DNA from: Bacteroidota bacterium
GTDB lineage: Bacteria > Bacteroidota > Ignavibacteria > UBA10030 > UBA8401
DNA length: 64,000 nucleotides
NCBI GenBank assembly: GCA_027622375.1
Contig: JAQCAB010000001.1
Coordinates: 51,317 to 115,316, forward strand
Direction of reading: 5' to 3'
Position numbers and translations under genes: made by a program. Position 1 is the stretch's first letter. Each line of letters starts with the position of its first letter. Positions 1 to 64,000 of the stretch are shown here, one piece after another. The notes below the pieces were generated by a model. The model did no database searches. It was not told the DNA's origin and saw nothing but the letters and a program-made list of their open reading frames with translations.

Positions 1-489
1 AAAGCAAGCCGAAACTTGTGGCTTTGCTTCAATTCCTAAATTAAACCAGACGGGACTATTAAATGCCATATTTTGATTTACAAGTATATAACAAAGTTCA
101 TTATAAAATATTTCTGCATCTTCATCGGTTGCAAAATATCCACCACGTTTGCCCCACTCATAACTTGTTTTTGCAACTCTTTCAACTAATTGTTTTACAC
201 TTGATTCTCTATCTGGTGTTCCAATTAATCCATGAAAATATTTTGAGACAACAACATTTGTTGCAGTCATTGACCATGATTTTGGAATTTCTACATTTTT
301 TTGTTCAAATATTTTTTCACCTTTTTCGTTTGTAATTGTAGCAACTCGCAATTCCCATTCAATTTCGTCAAAAGGATGTAAGCCTTTTTTTGTAAAATAT
401 CTTTTGAAGGTTAATCCCTTAGCTTGAAGTATTTCATTCAAACCGTCAAGTGTTTGTTTTGGTTTCGTTTGAGTATCAAACTGATTCAT
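1..489 (-). CDS. nrdJ: Vitamin B12-dependent (class II) ribonucleotide reductase, N-terminal part, truncated by window edge
   Basis: Own reverse-strand translation from ATG at 489: MNQFDTQTKPKQTLDGLNEILQAKGLTFKRYFTKKGLHPFDEIEWELR...AFNSPVWFNLGIEAKPQVSACF; the FNSPVWFN...SACF motif is typical of class II RNR. Missing from the ORF track because there is no stop in the window. Confidence 0.9.
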   Translation of the reverse strand, partial: MNQFDTQTKPKQTLDGLNEILQAKGLTFKRYFTKKGLHPFDEIEWELRVATITNEKGEKIFEQKNVEIPKSWSMTATNVVVSKYFHGLIGTPDRESSVKQLVERVAKTSYEWGKRGGYFATDEDAEIFYNELCYILVNQNMAFNSPVWFNLGIEAKPQVSACF

Positions 490-597
490 GATGAGTCCTT
501 ATAGTTAGCACAAAATTTGTTAATAATATTTTTTCTGAAAATAAACTTCCTGCTCATACTTACTTTTTAAACATCCTAAGTATTTACAAATCAACAT

Positions 598-617
598 CTT
601 GACAAGACCAAGTCAAG
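598..617. repeat. Inverted repeat CTTGAC-N8-GTCAAG upstream of nrdJ
   Basis: Read directly: CTTGAC AAGACCAA GTCAAG in the nrdJ/fadD divergent intergenic region. Confidence 0.5.
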
Positions 618-815
618 TTACTTGTTAGATAGTCGAAAATTTTTTCAAAGAAATTAAAAATGATTAAAAATAAAATTCTGAAGTCACAAACAACCGTTAT
701 TAAATCTTTCCTTTTTAGCTTTAATCATTTTATATTTAAGATGTTCAATGGTAAGAAACTTTTTATATTGTAGTCAAGTTAAATTTTAATAATTATTTTT
801 TTGAAAGGAGTCAAA

Positions 816-2630
816 ATGGCACTTCAAGTACAATGTTCTACAATTCCAGAAATGTTCCAAAAAGTTTCGCAAAAATATTTAAATGAAATCCGCCCCGTTT
901 TAATGTATAAACAAACAGGTATTTACAAATCTATCTCATATAAAGAGCTGTATAATAGTGTCCGATCTTTTGCAAATGGATTAATTTCGATGGGAATTTC
1001 AAATAGTGACAAAGTTGGAATTATTTCTGAAAATCGCCCTGAATGGTTTGTCTCGGATATGGCAACTGTTTCGATTGGTGCAATTGATGTACCGATCTAT
1101 CCAACTCTAACTCCAAAACAAATTGAATTTATTTTGAATGATGCTGGAATTTCGGTTGTGATAGTTTCTAATCAAACTCAGTTAAATAAAATTTTAAAAA
1201 TTATTGCTGATGTTAAAAATTTAAAAACAATTATTGTGATGAATGAAACATTTGAGTCTACATTTTCAAATACAATTCAATTCAATAAAATAATTGAATT
1301 GGGAAATGAATTTGAAAAAACAAATTCAGATAAATTAGATAATTTAATTTCACATGTAAAACCGGAAGATCTAATTACAATTATATATACTTCAGGCACA
1401 ACTGGAAATCCAAAAGGAGTAATGCTGACTCACAATAATTTAATGGCAAATATAACAGCAACTGCAAAAGAAATTTCGATCGACGATACCGATAGAACAG
1501 TTTCATTTTTACCACTTTGCCATATTTTTGAGAGAATGGGTGGCTATTATACAGTTTTTGGTTGCGGTAGTACAATTGCATATGCTGAAAGTGTTGAAAC
1601 TGTTCGTGATAATTTGTTAGAAGTTAATCCAACTATAATGACTGCTGTTCCGAGATTTTTTGAAAAAGTTCAATCTCGTTTATTAAAACAGGTTGATAGT
1701 GGATCTCCATTAAAGAAAAAAATTTTTTATTGGGCAATGGAGGTTGGTAAAGAATTTTTAAGTGCTTCAAAAACAGGAAAAGTTTCGGGTGGTTTATCAT
1801 TTAAACATAAAATTGCTAATGCGCTTGTTTATAAAAAACTAAAACATAGAATGGGTGGCAAATTAAAATTTTTTATTTCTGGTGGAGCAGCATTGCCAAA
1901 ACCACTCGGAGAATTTTTTGCATCAATTGGAATTACTATTATTGAGGGTTACGGTTTAACTGAAACTTCACCCGTTTTAACTTTAAATAGATTAAATGAT
2001 TACAATTTTGGAACTGTCGGCAAACCACTTCCAGATGTTCAAATTAAAATTGCAGATGATGGAGAAATTCTTGCAAAAGGACCAAACCTAATGAAAGGCT
2101 ATTACAATAATATTGCTGCAACCAATGAAGTAATTGATAGTGATGGTTGGTTTCATACTGGCGACATTGGAATGTTTGATGAAAATAAAAATCTTGTTAT
2201 AACAGATAGAAAAAAACATTTGTTCGTTAGTTCTGGTGGAAAAAATATAGCGCCACAAATTGTTGAAAATAAAATTATACAAAGTAAATATATTGACCAA
2301 ATTTTACTGATTGGCGATAAAAAAATGTTTTGTTCAGCTTTGATTGTTCCCGAGTTTGAGAATTTAAAAGATTTTGCAAAAAACGAAAATATAAATTTCT
2401 TAACTCATCAGGAATTAATAAAAGATGAAAAAATAGTTTCATTGTTTTCTAACGAAATTGACCGGTTTCAAAAAGATTTAGCAAACTTTGAACGTGTTCG
2501 TAGATTTCGATTACTTGCAGATCCATTTACAATTGAAAATAACGAACTGACCCCAACTCAAAAAGTTAAACGTAAAGTTGTTGAGGAAAAATATTCTCAA
2601 TTGATTGAAGAAATGTATAAAGTTGGTTAA
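816..2630 (+). CDS. Long-chain-fatty-acid--CoA ligase (AMP-forming)
   Basis: AMP-binding motif YTSGTTGNPKGVMLTH, GYGLTETSP, GDIGMFDENKNLVITDRKK. AAGGAG at 805-810 favours ATG 816 over TTG 801. Confidence 0.95.
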   Translation: MALQVQCSTIPEMFQKVSQKYLNEIRPVLMYKQTGIYKSISYKELYNSVRSFANGLISMGISNSDKVGIISENRPEWFVSDMATVSIGAIDVPIYPTLTPKQIEFILNDAGISVVIVSNQTQLNKILKIIADVKNLKTIIVMNETFESTFSNTIQFNKIIELGNEFEKTNSDKLDNLISHVKPEDLITIIYTSGTTGNPKGVMLTHNNLMANITATAKEISIDDTDRTVSFLPLCHIFERMGGYYTVFGCGSTIAYAESVETVRDNLLEVNPTIMTAVPRFFEKVQSRLLKQVDSGSPLKKKIFYWAMEVGKEFLSASKTGKVSGGLSFKHKIANALVYKKLKHRMGGKLKFFISGGAALPKPLGEFFASIGITIIEGYGLTETSPVLTLNRLNDYNFGTVGKPLPDVQIKIADDGEILAKGPNLMKGYYNNIAATNEVIDSDGWFHTGDIGMFDENKNLVITDRKKHLFVSSGGKNIAPQIVENKIIQSKYIDQILLIGDKKMFCSALIVPEFENLKDFAKNENINFLTHQELIKDEKIVSLFSNEIDRFQKDLANFERVRRFRLLADPFTIENNELTPTQKVKRKVVEEKYSQLIEEMYKVG

Positions 2631-2647
2631 ATAATTTAAAAAGTAAA

Positions 2648-2678
2648 TTGATTAAGTCGCTAATTTCAAGTAAATTTG
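2648..2678 (+). promoter_or_regulatory. Putative Bacteroidota-type promoter of the nuo operon (TTG-N20-TAAATTTG)
   Basis: TTG at 2648-2650 and TAAATTTG at 2671-2678 fit the TTTG / TAnnTTTG consensus, about 20 nt before nuoA ATG (2697). Confidence 0.45.
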
Positions 2679-2696
2679 TTTTATCTTTTGCAAATA

Positions 2697-3050
2697 ATGG
2701 AACCATATATACCAATATTTTTGATGTTAGTGATAAGCACCGCTTTAGCAATTATTTTATTAAAGTTGCAACAATCACTCGGTCCAAAAAATCCGAATAA
2801 AGAAAAACTTTCAACATACGAAAGTGGAATGGAACCAATTCGAAGCGCGCACGAACGCTTTTCTATAAAATATTATATGGTCGCAGTCCTTTTTATTTTG
2901 TTTGATATTGAAGTAATATTTTTTTATCCATGGGCTGTAAATTTTAAAATGCTCGGACTTTTTGGATTTGTTGAAATGTTAGTTTTTATCGGAATTTTAT
3001 TTATCGGATATTTTTACGTTTTACACAAAGGGGCATTGAAGTGGGATTAG
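2697..3050 (+). CDS. nuoA: NADH-quinone oxidoreductase subunit A
   Basis: [11 protein letters not shown]...[26 protein letters not shown] is NuoA signature; MEPYIPIFL start preferred to TTG 2676. Confidence 0.95.
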
Positions 3051-3571
3051 AACATTCTTTTGGCGATAGTATCATAACAACAAAAATTGATGCTGCAATA
3101 AATTGGTGCCGTAAAAATTCTATTTGGCCGATGCCGATGGGAATTTCTTGTTGCGCTATAGAGCTAATGGCATCGGCCGCTCCAAGATTTGATATTGCTA
3201 GATTTGGTTCTGAGGTGATGCGGTTTTCTCCACGTCAATGCGATTTATTAGTTGTTGCAGGAACAACAACTTACAAAATGGCTCCCGTTGTCCGAAAAAT
3301 TTATGATCAAATGCCTGATCCAAAATGGGTAATTGCAATGGGTGCTTGTACTTCTTCGGGAGGAATGTACAGAACCTATTCCGTTGTGCAAGGAATTGAC
3401 CAATTTTTACCTGTTGATGTTTATTTGGCTGGCTGCCCTCCAAGACCAGATAATTTATTACAAGCTCTAATGGTGATTCAAGATAAAATTCAAAAAGGGG
3501 AAAGCAAAGGTTCACCGATGACAGTTTCTGATGAAAAAAAATTGTTGGAAATAAATATTCAGGAAAATTAA
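3041..3571 (+). CDS. nuoB: NADH-quinone oxidoreductase subunit B
   Basis: [11 protein letters not shown]...[37 protein letters not shown]...[13 protein letters not shown] start overlapping the nuoA stop. Confidence 0.97.
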
Positions 3572-3574
3572 TTA

Positions 3575-4069
3575 ATGAGCAAAGTAGTTGTTGATGTTTT
3601 AAAAGAGGCATTCCCTTCTTCTATAATAGATGTAATTATTTTTCGTAATGAAACTACAATTATTTTAAAAAAAGATGATATTTTAAAAGTTTGTAAGTTT
3701 TTAAGAGATCATCAAAAATGTCAATTTAATTATTTATCTGATTTATGTGGCGCAGATAAGTTTACTCCTGAAAATAGATTTGAAGTAATTTATAATTTAC
3801 TTTCAATCCCACTTAAACATCGTATCAGATTAAAAATTTTTACTGAGGAATTAAATCCAACGGTCCCCACGGTTTGTAATATTTGGGAATCGGCAAATTG
3901 GTACGAGCGTGAAGCGTATGATATGTATGGAATAATTTTTGATGGGCACCCCGATTTAAGAAGAATGTATATGCCCGAAGATTTTGAATATTTCCCTTTA
4001 AGAAAAAATTTTCCTTTAATGGGTGTCCCAGGTTCTTTACCATTACCGGAAAATAATCCTAAGAATTAA
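3575..4069 (+). CDS. nuoC: NADH-quinone oxidoreductase subunit C
   Basis: ESANWYEREAYDMYGIIFDGHPDLRRMYMPEDFEYFPLRKNFPL typical of NuoC. Confidence 0.95.
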   Translation: MSKVVVDVLKEAFPSSIIDVIIFRNETTIILKKDDILKVCKFLRDHQKCQFNYLSDLCGADKFTPENRFEVIYNLLSIPLKHRIRLKIFTEELNPTVPTVCNIWESANWYEREAYDMYGIIFDGHPDLRRMYMPEDFEYFPLRKNFPLMGVPGSLPLPENNPKN

Positions 4070-4075
4070 ATTAAA

Positions 4076-5341
4076 ATGCCTGCCACTTCAACTTTAGATT
4101 ATCGGAAAATTAGACAAGAAAAAATTATTAAAACTCTTGTTAATAAAGATTTGAGCATTCAATTCGAAGACCATTTAGAAAACGAAATGATTCTTAATAT
4201 GGGACCTCAACATCCGGCAACGCATGGGGTTTTAAGATTACTTTTAAAATTAGATGGTGAATCCGTAATGCAATGTGTTCCTGAGTTGGGATATTTGCAT
4301 CGTGGTTACGAAAAACTTGCCGAGAATTGCTCCTATCATGAATTTATTCCTCATACAGATCGACTTGATTATCTTTCGCCATTAATGAATAACACAGCTT
4401 ATGTTTTGGCTGTAGAAAAATTATTAGGCATTGATGTGCCAAGAAGAACAAAATTTATTCGAACAATTATTTCGGAGCTTGCAAGAATTTCTTCTCATTG
4501 TTTATTTGTTGGCTCGATGGGGATGGATATTGGAGCAGTGACAGTTTTTCTTTGGACATTTCGTGAACGAGAAAAATTATATGATATTTTTGAAAATTTA
4601 ACTGGCGCAAGATTTACAACAAGCTATACTAGAATTGGCGGACTCTCACAAGATTTAAATCCTGAAGTTTTACAAATGATGAAAGATTTTGTTGAACAAT
4701 TTCCAGAAAAATTAAATGATTGCGAAAAATTATTAAACTCAAATCGTATTTTTGTTGAACGTACAGATGGTGTTGGTGCAATTTCTCCAGAAGATGCAAT
4801 TTCAATTGGGATGACTGGACCTAATTTACGAGCGACAGGTATTGAGCATGATATGCGAAGAGTGGAACCATATTTATTGTACAACGAGTTTGATTTTGAT
4901 ATTCCAACTTTTACCGGTGGTGATTGTTTAGCTCGTTACTATGTTCGCATAAATGAGATGAAGCAAAGTATAAAAATTTTACAACAAGCTTTGGAAAAAA
5001 TTCCTGAAGGTCCAATACATGCATTTGAACCTAAAAAAGTTCTTCCTCGCAAAGAAAGAGTTTATACAAAAATGGAAGAATTAATTCAAGATTTTATGTT
5101 AATTAATTATGGAACCGAACCACCAGTTGGTGAAATTTATCATGCAATTGAAGGTTCAAAAGGTGAACTTGGTTTTTATATCCAAAGTAAAGGTGAAGGC
5201 CAACCTTGGAGAATGAAAATTAGATCTCCTTCATTTTGTAACTTACAGAGTTTACCAAAGTTAGTTCAAAATTCAATGATTTCAGATGTTGTTGCAATTA
5301 TTGGAAGTATTGATCCAATTATGGGCGAGGCGGATAAATAA
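4076..5341 (+). CDS. nuoD: NADH-quinone oxidoreductase subunit D
   Basis: NMGPQHPATHGVLRLLLKLDGE...GYLHRGYEKLAE; SPSFCNLQSLPKL...IGSIDPIMGEADK. Confidence 0.97.
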   Translation: MPATSTLDYRKIRQEKIIKTLVNKDLSIQFEDHLENEMILNMGPQHPATHGVLRLLLKLDGESVMQCVPELGYLHRGYEKLAENCSYHEFIPHTDRLDYLSPLMNNTAYVLAVEKLLGIDVPRRTKFIRTIISELARISSHCLFVGSMGMDIGAVTVFLWTFREREKLYDIFENLTGARFTTSYTRIGGLSQDLNPEVLQMMKDFVEQFPEKLNDCEKLLNSNRIFVERTDGVGAISPEDAISIGMTGPNLRATGIEHDMRRVEPYLLYNEFDFDIPTFTGGDCLARYYVRINEMKQSIKILQQALEKIPEGPIHAFEPKKVLPRKERVYTKMEELIQDFMLINYGTEPPVGEIYHAIEGSKGELGFYIQSKGEGQPWRMKIRSPSFCNLQSLPKLVQNSMISDVVAIIGSIDPIMGEADK

Positions 5342-5344
5342 TTT

Positions 5345-5884
5345 ATGTTGAACGAAGCAAATCTAAATAAAGTAGATGAATTAATTAAAAGGTATCCTGA
5401 ACCTCGTGCAGCGCTTTTGCCGGTTTTATGGATTGCACAAGAGCAAGAAGGATTTATTTCCGAAAAAATGATGAAGCATGTCGGAAACTTATTACATCTT
5501 TCTTACTCGCATATACTTGGTGTTGTTACATTTTACACAATGTTTTATGATAAGCCACATGGCAAATATCATATTGAAGTTTGTACGAATATAAGTTGCA
5601 TGCTTCGTGGATCGGATAAAATTCTTTCAACTGTAAAAAATTATTGTGGCGTTAAAGTTGGAGAGACATCACTTGATGGCAAATTTACAATTAGTGAAGT
5701 TGAATGTATGGGAGCTTGTAATGGTGCGCCGATGATTGCTATTGGAGAAGATTATTTTGAAAATTTAAATGAAGAAAAAACTTTAGAACTTTTAAATAAT
5801 CTTTCTAATAACAAAACAGTAAAATTTTCTAAAAATGGAAATGGTGATGATGACGATGATGAAGAATTTGGAGGCGGAGATTAA
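5345..5884 (+). CDS. nuoE: NADH-quinone oxidoreductase subunit E (24 kDa, 2Fe-2S) with acidic C-terminal tail
   Basis: HVGNLLHLSYSHILGVVTFYTMF...VCTNISCMLRG...VECMGACNGAPM; tail NGNGDDDDDEEFGGGD. Confidence 0.93.
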   Translation: MLNEANLNKVDELIKRYPEPRAALLPVLWIAQEQEGFISEKMMKHVGNLLHLSYSHILGVVTFYTMFYDKPHGKYHIEVCTNISCMLRGSDKILSTVKNYCGVKVGETSLDGKFTISEVECMGACNGAPMIAIGEDYFENLNEEKTLELLNNLSNNKTVKFSKNGNGDDDDDEEFGGGD

Positions 5885-5885
5885 A

Positions 5886-7139
5886 TTGGAAAAACTTTTA
5901 TTACCAAATATTCAGGATTATCATTTAATTGATGTCTATGAAAAACATGGTGGTTATCAAGCTTTAAAAAAAACTTTATCTCTTTCAACTGATGATGTAA
6001 TTAATGAAATAAAAAAATCAAATTTACGTGGTCGCGGTGGCGCATGTTTCCCAACTGGTTTAAAATGGTCCTTTATGCCAAAATCAAATTCAAAACCAAA
6101 ATATTTAGCAGTTAATGGTGATGAATCTGAACCCGGCACATTTAAAGATCGGTATCTTTTTGAATTCAATCCTCATTTAATAATTGAAGGAATTTTAATT
6201 GGTTGTTATGCAATGGGAATCACAACTGCGTATGTTTACATTCGTGGTGAATATGAAAAATGGATAAAGATGTTTCAAAAAGCTGTTGATGATGCTTACT
6301 CTAAAAATTATATCGGTAAAAATATTTTAGGAACAAATTTTTCAACTAACATTTTTATACATAAAGGTGCAGGTGCATATATTTGCGGAGAAGAATCTGC
6401 ACTTATGAATTCTATTGAGGGAGATCGTGGTTATCCAAGAGTAAAACCACCGTTCCCTGCTCAAATTGGATTATGGGGTTGCCCAACAACAGTAAATAAT
6501 ATTGAAACGATGGCAAACATACCATTAATAATAAATAATGGTTCAGAGTGGTATTCAAAAATTGGCGCACAAAAACATCCCGGACCAATTTTAGTTGGAA
6601 TAAGTGGTCATGTAAATAAACCTGGAGTTTATGAAGTCCCAACAGGAATTTTATTAACTGATTTAATTTATAATTATGCAGGTGGTGTTCTCGGAAATAA
6701 AAAAATAAAAGCTCTTATTCCCGGTGGTTTATCAACAATGATTTTGCGAGGTGATTCAATTGAAGGTGTTTCGATGGATGCTGAATCTTTAAAAGCTGCC
6801 GGTTCATCGGTCGGAACTGCAGGATTAATTGTTATGGATGAAGAAACAGATTTGATAAAAGTAATTACAAGAATTACAAAATTTTATCATCATGAATCAT
6901 GCGGACAATGTACACCTTGCCGCGAAGGAACTGGTTGGATGGAAAAAATGTTACATCGTTTTGAAAATTACAATGCTCGCCCCGAAGATATTGATTTACT
7001 TTTAGATGTTGCAAATAATATTGAGGGAAATACAATTTGTGCTTTGGGTGATGCTGCTGCATGGCCAGTTCAAAGTATGATAAAAAGATTCCGAGAAGAA
7101 TTTGAAAAGCGTGTTACAGATAAAGTTGTGGTAAATTAG
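5886..7139 (+). CDS. nuoF: NADH-quinone oxidoreductase subunit F (51 kDa)
   Basis: LRGRGGACFPTGLKWSFMP, NGDESEPGTFKDR, GAGAYICGEESALMNSIEG, ESCGQCTPCREGTGWM. ORF opens at 5835; TTG 5886 (LEKLLLPNIQDYHL) is my preferred start, ATG 5835/5859 possible. Confidence 0.93.
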   Translation: MEKLLLPNIQDYHLIDVYEKHGGYQALKKTLSLSTDDVINEIKKSNLRGRGGACFPTGLKWSFMPKSNSKPKYLAVNGDESEPGTFKDRYLFEFNPHLIIEGILIGCYAMGITTAYVYIRGEYEKWIKMFQKAVDDAYSKNYIGKNILGTNFSTNIFIHKGAGAYICGEESALMNSIEGDRGYPRVKPPFPAQIGLWGCPTTVNNIETMANIPLIINNGSEWYSKIGAQKHPGPILVGISGHVNKPGVYEVPTGILLTDLIYNYAGGVLGNKKIKALIPGGLSTMILRGDSIEGVSMDAESLKAAGSSVGTAGLIVMDEETDLIKVITRITKFYHHESCGQCTPCREGTGWMEKMLHRFENYNARPEDIDLLLDVANNIEGNTICALGDAAAWPVQSMIKRFREEFEKRVTDKVVVN

Positions 7140-7174
7140 TTTTCATTTCAAAAATCAAATTATAAAATTTAAAA

Positions 7175-8125
7175 GTGACAAAATTAAATATCATTAAACC
7201 AACTGCTTTACATCGTGGTGATGTAATAGGAATAATTTCTCCAGCAAGCCCAGTTTCTTCAGATGAAAAAATTGAAAAAGGTGTTCAATATTTAGAACAA
7301 CTTGGCTACCGAGTTAAACTTGGTAAACATGTTCGCGATACGCATGGTTATCTTGCAGGAACAGATTTACATCGCGCGCATGACATTAACTCGATGTTTA
7401 ACGATAAACAAGTAAAAGCAATTTTTTGCATGCGTGGTGGTTATGGCTCACCCAGATTATTGCCATTTATTAATTATAAATTGATAAAACAGAATCCAAA
7501 AATTTTTGTTGGTTATAGTGATATTACTGCTCTTCAACTTGCAATTTTTAAAAAAACAAATTTAGTTACTTTTTCGGGACCGATGGTTGGTGTTGAAATG
7601 TGGAATTCATTCGATTCAACTACCGAAGGAATTTTTTGGACAATGTTATTATCAACTAAAAAATTTGGAATTTTAAACCGCGAAGCATTGAATAAAACTT
7701 TACCAATACGACGAGGTAGGGAAACCGGAATAATTTTAGGTGGAAATACAAGTTTAATTGCTTCAATCTGTGGCACTCAATTTTTGCCATCATTTAAAGA
7801 TTCAATTTTGTTTTTAGAAGAAGTTGACGAGCAAAATTATAGATTAGATAGATTATTAAATCAGATTTCATTAAATAATGTTTTTGAAGATTCAAAAGGA
7901 ATTGTAATCGGTCAATTAACAGATATTATGCAAAAAGATTTAACTCAACCATTTTTAACTGTAGAAGAAATTTTGGATGGATATTTTGGAAAATTAAAGA
8001 AACCGGTTTTAACAAATTTTTCTTACGGTCATGTTCCTAAAAAATACACTTTACCATTTGGTATTACTGCAAGAATTGATTCAGGGAAAAACCAAATTGA
8101 AATTTTAGAAGGGGCAGTTTCTTAA
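7175..8125 (+). CDS. LD-carboxypeptidase (peptidase S66, LdcA/MccF family)
   Basis: RGDVIGIISPASP, CMRGGYGSPRLLPFINY, VGYSDITALQ motifs. Confidence 0.88.
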   Translation: MTKLNIIKPTALHRGDVIGIISPASPVSSDEKIEKGVQYLEQLGYRVKLGKHVRDTHGYLAGTDLHRAHDINSMFNDKQVKAIFCMRGGYGSPRLLPFINYKLIKQNPKIFVGYSDITALQLAIFKKTNLVTFSGPMVGVEMWNSFDSTTEGIFWTMLLSTKKFGILNREALNKTLPIRRGRETGIILGGNTSLIASICGTQFLPSFKDSILFLEEVDEQNYRLDRLLNQISLNNVFEDSKGIVIGQLTDIMQKDLTQPFLTVEEILDGYFGKLKKPVLTNFSYGHVPKKYTLPFGITARIDSGKNQIEILEGAVS

Positions 8126-8161
8126 CAAATTTATTTTGAAAAAATTTTTAATATCTAATTA

Positions 8162-8746
8162 ATGTTAAGAGTAGTAGTTTTTGCTTCAGGCAGAGGTAGT
8201 AATTTAGAAAACCTTATTAATGCCTCTAAAAAATCAAACACTTACAAAATAGTTGGTGTCATTAGTAATAATAGCAATTCGGGAGCAATTCAAATTGCTA
8301 AAAAAAATAATATTTCTAGTTTCCATTTTAGTTTGAAAAATTTTATAAATGAAGAAGAATTTGTAAACAGTTTGATTCAAGAATTGCAAAATTTAAATTG
8401 TCAATTAGTTGTTTTAGCTGGGTACATGAAAAAAGTTCCGAAAATGGTGATTAGTAAATTCGAAAATAAAATAATCAATATTCACCCCGCGCTACTTCCA
8501 GAATTTGGTGGTGAGGGGATGTATGGCGAAAATGTCCACAAAGCGGTTTTGGAGTCTAAAAATAAATATTCCGGAGCAACAGTCCACTTTGTAAATAAAG
8601 ATTACGATAAAGGCAATATTTTACTTCAAGAAAAAATTGAAGTTTTTGAAAATGACACGATTGATTCACTAGCAAAAAGAGTTTTAGAAGTTGAACACAA
8701 AATTTTGCCGTTAGCAATTGAAGTGTTGGCTAAAAAAATAAATTAA
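8162..8746 (+). CDS. purN: Phosphoribosylglycinamide formyltransferase
   Basis: VFASGRGSNLENLI, VLAGYMKKVP, NIHPALLPEFGGEGMYG, SGATVHFVNKDYDKGNIL. Confidence 0.95.
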   Translation: MLRVVVFASGRGSNLENLINASKKSNTYKIVGVISNNSNSGAIQIAKKNNISSFHFSLKNFINEEEFVNSLIQELQNLNCQLVVLAGYMKKVPKMVISKFENKIINIHPALLPEFGGEGMYGENVHKAVLESKNKYSGATVHFVNKDYDKGNILLQEKIEVFENDTIDSLAKRVLEVEHKILPLAIEVLAKKIN

Positions 8747-8764
8747 TTTTGTAATTTAGAGTTC

Positions 8765-10309
8765 ATGAAAATAAAAAGAGCGTTAATTAGCGTTTCAGAT
8801 AAAACAGGGATTGTTGATTTTGCGAGAGAATTATCAAAACTTGATATAGAAATAATTTCAACTGGCGGAACTTTTTCTCTTCTTCAAAAAAATAAAATAT
8901 CTGTGAAGCTGGTTTCTGAATTAACAGGTTCTCCAGAAATTTTAGAGGGCAGAGTAAAAACATTACATCCTAAAATCCATGGTGGAATTTTAGCTTTACG
9001 CAATAATACATCTCACATGGATGAGTTGATTGAAAATAAAATTTTGCCAATTGATTTGGTTGTTGTAAATCTTTATCCATTTGTGGAAACAATTTCAAAA
9101 GAAAAAGTTACTCACGAAGAAGCGATTGAACAAATTGATATTGGCGGACCAACAATGTTGCGCGCTGCTGCTAAAAATTATCATTTCGTAACTGTAATTG
9201 TAAATCCAATTAGATATGATGAAGTTTTAAAAGAAATAAAAAAATCTGGCGGACAGGTTCAACATGAATTAAAATATAAATTGGCTCAAGAAGTATTTGA
9301 ATATACTTCAAATTATGATATTGCAATTGCTGAATATTTTCAATCAAAAAATAATAAATATGATTTGTTGCCAAATTCAATTTCACTTCAATTAAATAAA
9401 TTGCGTGATTTGAGATATGGCGAAAATCCACATCAAGTTGCAGCCGTTTACACAAGTTCAACTCAAACAAAAGAAAATATTAAACAACTTCATGGAAAAG
9501 AATTATCATACAATAATTTAATTGATGCTGAAGCTGCTATCGAACTTTTATCAGAATTTGATGAGCCAACATCTGTAATAATTAAACATATGAATCCTTG
9601 TGGTGTTGGGAGTAATAAAGTTCTTTTGAATGCTTATAAAAAAGCATTTGCAACTGACACAAAATCTCCATTTGGTGGAATAATTGCTTTCAATAAAACT
9701 CTTGATATTGAAACTGCAACTTTGGTTGATAAAATTTTTAGCGAAATAATTATTGCACCTTCATTTTCAAAAGAAGCTTTACATCTACTTACAAAGAAAA
9801 AAGATAGAAGACTTTTAGAAATTTCAAAATATTTTACATCACCAAAAATTGAAATTAAAACTATTGCTGAAGGTTTTATAATTCAGACAAAAGATTCAAA
9901 AACATTTGAGTTTAAAAATGATTCAGTCGTAACAAAACGCAAACCTACAAAAGATGAACTTGCCGGATTAATTTTCGCCTACAAAATTGCAAAACATGTA
10001 AAATCAAATGCAATTGTGTACACATCAAAAGATAGAACTTTAGGAATCGGAGCAGGACAAATGTCCAGAGTGGATTCATCAAAAATTGCTGTACAAAAAG
10101 CAAACGAATCTGGATTATCACTAAAAGGATCAGTTGTTGCAAGTGATGCATTCTTCCCTTTTGCAGATGGATTAATTGAAGCAATCAAAGCTGGTGCAAC
10201 TGCTGTGATTCAGCCGGGGGGTTCAATCCGTGATAATGAAGTTATTAAAGCTGCAGATGAAAACAACATTGCTATGGTTTTTACTGGAACAAGACATTTT
10301 AAACATTGA
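8765..10309 (+). CDS. purH: Bifunctional AICAR transformylase/IMP cyclohydrolase
   Basis: RALISVSDKTGIVDFA, STGGT, EILEGRVKTLHPKIHGGIL, IDIGGPTMLRAAAKN, HMNPCGVG, GAGQMSRVDS. Confidence 0.97.
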   Translation: MKIKRALISVSDKTGIVDFARELSKLDIEIISTGGTFSLLQKNKISVKLVSELTGSPEILEGRVKTLHPKIHGGILALRNNTSHMDELIENKILPIDLVVVNLYPFVETISKEKVTHEEAIEQIDIGGPTMLRAAAKNYHFVTVIVNPIRYDEVLKEIKKSGGQVQHELKYKLAQEVFEYTSNYDIAIAEYFQSKNNKYDLLPNSISLQLNKLRDLRYGENPHQVAAVYTSSTQTKENIKQLHGKELSYNNLIDAEAAIELLSEFDEPTSVIIKHMNPCGVGSNKVLLNAYKKAFATDTKSPFGGIIAFNKTLDIETATLVDKIFSEIIIAPSFSKEALHLLTKKKDRRLLEISKYFTSPKIEIKTIAEGFIIQTKDSKTFEFKNDSVVTKRKPTKDELAGLIFAYKIAKHVKSNAIVYTSKDRTLGIGAGQMSRVDSSKIAVQKANESGLSLKGSVVASDAFFPFADGLIEAIKAGATAVIQPGGSIRDNEVIKAADENNIAMVFTGTRHFKH

Positions 10310-10350
10310 ATTGTAAATTATTATTATTATTTTTATCATAGAAAAAATAA

Positions 10351-11379
10351 ATGAGGCGCTTTTTTAATTTTATCACAGCCGATTTAGCAATCGACCTAGG
10401 AACTGCTTACACTTTAATTTATATGAAGGGTAAAGGCGTTGTTCTAAACGAACCATCAATTGTTGCTTACGATAGAAATACAAGAAAAATTGTTGCTATC
10501 GGAAATGAAGCAAAAGAAATGTTGGGAAGGACTCATCGCGATATCAGAACAATCAGACCGATGAAGGATGGTGTAATTGCAGATTTTGAAATTGCAGAAG
10601 GAATGTTGCGTGAGTTTATAAAAAAAATTCATGCAAACTGGTTGCCATCTCGCAGAATTGTAATTTGTGTTCCGAGTGGAGTAACTGAAGTTGAAAAAAG
10701 GACTGTTCGCGATTCTGCTGAACATGCAGGGGCAAAAGAAGTTTATTTAATTGCTGAACCAATGGCCGCTGCAATTGGTGTTGGAATTGAAGTTGATGCT
10801 CCGGTTGGAAATATGATAATTGATATTGGTGGTGGCACAACTGATATTGCTGTAATTGCTCTTTCAGGAATTGTGAATGAAGAATCAATTAGAATTGCGG
10901 GAGATGAATTAAATAATTGTATAATTAATTTTTTTAAAAAAAATTACAACATGTTAATTGGCGAGCGAACTGCTGAACAAATAAAATGTGGAATTGGTTC
11001 TGTGATGCCATTAAAAGAAGAACTCACAATACAAGTAAAAGGAAGAGATCTTGTTAATGGAATTCCAAAAATAACTATAGCAAATTCTGCTGAAATCCGT
11101 GAAGCAATAAATGAACCAATTCAAAATATAATGGAAGCAATTAAATTAACTCTTGAAAGAACTCCTCCAGAAATTGCTGCAGATATTCTTGATCGTGGAA
11201 TTATGTTGACTGGTGGTGGCGCATTACTACGTGGTTTGGATGAAAGAATTCGACTTGAAACTAATTTGCCAGTATTTGTTGCTGAAGATCCTTTAACGGC
11301 TGTCGTAAGAGGGACTGGGAAAGTTTTAGAAAATTTGGAGAAATACTCTAAAGTTTTATTACGCAATAAAAGATTATAA
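10351..11379 (+). CDS. mreB: Rod shape-determining protein MreB
   Basis: DLAIDLGTAYTLIYMKGKGVVLNEPSIVA, RPMKDGVIADF, IDIGGGTTDIAVIAL, LTGGGALLRGLDERI. Confidence 0.97.
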   Translation: MRRFFNFITADLAIDLGTAYTLIYMKGKGVVLNEPSIVAYDRNTRKIVAIGNEAKEMLGRTHRDIRTIRPMKDGVIADFEIAEGMLREFIKKIHANWLPSRRIVICVPSGVTEVEKRTVRDSAEHAGAKEVYLIAEPMAAAIGVGIEVDAPVGNMIIDIGGGTTDIAVIALSGIVNEESIRIAGDELNNCIINFFKKNYNMLIGERTAEQIKCGIGSVMPLKEELTIQVKGRDLVNGIPKITIANSAEIREAINEPIQNIMEAIKLTLERTPPEIAADILDRGIMLTGGGALLRGLDERIRLETNLPVFVAEDPLTAVVRGTGKVLENLEKYSKVLLRNKRL

Positions 11380-11396
11380 AATTATTATTTCCGCCA

Positions 11397-12221
11397 ATGT
11401 TTAAAAGAGCGGTTCTATTATATTTTCAATTCAAGAATTACTTTATTTTATCTTTTTTACTTCTCACTTCATTAATTTTAATTTTCACAAACGATAATAC
11501 AAATATAAAGTTTGTTCGTTCGGTTGCGGTTGGAAGTATTGCAATGTTACAAGAAAGTTTTTCACTTTTTCCAAATTTTTTTTCAATCCAAAAAGAAAAT
11601 GAATTATTGCGACAACAAAATATTGAACTCGCACACGAAGTAAATCAATTGCGCGAAGCAAGATTGGAAAATATCCGACTTCGAGAAATTTTAAATATAA
11701 AAGATACTACCACAATAAATATTACTTCTGCAAAAGTTGTTGGTCGAAATTTAAATATTTTGCGTAACACAATTACAATTAACAAAGGAAGTTTAAATAA
11801 TGTTGTTGTCGGGAATCCAATTGTAACTGCAAGCGGGCTTGTCGGTCGAGTTTTATTTGTAACAGATAATTATAGTGTTGTTCAAACTTTGAATAATATT
11901 GATTTTAAAGCAAGCGTAAGATTACAGCGCTCGAGAGATGAAGGGATTTTTACATGGAATGGTAAATTTCACGAATTAACAAATGTAATAAAAACAAGTG
12001 AAGTTAAATCTGGTGATGTTGTAATTACTTCGGAGTTTAGTGATGCCTTCCCAAATAATATTAAAGTTGGGTTAGTTAAAAATGTTAGTGATGTACCCGG
12101 CAAACTTTTTAAAAAAATTGAAATTGCTCCTTTTGTTTCGTTCTCGATTTTAGAGGAAGTTTTTATTTTAGATTATCTTCCCGAAATAGAAAAAATTTCT
12201 ATCGCAAATCTACAGCAATAA
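11397..12221 (+). CDS. mreC: Rod shape-determining protein MreC
   Basis: N-terminal TM, coiled coil, AKVVGRNLNILRNTITINKGSLNNVVVGNPIVTASGLVGRV; directly after mreB. Confidence 0.92.
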   Translation: MFKRAVLLYFQFKNYFILSFLLLTSLILIFTNDNTNIKFVRSVAVGSIAMLQESFSLFPNFFSIQKENELLRQQNIELAHEVNQLREARLENIRLREILNIKDTTTINITSAKVVGRNLNILRNTITINKGSLNNVVVGNPIVTASGLVGRVLFVTDNYSVVQTLNNIDFKASVRLQRSRDEGIFTWNGKFHELTNVIKTSEVKSGDVVITSEFSDAFPNNIKVGLVKNVSDVPGKLFKKIEIAPFVSFSILEEVFILDYLPEIEKISIANLQQ

Positions 12222-12222
12222 T

Positions 12223-13185
12223 TTATTTTAAATTTCTTAGTTTATTAAGAATGGTGTTGATATCATTTGGAAGTGGGCTAGAAAAAATTAATTCTTTTCC
12301 AGTTGTTGGATGTTTTACACCGAGCAAAGTTGCATGTAATGCTTGCCTTTGACAAATTTCTAAAAGATTTTGAACTAATATTTTTTTCTTCCCAGCTAAT
12401 CCATTCCAACTTGAATTTCTACCACCATATGCAGGATCACCAAAAACAGGATGATGAATTGAATTTAAATGTGATCGAATCTGATGTGTTCTGCCAGTTC
12501 TAAGATTTAATTTTATTAAAGATAAAAATCCAAATTCTTCTAAAACTTCATATTCAGTAATTGCAGGTTTTCCACCTTCAACAACAACAATTTTTTTTCT
12601 ATCACTTTTACTTCTTCCAAGCGGTGCATCAATTAAACCTTTTTTTTGTTTAAAAATTCCCCAAACAATTGCATGATAAGTACGTTTTGAAGTTTTTAAT
12701 GCAAATTGTTTTGCAAGCTTTTGTAAAGCTGTTTCGTTTTTTGCAACAACTAATAAACCTGAAGTATCTTTATCCAAGCGGTGAACAATCCCCGGTCTTT
12801 CATTTACAGATAATTTTTGCAAATTAAAACGGTGCATTAATGCATTTACAAGAGTTCCTGAATAATTTTTATAAGCGGGATGCGTCACCATTCCGGCTGG
12901 TTTATTTACAATTATTAAATCTTGATCTTCAAAAAATATTTCTAGTGGTATATTTTCTGCTAAAACTTCTGGGGGTTCTCCTTTATCAATATTTATTATG
13001 ATAAGATCGCCCGGTAAAATATTGTAACTCGATTTTACAAATTTTCCATTTACAAGGATTTCTTTTTTTTTGATTGCAACCTGAACTTTTGTTCGAGTTG
13101 CATTTTCAATTCGGTTGGTCAAGTAACGATCAAGTCGTTCCTTTTTTTGTCCTGCACTAACTAATATTTGCAGGTTGTTTTTCAT
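12223..13185 (-). CDS. RluA-family pseudouridine synthase (RluD-like)
   Basis: S4 domain then INKPAGMVTHPA, PGIVHRLDKDTSGLLVVAK, LRTGRTHQIRSHL. Confidence 0.93.
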   Translation of the reverse strand: MKNNLQILVSAGQKKERLDRYLTNRIENATRTKVQVAIKKKEILVNGKFVKSSYNILPGDLIIINIDKGEPPEVLAENIPLEIFFEDQDLIIVNKPAGMVTHPAYKNYSGTLVNALMHRFNLQKLSVNERPGIVHRLDKDTSGLLVVAKNETALQKLAKQFALKTSKRTYHAIVWGIFKQKKGLIDAPLGRSKSDRKKIVVVEGGKPAITEYEVLEEFGFLSLIKLNLRTGRTHQIRSHLNSIHHPVFGDPAYGGRNSSWNGLAGKKKILVQNLLEICQRQALHATLLGVKHPTTGKELIFSSPLPNDINTILNKLRNLK

Positions 13186-13188
13186 TTA

Positions 13189-13782
13189 TTAATCTGAAAT
13201 TGAAAAATTATCTGAAACTTGTGATGGTGGCGTTGGATTCTTTTCATTATTTCGTGGAATAAAATTTGTAACTAAAACTAATATAATTCCGATTGAAACT
13301 GACATATCAGCAATATTAAAAATCCACCATCTATTTAACTCGAATCCATAAAATGAAATATCAATAAAATCTAGATCAATAAAATCAACAACACTACCTT
13401 TAAATAATTCTCCAGAATTAAATAAAACTCCATAAAATATTCTGTCAATCATATTTCCGATTGCGCCACCTAAAATTAATGCAAGTGGCAATCTTGTTAA
13501 AAGTGATTGACTACGAAGTGTAATTAAATAATAAAAAAGCGCCGCGGTAACAAAAATTGTTAAAATTGTAAAAAGCACTTTTGAATTTACTCCGATTCCA
13601 AAAGCCATTCCGGGATTTTCTACAAAAGTAATTCGTAAAAAATCTCCAGCAAACGGAATTGATGAACCTAACATCATACCTTTAATATCAATACCAAGTG
13701 ATTGAATTTGAATCCCCTTAATAAATATTTTTGTTGATTGGTCTAAAACAACAACCAACAATGTTACATAAAGAATGTTCAA
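13189..13782 (-). CDS. lspA: Lipoprotein signal peptidase (signal peptidase II)
   Basis: DQSTKIFIK, VENPGMAFG, LALILGGAIGNMIDRI, GSVVDFID, FNIADMSVSIGIILV. Confidence 0.94.
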   Translation of the reverse strand: MNILYVTLLVVVLDQSTKIFIKGIQIQSLGIDIKGMMLGSSIPFAGDFLRITFVENPGMAFGIGVNSKVLFTILTIFVTAALFYYLITLRSQSLLTRLPLALILGGAIGNMIDRIFYGVLFNSGELFKGSVVDFIDLDFIDISFYGFELNRWWIFNIADMSVSIGIILVLVTNFIPRNNEKNPTPPSQVSDNFSISD

Positions 13783-14180
13783 AGAGACTTTCTGGAGGAG
13801 TTTTTTTTAAGTTTACATTTTACACAAAGTTGTGCATGCGGAACCGCCTCGAGTCTTTTTTTGCTTATTAATTTTAAGCAATCAATACATTGCCCATAGG
13901 TTCCCTTTTTAATTCTTTTTAAAGCATCATCTAAATGATTTAAAAATTTTGAATCTCTTGATGCAAACAAAAATGTTTTTTCTCTTTCCATTGCATCCGA
14001 GCCTTGTTCTGAGTGCATTGCAAAATTCATTGACTCGTTATTAAAATCATCTTTTTCAGCATCGAGCATCGCCTCTTTTAAACTTGCTAAATTTTCAAAA
14101 ATTTCTTTTTTCTTTACATCAATAATTTTTGCGAAGTAATTTAAATCTCGCTTACCATAAAATATTTTCTTCTTTTCCAT
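13779..14180 (-). CDS. TraR/DksA family zinc-finger transcriptional regulator
   Basis: LDDALKRIKKGTYGQCIDCLKLISKKRLEAVPHAQLCVKCK, C4-type DksA finger. Confidence 0.88.
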   Translation of the reverse strand: MEKKKIFYGKRDLNYFAKIIDVKKKEIFENLASLKEAMLDAEKDDFNNESMNFAMHSEQGSDAMEREKTFLFASRDSKFLNHLDDALKRIKKGTYGQCIDCLKLISKKRLEAVPHAQLCVKCKLKKNSSRKSL

Positions 14181-14193
14181 ATTTAAATTTGAT

Positions 14194-17100
14194 TTAACTT
14201 GGCAATGTTACAACTTTTTCTATAGAAATAGAACAAATTTCTCCATCAATTTCTTCTTCAGTTGTAAAATCATTTTTTATAAAATTATTGTCAATTTTTA
14301 ATGCTAGGGTTTCTGATTTAATGTAATTTTCCATTGATAATAAAGCGTTATTTAGCGTTTCGCTACATTTAAAAGTTATTAATATTCGATCCGTCACATT
14401 AAAACTTGCTTCTTTGCGTAAATTTTGAACACGATTTACAAATTCACGAGCCAATCCTTCTTGTAAAAGCTTTGGGGAAATAGTTGTATCAAGAGCAACC
14501 ATGACCAAATTATCTGATTCAACTAAGAATCCTTTAATTTCTTCATGAAGGATTTCAATATCATTTATTTCAATTTCATAATTTTCAGAATTCAAGGATA
14601 TATTTATTTTAGAATTTCTTTGCAATTCTGAAATTTTTTTTGAACTCATTTCACGAATTGCATTAGCAACAACTTGAACTTGCTTACCATATTTTGTGCC
14701 GAGCGTCCTAAAGTTTGGTTTTGCTTTTCGTTTTACAATTCCACTTTCTTCAGAGATGAATTCAATTTGTTTTACATTTATTTCATCCAAAATAATTTCT
14801 TTAACTTTTTCTATTTTTTGTTTTTGATTTTCATCAATAATCGGAATTAATATTTTTTGAAGTGGTTGACGAATTTTAATATTTGCTTTCATCCTCATTG
14901 AACGAACATGTTCGCAAATGGTAATGGCTAAATTCATTTTATCTTCTAAATCAGTTTTAATTAAATTTTTGTCCACTTTTGGAAAATCGGACAAATGAAC
15001 AGAAGGTGGATTATTATTTTTTAAAACTGATGTTAAATTTTTAAATAACAAATCCGAAACAAATGGAGTAATTGGCGCAGTTAATTTTGAAATTGTTAAT
15101 AAGCATTCAAATAAAGTTTGATATGCTGCAGTTTTATCTTTCCCTTTTTCGCTTTTCCAAAAACGCCTTCGGTTTCGGCGAACATACCAATTTGATAATT
15201 CGTTTATGACAAAATTATTTATTGCCCGAGAAGCTTTTGTAATATCATACTGATCCATTGATTCAGTCACGGTTTGTATCAAACTATTTAATGATGATAA
15301 AATCCATTGATCAATTTCTTGTCGTTCAGAAATCGGTAAAGATTTTTCTTCGTAAACAAATCCATCAATATTTGAGTAAAGCACAAAAAATGAATATGTG
15401 TTCATCAAAGTATTAAAAAGTTTACGCTGAACTTCTGCAATTCCATTTTCATCAAAAAGAGTTGGTCGCCAAACGGGGCTATTTGAAACTAAATACCAAC
15501 GTGTTGCATCTGCACCATATTTTTTCATCAGCATAAAAGGATCAATTGTGTTACCTTTTGATTTGGACATTTTTTGTCCATTTTTATCCAAAATCAACTC
15601 ATTTACTAAAACATTTTTAAAAGTTGGTTTTTTAAATAAAAATGATCCGATCGCATGAAGCGTATAAAACCATCCTCGAGTTTGATCAATACCTTCACAA
15701 ATATAATCGGCAGGAAAAGTTTTTTCAAAAATTTCTTTGTTCTCAAAAGGATAATGCCATTGTGCAAAAGGCATCGAGCCAGAATCAAACCAAGCATCAA
15801 TTAATTCTGGGGTTCTGTACATTGTTGAACCACAACTGCATTTAAAAGTAATTTGATCTACAAATGGTTTGTGAAGATCAATTTTTTCTGGAACATTTTC
15901 CCCTTTTTGCAATTCTGAAATACTTCCAACAAATTTTTTATTTTTACAATGTTCGCAAATCCAAATTGGGAGAGGTGTGCCCCAATATCTATCACGCGAA
16001 AGTGCCCAATCTTTATTTTCTTCCAACCAATTACCAAATCTACCTGAGCCAACTTCTTTTGGCACCCAATTAATTTGATTATTGTTTGATATCATTAACG
16101 AAGAATATTTTGTTGTTGATATATACCATGAATTTCGAGCATAATATAAAAGTGGGAATGAACATCGCCAGCAATGAGGATATTCATGTGTGTATTGTAA
16201 AAGTTTTACAAAATTATTATTTGATTTTAAATGAGAAATAATTTTTTTCTCAGTCGATTTATCTTTTACATACAAGCCTTCAAAATCTTTAACATCATTT
16301 GTAAAATTTCCTGATTTATCAACTGTGTGATGTTGTGGTAATCCAACGCGTTTTCCTAATTGATAATCATCTTCACCATACATTACTGCAGTGTGAACTA
16401 CACCAGTACCATCAGTTGTTGTAACAAAATCTGCATCATAAATTCTGTAAGAGGCATCTGATTTTAAGGCATCAATATCAAAAAGAGGAATGTATTTTTT
16501 ACCGATTAAATCTTTCCCTTTTAATTCAGAAATTATTTGAACTTCATCTCCCAAAATTGAAACAAGATCTTTTGCAATTATCCAAATCTCATTTTCAGAT
16601 TTTACTTTTACATAATTTATTTCATTTCCAACTGCAAGCCCAACATTTCCAGGAAGTGTCCATGGAGTTGTTGTCCAAGAAAGTATAAATGTATTTTCAT
16701 CATTAACTAATTTAAATTTTACATAAACAGAATTCTCAGAAACAGTTTGATATCCAAGAGAAATTTCGTGAGAAGAAAGTGGTGTTTCGCACCTCGGGCA
16801 ATAAGGTTGAATTTTAAAGCCTTTATAAATTAATCCTTCATTGTAAAATTGTTCAAGCGCCCACCAAACAGACTCAATATAATTATTTTCAAAAGTGATA
16901 TATGGGTTTGTCATATCAACCCAATAACCCATTAAGCGAGTCATTTCTTCCCACTCAGCTTTATAAGTCCAAACAGACTTTTTACATTCAGAATTAAATT
17001 TTTCGATTCCGTAATTAACTATTTCATCTTTATGCTTGAAGCCAAGTTGTTTTTCAACTTCAATTTCGACTGGCAACCCATGTGTATCCCATCCCCCTTT

Positions 17101-17343
17101 TCGCGGAACATAAAATCCCTGCATTGCTTTGTAACGACAAAATGCGTCTTTCAAGGTTCGCGACATAATATGATGCAAACCTGGACGACCATTTGCGGTC
17201 GGAGGTCCCTCGTAGAAAGAAAATATTTTTTGCTCTTTTCTTATATCAATACTTTTTTGGAAAATTTTTTCTCTTTCCCAAAATTCAAGTATTTCTTCTT
17301 CTAAATTAAAATAATCGATTTTATCTTTTAACTTCGGAAACAT
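14194..17343 (-). CDS. ileS: Isoleucine--tRNA ligase
   Basis: GPPTANGRPGLHHIMSRTLKD, WDTHGLPVEIEVEK, DQTRGWFYTL, KMSKSKGN. ATG 17343 preferred to GTG 17349. Confidence 0.97.
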   Translation of the reverse strand: MFPKLKDKIDYFNLEEEILEFWEREKIFQKSIDIRKEQKIFSFYEGPPTANGRPGLHHIMSRTLKDAFCRYKAMQGFYVPRKGGWDTHGLPVEIEVEKQLGFKHKDEIVNYGIEKFNSECKKSVWTYKAEWEEMTRLMGYWVDMTNPYITFENNYIESVWWALEQFYNEGLIYKGFKIQPYCPRCETPLSSHEISLGYQTVSENSVYVKFKLVNDENTFILSWTTTPWTLPGNVGLAVGNEINYVKVKSENEIWIIAKDLVSILGDEVQIISELKGKDLIGKKYIPLFDIDALKSDASYRIYDADFVTTTDGTGVVHTAVMYGEDDYQLGKRVGLPQHHTVDKSGNFTNDVKDFEGLYVKDKSTEKKIISHLKSNNNFVKLLQYTHEYPHCWRCSFPLLYYARNSWYISTTKYSSLMISNNNQINWVPKEVGSGRFGNWLEENKDWALSRDRYWGTPLPIWICEHCKNKKFVGSISELQKGENVPEKIDLHKPFVDQITFKCSCGSTMYRTPELIDAWFDSGSMPFAQWHYPFENKEIFEKTFPADYICEGIDQTRGWFYTLHAIGSFLFKKPTFKNVLVNELILDKNGQKMSKSKGNTIDPFMLMKKYGADATRWYLVSNSPVWRPTLFDENGIAEVQRKLFNTLMNTYSFFVLYSNIDGFVYEEKSLPISERQEIDQWILSSLNSLIQTVTESMDQYDITKASRAINNFVINELSNWYVRRNRRRFWKSEKGKDKTAAYQTLFECLLTISKLTAPITPFVSDLLFKNLTSVLKNNNPPSVHLSDFPKVDKNLIKTDLEDKMNLAITICEHVRSMRMKANIKIRQPLQKILIPIIDENQKQKIEKVKEIILDEINVKQIEFISEESGIVKRKAKPNFRTLGTKYGKQVQVVANAIREMSSKKISELQRNSKINISLNSENYEIEINDIEILHEEIKGFLVESDNLVMVALDTTISPKLLQEGLAREFVNRVQNLRKEASFNVTDRILITFKCSETLNNALLSMENYIKSETLALKIDNNFIKNDFTTEEEIDGEICSISIEKVVTLPS

Positions 17344-17363
17344 AATCACGCAAAATAATAATT

Positions 17364-18188
17364 TTATATTTGTGAAATAAGACTTTTTATTATTTCACGA
17401 AGTTTTGGTTCGGTGGAGTTTGCAACATTTACAACATCCTCTAATTTCAAAACCTGCAATTTTTCAGGATCACATTCATCTGTAATAATTGAAAAGCCAA
17501 CAACATCCATTGACATATGAACTGCAACAATTACTTCAGGAACAGTTGACATTCCAACTGCGTCTGTACCAACAGCTCTTAGAAATTTATATTCGGCTCT
17601 TGTTTCTAATGTTGGCCCACTTATTGCTGTAAAAACACCTGTGTGAGTTTTTATTTTTTTATCAAATGCGATTTGTTCTGACAATTTTATTAATTTTTTT
17701 GAAAATGGTTCCGACATATCAGGAAATCTTGGACCAAGAGAATCTTCATTGTGGCCAATTAAAGGGTTATCACCTAATAAATTTATATGATCTTTAATGA
17801 TCATAATATCCCCTTTTTTATATTCGGGATTTAATCCACCTGCTGCATTTGAAATTATTAAAGTTTTGACTCCTAATTTTTTCATTAAACGAATCGGGAA
17901 AGTAATTTGTTGCATCGTGTAACCTTCGTAAAAATGAAATCGACCTTGCATTACAATTACATTTTTACTTGCGAGTTTGCCGATGTGAAGTTTTCCTTCG
18001 TGCGATTCGACTGTTGAGAGTTGAAAGTGGGGAATATTTTTATATTCTAAAATTACTTTATCAGAAATTTCTTCAACTAAACTACCAAGCCCAGTGCCTA
18101 AAACAATCCCAATTTCTGGTTTTATTTTTGTTGAATTTTGAATTACTTGAAGTGCTTCTTCAATTTGATTTAAAAGTGAAAGAATCAT
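17364..18188 (-). CDS. Purine-nucleoside phosphorylase
   Basis: GIVLGTGLGSLVEEI, GRFHFYEGYTMQQITFPIR, NAAGGLNPEYKKGDIMIIKDHINL, GPTLETRAEYKFLRAVGTDAVGMSTVPEVI. Confidence 0.95.
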   Translation of the reverse strand: MILSLLNQIEEALQVIQNSTKIKPEIGIVLGTGLGSLVEEISDKVILEYKNIPHFQLSTVESHEGKLHIGKLASKNVIVMQGRFHFYEGYTMQQITFPIRLMKKLGVKTLIISNAAGGLNPEYKKGDIMIIKDHINLLGDNPLIGHNEDSLGPRFPDMSEPFSKKLIKLSEQIAFDKKIKTHTGVFTAISGPTLETRAEYKFLRAVGTDAVGMSTVPEVIVAVHMSMDVVGFSIITDECDPEKLQVLKLEDVVNVANSTEPKLREIIKSLISQI

Positions 18189-18712
18189 TTTAATTTTTTC
18201 AATACTTCATCAACATTAAAATATTGTTTGCCAGTTCCGAGAGAAGAATCTTTGGATTCTTTATCGTCAACTTCAATCGCGTTTATTAATTCCAATTCTG
18301 AACTAAGTAAAACTTTTAATCTACTTGTTATAGATTCTTTTTTTGATTTAAGAGTTGAAACAACTTCCTGCATTCGTAATATTTCAGTTCTGACTTCATC
18401 TAAAATTTTATTGGCTTTTAATTCTGCTTGTTGAATAATTAACTCCCCCTCTTTTTTAGAATTTTCAAGTGATCTTGTACTTGTCTCCTGCGCTTGAATT
18501 AAAGTTTGTTGTAAAGTTTTTTCCAGTTGTCTAAACTCTCGCAATTGAATATCCATTTCTATATTTTTTTGCTGCATGTCTTTTATATCTTGCAATAAAT
18601 CAGAATAATCGCGCGAAACTTTATCTAAAAAAGAATTTACTTCGTTTACATCGTAACCTCTGAATCCTTTTTTAAATTCCTGTTTTTTAATTTCAAGCGG
18701 AGTTAATGCCAT
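18185..18712 (-). CDS. DivIVA domain-containing protein
   Basis: LTPLEIKKQEFKKGFRGYDVNEVNSFLDKVSRDYSDLL plus long coiled coil. Confidence 0.92.
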   Translation of the reverse strand: MALTPLEIKKQEFKKGFRGYDVNEVNSFLDKVSRDYSDLLQDIKDMQQKNIEMDIQLREFRQLEKTLQQTLIQAQETSTRSLENSKKEGELIIQQAELKANKILDEVRTEILRMQEVVSTLKSKKESITSRLKVLLSSELELINAIEVDDKESKDSSLGTGKQYFNVDEVLKKLK

Positions 18713-18730
18713 AAATTTTTCCTTTCGTTA

Positions 18731-19429
18731 TTACAAATTATTTTTAATTCGTTTTCCAAAAATTGCTGTACCAATTCTTAAAATTGTTGCACCTTCATCA
18801 ATTGCAATTTTATAATCGTGCGTCATTCCCATTGATAAATGTAGCAATTTATTTGGAATGATATTTAATTTGTTTGCCTCGTCTCTAATTTCTTTTAAAA
18901 TTTTAAAGGCTTTTCTGGATTCATTTTGATTTTCTGTAAAAGGACCGATAGTCATCAATCCACAAATTTCAATAAATTTTAGATGGTTGATTTGTGTAAG
19001 AAATTGAATTGTATTTTCAGGATTAACTCCAAATTTAGTTGCTTCTTTTGATGTATTAACTTCAACTAAAATTTTTATTTTTCTATTATTTTGTTGCGCA
19101 CGTAAATTAATTTCTTCTGCAATATGTTTTGAATCAACAGATTGAATCATTGAAATAAATGGAGCAATAAATTTAACTTTATTAGTTTGTAAATGACCAA
19201 CAAAATGCCAATTTATATTTAAGTGATTTAATTTTTCTTTTTTTTCTAACAATTCCTGAACATAATTTTCGCCAAAGTTTACAAGTCCTGTGTTAAATGC
19301 TTCTTCAACTAAATTGCTTCCAAAAGTTTTGGAAATTGTTATCAAAGTTAAATCCTTTGGATCACGATTTGATTTTAATGCAGATTGCAAAATTTGCTCT
19401 TGCAATTCAAGAACAGAATTACTTATCAT
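18731..19429 (-). CDS. YggS family pyridoxal phosphate-dependent homeostasis protein
   Basis: TLITISKTF, NFGENYVQELLEKKE, NWHFVGHLQTNKVKFI, LSMGMTHDYKIAIDEGATILRIGTAIFG. Confidence 0.94.
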   Translation of the reverse strand: MISNSVLELQEQILQSALKSNRDPKDLTLITISKTFGSNLVEEAFNTGLVNFGENYVQELLEKKEKLNHLNINWHFVGHLQTNKVKFIAPFISMIQSVDSKHIAEEINLRAQQNNRKIKILVEVNTSKEATKFGVNPENTIQFLTQINHLKFIEICGLMTIGPFTENQNESRKAFKILKEIRDEANKLNIIPNKLLHLSMGMTHDYKIAIDEGATILRIGTAIFGKRIKNNL

Positions 19430-19528
19430 AAATTATAAGAATACTTGAATTATTATGTTATTAAATTAGCTTCGAATGTTTATATTTAATGAATTTTATG
19501 AAAATTTATATTAATATCCATAAACTTT

Positions 19529-20335
19529 ATGAATAGTTTTTCAGAAGAATTAAGAGCTCATCGGATTTCAAAAAATATCCCATTATTTGAAATAGCCGCC
19601 CGAACAAAAATAAATATTAAATATTTAGAGTCAATTGAGCAGGGTGTTTTTGATTTTTTACCAATTCCATTTGCAAGAGCAGTGTTGAGGCAATACACTG
19701 AATTTATTGAATATCCCACGAATGAAGCACTTAAAAAATTTGATGTTATAGTTGGAAAATCACAAGATGAATACACGCAACCTTTAAATGTTCCGTTATA
19801 TTCAACAGCAAATATTCCAACTACTGAAGAAAAAAGTTTGGCTGAAAAAATTTCAAGTCATAATAAAGAGGAATCAAAAAAAGATCAAAACATTAGAAGA
19901 AATTTTGCAATTGCATCGATTGCTCTTTTATTAATTGTGTTATCGATTTATATTTTTCAATTCGCCTTTGAAGAAGATGTAATTGTAAAAGAAGAAGATT
20001 TTACAAAAGTAGTTGAACAAGTTGAAGCTCCAAAAACAACCGAAGAAGTAAAATTACCCACGCCTGTAAATGTTGAAAATGATTCATTGCAATTAATTGT
20101 AACATCATTAGATTCTGTTTGGTTTTCAATAAGCTCAGATGAGTTACTTCCAAAAGATTATCTTTTAGGAAAAAATATTACAAAAGTTTTTAGAGCAAAA
20201 AAGTATTTTATTGTTTCAGCGGGGGTCGGGATACATGTTAAATTTAAATTAAACGATCGTGATCTTGGGGTCTTAGGAAGCAGAGGAAAAGTTTTAAGAA
20301 ATGTTAAAATAGATAAAGACTTTTTTGCCCCTTAA
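19529..20335 (+). CDS. RodZ-like helix-turn-helix membrane protein (HTH_25 + TM + DUF4115)
   Basis: N-terminal HTH (LRAHRISKNIPLFEIAARTKINIKYLESIEQG), central TM, C-terminal beta domain. Confidence 0.8.
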   Translation: MNSFSEELRAHRISKNIPLFEIAARTKINIKYLESIEQGVFDFLPIPFARAVLRQYTEFIEYPTNEALKKFDVIVGKSQDEYTQPLNVPLYSTANIPTTEEKSLAEKISSHNKEESKKDQNIRRNFAIASIALLLIVLSIYIFQFAFEEDVIVKEEDFTKVVEQVEAPKTTEEVKLPTPVNVENDSLQLIVTSLDSVWFSISSDELLPKDYLLGKNITKVFRAKKYFIVSAGVGIHVKFKLNDRDLGVLGSRGKVLRNVKIDKDFFAP

Positions 20336-22378
<2,043 letters not shown>

Positions 22379-22379
22379 A

Positions 22380-22901
22380 ATGAAAAAACTATTTTATAAT
22401 ATTGGAATATGGTTTTCGCTTTTAACTTTTTTCAAAAAAAAGAAAAACCAAAAACAATTAACAAAGTTTTTTAATTCATCAACAAAAGCAATTGTTATAA
22501 CTCCAACTTCAAGCGAAGAGAAAAAATTGTCAGTACCGTTTTTGCAATGGATACAAAAAAAATTTTCATATCATCAATTAACAATAATTACTTTTGAAAC
22601 TTTTAAAGATATTGCCCCATTTGTTGAAATTTGTAACGCTTTAACTATTTTGCCGGAGCATATAAATCTATTTGGATACTTGAAACCTGAAATGAATAAT
22701 CAATTACAAAATTTGGAGTCAGATATTTTTATCGATTTAACTTTTGAAAATAATTCAATTGCAAATAATCTTTTAAAAAGTTCAAACTTCCAAACCTCAG
22801 TCGGATTTAATAAAAAAGGAGCTGATAAACTTTATACAATTATTGTTAAGCCAGGTGCAAATCCATTCGAACAAATGAAAAATACATTATCAATGTTTTA
22901 A
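22380..22901 (+). CDS. Conserved hypothetical protein, probably DUF6913-like
   Basis: 173 aa; resembles the short protein often found near ligA in Bacteroidota; recalled family, not searched. Confidence 0.5.
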   Translation: MKKLFYNIGIWFSLLTFFKKKKNQKQLTKFFNSSTKAIVITPTSSEEKKLSVPFLQWIQKKFSYHQLTIITFETFKDIAPFVEICNALTILPEHINLFGYLKPEMNNQLQNLESDIFIDLTFENNSIANNLLKSSNFQTSVGFNKKGADKLYTIIVKPGANPFEQMKNTLSMF

Positions 22902-22918
22902 TTTAAAAGGATTATAAA

Positions 22919-24379
22919 ATGGGATTTTCAAATATCGATATTGCAATAATAGTAATTTATTTAGTTGGTGTAACTTTAGCGGGTTCGTGGTATGGAAGAA
23001 AAATGAAAACTTCGCGCGATTATTTTCTTGGCGGAAAAGAATTGCATTGGTGGTTAGTTGGATTTTCAATAGTTGCAAGTGAAACAAGCACCTTAACTTT
23101 TATCAGCGTCCCAGGATTGGCATACAAGGGAAATATGCATTTTTTACAATTAGCAATTGGTTATTTTATTGGCAGATTACTTGTTAGTTTTTTTATGATC
23201 CCCGCTTATTACAAAGGTGAAATTGAAACTGCTTATGATTTTTTAGGAAAAAGATTTGGCACTTCACTCAGAAAATTTACATCATCTGTTTTTATAATCA
23301 CTCGTGTATTGGCAAGTGGCGTTCGATTATTTGCAACTGCGATTCCTGTTCATTTAATTACCGGACTAGATTATGCTACAAGTATTTTAATAATCGGACT
23401 TTTTACACTTGTTTACACATATATTGGTGGATTAAAAGCAGTTGTTTCGATGGATGTTGTTCAGTTGATAATTTATTTGGGAGGAGCTGTTGCATCAATG
23501 GCAATAATTATTAACTCATTGCCAAATGGATGGAGTGATGTTATTTATTACGCCACAAAAGATGGAATAAATAAATTTGAAATATTTAATTTAAGTTCAC
23601 CAAATTCATTTTATGAATTTATAACAAGTCCATACACATTAATTGGTGGATTTATTGGCGGAACATTTTTAACTATGGCTTCTCACGGAACAGATCAATT
23701 ACTTGTTCAAAGATTACTCGCATGTAAAAGTAAAAAAGAAAGTCAAAAAGCTTTAATGCTCGATGCAAGTTTTATTGTTTTACAGTTTGCATTTTTTTTA
23801 ATTTTAGGATTATGTCTTTACGCTTTTTATGAAGCAAAACCATTTACAGAACTTGGTTTGACATCCTCCGATGAAATATTTCCGAAATTTATAATTGAAA
23901 GTTTACCTGTTGGCGTTTCCGGATTAGTTGTCGCCGGAGTACTTGCATCTGCAATGGGAACACTTTCTTCTTCGATTAGTTCACTTGCCTCTTCTTCATT
24001 TTTAGATTTATTCAAACAAACTAATTATGGTAAATCGATAAACGAAAATAAAGAAATTTTTTATTCTAAATTTTTTACACTTTTTTGGGGAATTGTTTTA
24101 ATTGGTGGGGCAATGTTATTTACAGATAATAAAAATCCTGTTGTCGAAATCGGATTAAAGATTGCATCATTCACTTATGGTGGATTACTTGGAACATTTT
24201 TTTTAGGGCTGTTTTTTACAAAAATTAAAGAGCGCGATGCATTTGTTGGTTTTATTTCAGCGTTAATTGTTATGTCAATAATTATCCTTACAACTAAAAT
24301 TGATTATACTTGGCATACTTTAATTGGTTGTATCAGTACAATTTTAGTAGGTAATATTAGCTCAAAATTAAATAAATAA
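22919..24379 (+). CDS. Sodium:solute symporter family (SSS) transporter
   Basis: 13-TM-like profile; SRDYFLGGKELHWWLVGFSIVASETSTLTFISVPGLAYKGN. Confidence 0.93.
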   Translation: MGFSNIDIAIIVIYLVGVTLAGSWYGRKMKTSRDYFLGGKELHWWLVGFSIVASETSTLTFISVPGLAYKGNMHFLQLAIGYFIGRLLVSFFMIPAYYKGEIETAYDFLGKRFGTSLRKFTSSVFIITRVLASGVRLFATAIPVHLITGLDYATSILIIGLFTLVYTYIGGLKAVVSMDVVQLIIYLGGAVASMAIIINSLPNGWSDVIYYATKDGINKFEIFNLSSPNSFYEFITSPYTLIGGFIGGTFLTMASHGTDQLLVQRLLACKSKKESQKALMLDASFIVLQFAFFLILGLCLYAFYEAKPFTELGLTSSDEIFPKFIIESLPVGVSGLVVAGVLASAMGTLSSSISSLASSSFLDLFKQTNYGKSINENKEIFYSKFFTLFWGIVLIGGAMLFTDNKNPVVEIGLKIASFTYGGLLGTFFLGLFFTKIKERDAFVGFISALIVMSIIILTTKIDYTWHTLIGCISTILVGNISSKLNK

Positions 24380-24418
24380 AAAAATAGTTTAATGAGTGTG
24401 GTTATAATCAAAATTTAA

Positions 24419-24440
24419 TAGTTTTAATTAAAGAAAACTA
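24419..24440 (+). repeat. Inverted repeat TAGTTTT-N8-AAAACTA in the HPF leader
   Basis: Perfect 7-bp arms directly before the AAAAAAGGAG ribosome binding site of the HPF gene. Confidence 0.4.
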
Positions 24441-24454
24441 AAAAAGGAGTTAAA

Positions 24455-24787
24455 ATGAAAATTCAAATCACTGCGAGGCACTTCAAAATCCACCCTCAGT
24501 TACACGATTCAATTATAGATAAAGTTGGAAACTTAATTCACTTTTACGAAGGTGTAATTAAAGTTGATGTAGTTTTAAGTTTTGAAAGGGTTTATAATTG
24601 TTTAAAAACAGTTGAGTTGCTTTTACACATTTATGATAAAACTTTAACAATTGTTGAGAAGTCAGATGATTATTTAAAATCTCTTGATTTTGCTGTAAAA
24701 AGAATGGAACGGTTATTAATAAAAATTAAAGAAAAAAAATATCATAAGCATAAAAAACAAAAAGAGGTTATAGGAATTACGGTTTAA
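24455..24787 (+). CDS. Ribosome hibernation promotion factor / RaiA family
   Basis: MKIQITARHFKIHPQLHDSIIDKVGNLIHFYEGVIKVDVVLSFE...DDYLKSLDFAVKRMERLLIKIKEK. Confidence 0.88.
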   Translation: MKIQITARHFKIHPQLHDSIIDKVGNLIHFYEGVIKVDVVLSFERVYNCLKTVELLLHIYDKTLTIVEKSDDYLKSLDFAVKRMERLLIKIKEKKYHKHKKQKEVIGITV

Positions 24788-24873
24788 TATAATTCATATT
24801 TATTTTTTTCTTAAAAATAAATTTCAACTTGTTGGATTTTTAATTTAACATCCATATTCTTTTAAATATTATT

Positions 24874-25548
24874 ATGAATAAAAGAATTTTGGAAATTGCT
24901 GTATTTAATTATAAATCTGCTGTTTTAGCTGAAGTTGGTGGAGCTGATAGAATTGAACTATCTGAAAATTATAAAGTTGGTGGCGTTACTCCCTCGTTTA
25001 AATTAATTGAAAAAGTAAAAAGGAAAATTAAAATTCCCATTTTTGTTTTAATTCGTCCTCGTAGTGGTAATTTTATTTATTCTGATTCTGAATTTAAAAT
25101 AATGAAAGAGGAAATTTTATTTTGCAAAAAAATAAATATTGAGGGTGTTGTTTTTGGGATTTTAAAAAATAAAAACAAAGTAGATGTTGAAAGAAATAGT
25201 GAGCTTGTAAATATTGCAAAACCACTTTCTACTACCTTCCACAAAGCATTTGATGACTGCCCTAATAAATTTGACTCATTGAATAATGTAATTGAGTGTG
25301 GTTTTGATAGAGTTTTAACTTCAGGAAATACTAAATCTGGAGAAGATGGATTGATAATTTTGAAGAAACTATTTAATTATTCGAAAAGCAAAATTATCCT
25401 AATTCCTGGTGGTGGTGTTCGAAGTTCAAATATTGAACATATAATTAATTTTTGTGATCCTCAAGAAATTCACTCATCAGCAATAACAAATAAAAAGGAT
25501 ATAGCGAATATAAAAGAAATTATAAAAATGAAGAGTTTTTTAAAGTGA
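24874..25548 (+). CDS. cutC: CutC family protein (PF03932)
   Basis: EIAVFNYKSAVLAEVGGADRIELSENYKVGGVTPS, VLIRPRSGNFIYSDSEFKIM, FHKAFDDCPN, RVLTSGNTKSGEDGL, IPGGGVRSSN. Confidence 0.93.
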   Translation: MNKRILEIAVFNYKSAVLAEVGGADRIELSENYKVGGVTPSFKLIEKVKRKIKIPIFVLIRPRSGNFIYSDSEFKIMKEEILFCKKINIEGVVFGILKNKNKVDVERNSELVNIAKPLSTTFHKAFDDCPNKFDSLNNVIECGFDRVLTSGNTKSGEDGLIILKKLFNYSKSKIILIPGGGVRSSNIEHIINFCDPQEIHSSAITNKKDIANIKEIIKMKSFLK

Positions 25549-28082
25549 GATATTTTCTTTTATTTATTTTCTCATTTGTATCTGTTTTATCTTCTTCCGA
25601 AAATATTTATCTCCATTCAAATTGGAAATTCAGAAATATTAAAAATGATAGTTGGTATTCTGCTAAAGTTCCGGGAACAATACATACAGATCTATTTCAA
25701 AATAATGTAATTCCTGATCCATTTTATGGTGACAATGAACCAAAATTAAAATGGATTGAAAATGAGGATTGGGAATATGTGACTTTTTTTGATTGCAGTA
25801 ATATTATGCTTTTGCACCAAGAAATTGAATTAAATTTTGAGGGACTTGATACTTTTGGGAAAGTTTATTTGAACGATTCATTGATTTTAACAACCGAAAA
25901 TATGTTCCGAGAATATTTTGTAAGTGTTAAAAAGTTTTTAAAAGAAAAAAATAATAAACTTAAAATTGTTTTTTCATCTTCTGTAAATATTGGTAAATCT
26001 GAAATGCAAAAATTAAATTATAAACTCCCGGGAGATGAAAAAGTTTTTACGCGTAAAGCACAATATCAATATGGATGGGATTGGGGACCACGATTTGTAA
26101 CTTGTGGTATATGGAAACCTGTTAAATTAGTTTGCTACAATAATGCAAAATTTGAAAGTATAAATATTATTGAACAGAATTTATCAAATAAATTAGCAAA
26201 TCTTAAAATTGATTTTGAAATACAAACACTTAAAAGTGGAAAATATGAAATCTATTTAACGCACGAACCACTTGATAAAAACTTTCTATTTGTTTTTACT
26301 GATTGGCTTTTAAATTTAATTGGATTTTCAACTTCAAATAAAATTGAAGAGACTAATTTAATTCAAGGGGGAAATTCAGTTTCTATTAATTATCAAATAT
26401 TAAATCCAAAACTTTGGTGGGCCAATGGAATGGGTGGGCAATTTTTATATCCATTTACCATAAAATTATTTTACGAGGGAGAATTAATTGAGACAAAAAC
26501 TATTAAAAAAGGTTTGCGTAAAATTGAATTAGTTCAAGAGGATGATGCAAAGGGAAAAAGTTTTTACTTTAAATTAAATGGTGTTCCTCTTTTTATGAAG
26601 GGGGCAAATTGGATACCTGCTGATAATTTTGTTCCTAAAATATCAAATCAAAAATATGAGTCATTAATTCAAAAAGCTCGTGATGCAAATTTTAATATGC
26701 TTCGTGTTTCGGGAGCAGGGATTTATGAACCAAATATATTTTATGAATTGTGTGATAAATATGGAATTCTTGTTTGGCAAGATTTTATGTTTTCAATTTC
26801 ACTTTATCCCGCTGATAATAATTTTATTGAAAATGTTAAATCTGAAATAATTGATAATGTAAAACGATTAAGAAATTTTTCGTCCATCGCTCTTTGGTGC
26901 GGAAATAATGAAATTAATGAAGGCTGGCACAATTGGGGTTGGCAAAAACAATTCAATTATACCTACAAAGATTCTGTAAAAATTTGGGAGGATTACAAAA
27001 TAATTTTTCATTCAACAATTAAAAATGTTGTTGATTCACTTGATAAAACAAGAAGTTATTGGCCAAGCTCTCCTCTTTTTGGTTGGGGGCGAAAAGAAAG
27101 TTTGACCGAGGGCGATATGCATTATTGGGGTGTTTGGTGGGGCGAATTGCCTTTTGATTTTTACAATAAAAAAGTTGGCAGATTTATGAGTGAATTTGGT
27201 TTTCAAGGGATGCCCTCTTTTAATTCATTGCAAAAATATATTCCGAAAAAGGAATTGAAATTATATTCGAATGCAATGAAGGTTCATCAAAAACATCCGA
27301 CTGGAGATGAGTTTATAAAAAAATATATGGAGCGTGATTATATAATTCCTAATGATTTAGAAAATTATTCATATGTATCACAAATTCTTCAAGCTGATGG
27401 AATTAAAACTGCAATTTTTGCACACAGAAAAGCAAAACCATATTGTATGGGAACTTTATTTTGGCAATTTAATGATTGTTGGCCTGTTACAAGTTGGAGT
27501 GCAATTGATTATTACAATAATAATAAAGCTTTGTATTATGAAACGAAAAGATCTTACACAAATCTATTAGTAAATGTAGCCGAACAAAATAATTATTTAC
27601 ATATTAATATTATCTCTGAATTACTTAGAAGTACTTTTGCAAACCTAGAATTAAAATTACAAGATTTTAATGGAAATATAATTTGGGCTAAAAATATATT
27701 GGTTGACATTAAGCCTAATAAATCAAAAATATATTTTACATTACCAGTTCCTAAATTAGATTCAACTAAAAAAAATAAAACTGTACTTGTCTGTAAACTA
27801 TCAAACGGTAACTATTCAAGTAGATTTATATTTTATTTTAACAAAACAAAATATCTTAAATTTGAAAAACCAAAAATAGAAATAGTTCAAAAAAATTCTA
27901 CCGTAATAGAACTTAAAACAAATATTTTAGCAAAGAACGTTTATTTATATTCTGAAGAATCTGAATTTGAATTATCAGATAATTATTTTGATATGACGCC
28001 TGGAGAAATTAAAATTATTAAAAACAAATTCCCAATTAATAAAGCAAATATCAAAATTAAAACTTTGTTTGATACATATTAA
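25545..28082 (+). CDS. Secreted glycoside hydrolase family 2, beta-mannosidase type
   Basis: Signal peptide; WKFRNIKNDSWYSAKVPGTIHTDLFQNNVIPDPFYGDNE, QYGWDWGPRF, ALWCGNNEINEGW, SEFGFQGMPS. GTG start overlaps the cutC stop (GTGA). Confidence 0.9.
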   Translation: MRYFLLFIFSFVSVLSSSENIYLHSNWKFRNIKNDSWYSAKVPGTIHTDLFQNNVIPDPFYGDNEPKLKWIENEDWEYVTFFDCSNIMLLHQEIELNFEGLDTFGKVYLNDSLILTTENMFREYFVSVKKFLKEKNNKLKIVFSSSVNIGKSEMQKLNYKLPGDEKVFTRKAQYQYGWDWGPRFVTCGIWKPVKLVCYNNAKFESINIIEQNLSNKLANLKIDFEIQTLKSGKYEIYLTHEPLDKNFLFVFTDWLLNLIGFSTSNKIEETNLIQGGNSVSINYQILNPKLWWANGMGGQFLYPFTIKLFYEGELIETKTIKKGLRKIELVQEDDAKGKSFYFKLNGVPLFMKGANWIPADNFVPKISNQKYESLIQKARDANFNMLRVSGAGIYEPNIFYELCDKYGILVWQDFMFSISLYPADNNFIENVKSEIIDNVKRLRNFSSIALWCGNNEINEGWHNWGWQKQFNYTYKDSVKIWEDYKIIFHSTIKNVVDSLDKTRSYWPSSPLFGWGRKESLTEGDMHYWGVWWGELPFDFYNKKVGRFMSEFGFQGMPSFNSLQKYIPKKELKLYSNAMKVHQKHPTGDEFIKKYMERDYIIPNDLENYSYVSQILQADGIKTAIFAHRKAKPYCMGTLFWQFNDCWPVTSWSAIDYYNNNKALYYETKRSYTNLLVNVAEQNNYLHINIISELLRSTFANLELKLQDFNGNIIWAKNILVDIKPNKSKIYFTLPVPKLDSTKKNKTVLVCKLSNGNYSSRFIFYFNKTKYLKFEKPKIEIVQKNSTVIELKTNILAKNVYLYSEESEFELSDNYFDMTPGEIKIIKNKFPINKANIKIKTLFDTY

Positions 28083-28092
28083 AAATAATTTT

Positions 28093-30972
28093 ATGAAAAA
28101 AAATATTTACATCATTTTAATTTTATTTTGTAATCTAAAAATTTTAATTGCTCAAATTGATTATTCACAAATTGTAAATCCATTTATCGGAACTGGTGGC
28201 CATGGCCACACTTATCCAGGAGCAACTTTACCTTTTGGGATGGTGCAGCTTAGTCCCGACACCCGAATTGATGGAAGCTGGGATGGTTGCAGCGGTTATC
28301 ATTTTAGTGATAAAAAATTATATGGATTTTCTCACACACATTTAAGTGGAACTGGTGTTAGCGATTATGGTGATATACTTTTTGCTCCAACTTTAACTAA
28401 GCCAAATTTAGCAGGAAGCCAATATTCAATAGGCTTTTCTCACGAAAATGAAAAAGCTTTCGCAGGTTTTTATTCTGTAAAACTTGATGATGGGATTAAA
28501 GTCGAGTTAACAACTACAACAAGAGTTGGATTTCATAAATATAATTTTCCGAGTGCTAAAAATAATTGGATCATTTTAGATCTATCTCACAGAGATAAAA
28601 CAATTGAAACAAAATTAAATATTGTAAACAAAAATGAAATTGAAGGAATGCGCAGAAGTGATAATTGGGCACGCGACCAGCATATTTATTTTGTTGCACA
28701 ATTTTCAGAACCATTTGTGGAAGAATTTGGTTTTGAGAAAAATGAAATCCAAATTTTAAAAAGACATGCATTTAAATTTAATTCAACAAATATTATTTTT
28801 GTAAAAGTTGGAATTTCAACCGTGAGTATTGAAGGGGCTCGAAAAAATTTAAATACCGAACTTCCCCACTGGAATTTTGATAATGTTGTTGAGAAATCAA
28901 AAAATATTTGGAATAACGAATTAAGTAAAATTAAAGTTGAATCAAACGATAAAAATAAATTAACAATTTTTTATACTGCTCTTTATCACACAATGATTCA
29001 ACCAAATGTAAATATGGATGTTGACGGAAATTATAGAGGAATGGATAATAAAATTCACAAAGCAGATGGTTTTACATATTATACAGTTTTTTCTTTATGG
29101 GATACTTTTAGAGCAGTTCATCCACTTTATACAATTATAGATAGAAAACGAACTCTTGATTTCATAAAAACATTTCTTGCACATTATGATCAAGGTGGAC
29201 GATTACCAGTTTGGGAACTTTGTAGCAACGAAACCGATTGCATGATTGGTTATCATAGTGTCTCAGTTATTAACGATGCATTTCAAAAAGGAATTACAAA
29301 TTTTGATACAAATAAAGCACTCGAAGCAATGAAGAAAAGTGCAACTTGGAATCACTTTGGTTTACCAAATTATATTAAAAGTGGTTTTTTAAGTATTGAA
29401 GATGAGAATGAATCAGTTTCAAAAACTCTTGAATATGCATACGATGATTGGTGTATTGCGCAATTTGCAAAATCATTAAATAAAATTGAGGATTACAAAA
29501 ATTATATTCAAAGAGCTCAATCGTATAAAAATATTTTTGATCAAAAAACTGGATTTATGCGTCCACGTTTAAATGGGGGTTGGCTTACTCCGTTTGATGC
29601 AAAAGAAGTGAATAATAATTTTACTGAGGCAAATAGTTGGCAATATAGTTTTTTTGTTCCTCAAGATATTGTTGGATTGATATCAAATTTTGGAGGGAAA
29701 GAAAATTTTGAAAATAAACTTGATGAATTATTTTATACTTCTAGTAATACAACTGGTCGCGAACAGGCTGATATTACTGGTCTAATTGGGCAATATGCGC
29801 ACGGCAACGAGCCAAGTCATCACATGGCGTATCTTTACAATTATATTGGAAATCCGGGCAAAACACAATTTAGAGTAAATCAAATTTTAAAAGATTTTTA
29901 TAAAAATTCTCCTGATGGTTTAATTGGTAACGAAGATTGCGGGCAGATGAGTGCTTGGTTTGTTTTAAGTTCGATTGGTATTTATCAAGTTTGTCCAGGT
30001 AATAATGATTTTACTTTGACCTCCCCATTTTTCAATAAAATTATTATTGAACTTGAAAATGGTAAAAAAACAATTATTAATTCAGATGCAAAAACTGAAA
30101 AGGATATTTATATTTCAAAAATTAATAATGAAAATAATTACATTTTAAATTATGATGATATTCAAAAAGGTGTGATTTTAAATTTTGAACTTACAAAATC
30201 ACCGCCAAAAGTAACTGATAAATTTATTTTTCCAAAAACTGAAATTATAGAGAATAAAATTTTAGTTTCTCCTATTATAGAATCAACGGGAAAGGTTTTT
30301 AAAAATTCCAGTTTGATAAAAATTTCGCATCCACAAAATTCTAAAATCTATTTTACTTTGGATGAAACAATCCCGAATGAAAATTCTTTTATATATACTG
30401 AACCAATTCATATTTCGAAAAATACAATTATAAAAGCAATTGCATTAAATAAAATCAATTTAAAAAGTAATATTGCATCTGCAAGTTTTCACAAATTCCC
30501 AAATAATTGGAAAATTACAATTAACTCAAAATATAGCAATCAATATTCAGCAGGTGGAGATGATGGTATAATTGATGGTTTGCGTGGAGATATTAATTGG
30601 AGAAAGGGTTATTGGCAAGGTTATCAAGGAACTGACTTTGAAGCAGTAATTGATTTTAATGAAATTAAAAAAATTTCAAAAATAAATGCAGGGTTTTTAC
30701 AAGATGTCAGATCTTGGATTTTTATGCCAACTAAAGTTTTATTCGAAATTTCAAAAGATGGAAAATTATTTTCGCCAATTGCAGATATTAATAATACAAT
30801 TCCAGATACTGAATTAAATAATCAGATTAAAGATTTTGAAATAGAATTTGATAAAAATATATCTGCAAAATATTTAAAAATAAAAGCAAAAAATTACGGG
30901 AAACTTCCTTTCTGGCATTTGGGAGCTGGCGGAGATGCCTATATATTTATTGACGAAATAAGTGTTCAATAA
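28093..30972 (+). CDS. GH92 family alpha-mannosidase with C-terminal Fn3-associated-like and F5/8-type-C-like domains
   Basis: VNPFIGTGGHGHTYPGATLPFGMVQLSPDTR...CSGYHFSD, GNEPSHHMAYLYNY, GNEDCGQMSAWFVLSSIG; extra C-terminal domains ending YIFIDEISVQ. ATG 28093 with signal peptide preferred to 28069. Confidence 0.93.
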   Translation: MKKNIYIILILFCNLKILIAQIDYSQIVNPFIGTGGHGHTYPGATLPFGMVQLSPDTRIDGSWDGCSGYHFSDKKLYGFSHTHLSGTGVSDYGDILFAPTLTKPNLAGSQYSIGFSHENEKAFAGFYSVKLDDGIKVELTTTTRVGFHKYNFPSAKNNWIILDLSHRDKTIETKLNIVNKNEIEGMRRSDNWARDQHIYFVAQFSEPFVEEFGFEKNEIQILKRHAFKFNSTNIIFVKVGISTVSIEGARKNLNTELPHWNFDNVVEKSKNIWNNELSKIKVESNDKNKLTIFYTALYHTMIQPNVNMDVDGNYRGMDNKIHKADGFTYYTVFSLWDTFRAVHPLYTIIDRKRTLDFIKTFLAHYDQGGRLPVWELCSNETDCMIGYHSVSVINDAFQKGITNFDTNKALEAMKKSATWNHFGLPNYIKSGFLSIEDENESVSKTLEYAYDDWCIAQFAKSLNKIEDYKNYIQRAQSYKNIFDQKTGFMRPRLNGGWLTPFDAKEVNNNFTEANSWQYSFFVPQDIVGLISNFGGKENFENKLDELFYTSSNTTGREQADITGLIGQYAHGNEPSHHMAYLYNYIGNPGKTQFRVNQILKDFYKNSPDGLIGNEDCGQMSAWFVLSSIGIYQVCPGNNDFTLTSPFFNKIIIELENGKKTIINSDAKTEKDIYISKINNENNYILNYDDIQKGVILNFELTKSPPKVTDKFIFPKTEIIENKILVSPIIESTGKVFKNSSLIKISHPQNSKIYFTLDETIPNENSFIYTEPIHISKNTIIKAIALNKINLKSNIASASFHKFPNNWKITINSKYSNQYSAGGDDGIIDGLRGDINWRKGYWQGYQGTDFEAVIDFNEIKKISKINAGFLQDVRSWIFMPTKVLFEISKDGKLFSPIADINNTIPDTELNNQIKDFEIEFDKNISAKYLKIKAKNYGKLPFWHLGAGGDAYIFIDEISVQ

Positions 30973-31033
30973 ATAATTTTTTAATTTTATTAAACGATAT
31001 TTAAACCTATTTTCAATGGGATAATTAATATTT

Positions 31034-33538
31034 ATGTCAAATAAGAATACTGAAAAAATAAAATCACAAGAGAAAATAATCCAAAAAAATAATTTTACAA
31101 ATCATTTAATTCCAATTGTAATAATATTGGGAACAATGTTATTATTTTTTAATGAAGTTATTTTTGATGGTAAAGTTTATATTTCTGGCGATTCAATTGC
31201 GAGTAAAAGTTTTGAAACTGTTGTAAGTGAGGCGCGCGCTGAAGGGATCCAAACACTTTGGAACCCTTATATTTTTTGCGGAATGCCGGGCTTTGCAAGT
31301 ATGACTTTTAGCGGTGATAGAATTTATGACATCAGCGAGTTTTTACATTCCAAAGTTAGAACTTACTTTAGTTTAATTTTAGGCAACTCTCCGCTCGGTG
31401 GTTATATTTATTATTATGTTATTTTTGCAATTGGTGTTTATTTATTTGCATACTTAAAATTAAATCGTAAATCGGTTGCGCTAATTGTTGCGATTGCAAC
31501 TTTATACTCCACATATATAATTATTTGGATTTCAGTTGCGCACATGACAAAAATTGCTGTCTTTGCATTCTTCCCTTTTTTATTAATCGTAATTGAAAAA
31601 CTTCAAAAAAAAATAAATATACTTTGGTGTGGCATTGGTGTAATTGTTGTTCACTTTTTATTAATGCCGGGACACATTCAATTAATATTTTACATTTTGC
31701 TCACGGTTTTTTTCTATTATTTATTTTTTATTGTTCGTGCATTAATATTAAAAGAATCATTTAAAGAACTTTTAAAATCAGGTTTTACATTATTAGCAAT
31801 CGGGCTTTTTGCGTTAGGGATGAGTGGTGATGTATATTTTTCAACGCTTGAATATTCTCCTTATTCAATTCGTGGAGCAGGCCCAACATTAATAGAACAA
31901 AATAATCCTCAAAATGTTTCTCAAGCTACAAGTGGCGGACTTGATTATGATTATGCTACAAATTGGTCTTTTTCACCTGGTGAAATGGGAACATTTTTTA
32001 TTCCCTCTCTTTATGGATTTGGAAATACTGATTACAAAGGGATACTTTCAAACAATCAATCAATTAGACTAAATACATATTTTGGTCCACAGCCATTTAC
32101 TGATGCACCTCAATATATGGGAATTACAATTTTGGCTCTTGCAATTTTTGGAATTTATTATTTCAGAAAAAATCCATTTGTCCAGTTTTCAAGTTTCATT
32201 ATTTTATTTTCATTATTAGTTTCATTTGGAAAAGAATTTTCGCTCATTTACGATTTAATGTTTAATTATTTTCCAATGTTCAACAAATTTAGAATCCCTT
32301 CAATGATTTTAGTTTTAGTCCAGTTTTTTATTCCACTACTTGCTGGTTTTGGATTAATTGGAATTATTGAATCATCAAGCGAAAAAATTAAAAATGCATT
32401 CAAGTATATTTCCGTTGTAAGTGGTGTATTATTTTTAATTGCATTTATTCTGCCTTCTTTATTTGAGTCTATTTATGAAAGCTTTTTCTCACAAACAGAA
32501 ATTAAAAATTCATTAAGCCAAAATTACGGAACACAACCTGAAGTTTTAACCGAGCTATACAATTTTATTTTAAACCAAGTTGTTTTTGATATTAAAGTTG
32601 CAACTATTTTAATTTGCGCTCTTTCAATATCAATTTATTTTTTCATCTTAAAAAAACTTTCGTTTAAAAATTTATCAACAATAATTATAATTTTGGTTTT
32701 AATTGATCTTTGGAGAGTTGATAATAAAATGTCAGAACTTCATTCTAAATATGAAGCGCAATCAACTTTTAATACCCCTGGTTATGTAAATTTTCTTTTG
32801 CAGGATAAAAGTGAGTATCGTGTTTTAGAATTTGTAAATGGTCAACCTCCATACAATAATTCTTTGGCATATTGGAAAATCCAAAGCGCTTATGGATATC
32901 AAGGGGCTAAAATGCGAAACTATCAAGATATAATTGATAACATCGGACTCAACAATCCACTTTTATGGGGATTGATGAATGTAAAATATATTGTAACAGA
33001 TAAACTTGATTCTAGTCAATTATTATTGCCGGTTTATAAATCTCAAGAAAAAAATATTTTGCTTAATCGCTTTTCACTTCCGCGCGCATTTTTTGTGAAC
33101 AGAGTTGAAAAATTAAATTCAATAGATATTTTAAAAAATTTAAAAGCTTCAAATTTTAATCCATTTGAAGTAGCATTTACAAGTGATGATATAAAAAGTA
33201 AAATCGAACCGCCATCAAGTGAGGTGAATGTAAAATATACTTCATTTAAAATGAATGAAATTGAATTGAGTATAAACGCATCTGGAAACAACTTATTATT
33301 TTTAAGCGAAACGTGGTATCCAAAAGGATGGAAGGCGTATTTAGATGAAACTGAAATTCCAATTTATAGATTAAATTATATGTTCCGTGGTGTTGTTGTA
33401 TCAAAAGGAAATCATATTTTAAAAATGAAGTTTGAACCTGAGAGTTATTATTATGGAAAAAATATCAGCTTTATAATAAATTTAATTGCTCTTGGTTCAT
33501 TTTTATTTTTTGGAATTAATTATTACAGAAAAAAATAA
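31034..33538 (+). CDS. YfhO-type multi-spanning membrane protein (putative lipid-linked glycosyltransferase)
   Basis: N-terminal TM, GDSIASKSFETVVSEARAEGIQTLWNPYIFCGMPGFASMTF, many TMs, C-terminal SETWYPKGWKAYLDETEIPIYRLNYMFRGVVVSKGNHILKMKFEPESYYYGKNIS. Confidence 0.88.
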   Translation: MSNKNTEKIKSQEKIIQKNNFTNHLIPIVIILGTMLLFFNEVIFDGKVYISGDSIASKSFETVVSEARAEGIQTLWNPYIFCGMPGFASMTFSGDRIYDISEFLHSKVRTYFSLILGNSPLGGYIYYYVIFAIGVYLFAYLKLNRKSVALIVAIATLYSTYIIIWISVAHMTKIAVFAFFPFLLIVIEKLQKKINILWCGIGVIVVHFLLMPGHIQLIFYILLTVFFYYLFFIVRALILKESFKELLKSGFTLLAIGLFALGMSGDVYFSTLEYSPYSIRGAGPTLIEQNNPQNVSQATSGGLDYDYATNWSFSPGEMGTFFIPSLYGFGNTDYKGILSNNQSIRLNTYFGPQPFTDAPQYMGITILALAIFGIYYFRKNPFVQFSSFIILFSLLVSFGKEFSLIYDLMFNYFPMFNKFRIPSMILVLVQFFIPLLAGFGLIGIIESSSEKIKNAFKYISVVSGVLFLIAFILPSLFESIYESFFSQTEIKNSLSQNYGTQPEVLTELYNFILNQVVFDIKVATILICALSISIYFFILKKLSFKNLSTIIIILVLIDLWRVDNKMSELHSKYEAQSTFNTPGYVNFLLQDKSEYRVLEFVNGQPPYNNSLAYWKIQSAYGYQGAKMRNYQDIIDNIGLNNPLLWGLMNVKYIVTDKLDSSQLLLPVYKSQEKNILLNRFSLPRAFFVNRVEKLNSIDILKNLKASNFNPFEVAFTSDDIKSKIEPPSSEVNVKYTSFKMNEIELSINASGNNLLFLSETWYPKGWKAYLDETEIPIYRLNYMFRGVVVSKGNHILKMKFEPESYYYGKNISFIINLIALGSFLFFGINYYRKK

Positions 33539-33540
33539 TT

Positions 33541-33636
33541 TTGAATAATAAATTTTCATTAGCTTTAATTGGTTGTGGAAATTGGGGGATTTATCATTTA
33601 AAAACTGCTGCTAAATTATTTGGGAAATTAAACTAA
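33541..33636 (+). pseudogene. Truncated 5' remnant of a Gfo/Idh/MocA-family oxidoreductase
   Basis: Own translation from TTG 33541: LNNKFSLALIGCGNWGIYHLKTAAKLFGKLN*; Rossmann GCGNWG motif of Gfo/Idh/MocA N-termini, ends at TAA after 31 codons. Confidence 0.7.
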
Positions 33637-33642
33637 AATTAA

Positions 33643-35154
33643 ATTAATTTAAATAATATCGGAATAGTAATTCGACATAGCTTTAAAACTCTTTCCATTA
33701 CATATTTTGGGATGCTTTTTGGTCTTGTAAATACGTTATGGCTATATCCATTATTATTAACTGAAACAGAAATTGGGCTTGTTAGAACTTTAATTAACGC
33801 TTCCGTTTTATTTACAAGCTTTGCAGCATTAGGCTCAGTACACATTCCTATAAAATTTTTCCCATATTTTAAAGATTTTGAAAACTCTCATAATGGATTT
33901 CTAACTTTTATTTTGTTGTTGGCTTTTGTTGGATATTTATTGTTTTTGGTTTTATTTTTTTTCTTTAGATCATCAATTTCAAATATTTATTTACAAATCG
34001 CTCCTCAACTAATTGAATATTTAAATTATTTACCAATTCTTACTTTGTTCATTTTATTTTTTTCTGTTTTTGAATCATATGCGATTTGCAATCAAGAGTC
34101 AGTTATTGGAAATTTTTTAAAGGAATTTATATTACGATTTTTAATGTTTATAGGGTTAATTCTGATTTTTTTTAAAATTATTTCTTTTTTTGGATTTGTA
34201 AATATTGTTTCAATTTCATATGCAATAATTTTATTTATTCTAATTTTTTATATTTCAAATAAAAATTTTCTTTTCATTAAATCTCCTAAAGCAATTTTTA
34301 AAAATAAAAGATTGAAAGAGATGTTGACTTTTGGTGGTTTTATATTAATGGCCAATGCTTCTGGATCAATAATGATGAATATTGATGGTTTAATGTTAAG
34401 TGCATATGAAGGTTTAAGAAGCACCGGAATTTATACTATCGCATATTTTATTGCAAATATTATTGAAGTTCCAAGAAGATCTCTTTCGCAGGCTGTTATT
34501 CCATTTATATCAACAGCAAATAAAGAAAAAGATTTTGGTAAATTAAATTTAATATATAAGTCATCTTCGATAAATCAACTAATTGTTGGAGGATTAATAT
34601 TTGTTTTAATTTGGTGCAATATTGATAATTTATTTCAACTTATCCCAAATGGAGAAATCTACAAAGAAGGTAAATGGGTAGTTTTTTTACTTGGAATTGG
34701 TAAATTATTTGATCTCGCGACTGGTGTTAATGCTGAAATTGTGGGAACATCAAAATATTATAAATTTGATTTGATTTTTGTTGTATTATTAGGAATTATT
34801 GGCGTAGGAACTAACCTTTATTTTATTCCAATTTATGGGATTAATGGTGCAGCTATTGCGACAGCTTTATCAATTTTTTTAGTAAATACTTTGCGATTTG
34901 CTTTTATTTTTATTTTCTTAAAGCTTCAACCATTTACAAAACATATTTTAACAATTATTTTTATGATTGTAATTACAATTTATATTTCGGGCTCGATTAT
35001 AAAATTAAATAATTCATTTTTGGATATATTTTTTCGATCTTTTTGTTTATTAATTTTATATTTACTTCCATTATTTTTATTAAAAGTATCGACAGAGATA
35101 AATCAAACAATATTTTCAATTTACAATAGATTTATAAAACTAAAATCTGAATGA
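33643..35154 (+). CDS. Polysaccharide biosynthesis flippase (Wzx/MATE-like oligosaccharide exporter)
   Basis: 12-14 TM profile; PRRSLSQAVIPFIS, GATGVNAEIVGTSKYYKFDL-like region. First ATG is 33712, but coherent sequence (NIGIVIRHSFKTLSITYFG) extends in frame to 33643 without ATG/GTG/TTG. Confidence 0.85.
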   Translation: MNLNNIGIVIRHSFKTLSITYFGMLFGLVNTLWLYPLLLTETEIGLVRTLINASVLFTSFAALGSVHIPIKFFPYFKDFENSHNGFLTFILLLAFVGYLLFLVLFFFFRSSISNIYLQIAPQLIEYLNYLPILTLFILFFSVFESYAICNQESVIGNFLKEFILRFLMFIGLILIFFKIISFFGFVNIVSISYAIILFILIFYISNKNFLFIKSPKAIFKNKRLKEMLTFGGFILMANASGSIMMNIDGLMLSAYEGLRSTGIYTIAYFIANIIEVPRRSLSQAVIPFISTANKEKDFGKLNLIYKSSSINQLIVGGLIFVLIWCNIDNLFQLIPNGEIYKEGKWVVFLLGIGKLFDLATGVNAEIVGTSKYYKFDLIFVVLLGIIGVGTNLYFIPIYGINGAAIATALSIFLVNTLRFAFIFIFLKLQPFTKHILTIIFMIVITIYISGSIIKLNNSFLDIFFRSFCLLILYLLPLFLLKVSTEINQTIFSIYNRFIKLKSE

Positions 35155-35235
35155 GTTATAGTTTTATAAAAACACAAATTATTATAGAGCGTTTTTACAA
35201 AATTATTATAACAAAAATAAATTTAAAACTAATTA

Positions 35236-35955
35236 ATGGGATATTGGAAAAGTAAATTACCAAATTTTATTTGGTCTCCATTAGAAGATTTAAGAAGGGA
35301 TTATTTTCCGAATATGCAAAAATCATATTCCGGCGAAGGAGAAGATTTAATTTTAAACAAAATTTTTAATGGAAAACGAAATGGATTTTATATTGACATT
35401 GGATGCTACCATCCAAAGATAAACTCCAATACATATTTTTTTTATAAAAAGGGTTGGAGCGGATTAAATATTGATGCAAACCCAGATAGTATTTTTAAAT
35501 TTAATGATTTTAGAAATAGAGATGTTAATTTAAATTTTGGGATTAGTAACACTGGAGAAACTTTGACTTATTATAAATTTAACGAATCGGCAGTTAATAC
35601 ATTTTCAAAATCGTTATGTGAAGAGAGAAGTAATATCCCGTGGTTGAAGCAAATTGGTGAGGATAAAATAAAAACTCGAAAATTATCGGATATTTTAGAT
35701 GGACAAAATATTAATTGTGAAATTGATTTTATGGACATCGATGTTGAAGGATTAGATTTGGAGGTTTTAAAATCAAATAATTGGGATAAGTACAAACCGA
35801 ATGTAGTATTAGTAGAAGACCAAATGAAAATTGAAAAAAGTTTTGAGGAGTTAGAAACTTTTGCTTATTTATCAAAAATAAATTATCAACTTGTAGCAAA
35901 AACTTTTAGCACATTAATTTTTGTGAGCAAAGATTTTTTACCTAGTATTAAATGA
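35236..35955 (+). CDS. FkbM family methyltransferase
   Basis: SYSGEGEDLILNKIF...GFYIDIGCYHPKINSNTYFFYKKGWSGLNIDANPDS...DFMDIDVEGLDLEVL. Confidence 0.88.
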   Translation: MGYWKSKLPNFIWSPLEDLRRDYFPNMQKSYSGEGEDLILNKIFNGKRNGFYIDIGCYHPKINSNTYFFYKKGWSGLNIDANPDSIFKFNDFRNRDVNLNFGISNTGETLTYYKFNESAVNTFSKSLCEERSNIPWLKQIGEDKIKTRKLSDILDGQNINCEIDFMDIDVEGLDLEVLKSNNWDKYKPNVVLVEDQMKIEKSFEELETFAYLSKINYQLVAKTFSTLIFVSKDFLPSIK

Positions 35956-36602
35956 AATCCATAAAAAGATTAGTTTGGAAATTATTAAATCTGCTTAATC
36001 TTGCTGGTTTAATTGAGTTAACTTTAAGCATAAATTATTTAAAAAGTAGTGGCTGGTTTAAGAGTTATAAATTAAAACAATCAATTGATAGTAATTACAA
36101 GCCAATTCCGTGGTTTTCGTATCCAATAATTTCATTTTTAGAAAATAGGTTAAATAATAAAATTGATGTTTTTGAGTTTGGTTGCGGAAACTCAACTTTG
36201 TGGTTTGCGGAAAAAGTTAAAAGTATAAAGTCAGTTGAACACAATAAAGATTGGTTTGAAAATGTAAAACTAAAATTACCGAAAAATGCAAAACTGGTTT
36301 ACAAGGATTTAGTTTATGGAGAAAAATATTCCAAGGAAGTTTTATCTGGAAAAAATAAATATCATATTATTATAATTGATGGAAGAGATAGAGTTAATTG
36401 TACATTAAATAGCATTAAAGCTCTACAAAAAGATGGCGTAATTATTTTTGATAATTCACAACTCATTGAATACAAAGATGCAATCGATTATTTAATTAAA
36501 AATAAATTCAAACGAATTGATTTTTGGGGTCAGATACCGATTGCTGCGCATGAAAATTGTACTACAATATTTTACAAACCAAATAATTGTTTAAATATTT
36601 AA
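35952..36602 (+). CDS. Class I SAM-dependent methyltransferase-like protein
   Basis: VFEFGCGNSTLWFAEKVKSIKSVEHNKDWFENV...YHIIIIDGRDRVNCTLNSIKALQKDGVIIFDNS; 4-nt overlap with upstream gene. Confidence 0.75.
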   Translation: MKSIKRLVWKLLNLLNLAGLIELTLSINYLKSSGWFKSYKLKQSIDSNYKPIPWFSYPIISFLENRLNNKIDVFEFGCGNSTLWFAEKVKSIKSVEHNKDWFENVKLKLPKNAKLVYKDLVYGEKYSKEVLSGKNKYHIIIIDGRDRVNCTLNSIKALQKDGVIIFDNSQLIEYKDAIDYLIKNKFKRIDFWGQIPIAAHENCTTIFYKPNNCLNI

Positions 36603-36603
36603 A

Positions 36604-37818
36604 ATGAAAATTGTTTTTATTTCTAATTGGTTTTCTGAAAAAATGGGATATAGCGAAAATTTATTTCCGAAAGCTATGGCAAAGCTTGGCCATGAAGTGC
36701 ATTTAATAACATCAACTGCACAGATATATTACAATAATAAAGAGCGCTACAATAAAATATATTTAAATTATTTGGGACCTTCAATTGTTGAAAAAGTTAC
36801 GAAAGTAATCGATGGCTTTACTTTGCACAGATTAGATTTTATTGTAGAAAATAAATTCCCTTTTTTCCCTTTTGCATTAAATGGAATTAAATTAATTGGA
36901 ATCGATGAACTACTTGATTTAGTTAAGCCTGATGTTATTCAATCATTTAATCACGATGACCCGGCAACTCTTCAAGCTGCAAAGTGGGCTTCAAAAAATC
37001 AAACTAAATTTTTTACCGAGTCACATGTGCATGCTTCTGTGCTTAGAAAAAATAACAAAAAAAGTTTATTCGAAGTTTCTAAATCAATTTTAAATTATTT
37101 CAATCCAAAAATCAATTTTATTAACAGAGTTTCAAAATATAGTTTCCCGATTGCGTTAGATGTTGCAGAAATCATGAATTCTCTTTATCACTTCCCTTCT
37201 GATAAATGCATTGTTCAATCTCTCGGAGTCGATATGGAGCTATTTACTCCCTTAAATTCAACTCTTTTAATGGATGAAAGAATTAAACTAAGAAATAAAA
37301 TTGGTTTTTCTGAGGATGAAATTGTTTGTATTTATACCGGACGATTTTCAAAAGATAAATATCCATATTTATTAGCCGAGGCAATTGAGATATTACAAAA
37401 TAATGGTGAAAAGTTTCGAGGATTATTTTTAGGAAATGGGACAACTCAAGAAATTGAAAACATAAAATGTAAAAAAGGAAATATTTTACTTGGCTTTATA
37501 CCTGTAAGAGATTTAGCTAAACATTACCGTGCTTCAGATATCGGAGTTTGGCCACGAGAGGAATCAACAAGTCAGTTAGATGCTGCGGCCTGTGGGTTGC
37601 CTTTAGTTTTGAGTGATAAAATTCATGTAAAAGAAAGAATTGATGGAAATGGATTTTTGTATTCTGAGGGTGATGCACAGAGTTTAGCAGATAATATTTT
37701 AAAATTGAAAGACAATAGTTTAAGAGAAAGTTTTTCTAAAAAAGGAATCCAAAAAGTACAACAAAATTATAGTTGGGACTCAATTGCAAAAAAAAGAATA
37801 GAATATTATAATTTATAG
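36604..37818 (+). CDS. Glycosyltransferase family 4-like
   Basis: MKIVFISNWFSEKMGYSENLFPKAMAKLGHEVHLIT...IYTGRFSKDKYPYLLAEAIEIL...WPREESTSQLDAAACGLPLV. Confidence 0.88.
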   Translation: MKIVFISNWFSEKMGYSENLFPKAMAKLGHEVHLITSTAQIYYNNKERYNKIYLNYLGPSIVEKVTKVIDGFTLHRLDFIVENKFPFFPFALNGIKLIGIDELLDLVKPDVIQSFNHDDPATLQAAKWASKNQTKFFTESHVHASVLRKNNKKSLFEVSKSILNYFNPKINFINRVSKYSFPIALDVAEIMNSLYHFPSDKCIVQSLGVDMELFTPLNSTLLMDERIKLRNKIGFSEDEIVCIYTGRFSKDKYPYLLAEAIEILQNNGEKFRGLFLGNGTTQEIENIKCKKGNILLGFIPVRDLAKHYRASDIGVWPREESTSQLDAAACGLPLVLSDKIHVKERIDGNGFLYSEGDAQSLADNILKLKDNSLRESFSKKGIQKVQQNYSWDSIAKKRIEYYNL

Positions 37819-37821
37819 AAA

Positions 37822-38490
37822 ATGACAAACCTAATTGACAACCCAAAGATAAATGATAATCGTAATTATGATTATACAAATTTTAAAAGTTTTGAACGAA
37901 GAGAATTTGAAATAATTTCAGATTTTGTTAAACCAAATTCAAAAGTTCTCGATCTTGCATGCGGCAATGGATCACTTTTACTTAAATTAAAAAGAGATAA
38001 AAATATTACTGAGTTTGGAATTGATATTTCTAAAAGTGGAATAAATATTTGTAAGCTAAATAATATTAATGCATCTCTCGGAAAGATTGATAATACACTT
38101 CCTTTTGAAAATAATTCTTTTGACTACGCGATTTGTAATGTTACAATTCAAATGGTTATGTATCCTGAAATTCTTTTACGAGAAATGAAAAGAGTTTCTA
38201 AATATCAAATTATTAGTTTTCCAAATTTTGGATTTTATAAAAATAGATTCGAAATGTTTTTTAAGGGTAGATTTCCACAATATTCACTTTTTGGATTTAA
38301 ATGGTACAATACTGGACATATTCACCAATTAAGTATAAAAGATTTTGAAAATTTAGTTTGTGAGATTGGGGACTTGAAAATAATAAAACAAGAATTCATT
38401 TTAACAAATAATTTTGTAAAAAATAATTTAATAAAAACATTCCCAAATTTGTTTGCGTTGCAACCAATTTACTTGTTAGAAAAAAGTTAA
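37822..38490 (+). CDS. Class I SAM-dependent methyltransferase (type 11-like)
   Basis: VLDLACGNGSLLLKLKRDKNITEFGIDIS...LPFENNSFDYAICNVTIQMV. Confidence 0.85.
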   Translation: MTNLIDNPKINDNRNYDYTNFKSFERREFEIISDFVKPNSKVLDLACGNGSLLLKLKRDKNITEFGIDISKSGINICKLNNINASLGKIDNTLPFENNSFDYAICNVTIQMVMYPEILLREMKRVSKYQIISFPNFGFYKNRFEMFFKGRFPQYSLFGFKWYNTGHIHQLSIKDFENLVCEIGDLKIIKQEFILTNNFVKNNLIKTFPNLFALQPIYLLEKS

Positions 38491-39449
38491 TGAAATTGTT
38501 TGATAAAATATTTTCAAGAGATGAATTTAGAATTAATCCTCCAGTTTTGTTGGATATTGGTGCATCATCGAAAATAAATCCCAAGTGGAAGAAAATTGCT
38601 AAATATTCAATTTGTATTGCATTCGATGCTGACGATAGAGATTTTAATTTACCCACAGATAAAAATAATATTTTCAAGAAAATTCATTTATTAAATTCGG
38701 TTGTTACTGTTGGTGATTTAATAGAAACAGATTTTTACTTAACAAAATCACCATATTGTTCAAGTATTCTAAAACCAAATCAAAACGAACTTTCCTCTTG
38801 GTCTTTTTCAGATAAATTTGAAATAGAAAAAGTAGTAAAAATCAAAACCACAAATCTTCAAAATGTTCTTTCAAATTTAAATATAGATAATGTTGATTGG
38901 TTTAAAACTGACTCACAGGGAATTGATTTGCAATTATTTAGAAGCTTGCCAACACAAATTCTACAAAAAGTTATTGTTGCTGAATTTGAGCCTGGAATTA
39001 TAAATGCATATTTGGGAGAAGATAAATTTTATGATATTCTTAAATTTATGGAGGAGAAAAATTTTTTATTAGCGGATGCACGCATAAAAGGATCTCAATT
39101 CCTTTCGAACAAATTATTGAGTGAGATCACTTCAAATACTTCCCATATAAAAGTTTTACAATTTTCTCATAAAATAATGCCCGGTTGGGTTGAGGTTTTA
39201 TTTTTTAATAAATTTTTAAATAATAATTTTTCAATCAGGGAATATTTACTCTGCTGGGTTTTTGCAACTATTCAAAAGCAATATGGCTTTGCATTTCAAG
39301 TAGCAAAAGATGGGAAATCAAAATTTGATGACTCCATTTTTAATGAATTAATTTCTAGCTCAATCAATTCAATTAAGTTAAATATTTTTAACTTTAAATT
39401 TATTGGTGCAATTTTTGATAAAATGTTAAAATCTTTAAAGTTAAAATGA
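38490..39449 (+). CDS. FkbM-like methyltransferase
   Basis: PVLLDIGASSKINPKWKKIAKYSICIAFDADDRD...NVDWFKTDSQGIDLQLFRSL...EFEPGI. Confidence 0.7.
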   Translation: MKLFDKIFSRDEFRINPPVLLDIGASSKINPKWKKIAKYSICIAFDADDRDFNLPTDKNNIFKKIHLLNSVVTVGDLIETDFYLTKSPYCSSILKPNQNELSSWSFSDKFEIEKVVKIKTTNLQNVLSNLNIDNVDWFKTDSQGIDLQLFRSLPTQILQKVIVAEFEPGIINAYLGEDKFYDILKFMEEKNFLLADARIKGSQFLSNKLLSEITSNTSHIKVLQFSHKIMPGWVEVLFFNKFLNNNFSIREYLLCWVFATIQKQYGFAFQVAKDGKSKFDDSIFNELISSSINSIKLNIFNFKFIGAIFDKMLKSLKLK

Positions 39450-40429
39450 AGCGAAATAATTTCTGTACACTTTTCGATTCAAATTATTTAACTCGTGGAT
39501 TGGTTTTATATCATTCTTTAGAAAATGTATGCAATGATTTCCATTTATATATTTTTGCTTTTGATGAGAAATGTTTTTCGATTTTAAATAAATTAAATTT
39601 AAAACATGCAACAATAATTTCATTAAGACAGTTTGAAGATGACAAATTGCTCAAAGTTAAACCAACAAGAACTATTGCCGAATATTGCTGGACCTCGACA
39701 TCTTCTACTATTCTCTATGTTTTAAATAATTTCAAAACCGAAACTTGTACATATTTAGATGCTGATCTATATTTTTATAAATCGCCAGAAATTATTTTTG
39801 ATGAATTTAAAAACTCTTCTATTCTATTAACCGAACATCGTTATTCTAAAAATTATGATAAATCCCGTAAAGCAGGTAAATATTGTGTTCAGTATATTAC
39901 ATTTAAAAATAATGACGATGGATTGACTGCATTAAAATGGTGGCGTGATAAATGTATTGAATGGTGCTTTAACAGAATTGAAGATGGAAAATTTGGCGAC
40001 CAGAAATATTTGGATGATTGGCTTGAAAGATTTAAAGGTGTTCATGTATTACAAAATTTGGGCGGAGGTGTTGCTGCCTGGAATGTTCAACAATATAAAG
40101 TCCAAAATTCACAACTTGAATTAACAATTATTGATTTTAATAAAAATGAATATCCTGTAATATTTTACCATTTTCATTATTTAAGATTCTTAGAAAATAA
40201 TTTAATTGAATTAGGTCGAAGAAAACTTTCAGAAGATGTTCTTAGTTTAATTTATGCTCCTTATATTCGTGAATTGGAAAAAACTAAAAATATAATTTCT
40301 GAAATTGATAATTCTTTTGATTCAAATGGAACAACAAAAAACAGTTTTACATTGAAAACGCCTTTAATTTATTTTTGGAGAAAATTAAGAGGAACTTATA
40401 ATATTTTTCCAACTTCAAAATTTATTTAA
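39446..40429 (+). CDS. Glycosyltransferase (nucleotide-diphospho-sugar transferase fold)
   Basis: CTLFDSNYLTRGLVLYHSL...CTYLDADLYFYKSPEIIFDEF; DxD motif. Confidence 0.75.
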   Translation: MKRNNFCTLFDSNYLTRGLVLYHSLENVCNDFHLYIFAFDEKCFSILNKLNLKHATIISLRQFEDDKLLKVKPTRTIAEYCWTSTSSTILYVLNNFKTETCTYLDADLYFYKSPEIIFDEFKNSSILLTEHRYSKNYDKSRKAGKYCVQYITFKNNDDGLTALKWWRDKCIEWCFNRIEDGKFGDQKYLDDWLERFKGVHVLQNLGGGVAAWNVQQYKVQNSQLELTIIDFNKNEYPVIFYHFHYLRFLENNLIELGRRKLSEDVLSLIYAPYIRELEKTKNIISEIDNSFDSNGTTKNSFTLKTPLIYFWRKLRGTYNIFPTSKFI

Positions 40430-40797
40430 TGGCAAAATTAATTATACTTTCAACTTTTAGCGATCAACGTGGCAATTTAACTGTAATTGAAAAACAATTA
40501 CCATTCCCAATCAAACGAGTATTTTATATTTATGGAGTTGACAATTCAGTTCGTGGTGGACATCGTCATTACAAAACAATTCAAGCAGCTGTTTGCATTC
40601 ATGGATCTTGCAGAGTAAATAATTTTGATGGAAAAAATAAAGAATCATTTTTACTTGACAACCCAAATAAATGTTTGATTTTAGAAACTAGCGACTGGCA
40701 CACGATGAGTAATTTTTCGAAAGAGGCTGTTTTACTTGTTTTTGCTTCAGAACTATTTGATCCAAAAGATTATATTTTTGAACCATATGATGATTGA
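40429..40797 (+). CDS. FdtA/QdtA-like cupin sugar 3,4-ketoisomerase
   Basis: [56 protein letters not shown]...WHTMSNFS. Confidence 0.85.
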
Positions 40798-41872
40798 ATA
40801 CGAAAATTTACATTCTACAAATTCTCCTTTTTTTAAAGAGTTTTCAGAATCCTTTGAACAAGCTTTAAATTCAGGTTGGTTTATTTTGGGAGAAGGTGTT
40901 CAAAAATTTGAATCTGAATTCTCAAAATTTTTAGGAAGTAAATTTACAATTGGTGTAAACTCAGGATTAGACGCATTAACATTTTCATTAAAAGCTTTAA
41001 ATTTGCCTCATAATTCTGAAGTAATAGTTCCATCAAATACTTATATCGCAACAATTTTATCAATCCTGCAATGCCATTTGATTCCAGTTTTAGTTGAACC
41101 AAATATTTCTACATACAATATTGATCCAGATAAAATTGAGGAAAAAATAACCTCTAACACAAAAGCAATTATTGTTGTTCATTTATATGGTAAATCTTGT
41201 GATATGGATAAAATTGTAAATATTTCAAATAAATATAATTTACCAATTATTGAAGATTGCGCTCAATCGCATGGAGCAAAATTCAAGAAAAAATTGACAG
41301 GTACTTTTGGGACTGGAGCATTTAGTTTTTATCCAACTAAAAATTTAGGTGCTCTCGGTGATGGTGGTGCAGTTGTAACCGATAATGAAATATTTGCATC
41401 TGCAATTAAAAGATTGCGTAATTATGGATCAGATAAAAAATATTATAATGAAGTAATTGGATATAATTCTCGCTTAGATGATATTCAAGCTCGTTTCTTA
41501 TCAATTAAATTAAAATATCTTGATAAAATTACAAGTCACAAACGTAAACTTGCAAAACTATATCATGAAAATTTAAAAAGTGATTTTATTAAACCAATTA
41601 TGCACGAAGATTATTTTGATGTATTTCATATTTATAATATTCGTCATCCTAAAAGAGATCAATTAAAAGAGTTTTTATTAAAAAAAGAAATTAAAACCGA
41701 AATCCATTACCCCGTTTCGCCTCATAAGCAAAATGCCCTAAAATATCTTTTTGGATCTCAAAATTTTCCAATCTCAACTGAAATTCATAATACAACTTTA
41801 AGTTTACCAATTTCATTCGCTCATACCGAAGATGAAATTTATAAAGTTACCGAAACCTTAAATTCTTTTTAA
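40790..41872 (+). CDS. DegT/DnrJ/EryC1/StrS aminotransferase (FdtB/QdtB-like)
   Basis: [82 protein letters not shown] 40790 preferred to 40736. Confidence 0.9.
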
Positions 41873-41879
41873 GAATTTA
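41859..41879. terminator. AT-rich hairpin containing both convergent stop codons
   Basis: AAATTCTT (41860-41867) TTT AAGAATTT (41871-41878); stops of the + aminotransferase (41870-41872) and - glycosyltransferase (41869-41871) share TTAA. Confidence 0.35.
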
Positions 41880-43119
41880 GAATTTTACTCAACTTTTTTG
41901 TCACATTTAATCTTGAGTATTTTTTTATTTCTTGTAAATTTGGTTTTGACTTTTTAACAATTTTAAAAATATCTTTTTTTGAATAGTTGTACGAAAATAT
42001 TTTTCCACAATTTGCAGATTTTATCATATTCCCCACTTCAATATTATTATCGCCAAAAGCAATAATGGTTTTTCCGGCTCGCAAATATTCATATAATTTA
42101 CCCGGTACATGTCTTGGCTCGGATGCACAAACCAGTAAATAATCTGCATTTTGCATTTCGCTATGTATTTGATTAAATGGCAAAAACCCAATGTATTCAG
42201 TACAATTTGTTAATCCCTCGTTTTCAATTGATTTTTTTATTTCTGGCGCAACTGTTCCAATAAAACGTAGCCTTAAATCATTTCCTTTTTTTCTTTCAAG
42301 AGCAATTGCTTTCCAAAAATATTTTGGATTTTGATAGTCAAATATATTCCCAGCGTGTAAAATAATTGAATACTTTTTCTTTTTTAATTTTATTTTTTTA
42401 AAATCTTCTTCATTATATCCCCATGGTAAAACTTCAGTTTTATTTTTCAAAAATTTATATTTTTTATGATATTCTGTTTCAGTGGTTTTTGTTACAAAAA
42501 TCGACTTTGTACTTTCATCTAATATTTTTTCTTCCAGGTAATTATCAATTTTTAAAGTTGGTTTTGATCTTTTAAAATTTTTGTAATATACAATATCAAC
42601 CCAAGGATCAATCAAAACAGGATAATGTGGAATATTAAATTTATTTGTAACAAAATTACCTATTAGATGCGTGCTATGCGGTGGACCAATTGTTACAACT
42701 GCATCAATTTTATTTTTTTTTAGATATTTTGAAATCATTTTTGTAGCAGAAAAATACCATCCAACTCTTGCATCGGGAACAAATAAATTCATTCTTATCC
42801 AAATTGATAATTTATGCCGCAATGATTTATTCTCAAGAGAAATTGCCTCGGAAGCTGAAAGCGCATCATCTTTATTTTTTCCAATAAATTTTTTATAAAA
42901 ATTAAAAGGATCATTTGCTTTTGATTTTAATTCAATTAAATTTTTTGGAATTTCTTTTAACAAACTTAAATCTTTTTCTGAAAAATTATCTTCATCAACT
43001 GTTGCAACTATCGGCGCCCAATCAAATTTTGGAAGATGTTTTACAATTGCAAGTGGCCAATGCACAGATGCTTTTCCCGATGGTGGCCAAAAATATGTAA
43101 CTATCAAAACTTTCTTCAT
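41869..43119 (-). CDS. Glycosyltransferase (GT4-like)
   Basis: [32 protein letters not shown]...[17 protein letters not shown]...[20 protein letters not shown]...[25 protein letters not shown]. Confidence 0.85.
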
Positions 43120-43183
43120 CTTGTTAATATCGACAATTCTTATTATTTAGTATATGATAATATAAAAAAATTCTCAGCAATTT

Positions 43184-44446
43184 ATGGACAAATTCTTAAT
43201 TCGTGGCGGCAAAAAATTAAAAGGAGAGATTAAAATAAGTGGCGCAAAAAATGCATCACTTGCTTTAATGCCCGCTACTTTACTTGCAAGCGGAAAATAC
43301 GAACTTTACAATACTCCAAATTTAAAAGATGTAAATACGATGATAAAATTGCTTTCATCAATGGGAGTAACTTTTGAAAGAAATAATACAACTTTAAGTG
43401 TAAATACATTTCGAGTAAACAAATTTGAAGCGCCATATGAACATGTTAAAAAAATGAGAGCGTCAATTTATGTTTTGGGTCCACTTATTTCGAGATATGG
43501 AAAAGCAAAAGTTTCTTTACCAGGTGGATGTGCATGGGGGCCACGTCCAGTAAATCTACATATTGAAGCTATTAAAAAATTGGGAGCAAAAATTGAAATT
43601 GATCGTGGTTACATTATTGCAAAAGCAAAAAAATTAAAAGGCGCTAAAATAGTTTTTGATATCCAAAGTGTTGGCGCAACTGGAAATACTTTAATGGCTG
43701 CTGTTCTTGCAAAAGGATCAACGAAAATTGAAAACGCTGCTACTGAACCCGAAATTACAAATTTGATTGAAATGCTGATTTCGATGGGTGCAAAAATAAA
43801 TGGAATTGGTACAACCATTTTAGAAATTGAAGGTGTTGAGGAACTTCATCCAACTTCTATAAAAACAATTCCTGATAGAATTGAGGCAGGAACAATGTTA
43901 ATTGCAGGCGCAATGTGTGGTGGTAAAATTACAATTACAAATTGTGAACCTAAACATATTACTTCAGTACTTCTAAAACTTAAAGAAGCGGGAGCAAAAA
44001 TAAAAATAAGTGGAAGTTCAGTTACAATTTCTGCTCCAAAAATAATTAAGCCTGTTGATGTTACAACTGAAGTTTATCCCGGCTTTCCGACTGATATGCA
44101 AGCTCAATGGATAAGTTTAATGAGTTTGGCAAAAGGAAATTCAAAAATTATTGATACAATTTATTATGATAGATTTAGCCATGTGCCAGAATTACAGCGG
44201 CTTGGGGCAAATATTAATTTGATAGAAAATATTGCAAGTGTTACAGGATCAAAAAAATTAACAAGCGCAAAAGTAATGTCAACTGATTTAAGAGCATCAG
44301 CTGCATTGATACTCGCTGCATTAGCAGCTAAAGGTGTAACTGAAGTTTTTCGCATTTATCATTTAGATAGAGGATATGAGGAAATAGAAAAAAAATTACG
44401 ATCTGCAGGAGCAGATATATCGCGTGTTGCGAGTGAAGAATATTAA
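43184..44446 (+). CDS. murA: UDP-N-acetylglucosamine 1-carboxyvinyltransferase
   Basis: IRGGKKLKGEIKISGAKNASLALMPATLLASG, SLPGGCAWGPRPVNLHI, YPGFPTDMQAQW, FSHVPELQRLGA, DLRASAALILAALAAKG. Confidence 0.96.
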   Translation: MDKFLIRGGKKLKGEIKISGAKNASLALMPATLLASGKYELYNTPNLKDVNTMIKLLSSMGVTFERNNTTLSVNTFRVNKFEAPYEHVKKMRASIYVLGPLISRYGKAKVSLPGGCAWGPRPVNLHIEAIKKLGAKIEIDRGYIIAKAKKLKGAKIVFDIQSVGATGNTLMAAVLAKGSTKIENAATEPEITNLIEMLISMGAKINGIGTTILEIEGVEELHPTSIKTIPDRIEAGTMLIAGAMCGGKITITNCEPKHITSVLLKLKEAGAKIKISGSSVTISAPKIIKPVDVTTEVYPGFPTDMQAQWISLMSLAKGNSKIIDTIYYDRFSHVPELQRLGANINLIENIASVTGSKKLTSAKVMSTDLRASAALILAALAAKGVTEVFRIYHLDRGYEEIEKKLRSAGADISRVASEEY

Positions 44447-44463
44447 TTTCAAAAACAACAAAT

Positions 44464-44883
44464 ATGCCTAAAATAATTATTATTTGCACTGGCAATAGTG
44501 TTCGGAGTCAAATGGCACATGGTTTTTTTGAAAACCATTTAAATAAATCTGCCGAGATTTACAGTGCTGGTACCAATCCAAGTTTTGTTCATCCAAGAGC
44601 AATAATAGTTATGAAAGAAATTGGAATTGATATTTCAAAACACTCAAGTAATTTTGTTGGTGATTACGATAATATTGAATTTGATTTTATTATTACAGTT
44701 TGCGATAGCGCAAAAGAAAGTTGCCCATTTTTACCTGGTAAAGGGAAAAGAATTCATCATCCATTTAATGATCCTTCGAGCGTTTGGGGAAGTGAAGATG
44801 AAATACTTGATAGTTTCAGAAAAACTAGAGATCAAATAAAAAACTTTTGTCTTAATTTTATTAAAGAAAATAATTTAAAATAA
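44464..44883 (+). CDS. Arsenate reductase / low-molecular-weight phosphatase-like (ArsC, thioredoxin-coupled type)
   Basis: IICTGNSVRSQMAHGFFENHL, YSAGTNPSFVHPRAI, TVCDSAKESCPFLPG (two resolving Cys), FNDPSSVWGSEDEILDSFRKTRDQI. Confidence 0.82.
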   Translation: MPKIIIICTGNSVRSQMAHGFFENHLNKSAEIYSAGTNPSFVHPRAIIVMKEIGIDISKHSSNFVGDYDNIEFDFIITVCDSAKESCPFLPGKGKRIHHPFNDPSSVWGSEDEILDSFRKTRDQIKNFCLNFIKENNLK

Positions 44884-44946
44884 ATTTTTTAAACTTGTTC
44901 TATCTTATTTATTGATTAAGCTTTAAACAAAGATTATATTTTTTTT

Positions 44947-46326
44947 ATGGATACAAAGGAATTTAAAAATTTCATAATTAAAGCAGTCGATAATAATTTT
45001 AAATGGAGTAAGAATTGGGAGAATTTTAAATTTGACGATTCAATTAAAATTTCAAAAACTGAAACAAAAAAAATAATTGCTGATTTACAAAATAAATTAA
45101 ATAACAGCTATCCGTTTTTTCATCCAAGCTATATGGGGCAGATGATTACGCCCCCTCATCCAATTGCAATTATTTCGTATTTAATGGCGCTTCAAATAAA
45201 TCCCAATAATCATGCTTTGGATGGTGGCCCAGCTACGACTGAACTTGAAATTGAAGTTATTAAAGAACTTTCAAAAATGTTTGGTTACAAAACTTGGCTT
45301 GGTCATTTGACCGCCTCTGGCACAATTGCAAATCTTGAAGCTTTATGGATTGCTCGCGAAATAAATCCAAAGAAAAAAATTGCTTTTTCAACCGAGAGCC
45401 ATTACTCGCACAAACGAATTTGTCAACTTCTGCGAGTTCCTTTTGTCGAAATAAAATCAAATCAAAATGGAAAAATTGATTTAGAAGATTTAAAAACTAA
45501 ACTGAAATATAATTCTATTGGAACATTAGTAATAAATATTGGAACAACTGGTTTTGGTGCGCTTGATAATTTAAAAGAAATAATTCCACTTGCAAAAATA
45601 TATAATGTTCGCTTACATGCTGATGCAGCATATGGCGGTTTTTTTAAATTGCTTTCAAAAATAAATCCACCAGAAGTTGATTCAAATATTTTTGATTTAT
45701 TAAATAAATGTGATAGCGTTGTAATTGATCCTCACAAAAGAGGTTTACAACCTTATGGTTGCGGTTGTGTAATTTATCGGGATAATAAAGTTGGAAAATT
45801 TTTTAAGCACGATTCTCCATATACATATTTTACTTCTCAAGATGTTCATCTCGGCGAATTAACTTTTGAATGTTCCAGATCGGGTGCTGCTGCAGCAAGT
45901 TTGTGGGCTACATTAAAAGCATTTCCACTTGAACCAAATTTTGGACTGGGAAAGATTCTTTCGCAAACCAGAAGTTGTGCTCTTAAGTGGGATAAATTGA
46001 TAAACAAAAGTGATGTATTGAATTCATTAGTAAAACCTGAACTTGATATTGTTACTTACTACGCGAGAACAAAATATTTTGCCACTTCTCAAATTTCAAA
46101 TTCTTCTGAAAATATTTTTAATGAATTAATGAATCGACCAAAAAATAAAATCTATTTAGCTAAATATAAAATTGATCCACGAAAATTTAAATTACTAAAT
46201 CCAAAAGCCAAAATTGATTCTAAAGAAGTTACAATTTTAAGAAGTGTATTTATGAAGCCTGAACATAATATCTATGTTCAGGGATTATTTAACCAAATTG
46301 AGGCTGTTGCTCAAAAATATATTTAA
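44947..46326 (+). CDS. Pyridoxal-dependent (group II) decarboxylase family protein
   Basis: GQMITPPHPIAIISYL, GHLTASGTIANLEALWIAR, LHADAAYGGFF, VVIDPHKRGLQPYGCGCVIYRD. Confidence 0.85.
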   Translation: MDTKEFKNFIIKAVDNNFKWSKNWENFKFDDSIKISKTETKKIIADLQNKLNNSYPFFHPSYMGQMITPPHPIAIISYLMALQINPNNHALDGGPATTELEIEVIKELSKMFGYKTWLGHLTASGTIANLEALWIAREINPKKKIAFSTESHYSHKRICQLLRVPFVEIKSNQNGKIDLEDLKTKLKYNSIGTLVINIGTTGFGALDNLKEIIPLAKIYNVRLHADAAYGGFFKLLSKINPPEVDSNIFDLLNKCDSVVIDPHKRGLQPYGCGCVIYRDNKVGKFFKHDSPYTYFTSQDVHLGELTFECSRSGAAAASLWATLKAFPLEPNFGLGKILSQTRSCALKWDKLINKSDVLNSLVKPELDIVTYYARTKYFATSQISNSSENIFNELMNRPKNKIYLAKYKIDPRKFKLLNPKAKIDSKEVTILRSVFMKPEHNIYVQGLFNQIEAVAQKYI

Positions 46327-46331
46327 TAAAT

Positions 46332-47996
46332 TTATTTTGAGAGAATCATCCTTTTTGTTAAACTTTGATTGCCCGCATTCAAAATGTAATAATAAACTCC
46401 ACTTGGTAAATTGTTAGATTTAAATTCAACTGAATGGCTTCCTGCGTAAATTTGAGAATTTACAAGTGTAGAAATTTCTTTTCCCAAAATGTCATAAACT
46501 TTTAAAGTAACAAATTCACTTGTTGACAAATAATAATTAATTGTTGTTGATGGATTAAATGGATTTGGATAATTTTGCGCTAAAAAGTGAGTAGTAGCAA
46601 TAACTTTTTCATCATCAACTGAATTTATAATTTTAGGAAGTTTGATTGTAATATTTACGGTTGCACCGAGTGTTAAATTTAATTTTTGATAAATCGCTTT
46701 GTAAGAATTTCCAGATGGAGTTATTTTAACAGTCATTGTATCATATAACCCACCAATTCCAACTTTGCCAACACTATTTGTAATAAAAATATTTGGGTTG
46801 TTGGGAATTTCAACTGTAACATTTGGTATTGGAAGTCCACTTGTTGAGTCAGCAATTGTTAAAAATGAACGAGCGACTTTAATTGTACTTGGTGAGAGTG
46901 TGCCAGGGAACTCAATTACATATAAACCATTTGACATATCTGAGAGAATAATTTTTCCGGAAGGAAAATTTGGGAATACCCCCCAAACTCCATCATATAT
47001 TGTAGTGTCTAGTGAATGTGTATCATAATTACCAACTTCCACAGGAATATTTGGATCTTTTAAATCAACAATTCTTAATCCTTGAGTGTAATATGCAACA
47101 TATGCATAATCACCTCGAACATGAGCATTATGACTTCTTGAATATTTACTAGGCCTATATTTCGCTGCAAGTTTTACATCCATAATATTAGTTCTATCCC
47201 AAATTCTCAAAATATTTTCAGATCCAATTTCATCAGTTGATAAAATAAATTTTTTATCTGAAGTAAGATCTACATTATGCGTTCCCGAAAAAGGATAAGA
47301 AACTTTAGCAATTCGTTTCATATTAAATTTATCTCGTGCGTCAATTATTTCAATTCCACCACCAGAATAAATTGCAGCTGCATAAATTGTGTCATTATAA
47401 ATTGCGGAATCATGAACATAAACACCTTGATACATTCCAAGTGGAGTTGGATTTTCAGGATCGGTTAAATCAAGAGCAATCACTCCACCAGTAAAATTTG
47501 GTGATCGACTCTTGCTTGAGCCATTTAAATATAAAGTCTTTCCTTCAATTGAAATTGAGTGACTTGAAACTACTGTATCTTTTTGTTGAGTTGTGTTATT
47601 TAAAAATGTTGGTAAAATTGTTTTGACTAATGTTGCAGAGGTTGGTAAATTACTTAAATTAATTATTTGGAGTCCGTAACCTGCTGAAGATCGATTTTCG
47701 GTTACTACATAACAATAATTTTGGTAGACTTTCATTTCTTTCCATAATGAACTTGGACCAGGAATAAATGCAACTTCAGTAATTGGTTGAGAGTTTATAT
47801 CTATAATTGAAGTCCCATTTTGATTTCCAATAATTGCATATTCTTTTCCATTAGGAGCAACATAACCATAACAACTTGCGTAACTGCCAGTTCGTGGCTT
47901 TAAACTTCCGTACAAAGTTGTATTTAATGGTAACTGTATAGATTGTGAGAATAAATAAGCTACTGATGAAATAATTAATAAAAATATTTTTGACAT
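46332..47996 (-). CDS. Secreted choice-of-anchor-B/LVIVD-repeat protein with T9SS C-terminal sorting domain
   Basis: Signal peptide; repeated 'xxIIDxxD/LRIVDLKDPNIPVEVGNYDT'; C-terminus NYPNPFNPSTTINYYL...VYDILGKEISTLVNSQIYAGSHSVEFKSNNLPSGVYYYIL. Confidence 0.87.
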   Translation of the reverse strand: MSKIFLLIISSVAYLFSQSIQLPLNTTLYGSLKPRTGSYASCYGYVAPNGKEYAIIGNQNGTSIIDINSQPITEVAFIPGPSSLWKEMKVYQNYCYVVTENRSSAGYGLQIINLSNLPTSATLVKTILPTFLNNTTQQKDTVVSSHSISIEGKTLYLNGSSKSRSPNFTGGVIALDLTDPENPTPLGMYQGVYVHDSAIYNDTIYAAAIYSGGGIEIIDARDKFNMKRIAKVSYPFSGTHNVDLTSDKKFILSTDEIGSENILRIWDRTNIMDVKLAAKYRPSKYSRSHNAHVRGDYAYVAYYTQGLRIVDLKDPNIPVEVGNYDTHSLDTTIYDGVWGVFPNFPSGKIILSDMSNGLYVIEFPGTLSPSTIKVARSFLTIADSTSGLPIPNVTVEIPNNPNIFITNSVGKVGIGGLYDTMTVKITPSGNSYKAIYQKLNLTLGATVNITIKLPKIINSVDDEKVIATTHFLAQNYPNPFNPSTTINYYLSTSEFVTLKVYDILGKEISTLVNSQIYAGSHSVEFKSNNLPSGVYYYILNAGNQSLTKRMILSK

Positions 47997-48005
47997 TTAA
48001 TTTCC

Positions 48006-50090
48006 TTATTTAATTAAAACCATTTTATTTGTTTTGCGTATTTGTGACTTAAAATTAATAAATTTTATTGAATAATAATAGACTCCACTTGCTAAATTGT
48101 TTGCAACAAAACTATAATTTTGACTTCCAGAATTTAGTTTTCCCAAATTAATTGATTCAACTATTTCTCCAAGTATTGAATAAATATCTATTTCAACAAT
48201 TCCATCTGCTGGTAATTCAAATTTTATTGAGGTTGAAGAATTAAATGGATTTGGATAATTTCCTAAAATATTAAAATTATTTGGAATTATTTTTTCATCA
48301 ACATTTAAATAAACACTTCCAGAGTAATACAATATCCCCCCTTTTCCATTGCCAATAAATAAATCAGGAATTATTTTATTTGATAAATTAACCGCCACTG
48401 GTGCAGAATTTATTTTTATTAAATCAGTTGAGATTTTAAAACTATTTGATTGAGTTGAACTAAATTGAGGAGAAGAACTTGTTCCAATATTTGTAAAAAG
48501 TTTAATTGTACCTTCGCTATTACCAGATATTAAATTTTTCTTGTTTCCATAATTTAAAATTGAAGGAGTTGCATCGGTTCCAACATCAATTAAATCAGTT
48601 ACACTGGAAGTAATTTCAAATTTTGGATTCAATTTTGTACCAACATTTTTTAGGAATATTATTTTACCGGCACTATTTCCAATTAATAAATCTAGTAAAG
48701 AGTCATTTGTAATATCAGATAAATATGGTGCGGCATTATATCCAATATCTAGAGTATCAAGACCAAAAATTTGAAAAGTAAAATTAATATTATTCTCTTG
48801 CGAAATATTTTTATAAAATCTCACGCTGCCTGTATAATCTCCAATAAGTAAATCTGGCTTACCATCACCGTCTAAATCTCCAGCAGTTGGAGTTACGTAA
48901 TACAAGTTTGGTAAGCTTAATATCACAATATTACTATCTAAAAATTTTGGATTTTGGTTATCAGTAATATTTTTAAATAGTAAAATATTTCCACGATCAC
49001 TTCCAATAATTAAATCTTCATCACCATCTAAATCTAAATCACAAAAAGTGGGGAAACTTCTTGAACCAACATCCAGCATAGTTAATATATTTGTTGAAAT
49101 TAATTTGTAAAAAGGCGATTTGTTTGTTCCGATATTTTTATAAAACAATAACGAGTTTGTTGTTTGTGTAAAAAATAATGATCCAACAATTAAATCAATC
49201 TTAGAGTCACCATCGTAATCAACATGTTGTGTCATATTAAATCCGGCTGTTTTAATTGGTGATTCTTTTGGATAGGTTGAATCCCGCAAAACTAATTTTG
49301 GATTAGTTGTTGTTCCTGTATTTTGCAAATAATATAAACTTGAATTAAAAAAATCTCCCCAAAATAAATCTAAAGTGCCGTTGCTATCCGAATCAAAAAA
49401 TTCTAAAACACAAGAGCCATGCCTCATCTGAAAATTATTTTTTTTCTGTGTTAATCCGCTACCTTGAATATTTAATTGTTGCCAATAATCAGTAACATAT
49501 CTGTAACTAAAATTATTTGCGGTGCCGATATTTTCGTAAAAAGTGACTTGGCCGTTTGAAGTGCCGGCAAAAAAATCAAAATCTCCATCTCCATCAATAT
49601 CAACAAAACTTGGAACTGCATAAAACTCGCATTGAATAAAATTACCTATTGTGTCTTTTACTGCTGATGAAATAGTTTGAAATATTGGATTATTTTTTGT
49701 TCCGATATTTTTATTAAATGTAATTCCCAAATTTAAATTGTTCCCGAAGCAATCAAGATCCCCATCATTATCAATATCGACAAACTTAACCCAATTAACA
49801 GTTTGGATTGCAAAACTTCTTGTTGGTTTTAATTTATATTTTGTGGGATTTTCACATTCGTAAAACTGTAAAACATCATCTCGATCAATAATAAATAAAT
49901 CTAAATCATTATCATTATCAATATCTACAAATTGAAATCGCGGGTTGTCAATTCCACCCGCAAAAGGATTTTGATAAAGTTCTGAATTGTTTGTAATTGG
50001 AATTTTGTGAGGCTCAAAATTATACAAAAGTGGAACATTTTGGCTTTGTAATTTTATAAAAGTAAATAATGTGAGCCACAAATATTTCAT
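48006..50090 (-). CDS. Secreted VCBS/FG-GAP repeat protein with T9SS C-terminal sorting domain
   Basis: Many VDIDNDGDLD / GDLDGDGKPDLLIGDYTG repeats; C-terminus NYPNPFNSSTSIKFEL...LASGVYYYSIKF. Confidence 0.9.
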   Translation of the reverse strand: MKYLWLTLFTFIKLQSQNVPLLYNFEPHKIPITNNSELYQNPFAGGIDNPRFQFVDIDNDNDLDLFIIDRDDVLQFYECENPTKYKLKPTRSFAIQTVNWVKFVDIDNDGDLDCFGNNLNLGITFNKNIGTKNNPIFQTISSAVKDTIGNFIQCEFYAVPSFVDIDGDGDFDFFAGTSNGQVTFYENIGTANNFSYRYVTDYWQQLNIQGSGLTQKKNNFQMRHGSCVLEFFDSDSNGTLDLFWGDFFNSSLYYLQNTGTTTNPKLVLRDSTYPKESPIKTAGFNMTQHVDYDGDSKIDLIVGSLFFTQTTNSLLFYKNIGTNKSPFYKLISTNILTMLDVGSRSFPTFCDLDLDGDEDLIIGSDRGNILLFKNITDNQNPKFLDSNIVILSLPNLYYVTPTAGDLDGDGKPDLLIGDYTGSVRFYKNISQENNINFTFQIFGLDTLDIGYNAAPYLSDITNDSLLDLLIGNSAGKIIFLKNVGTKLNPKFEITSSVTDLIDVGTDATPSILNYGNKKNLISGNSEGTIKLFTNIGTSSSPQFSSTQSNSFKISTDLIKINSAPVAVNLSNKIIPDLFIGNGKGGILYYSGSVYLNVDEKIIPNNFNILGNYPNPFNSSTSIKFELPADGIVEIDIYSILGEIVESINLGKLNSGSQNYSFVANNLASGVYYYSIKFINFKSQIRKTNKMVLIK

Positions 50091-50118
50091 TTAGTAAATT
50101 AGTAGATATTTAATAAAC

Positions 50119-50145
50119 AAAAAAGCCCTCAATAAAGAAGGCTTT
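50119..50145 (-). terminator. Rho-independent terminator downstream of the ppiD-like gene
   Basis: On the - strand: AAAGCCTTC TTTATT GAGGGCTTT followed by TTT; 9-bp stem (one G-U), 6-nt loop, U tract. Confidence 0.85.
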
Positions 50146-50169
50146 ATATTTTTGAAAATAAAATAATTT

Positions 50170-52254
50170 TTATCTAAAAAATAAATCTCTGTTATCTTCT
50201 ATGTCCGAATTTTCTTTCAACTTAACAAGCCATTCTGAAAGAACTCTTTGTTTTTTCTCGTTTAAAATTTGTTGCGTGAGTGATTCTTTTTGAGAATTAT
50301 ATTTTGTTGTGTCAAATGATGTAGCTGATAATTTTTTTATTAAATAATATCCTCTTGTTCCTTTAACAGGTTCAGGAATTTTATTTATTTGAGAATTTTG
50401 AACTGCTGCTGTAAAATAATAATCTGTTCCGATTGTTGGTATTGAACCAGCTAAATTAAATTCACCGGTTGTTTGAACTTTTATTCGAGAATCTTTATTT
50501 GTTAAAATTGAAAGATCTGATGAATTATTTAATTCTTTCGAAAAATTTTTTGCAATATTTTTTGAAAGTTCAATTTTCTTTTTTTCTTTAATTTTTGGAA
50601 TTAAACTCTCTTTAACTTCATCAAACGCCCTGATACCTTCCTTTTCAGCTTTTGAAACCATTACAACTGCATATCCATCTGAAACAAAATAAACTTCACT
50701 TATTTCACCCTCTTCTTTATCAAAAGCGAATTTACTTATCGCCTCTTGGAAACCGAGACCAGGAATAAATCCACCTTTTTGAAATGGTTGGGATTCCTCA
50801 ACTTTTACACCAATTGATTGAGCAACCTCCTCAAATTTTCCTTTTTTTGCTAAATAAGAAAAATCAGCAGCTTTTTGATAAACTTCATCTTTTGTATTTG
50901 CAGATGGCTGAATTTGAATTAAAATATCAGCCAACTCAACTTCACGATTATCTTTTCCTTCAACTTTAATTACATGAATTCCAAACTCCGTTTTAACTGG
51001 CCCAATTATTTCACCTTTTTTAGATTTAAAAACTGCTTCTTCAAAAGGTTTTACCATTCTTCCTTTGCCGAACCATCCTAATTCACCACCAGATGTTGAT
51101 GCATTTGGCTCTTGCGAAAATTGTTTTGCAAGATCGTTAAAGTCTTCTCCTTTTTTTGCACGCGAAAGTAATTCTTTTGCTAAAGCAATATTTTTAGATT
51201 CATCTCCGGTTAACAATATATGACTTGCCTTAATAAAAGTTTCTGCTCCTTTTCGATCGCGTAATATTTTTATTAAATGCGCTCCATCAACATCAATAAA
51301 TGGGCCAACAATGCTGCCAACTTTTGAATTGAAAACTAATTTTTCTTTTGTTGGAGTAATTGATCCATGTCCAAAAAAATTATATGTGGGTTCAGTTTCA
51401 GTATAAGTTTTTTGGATATCTTTAAAATCAATTCCTGCATCAACTTGTTTTTTAACATTTTCCAAATTTGCAAGAACCTCATTTGTATCATTTTTTGATG
51501 CTTGCGCAGATAATTGAACAAATTTTAAAATTCTTGTTGCTTCTTTTTTGTAATCTTTTTGATTTTCTAGATAAAGATCTCGCAAGTCATTTTCAGAATA
51601 ATTTACTTCGTTATCATTTACAAATAAATTTGGATCAAAAAATGCGTATTCAGCATTGTAAAATGTAGATTGATCATTATATTTTTTTAAAACTTCATTT
51701 GTTGAAACTCGAACTGATGAGCCAACAATACTTTGAACTTTTTCGGCAAGACGTTGTTGTTTTAAAACTTTTTCTACTTCAACCCAAATTTGACGATTTC
51801 GTGGATCATTAATTGCGCTTTCATAAGCTGTGCGATTAAATTGTCCTAGAGAATCTTTAAATTGTTGAACTAAAAATGGTGGTGGATTTTCGCCTCGAAC
51901 CCAATCTACAATTTCTTGATCACTCACAGATAAACCCATTTTATCAATTTCTATATCTAAAAGTGTTTGATTTACAAAATTTGTCCAAACTTGTTCGCGT
52001 AATTGGCGAGTTGTATTTTCATCAGGCTCGCTACCAGATTGTTTTTTATAATTTTCGGAAGTTTGTCGTAACTGTTCTGAAAATTCTGTATAAGTTAATT
52101 TTTTACCTTCAACTACTCCAACTACATCTCTTTGGGAGGAAGACATACCAAAATAATCCATTCCCCAATCAAAAATGATTGTGATGATAAAAACAACAAT
52201 TAACCCAAAAAGAATTACGGGCATGTTGTCCCGCATTCGATTCATAATTCCCAT
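50170..52254 (-). CDS. Peptidylprolyl isomerase, PpiD/SurA type
   Basis: N-terminal TM MPVILFGLIVVFIITIIFDWGMD; SurA_N region; PpiC domain ASHILLTGDESKNIALAKELLSRAKKGEDFNDLAKQFSQEPNASTSGGELGWFGKGRMVKPFEEAVF. Confidence 0.92.
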   Translation of the reverse strand: MGIMNRMRDNMPVILFGLIVVFIITIIFDWGMDYFGMSSSQRDVVGVVEGKKLTYTEFSEQLRQTSENYKKQSGSEPDENTTRQLREQVWTNFVNQTLLDIEIDKMGLSVSDQEIVDWVRGENPPPFLVQQFKDSLGQFNRTAYESAINDPRNRQIWVEVEKVLKQQRLAEKVQSIVGSSVRVSTNEVLKKYNDQSTFYNAEYAFFDPNLFVNDNEVNYSENDLRDLYLENQKDYKKEATRILKFVQLSAQASKNDTNEVLANLENVKKQVDAGIDFKDIQKTYTETEPTYNFFGHGSITPTKEKLVFNSKVGSIVGPFIDVDGAHLIKILRDRKGAETFIKASHILLTGDESKNIALAKELLSRAKKGEDFNDLAKQFSQEPNASTSGGELGWFGKGRMVKPFEEAVFKSKKGEIIGPVKTEFGIHVIKVEGKDNREVELADILIQIQPSANTKDEVYQKAADFSYLAKKGKFEEVAQSIGVKVEESQPFQKGGFIPGLGFQEAISKFAFDKEEGEISEVYFVSDGYAVVMVSKAEKEGIRAFDEVKESLIPKIKEKKKIELSKNIAKNFSKELNNSSDLSILTNKDSRIKVQTTGEFNLAGSIPTIGTDYYFTAAVQNSQINKIPEPVKGTRGYYLIKKLSATSFDTTKYNSQKESLTQQILNEKKQRVLSEWLVKLKENSDIEDNRDLFFR

Positions 52255-52326
52255 TTGAAATTTACTCCTGAGCTGGTTTATTTAAAAAAAGTCAAAAAAT
52301 ATATGTTAAATATGGCGAAAATACAA

Positions 52327-53199
52327 TCAATAATTGCCCCCAACACTTAATTTTGCAGCCAAAAGTGTGTTTTGTAAAAGCATTGCAATTGTAAGTGGAC
52401 CAACTCCCCCGGGAACAGGTGTAATAGCTGATGCTACATTTTTTACATTTTCAAAGTCAACATCGCCAATCAAAATAGATTCGTTTCCTTTTTGAATTCT
52501 ATTTATTCCAACATCGATAACTACTGAACCATTTTTAACCATATTTGCAGTTATAAATTTTGGTTTCCCGATTGCGACAATCAAAATATCTGCTTGCTTT
52601 GTAAAGCTTGCAATATCTTTTGAAGCCGAGTGAACAATTGTTACAATCGCATTTCCATATTCTTTTTGTGAAAGTAAATTTGCGATTGGTCGGCCAACAA
52701 TATTACTTCTGCCGACAACTACAACATGTTTGCCCATTGTTTCAATTTTATATCTTTTTAAGATTTCAAGAATTCCGAGAGCTGTGCATGGAACAAAAGT
52801 TTTTTGTCCCAAAACAAGTTTGCCAACATTAATTGGATTAAAACCATCAACATCTTTTTCTGGAATTACAGATTGTAAAATTTTTTCTTCATTAATATGA
52901 TTTGGTAGCGGAAGCTGAATTAATATTCCATGAATTTTTGCATCGTTATTAAATTTTTCAATTTCAAATAATAAATCATTTTCAGAAATTGTTGAATCAA
53001 ATTTATTTAGCTTTGAATAAAAACCAACTTCTCCACAAGATTTAACTTTACTTTTTACATAATATTCTGATGCGGGAATACTCCCAACTAAAATACAACC
53101 TAAACCAGGAACAAAATTATTTTTAGCAGAAAATATTTTTACTTCCTCTGTGATTTCAGTTTTAATCTGCTCCGAAATTTTTTTGCCGTCAAGAATCAT
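52327..53199 (-). CDS. folD: Bifunctional methylenetetrahydrofolate dehydrogenase/cyclohydrolase
   Basis: ILVGSIPASEYYVKSKVKSCGEVGF, GILIQLPLPNHINEEKIL, DVDGFNPINVGKL, VVVGRSNIVGRPIANLL, ITPVPGGVGPLTIAMLLQNT. Confidence 0.96.
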   Translation of the reverse strand: MILDGKKISEQIKTEITEEVKIFSAKNNFVPGLGCILVGSIPASEYYVKSKVKSCGEVGFYSKLNKFDSTISENDLLFEIEKFNNDAKIHGILIQLPLPNHINEEKILQSVIPEKDVDGFNPINVGKLVLGQKTFVPCTALGILEILKRYKIETMGKHVVVVGRSNIVGRPIANLLSQKEYGNAIVTIVHSASKDIASFTKQADILIVAIGKPKFITANMVKNGSVVIDVGINRIQKGNESILIGDVDFENVKNVASAITPVPGGVGPLTIAMLLQNTLLAAKLSVGGNY

Positions 53200-54005
53200 T
53201 GCGATTTTGAAAACTCCGGAAAAATAATTTGTTCAGTTTGTTTACAGTTACCAGTTTCAATATCAATTCTAAAAACAACTCCGCAAAAGTGAACATCATT
53301 TACTGCGGTTTCATATTTGTATGGAGTTTGTTTTAGAAATCTTTGAATTGCACTATCTTTTCTCATTCCAATTACTGAATCAAAAGGACCAGTCATACCA
53401 GCATCTGTTATATAACCTAATCCAGCTGGTAATATTTTTAAATCGGCAGTTGGAGTGTGCGTATGGGTGCCAATTAAAGCACTCGCTCTTCCATCTAAAT
53501 ACCAACCCATTGCAATTTTTTCAGAAGTTGCTTCGGCATGAAAATCTAAAATAATAATTTTAGTTTCTTCTTTAATTTTTGAAATTGCAAAATCAATATT
53601 TTTAAAGGGATCGTCCAAAGGTTGCATAAAAGTTCTACCTTGAGCGTTTATAACACCAACTTTTATTTTATCCTTTGTTTCAAAAACTCCAAATCCAAAT
53701 CCGGCATTATCTTTTGGATAATTTATCGGCCTTAAAATATTTTTATAGCTACTCAATAATGTTTTTGAATCCCACCTGTCCCAAACATGATTGCCTGTTG
53801 TTATAACATCAACCCCAAGAGAAAAAACTTTTTTTGCATCATCTTCTGTAAGTCCTTTTCCATCTGCCAGGTTTTCGCCATTTGCAATGCAAAAATTAAT
53901 TTTATGTTTTTCTAAAATTCCTTTTAAAAAAGTTTGAACTATTTCAAATCCGGGCGCCCCAACTATATCGCCGATAAAAAGAATATTTAAATTTTTATTA
54001 CTCAA
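53196..54005 (-). CDS. YmdB family metallophosphoesterase
   Basis: ILFIGDIVGAPGFEIV, ANGENLADGKGLTEDDAKKVFSLGVDVITTGNHVWD, DFHAEATSEKIAMGWYLDGRASALIGTHTHTPTAD, DAGMTGPFDSVIGM. Confidence 0.94.
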   Translation of the reverse strand: MSNKNLNILFIGDIVGAPGFEIVQTFLKGILEKHKINFCIANGENLADGKGLTEDDAKKVFSLGVDVITTGNHVWDRWDSKTLLSSYKNILRPINYPKDNAGFGFGVFETKDKIKVGVINAQGRTFMQPLDDPFKNIDFAISKIKEETKIIILDFHAEATSEKIAMGWYLDGRASALIGTHTHTPTADLKILPAGLGYITDAGMTGPFDSVIGMRKDSAIQRFLKQTPYKYETAVNDVHFCGVVFRIDIETGNCKQTEQIIFPEFSKSQ

Positions 54006-54007
54006 TT

Positions 54008-54802
54008 TTATTTTCTAAATGGATTTTTGAGAAGTGATGTTATTGTGTCATCTTTTTCAGTTCTAAATTCAGCCAGTCCATATTCAATTGATTCTGTGTC
54101 TTCAACTTTACGATAACTTCCAAAAATTCTATCCCAAATAGAAAAAATATTTGCAAAGTTCGAATCAGTTTCAATTTGTTTACGCGAGTGATGAACTTTA
54201 TGCATATCTGGAGAAACTATAAATATTTCCAAAAAATTATCAAACCATTTCGGGAATTTTATATTTGCATGTTCAATTTGCGCATTCAAAACTGAAATTG
54301 ATTGATACAACATAACCATCCAAATTTCTGCACCTGCAATTAAAATCCCGAAAAGTAAAAATATTGCTCTTAAAATACTTTCTGCTGGGTGAGCTCTGAG
54401 AGCTGTTGTTGCGTCAACTTTAGTATCAATGTGATGAATTCTGTGCAACTTCCAACCAAATGAAAATGTGTGCATTAATCTATGAATCCAATATGCGCCG
54501 ATCATATCCATCAACATAATTGCAAAAATTGCATGCAACCAAATTGGCAAATCCATTAAATATAAAATTCCAATTTTATTTTGTACAGTCCACTCTGCAG
54601 CTAAAAGTAAAATTGTTGCAAAAGTTAAATTTATTAAAATAGTTGTGAGTGTAAAAAATAAATTTACCGAAGCATGTTTATATTTGTTGTATTGAAAATT
54701 AAATAATGGAATTGCCCCTTCTAATGCCCAACAAAAAACTAAACTAAAAGCCAAAATTATTGTGCGATGGCTTGATGGAATTGTAGTGAAGTATTCAATC
54801 AT
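54008..54802 (-). CDS. Sterol desaturase / fatty acid hydroxylase family protein
   Basis: His clusters HRLMH, HRIHH, HKVHHS in a multi-TM protein. Confidence 0.87.
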   Translation of the reverse strand: MIEYFTTIPSSHRTIILAFSLVFCWALEGAIPLFNFQYNKYKHASVNLFFTLTTILINLTFATILLLAAEWTVQNKIGILYLMDLPIWLHAIFAIMLMDMIGAYWIHRLMHTFSFGWKLHRIHHIDTKVDATTALRAHPAESILRAIFLLFGILIAGAEIWMVMLYQSISVLNAQIEHANIKFPKWFDNFLEIFIVSPDMHKVHHSRKQIETDSNFANIFSIWDRIFGSYRKVEDTESIEYGLAEFRTEKDDTITSLLKNPFRK

Positions 54803-54832
54803 TCACTTAATATAACGAGTTAAATCCCTTTT

Positions 54833-55237
54833 TTACAATTCCAAGTTGATTATTTCAGCTTTATTTAAAATGTATAAGAGTAATAATATTACAACCGAAG
54901 CATAAATCAAAAATTCATTCGAAGAAAAACTTTTATTTAATATTAATATTATGTTTTGAAATTGATTTATTAAAAATTGAATATTATCCCAAAATAACTT
55001 TATAGATAAGTCGCCATTTTTTTGGATTTCATTTGTTTTAAAATTAGAAGCTATTAATAAAATAATTGGAGTTATTAATTGTATTCCAAAAATAATTTTG
55101 AAAAAATTTAGATCATTATTTTTTTTGTGAATAGATGAATCAAATTTAGAAATTATTTTCTGAGATAATTCTTCCGAAACATGATGAACTTTATAATGTT
55201 TTAATATTTTATCAATTTCATTTTCAATATTGTTCAT
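54833..55237 (-). CDS. Small membrane protein, candidate anti-sigma factor
   Basis: 134 aa, soluble N-terminal third then hydrophobic segments; 4-nt overlap with the ECF sigma gene. Confidence 0.5.
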   Translation of the reverse strand: MNNIENEIDKILKHYKVHHVSEELSQKIISKFDSSIHKKNNDLNFFKIIFGIQLITPIILLIASNFKTNEIQKNGDLSIKLFWDNIQFLINQFQNIILILNKSFSSNEFLIYASVVILLLLYILNKAEIINLEL

Positions 55238-55779
55238 TGTAAATCCTGTCTTAAATTTTTTTCTTCTATCATATTGTACAAACTTATTCTTGCTCGGTGT
55301 AAAGTTGTTTTGACATCACTTTCAGAAATATTTAATGTTTGTGAAATTTCTTCAATTGTGAGATCGTTAAAATAAAAAAGGGTCAAAACAATATTTTGTT
55401 TCTCAGAAAGCTCATCAACTAATTTTAATAGCAATTCATTTTTTATAAAATCTTTTTGTTCAGAATCATTTTTAATATTATTCTCAATAAATTCATCAAT
55501 CGGTTCTGTTTTATTTCTTTTACGATTTGCAACATAACTTAAACCTGTTCTATAAGTGATAGTATAAAGCCAAGTTGACACTTTTGAAGTTCCTTTAAAA
55601 GTTGACGAGTAATCATAAATTTTCATAAATACATCTTGCAGAGCTTCTTCTGCATCAAAATTATTTTTGCAAATACTTCGCAATAACGCAAAAGCTTTTG
55701 ATTTATATTTATTAAAAAATTCAATAAACGCATCTTTATCCCCAACTGAAATTTTTTGCAATAACTCTTCATCATTCAT
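55234..55779 (-). CDS. ECF-type RNA polymerase sigma-70 factor
   Basis: FDAEEALQDVFMKIYDYSSTFKGTSKVSTWLYTITYRTGLSYVANRKR...LTIEEISQTLNISESDVKTTLHRARISLY. Confidence 0.95.
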   Translation of the reverse strand: MNDEELLQKISVGDKDAFIEFFNKYKSKAFALLRSICKNNFDAEEALQDVFMKIYDYSSTFKGTSKVSTWLYTITYRTGLSYVANRKRNKTEPIDEFIENNIKNDSEQKDFIKNELLLKLVDELSEKQNIVLTLFYFNDLTIEEISQTLNISESDVKTTLHRARISLYNMIEEKNLRQDLQ

Positions 55780-55789
55780 TTGTTTAATT

Positions 55790-55853
55790 TTAGAGCAATT
55801 TTAAATCAAAAAAGTTACACTTGTAACCTTTTGCGGCTTCATTTTGTCATAAT
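55790..55853. promoter_or_regulatory. Candidate bidirectional ECF promoter: GTTACA-CT-TGTAAC palindrome with flanking -10-like elements
   Basis: 55814-55827 GTTACACTTGTAAC. + strand: TGTAAC-N18-GTCATAAT; - strand: TGTAAC-N18-CTCTAAAAT. Confidence 0.5.
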
Positions 55854-55893
55854 ATGAAAAGATAAAAACATTAACTAAATTAAAGGAGATTTT

Positions 55894-56232
55894 ATGGAAG
55901 ATGTAAGTATTATTGTACCGGTTGGTTTTTTTTTATTGATTGCCTCGATTGCGATTTCAGGGATTTATTTTTCATTTCGTAAAAAAGCGATTTTAGTTGA
56001 AAAAGGATATTCTGCTGATGAAATTGTTAAAATATTAAATCAGCGTAAAAAAACTTCAATTGATTATTTAAAATTTGGGATTATACTTTTTGGTATTGGT
56101 TTGGGATTTTTAATTGGTAGTATTTTAGAGGCAAACACAAAACAAGATTTTTGGTTTCCATCTTGCATAACAATTGGCATCGCAATGGGTTTATTTTTTG
56201 CTTCAAAAGTAAAGCAAAAAAGTGAAGTATAA
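55894..56232 (+). CDS. DUF6249-like small membrane protein
   Basis: 112 aa with three hydrophobic segments, KGYSADEIVKILNQRKK linker; AAAGGAG RBS. Confidence 0.6.
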   Translation: MEDVSIIVPVGFFLLIASIAISGIYFSFRKKAILVEKGYSADEIVKILNQRKKTSIDYLKFGIILFGIGLGFLIGSILEANTKQDFWFPSCITIGIAMGLFFASKVKQKSEV

Positions 56233-56958
56233 ATGATTCTCAAAAAAATATTTATAACTCTATTTTCAATTTTATTTTTTAATGGTTGCCTCTCCCACCA
56301 TTTTGTTATTGACGGAGATGGAAATTATATTTCTTCAACTAAAAAAATTGAAAATTTTACATCGCTTCATGTTTCTGGTGGATTGTCAATTCATATAAGC
56401 GGAACTCAAAAAGAAAATGAAATGACAATTTTTTGTGATGAAAATCTGTCAAAATATATTCGCACTTATGTGGATGGTAGCGAATTGATAATTGATCCTG
56501 AATTTAATATTTATCCTTCAAAACAGATAAAAATAATTTTGCCATTTACACAACTTCAAAATTTAAACTTTTCTGGTGCAGTTAAATTTACTCATGATAG
56601 CTCGATTGTATTTGATTCTAAAAACATTTCACTTGATGTTTCGGGCGCAAATACATTATCATTGCCACTAAATAATAATTTTGCTGATATAGATCTTTCT
56701 GGAGCATCAAAAGTAACATTTACTGGTTTTGTAAAATCGCTACATATTGACGCGAGTGGCGCAAATACTATTGAAGCGAGTGAACTTATTGCAAATAATA
56801 TTTTTATAGATGCTTCGGGCGCAAGTACATTTAGATTAAATGTTTTAGATGAATTAAATTTGAATTTAAGTGGCGCTCATAAAATTTATTATAAAGGCAA
56901 TCCTTCTAAAATAAATCAGGATATTTCAGGCGCTTCAATAATTATAAAATCTGAATAA
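56233..56958 (+). CDS. DUF2807 head-GIN-domain putative lipoprotein
   Basis: Lipobox FFNGC; repeated SGA turns (FSGAVKF, VSGANTL, LSGASKV, ASGANTI, ASGASTF, LSGAHKI, ISGASII). Confidence 0.85.
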   Translation: MILKKIFITLFSILFFNGCLSHHFVIDGDGNYISSTKKIENFTSLHVSGGLSIHISGTQKENEMTIFCDENLSKYIRTYVDGSELIIDPEFNIYPSKQIKIILPFTQLQNLNFSGAVKFTHDSSIVFDSKNISLDVSGANTLSLPLNNNFADIDLSGASKVTFTGFVKSLHIDASGANTIEASELIANNIFIDASGASTFRLNVLDELNLNLSGAHKIYYKGNPSKINQDISGASIIIKSE

Positions 56959-57011
56959 TTTTTCCTTCCAAATTTTCCAATTTTAATATTATATTCAAAA
57001 AAGGAAAATCT

Positions 57012-59102
57012 ATGAAAACCATTTTACTATTATTATTAATTATGCTCATAAGTATATCAAATTCTCAAAATATAAAACCACCAGTTGCAAAAATTATTCC
57101 GAAAACCACAGAGCTTCATGGTCAAAAATTAGTAGATAATTATTTCTGGCTGCGAGAAAAACAAAATCCAGATGTTAAATCTTATTTAGATGAAGAAAAT
57201 GTTTATACAGAACAATTTTCAAAAAATTTCCAGCCACTTGCAGATAAAATTTATGATGAGGTTTTAAAACGCTGGAAACAAACTGATCTATCAGTTCCAT
57301 ATTTTTATAAAGGATATTGGTATTACACAAAAACTGAAGAAGGAAAACAATATCCATTTTATGTTCGCAAAAAAAGTAATATGGATTCTGCCGAAGAATT
57401 AATTTTAAATCAAAATGAGTTGGCAAAAACATTTAAATTTTTAGGGCTCGGTACATTCTCGGTAAGTGAGGATGGTGGATTTTTGGCTTACTCGCTCGAT
57501 ACAACTGGATTCAGAGATTATTATTTATATATAAAAAACCTAAAAACAGGAGAAATTTTAACTGATTATGTCGGTAGAGTTTCTGGTGTTGTTTGGGCCA
57601 ACGATAACAAAACAATTTATTACACAACACAAGATCACGCTAAACGTACTTTTAGATTATTTCGTCACATTTTAGGTAGTAAAAATGATGAGCTCCTTTT
57701 TGAAGAAAAAGATGAACTTTACAATGTTAATGTTGGTAAATCAAGTGACGATAAATTTATTTTTCTTACAACTGCAAGCTCAAATACAACTGAAGTTTAT
57801 TTTTTAAATGCAAAAAATTCTACTTCAAAGTTAAATTTACTTTATTCAAAAAAAGAAGATCACGAATATTATGTTGATCATCGTGATGGATTGTTTTATA
57901 TAATCACAAATGATAATGCAAAAAATTTTAAAGTTGTAACAGTTTCTGCAAATTCATTTGCAAAAGAAAACTGGAAAGATTTTATCCCAGCACGAAAAGG
58001 AATTAAAGTTGAAGGTTTACGTTTGTTTAAAAACTACGCTGCTGTTACTGAGCGAGTAAATGGATTAAATATAATTCGCATTTACAATTTTAATACAAAC
58101 AATTTCATAAATATTCCTGTAAACGAGCAAGTATATTCCACAAATATTTCTGTTAATCGTGATTTTGATGCAACTACACTTCGTTACAGTTATCAATCAC
58201 TTGTAACTCCGCAATCAATTTTTGAATATAATTTTCTGAATGGCGAAATTAAATTATTAAAACAAAATGAAGTTCTCGGTGGTTACGATCCATCATCCTA
58301 TAAAAGCGAACGGATAATGGTAAAAGCTCGAGATGGAGTTGAAGTTCCTGTTTCGCTCGTTTATAAAAAAGGAACAAAAATTGATGGCACTGCACCAATG
58401 TTGCTTTATGGATATGGTTCATACGGGATTCCACTTACAATTAGTTTTAGTTTAGGCAGATTAAGTTTGCTCGATCGTGGAGTGATTTATGCGCAGGCAC
58501 ATATTCGCGGTGGAAGTGATTTGGGAGAAGAGTGGCACGATGATGGAAAAATGATGAAAAAGAAAAATACTTTTTTTGATTTTATTGATTGTGCCGATTA
58601 TTTAGTTAATAATAAATATACAACGCGAGAAAAACTTTCAATTGAAGGTGGAAGCGCTGGTGGATTATTAATTGGTGCAGTTTTAAATATTAGGCCCGAT
58701 CTTTGTAAAGCTGCACATTTGGCTGTCCCTTTTGTTGATGTTATAAATACAATGTTGGATGAAAATCTTCCACTTACAGTTGGAGAATTTTTAGAATGGG
58801 GAAATCCAAAAAAGAAAAATGAATACGATTATATTACAACTTATTGCCCATATACAAATTTGCAAAAAACAAATTATCCGGATATACTTATAACCACATC
58901 ATTTAACGATAGCCAAGTAATGTATTGGGAGCCGGCAAAATATACTGCAAAGTTACGCACACTTTTACCAAACGATAATTTACTTTTGCTTAAAACAAAT
59001 ATGGCAGGTGGCCACGGCGGTTCATCCGGCAGGTACGATGTAATTAAAGAACAAGCTTACGCGTACGCTTTTTTACTTAACCAAATTGGGGTGAGTAAAT
59101 AA
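57012..59102 (+). CDS. Prolyl oligopeptidase family serine peptidase (S9A)
   Basis: DNYFWLREKQNPDVKSYLDEEN, YAQAHIRGGSDLGEEWHDDGKMMKKKNTFFDFIDCADYL, SIEGGSAGGLLIGAVLN, AGGHGGSSGRYD. Confidence 0.95.
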   Translation: MKTILLLLLIMLISISNSQNIKPPVAKIIPKTTELHGQKLVDNYFWLREKQNPDVKSYLDEENVYTEQFSKNFQPLADKIYDEVLKRWKQTDLSVPYFYKGYWYYTKTEEGKQYPFYVRKKSNMDSAEELILNQNELAKTFKFLGLGTFSVSEDGGFLAYSLDTTGFRDYYLYIKNLKTGEILTDYVGRVSGVVWANDNKTIYYTTQDHAKRTFRLFRHILGSKNDELLFEEKDELYNVNVGKSSDDKFIFLTTASSNTTEVYFLNAKNSTSKLNLLYSKKEDHEYYVDHRDGLFYIITNDNAKNFKVVTVSANSFAKENWKDFIPARKGIKVEGLRLFKNYAAVTERVNGLNIIRIYNFNTNNFINIPVNEQVYSTNISVNRDFDATTLRYSYQSLVTPQSIFEYNFLNGEIKLLKQNEVLGGYDPSSYKSERIMVKARDGVEVPVSLVYKKGTKIDGTAPMLLYGYGSYGIPLTISFSLGRLSLLDRGVIYAQAHIRGGSDLGEEWHDDGKMMKKKNTFFDFIDCADYLVNNKYTTREKLSIEGGSAGGLLIGAVLNIRPDLCKAAHLAVPFVDVINTMLDENLPLTVGEFLEWGNPKKKNEYDYITTYCPYTNLQKTNYPDILITTSFNDSQVMYWEPAKYTAKLRTLLPNDNLLLLKTNMAGGHGGSSGRYDVIKEQAYAYAFLLNQIGVSK

Positions 59103-59129
59103 TTTAGATTGTAAAATATAAAACGCTTT

Positions 59130-60260
59130 TTAGTTTTCCGGTTGGAATTTTGCTACTTCTTCAACTATACAATCTACAATTTCAGATTCTTTGAGTCGTT
59201 TTATAACTACCCCTTTTCGATATAAAATTCCAACACCTTTTCCTGCGGCAATTCCAATATCGGCATCGCTTGCTTCACCGGGACCATTTACTATGCAGCC
59301 AAGCACAGCAATTTTTACCGGCTTTTTTACCCCTTCTAATCTTTTTTCAAGCTCATTCATAATTCCGAATAAATCAATTTCAAGCCGGCCGCAAGTTGGG
59401 CATGCAATTAATTCTACATTCCTTGATGCAAGTGATAATGAACGCAAAATTTCTTTTCCAACTTCAACTTCTTTTATTGGATCATCTGTTAATGAAACTC
59501 TAATTGTATCTCCAATTCCTTCGGCAAGTAAAGTCCCAATCCCGATTGCAGATTTTATTGTTCCAACTCTTGTTAATCCAGCTTCAGTAACACCTAAATG
59601 AAGTGGAATATCAGTTCTTTCGGCAACTAAACGATAAGCTTCAATCATTAATCTTACATCGGTTGATTTGACCGAAATAATTACATCTCTAAAATTAAAC
59701 TCATCGCAAATTTCAACATGTCGCATCGCGCTCTCAAATAATGCTTCGGCTGTTGGATATCCATATTTATTTAAAATATCTTCTTCAAGTGATCCGCTAT
59801 TTACACCAATTCTGATTGGAATATTTTTTTCTTTTGCAGCTGTTAAAACCTGACGAATGCGATCTTTTGAACCGATATTACCCGGATTAATTCTGACTTT
59901 TGCAACACCGGCTTCAATTGATTGTAAAGCAAAAATATGATTGAAGTGAATATCTGCAACAATAGGTACTGGCGATTGACGAACAATTTCCTTCATCGCT
60001 TCGGCAGCTTCTTTATCATTTACAGTTACACGAACAATATCAACTCCGGCCTCTGCAGCGATTTTAATTTGCGCAACAGTTGCATTAACATCATCGGTTT
60101 TAGTTTTGGTCATTGTTTGGACCGATATTGGCGCGCCTCCACCAACTTTTATATTGCCGATTAAAACTTGCCTAGTTCCTCTTCTTACACCAACTTTGTA
60201 AGTTTTATGCTGAGAACCGTTTGTTAAATCTGTTTGAATAACTGGTAATATTGAATCCAT
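59130..60260 (-). CDS. ispG: (E)-4-hydroxy-3-methylbut-2-enyl-diphosphate synthase
   Basis: RRGTRQVLIGNIKVGGGAPISVQTMTKTKT, VADIHFNHIFALQSIEAGVAKVRINPGNIG, CPTCGRLEIDL, VAVLGCIVNGPGEASDADIGIA-type C-terminus. Confidence 0.96.
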   Translation of the reverse strand: MDSILPVIQTDLTNGSQHKTYKVGVRRGTRQVLIGNIKVGGGAPISVQTMTKTKTDDVNATVAQIKIAAEAGVDIVRVTVNDKEAAEAMKEIVRQSPVPIVADIHFNHIFALQSIEAGVAKVRINPGNIGSKDRIRQVLTAAKEKNIPIRIGVNSGSLEEDILNKYGYPTAEALFESAMRHVEICDEFNFRDVIISVKSTDVRLMIEAYRLVAERTDIPLHLGVTEAGLTRVGTIKSAIGIGTLLAEGIGDTIRVSLTDDPIKEVEVGKEILRSLSLASRNVELIACPTCGRLEIDLFGIMNELEKRLEGVKKPVKIAVLGCIVNGPGEASDADIGIAAGKGVGILYRKGVVIKRLKESEIVDCIVEEVAKFQPEN

Positions 60261-60263
60261 ATT

Positions 60264-61142
60264 TTAATGTAATTTTTTAGATGCTTCAAATAATGTTCGT
60301 TTTTCTTCATCCGATAAATTTTGATAACCACTTTTACTGATCTTATCTAAAATTGCGTCGATCTTTTTTTGAGTGACTTCATCATCATTTACTTCTTCTT
60401 TAAAATTTGTGTTTGTAATATTTGTATAATTTGTTTCTTCTTTTTGGGGAGTATAAGTTGATCTTTTAAAATTTGGTTTTTGAAAACTTTTAAAAAATTC
60501 AATTTGGTAATTTTCAACTATAAGATAAATTAATCCGACAAGCGCGCCACCTAAATGAGCAAAGTGAGCAATACCATCTAAATTACCGACAGATAAAAAT
60601 TCAATTATCATATATAATAGTAAAAAGTATTTGGCCTTCATCGGAACAAAAAAGTAAAGCATAATCAATCTATCGGGAAAGAGTAATCCGAAGGCAAGTA
60701 AAACCCCATAAACCGCGCCAGATGCACCAATAGTTGGTCCGGCAACTCCAAAAAGTGGAGCTGCTAAAATATGTAATAAGCCACCACCAAGTCCACATAA
60801 AATATAATAAATGAAAAATTTTTTGGAGCCCATTAAATTTTCTAATTCCATCCCGAACATCCACAAAGCAATCATATTAAAAAAGAGATGACTAAAATTT
60901 GCATGCATAAACATATATGTAAAAAGTTGCCACGGCCAAAATAATCCATCAGAAATAGGCCAGAGAGCTAACTCCTGTTCAACTAATGCACCAATCGGGA
61001 AGTTGCCAATACGGAATGCTCGTAAAAAACCAATCCCCAAAAAAACTGCAGCATTTGAAATCAACAAACCTTTTATAACAGGGGGAAACAAACTAAATCC
61101 ACCATAAAAACCACTGCCTCCTGAAAATCTATAATTACTCAT
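60264..61142 (-). CDS. Rhomboid family intramembrane serine protease
   Basis: FMHANFSHLFFNMIALWMFG, GASGAVYGVLLAFG (catalytic Ser), HFAHLGGALVGL. Confidence 0.94.
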   Translation of the reverse strand: MSNYRFSGGSGFYGGFSLFPPVIKGLLISNAAVFLGIGFLRAFRIGNFPIGALVEQELALWPISDGLFWPWQLFTYMFMHANFSHLFFNMIALWMFGMELENLMGSKKFFIYYILCGLGGGLLHILAAPLFGVAGPTIGASGAVYGVLLAFGLLFPDRLIMLYFFVPMKAKYFLLLYMIIEFLSVGNLDGIAHFAHLGGALVGLIYLIVENYQIEFFKSFQKPNFKRSTYTPQKEETNYTNITNTNFKEEVNDDEVTQKKIDAILDKISKSGYQNLSDEEKRTLFEASKKLH

Positions 61143-61178
61143 TTCTCAATTTAAAGTTAATTTGATTAAAAACCGAAA

Positions 61179-62375
61179 TTAATATCTTTCTAAAACTTTA
61201 ACGCCTGGCAAATCTTTTCCCTCTAAAAATTCAAGTGATGCGCCACCACCAGTTGAAATGTGGGTAATATATTTTTCGACTTTTGCTTTTTTTATTGCTG
61301 ATGCAGAATCGCCGCCACCAACTATTGTAGTTGCGCCATTTTGAGTTGCAGTTTTTAAAGCTTCCGCAATTTTAATTGTTCCATTTGCAAAATTATCAAT
61401 TTCAAAAACTCCCATCGGACCATTCCATAAAATTGTTTTTGAATTTATAATTTTATCGGTGAAGAGTTCAATTGTTTTTGGACCGATATCAACACCAATC
61501 CAATTTTGCGGAATATTTTTTACATCAACAATTTTTGTTGATGCTGAGTTTTCAAACTTATCTGCAACAATTGTATCAACTGGCAAAATTATATCAATAT
61601 TTTTTTCTTTCGCTTCTTGTAAAAGATTTTTCGCTAATTCAATTTTTTCAGATTCAAGAATCGAGTTCCCTATTTCATAATTAAGTGCTTTGTAAAAAGT
61701 AAACATCATTCCACCACCGATTAAAATTGTGTCAACTTTACCGAATAAGTTTTTAATTACATCAATTTTGCCAGAAACTTTTGCGCCACCTAAAATTGCT
61801 GTAAAAGGTTTTTGCGGATTTGAAATTGCTTCACCTAAAAATTTTATTTCCTTTTGTAATAAATAACCAGCCAAACTTGGAGTAACAAATTTTGCAATTC
61901 CATAAGTTGAAGCATGCGCGCGGTGCGATGTACCAAAAGCATCATTTACATAAATATCTCCCAAGTTCGAAAGTGTGCGAGCAAAAACAATTTCGTTTTC
62001 TTCCTCCTCTTTATAAAAACGGAGATTTTCTAAAAGTATAACATCTCCATTTTCCAGTTTAGATATTTTCTCTTCTGCAATCGGGCCAATACAATCTTCA
62101 CTAAATTGAACTTCCTTTTGTAAAAGTTCACTTAATTTTAAAGCAACTGGCTTTAAACTATATTTTAAATTTTTTGAACCTTTTGGTCTGCCGAGGTGAC
62201 TTAATAAAATTGTTTTTCCACCAGATTCAATAATTTTTTTAATTGTTGGAAGAGCTTCAACAATTCGAGTGTCATCAGAGATTTCACCATCATTATTAAA
62301 TGGTACATTAAAATCAACCCGGACTAAAACTTTTTTGCCAGTTAATTTATAATTATCGATCGATAAAATTTTCAA
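61179..62375 (-). CDS. pgk: Phosphoglycerate kinase
   Basis: GKKVLVRVDFNVP, LLSHLGRPKG, GDVILLENLRFYKEEE, VNDAFGTSHRAHAST, LGGAKVSGKIDVI, STGGGASLEFLEGKDLPGV. Start codon is TTG (62375). Confidence 0.96.
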   Translation of the reverse strand: MKILSIDNYKLTGKKVLVRVDFNVPFNNDGEISDDTRIVEALPTIKKIIESGGKTILLSHLGRPKGSKNLKYSLKPVALKLSELLQKEVQFSEDCIGPIAEEKISKLENGDVILLENLRFYKEEEENEIVFARTLSNLGDIYVNDAFGTSHRAHASTYGIAKFVTPSLAGYLLQKEIKFLGEAISNPQKPFTAILGGAKVSGKIDVIKNLFGKVDTILIGGGMMFTFYKALNYEIGNSILESEKIELAKNLLQEAKEKNIDIILPVDTIVADKFENSASTKIVDVKNIPQNWIGVDIGPKTIELFTDKIINSKTILWNGPMGVFEIDNFANGTIKIAEALKTATQNGATTIVGGGDSASAIKKAKVEKYITHISTGGGASLEFLEGKDLPGVKVLERY

Positions 62376-63631
62376 AAAGAATATTTAAAATTTATTATTG
62401 GAATATGTTTTGGGGTAAATGGATTTTTATAATCCAAATTTGAACTAATTAAATAATTTTCTGGATTAAATTGTAAATTCCAATTGCTGCTGATGTTTTT
62501 ATCTTTGAGTACACTATTTTTTCCATAAAAATATCCTCCCCAGGCACCAGCACTAGTTAATGCCAAAGTTACTTTCATATAAAATTCCATCTCTTTCTCT
62601 TTAAAACCTGTGTCTTCATCTATGTTTAATGACTGAACTAATATACCCAAACCAAAACCTGTAGTTGCTCCTGCTAAAGTCATTCTATCAACAAATCTTC
62701 CCTCTTCAAAAGTTAAATTATTTCCTTCATTATCTTTTAAGCCATAATACAAACCAAACAAACTCGAGCTCAAAAGTGATGCAAAAAATAACTTTTCATT
62801 ATCAGTTTCTAAAACAATTGGAATTACAAATCCAGTACTTAATGCAGCAAAATGAAACGCTTGCGTGCTTATAAAACCACCTAGGCTTAAATTTCTTTCT
62901 CCAATTAATTTAGGTGCCCAATAATTTGCAGATAAACTTGAAACTAACCATATTGTCTGCATTGATTTAAAACTAGGTTCCTCAACACCCAATGTTATTA
63001 AAGCAGAAGTTGTCCAGAAAGGCGCATAAAATTCTGAAAAATGTGTAAAAGCAGAAACATATTCAGGTACTTCGTTTGCTCTTGTGTAAGAATAATATGC
63101 ATGCCCTAACCCACCAAGACTTCCCATCAACATCACAATTTTTCCATCATTATTTTCTTCTGTTAAAATTGAACCAAGAAGAAGTCCCTGTGCAATTCCA
63201 TTAAGGTGCCCCCAATTACTACTCTCAACATTAATTCGTGATAAATCATTTAACCTAGATGCCAAGGCAGAAGCTGCAAAGTAGCCCCCTCCATTTACTA
63301 ACAAACCTACAGGATTATCTGTTATTATTGTTAAAGTAGCACCATGAAACTGTGAATAAAGTGTTTGATAAACTGTAAAATCCCATTCCAAATCATCTCT
63401 GATTTGTTTTTGCAATAAAACACTTTCCTGAGATTCTTTTTTTGCAGTTAAATCGATTTTATTAATTTTAACTTCCCCAAAAGATGTTTTTAGAATTATT
63501 AAAGAATCATTTTCAGAAACAACAGTCCCCACAAGTTTTGTGCCATCTTCTAAATAAAAAGTTTTAGTTTGTTCCTCTTGTGGAAAAAGTAGTGAAGATG
63601 TAAAAATTAAAACAATGAAGAATTTTTTCAT
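62372..63631 (-). CDS. Uncharacterised exported protein with N-terminal Sm/SH3-like beta segment
   Basis: Signal peptide MKKFFIVLIFTSSLLFPQ; LEDGTKLVGTVVSENDSLIILKTSFGEVKINKIDL; hydrophobic/glycine-rich repeats, terminal Phe. Confidence 0.6.
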   Translation of the reverse strand: MKKFFIVLIFTSSLLFPQEEQTKTFYLEDGTKLVGTVVSENDSLIILKTSFGEVKINKIDLTAKKESQESVLLQKQIRDDLEWDFTVYQTLYSQFHGATLTIITDNPVGLLVNGGGYFAASALASRLNDLSRINVESSNWGHLNGIAQGLLLGSILTEENNDGKIVMLMGSLGGLGHAYYSYTRANEVPEYVSAFTHFSEFYAPFWTTSALITLGVEEPSFKSMQTIWLVSSLSANYWAPKLIGERNLSLGGFISTQAFHFAALSTGFVIPIVLETDNEKLFFASLLSSSLFGLYYGLKDNEGNNLTFEEGRFVDRMTLAGATTGFGLGILVQSLNIDEDTGFKEKEMEFYMKVTLALTSAGAWGGYFYGKNSVLKDKNISSNWNLQFNPENYLISSNLDYKNPFTPKHIPIINFKYSF

Positions 63632-63667
63632 AGGTTATACTTTTTTCAAATCATTAAAAATTAAAAC

Positions 63668-64000
<333 letters not shown>

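Follow-up and report, generated by a model that had tools for sequence, protein, structure and literature searches.

A stump of a Gfo/Idh/MocA oxidoreductase gene beside yfhO as a probable recombination scar in a surface-glycan locus of an Ignavibacteria-type genome

Results and Discussion

A short reading frame next to yfhO

The window analysed in this work is a 64,000-nucleotide stretch of DNA, in which a short reading frame resembling the beginning of a sugar dehydrogenase lies between a yfhO-like gene and a polysaccharide flippase gene. This raises the question whether the frame is left over from a longer gene, serves a purpose of its own, or arose in assembly. We consider it very probable that the sequence at 33541-33624 represents the 5' end of a Wbp/Wlb-type Gfo/Idh/MocA oxidoreductase gene, left as a stump by illegitimate recombination that joined it to the flippase of another lineage. 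In the following, G000 denotes the window genome, G001 is the sole genome of the same genus that was compared, and G007 and G014 represent another genus. Neither G000 nor G001 yielded an SSU rRNA gene. The locus is composed of the following features:

31034-33538, plus strand: YfhO-family membrane protein, conserved left flank (PF09586, E 3.3e-9; 69% identical to G001)
33541-33624, plus strand: remnant, codons 1-28 (TTG start) of a Gfo/Idh/MocA oxidoreductase gene, by similarity to G001 C4:2711-3694
33625-33657, plus strand: junction spacer of 33 bp with 3% GC (one G or C in 33 bases) and in-frame TAA at 33634 and 33640
33658-35154, plus strand: Wzx/MATE-type polysaccharide flippase, 498 codons (PF01943, PF01554; start-context scores)
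35236-37818, plus strand: rest of the variable cassette, encoding an FkbM methyltransferase, a second methyltransferase and a group-1 glycosyltransferase (domain matches)
37822-39449, plus strand: MetW-like and FkbM-like genes, partly diverged (57% and 50% identical to G001 counterparts)
39446-44446, no strand assigned to the block: conserved right flank with glycosyltransferase, QdtA-like, DegT, glycosyltransferase (minus strand) and murA genes (71-86%, collinear with G001 C2)

Re-translation of 33541-33642 reproduced exactly the peptide given in the preliminary description, LNNKFSLALIGCGNWGIYHLKTAAKLFGKLN, followed by a stop, Asn and another stop. Its TTG codon (33541) is located 2 bp past the yfhO stop, and the G001 oxidoreductase shows the same 2-bp spacing after yfhO, but starts with GTG. 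Of the 31 codons originally ascribed to the enzyme, codons 1-28 are clearly derived from it, whereas the last residues and the stops represent junction sequence, and the frame ends with TAA at 33634-33636 rather than at 33642. The GxGxxG dinucleotide-binding motif of the N-terminal Rossmann fold is retained in the stump as GCGNWG. The C-terminal alpha/beta substrate domain is absent from the window, where homology ends at 33624, and is present in G001 (PF22725). The stump is a pseudogene fragment and not a functional member of the Gfo/Idh/MocA family.

A comparison with Pfam had been proposed as a check, and hmmscan of the bare 31-residue peptide gave no match even at an E-value of 10. This null result was set aside as a refutation, since the peptide is too short to be scored against PF01408. 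A phmmer search of the PDB with the same peptide returned only 3c1a, a Gfo/Idh/MocA-type oxidoreductase (E 0.1); the intact G001 enzyme likewise has its best PDB match in this protein (7e-23). Thus, 3c1a is the best solved structure for both the stump and its intact orthologue, yet it is distant and itself only a putative oxidoreductase. The intact orthologue (327 aa) matches PF01408 (5.4e-23) and PF22725 (1.8e-13), and its NCBIfam scores are all below the curated cut-offs. Judged from family and genomic context, it probably performs a UDP-sugar 3-dehydrogenase step; that its function is assigned on these two grounds only counts against our explanation.

Intact counterparts in related genomes

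A search of 98 genomes of the order with the 31-residue peptide identified the G001 oxidoreductase directly after yfhO (E 5.8e-12) and four weaker matches in G019, G096, G014 and G007. The stump shares 76% amino acid identity over 29 residues with the G001 protein and occupies the same position after yfhO, a gene present in 40 of the 41 genomes searched. The proposal of a truncated oxidoreductase is borne out by intact syntenic orthologues directly after yfhO in G001, G007 and G014. G001 contig C4 carries the end of a GH92 gene, yfhO, the oxidoreductase (2711-3694), an acetyltransferase (3687-4277) and the start of another gene before the contig end. In G007, the order is yfhO, oxidoreductase, acetyltransferase and WbpE-like aminotransferase, and G014 has yfhO, oxidoreductase and acetyltransferase with an aminotransferase copy (C127:5521-6678) directly after the latter, whereas in G019 a WbpA-like gene precedes the oxidoreductase and the acetyltransferase follows it. 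The acetyltransferase adjoining the oxidoreductase in G001, G007 and G014 is of the WbpD/WlbB type; the G001 protein has its best PDB match in 3mqg (2.4e-62), which we take to be WlbB.

The slot after yfhO in L084 (1262-2879) contains a different Gfo/Idh/MocA protein (GVAGYIAPRH type, WbpB-like) together with an acetyltransferase, apparently a non-orthologous exchange of the oxidoreductase. With such a protein in the same slot, the G001 oxidoreductase is not claimed to be a strict WbpB orthologue; presumably, the window enzyme belongs to a Gfo/Idh/MocA subgroup other than the GYIAPRH-type WbpB of Porphyromonas gingivalis HG66.

No short frame of this kind, conserved as an independent small gene, was found in the relatives: across the 98 genomes, all other matches lie in frames of 325-419 aa, compared to 38 aa in the window. 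Since the stump occupies the slot of a whole gene in the relatives, the short form is derived. It is unlikely that the stump has been kept as a short leader ORF coupling yfhO translation to that of the flippase through termination and re-initiation. Such a role would fit the stops placed 18-24 nt before the flippase start, the good start context at both TTG 33541 and ATC 33658, and the conservation of its codons with synonymous changes exceeding nonsynonymous ones (14 identical, 8 synonymous and 5 nonsynonymous among codons 2-28 compared to G001). However, the history of the intact gene accounts for the excess of synonymous changes, good scores can result from an AT-rich context alone, and the short form occurs in no relative. 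Under our preferred reading as a stump, these few codons suggest that selection probably acted on the gene over most of its existence and that the cut is probably recent relative to the split of the genus.

Breakpoint and replaced cassette

Ungapped DNA identity to the G001 gene amounts to 66/84 over 33541-33624 and then drops to 3/12 and 2/12, so the left breakpoint is sharp, at 33624. Alignment of the spacer to G001 on either side did not exceed shuffled sequences (79/300 and 183/300 reached the observed score). As the KLN tail and its stop are junction sequence, the gene was cut and not interrupted by a point nonsense mutation.

The earlier suggestion of a replacement scar beside conserved yfhO gained support from tree discordance and from collinear flanks around a non-matching cassette. 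The window flippase is ~50% identical to the L081 and G006 flippases and 38% to that of G001, whereas the yfhO products of G000 and G001 share 69% identity. The yfhO tree recovers two pairs, G000 plus G001 and G007 plus G014 (100/100 each). In the flippase tree, by contrast, G000 groups with G006, G014 and L081-L084 (100/99), apart from a second group made up of G001, G007 and L087 (100/99). This disagreement indicates that, in two genera, congeneric genomes carry different flippase types. The left flank from GH92 to yfhO is collinear with G001, and from 39446 through 47996 identity to G001 is back at 66-86%, again collinear, which delimits the differing cassette to ~33625-37820. Base composition gave no sign of transfer, with a cassette GC content of 24-30%, like that of the flanks.

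These data bear on a narrower version of our explanation, in which a simple internal deletion occurred in an ancestor already carrying this flippase and no cassette was replaced in the same event. A single deletion could account for the remnant and the flippase lying 117 nt apart on one strand and in one frame, and G006 has a related flippase two genes past yfhO. On the other hand, counterparts of the three genes at 35236-37818 are missing from the G001 contigs compared, and a deletion by itself would thus not account for the difference between the two genomes. A search for direct repeats that might have triggered the event yielded no likely candidate; one 21-nt pair (86% identity, 3.1 kb apart, at 33612 and 36764) was judged to be a chance occurrence in AT-rich DNA. 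Accordingly, we regard a simple deletion as possible but not the favoured course.

The broader explanation, which we prefer, starts from an ancestral order of yfhO, oxidoreductase and WbpD/WlbB-like N-acetyltransferase, as in the relatives. Illegitimate recombination, in the form of either cassette replacement or deletion after flippase exchange, would have removed the remaining oxidoreductase sequence and the acetyltransferase, and the stump would have been joined via the 33-bp AT spacer to the flippase of another lineage. This flippase may be translated from the non-AUG codon at 33658, perhaps aided by ribosomes ending on the stump. The G001 contigs break exactly at this locus, and the ancestral order from acetyltransferase to flippase is not directly visible there.

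The window comes from a single metagenome-type assembly in which a chimeric join is possible, and this too counts against our explanation. If reads of two strains or species had been joined at the AT-rich spacer during assembly or binning, the truncation would be only apparent; the composition of the junction, the splitting of G001 into contigs at the same locus and the lack of an ATG in the window flippase are all compatible with such an error. However, the junction is internal to a 184-kb contig, both flanks and the base composition agree, and the estimated contamination is 0.42. Moreover, the flippase type also differs between G007 and G014, which belong to one genus, indicating that exchange is natural here. 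We therefore find a chimera unlikely, although misassembly is the main doubt about our reading.

Our finding is an ordinary recombination scar reflecting turnover of a glycan locus, and it does not change the general picture. It provides a clean snapshot of the rebuilding of a surface-glycan locus in a little-studied group, in which the stump locates the left breakpoint with a precision of a few bases. The Salmonella O-antigen clusters of groups B1 and D1 contain wzy remnants, which are truncated genes (PMC3715488). The likeness lies in a truncated gene persisting in a polysaccharide locus where adjacent genes or functions have been exchanged. In Salmonella, the remnant derives from a polymerase gene; here, in an Ignavibacteria-type genome, it derives from an oxidoreductase gene, and the acetyltransferase has been lost too.

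Wbp-type pathway and T9SS

Elsewhere in the G000 assembly, no orthologue was found for either the oxidoreductase (best match 29% identity) or the acetyltransferase (best E 1.5e-4). In contrast, a wbpA-like dehydrogenase gene is kept in G000 (C17), encoding a protein 69% identical to that of G019 and having the same neighbours as in G001. A wbpE-like aminotransferase gene is also kept (C46:137712-138869; L102:7707-8876), with a product 68% identical to that of G007; this protein matches the WbpE chains 3nyu/3nu7 at ~3e-72, and other aminotransferases such as QdtB score higher. The wbpE-like gene lies away from the glycan cluster, beside a gene for a T9SS-tailed protein, and this order is kept in G001 C33. 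In G000, it is left without its oxidoreductase and acetyltransferase partners.

With both orthologues not found while the wbpA- and wbpE-like genes remain, the Wbp-type pathway looks severed, and gene content suggests that two steps on the way to a diacetamido-uronate are likely missing in G000. A bacterium that retains T9SS is thereby predicted to have lost such a sugar: G000 encodes a T9SS sortase of full length (957 bits, against a cut-off of 420) and has some 20 further cargo-tail or partial matches, and two window genes carry T9SS tails. In P. gingivalis, the Wbp pathway makes the sugar which links T9SS cargo to the surface (PMC7468200). Strain HG66 of this species has a natural point nonsense mutation at codon 240 of wbpB, which abolishes A-LPS (PMC4031482). 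Thus, a Wbp-type oxidoreductase gene is broken in a T9SS-bearing bacterium in both cases. HG66 differs in having one nonsense codon, whereas here all but 28 codons as well as the acetyltransferase gene are gone.

Start codon of the flippase

In 10 of the 12 fetched homologues of the flippase, the aligned first codon is ATG (MGIVxRQS type); one has TTG, and in the twelfth the alignment begins at a later residue. At this position (33658), the window flippase carries ATC. ORF tools place the start at the first ATG (33712), dropping 18 residues, and automatic start calling would thus truncate this neighbour of the stump. Judging by the helix placement usual in this family, part of the first membrane helix would presumably be lost as well. 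A score for start context, derived from 42 genes of the window (training mean 2.6, s.d. 2.4; random positions average -2.8), gave 1.93 for ATC 33658 and -6.0 for ATG 33712. The called start at ATG 33712 is probably wrong, leaving a rare non-AUG start, a newly broken gene or an assembly error at base 33660. In prokaryotes, AUC starts are used at a low and variable frequency (PMC9845219).

As a more speculative and rather improbable combination, the flippase AUG might have been lost in the recombination, with translation from AUC 33658 (or AUU 33643) by re-initiation after the stump; in addition, a T9SS-bearing host with an intact sortase and many cargo proteins, and without two Wbp steps, would have to anchor its cargo through another sugar or release it.

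The G006 flippase (L042 reverse complement, ~4870-4935) shows a frameshifting loss of ~20 nt between MGIVIRQSF and LGFINTLW. This lesion, in an assembly with undetermined stretches, lies within the first 20 codons and may reflect misassembly. Together with the window flippase, it makes two flippases of this type in which the N-terminus is disrupted.
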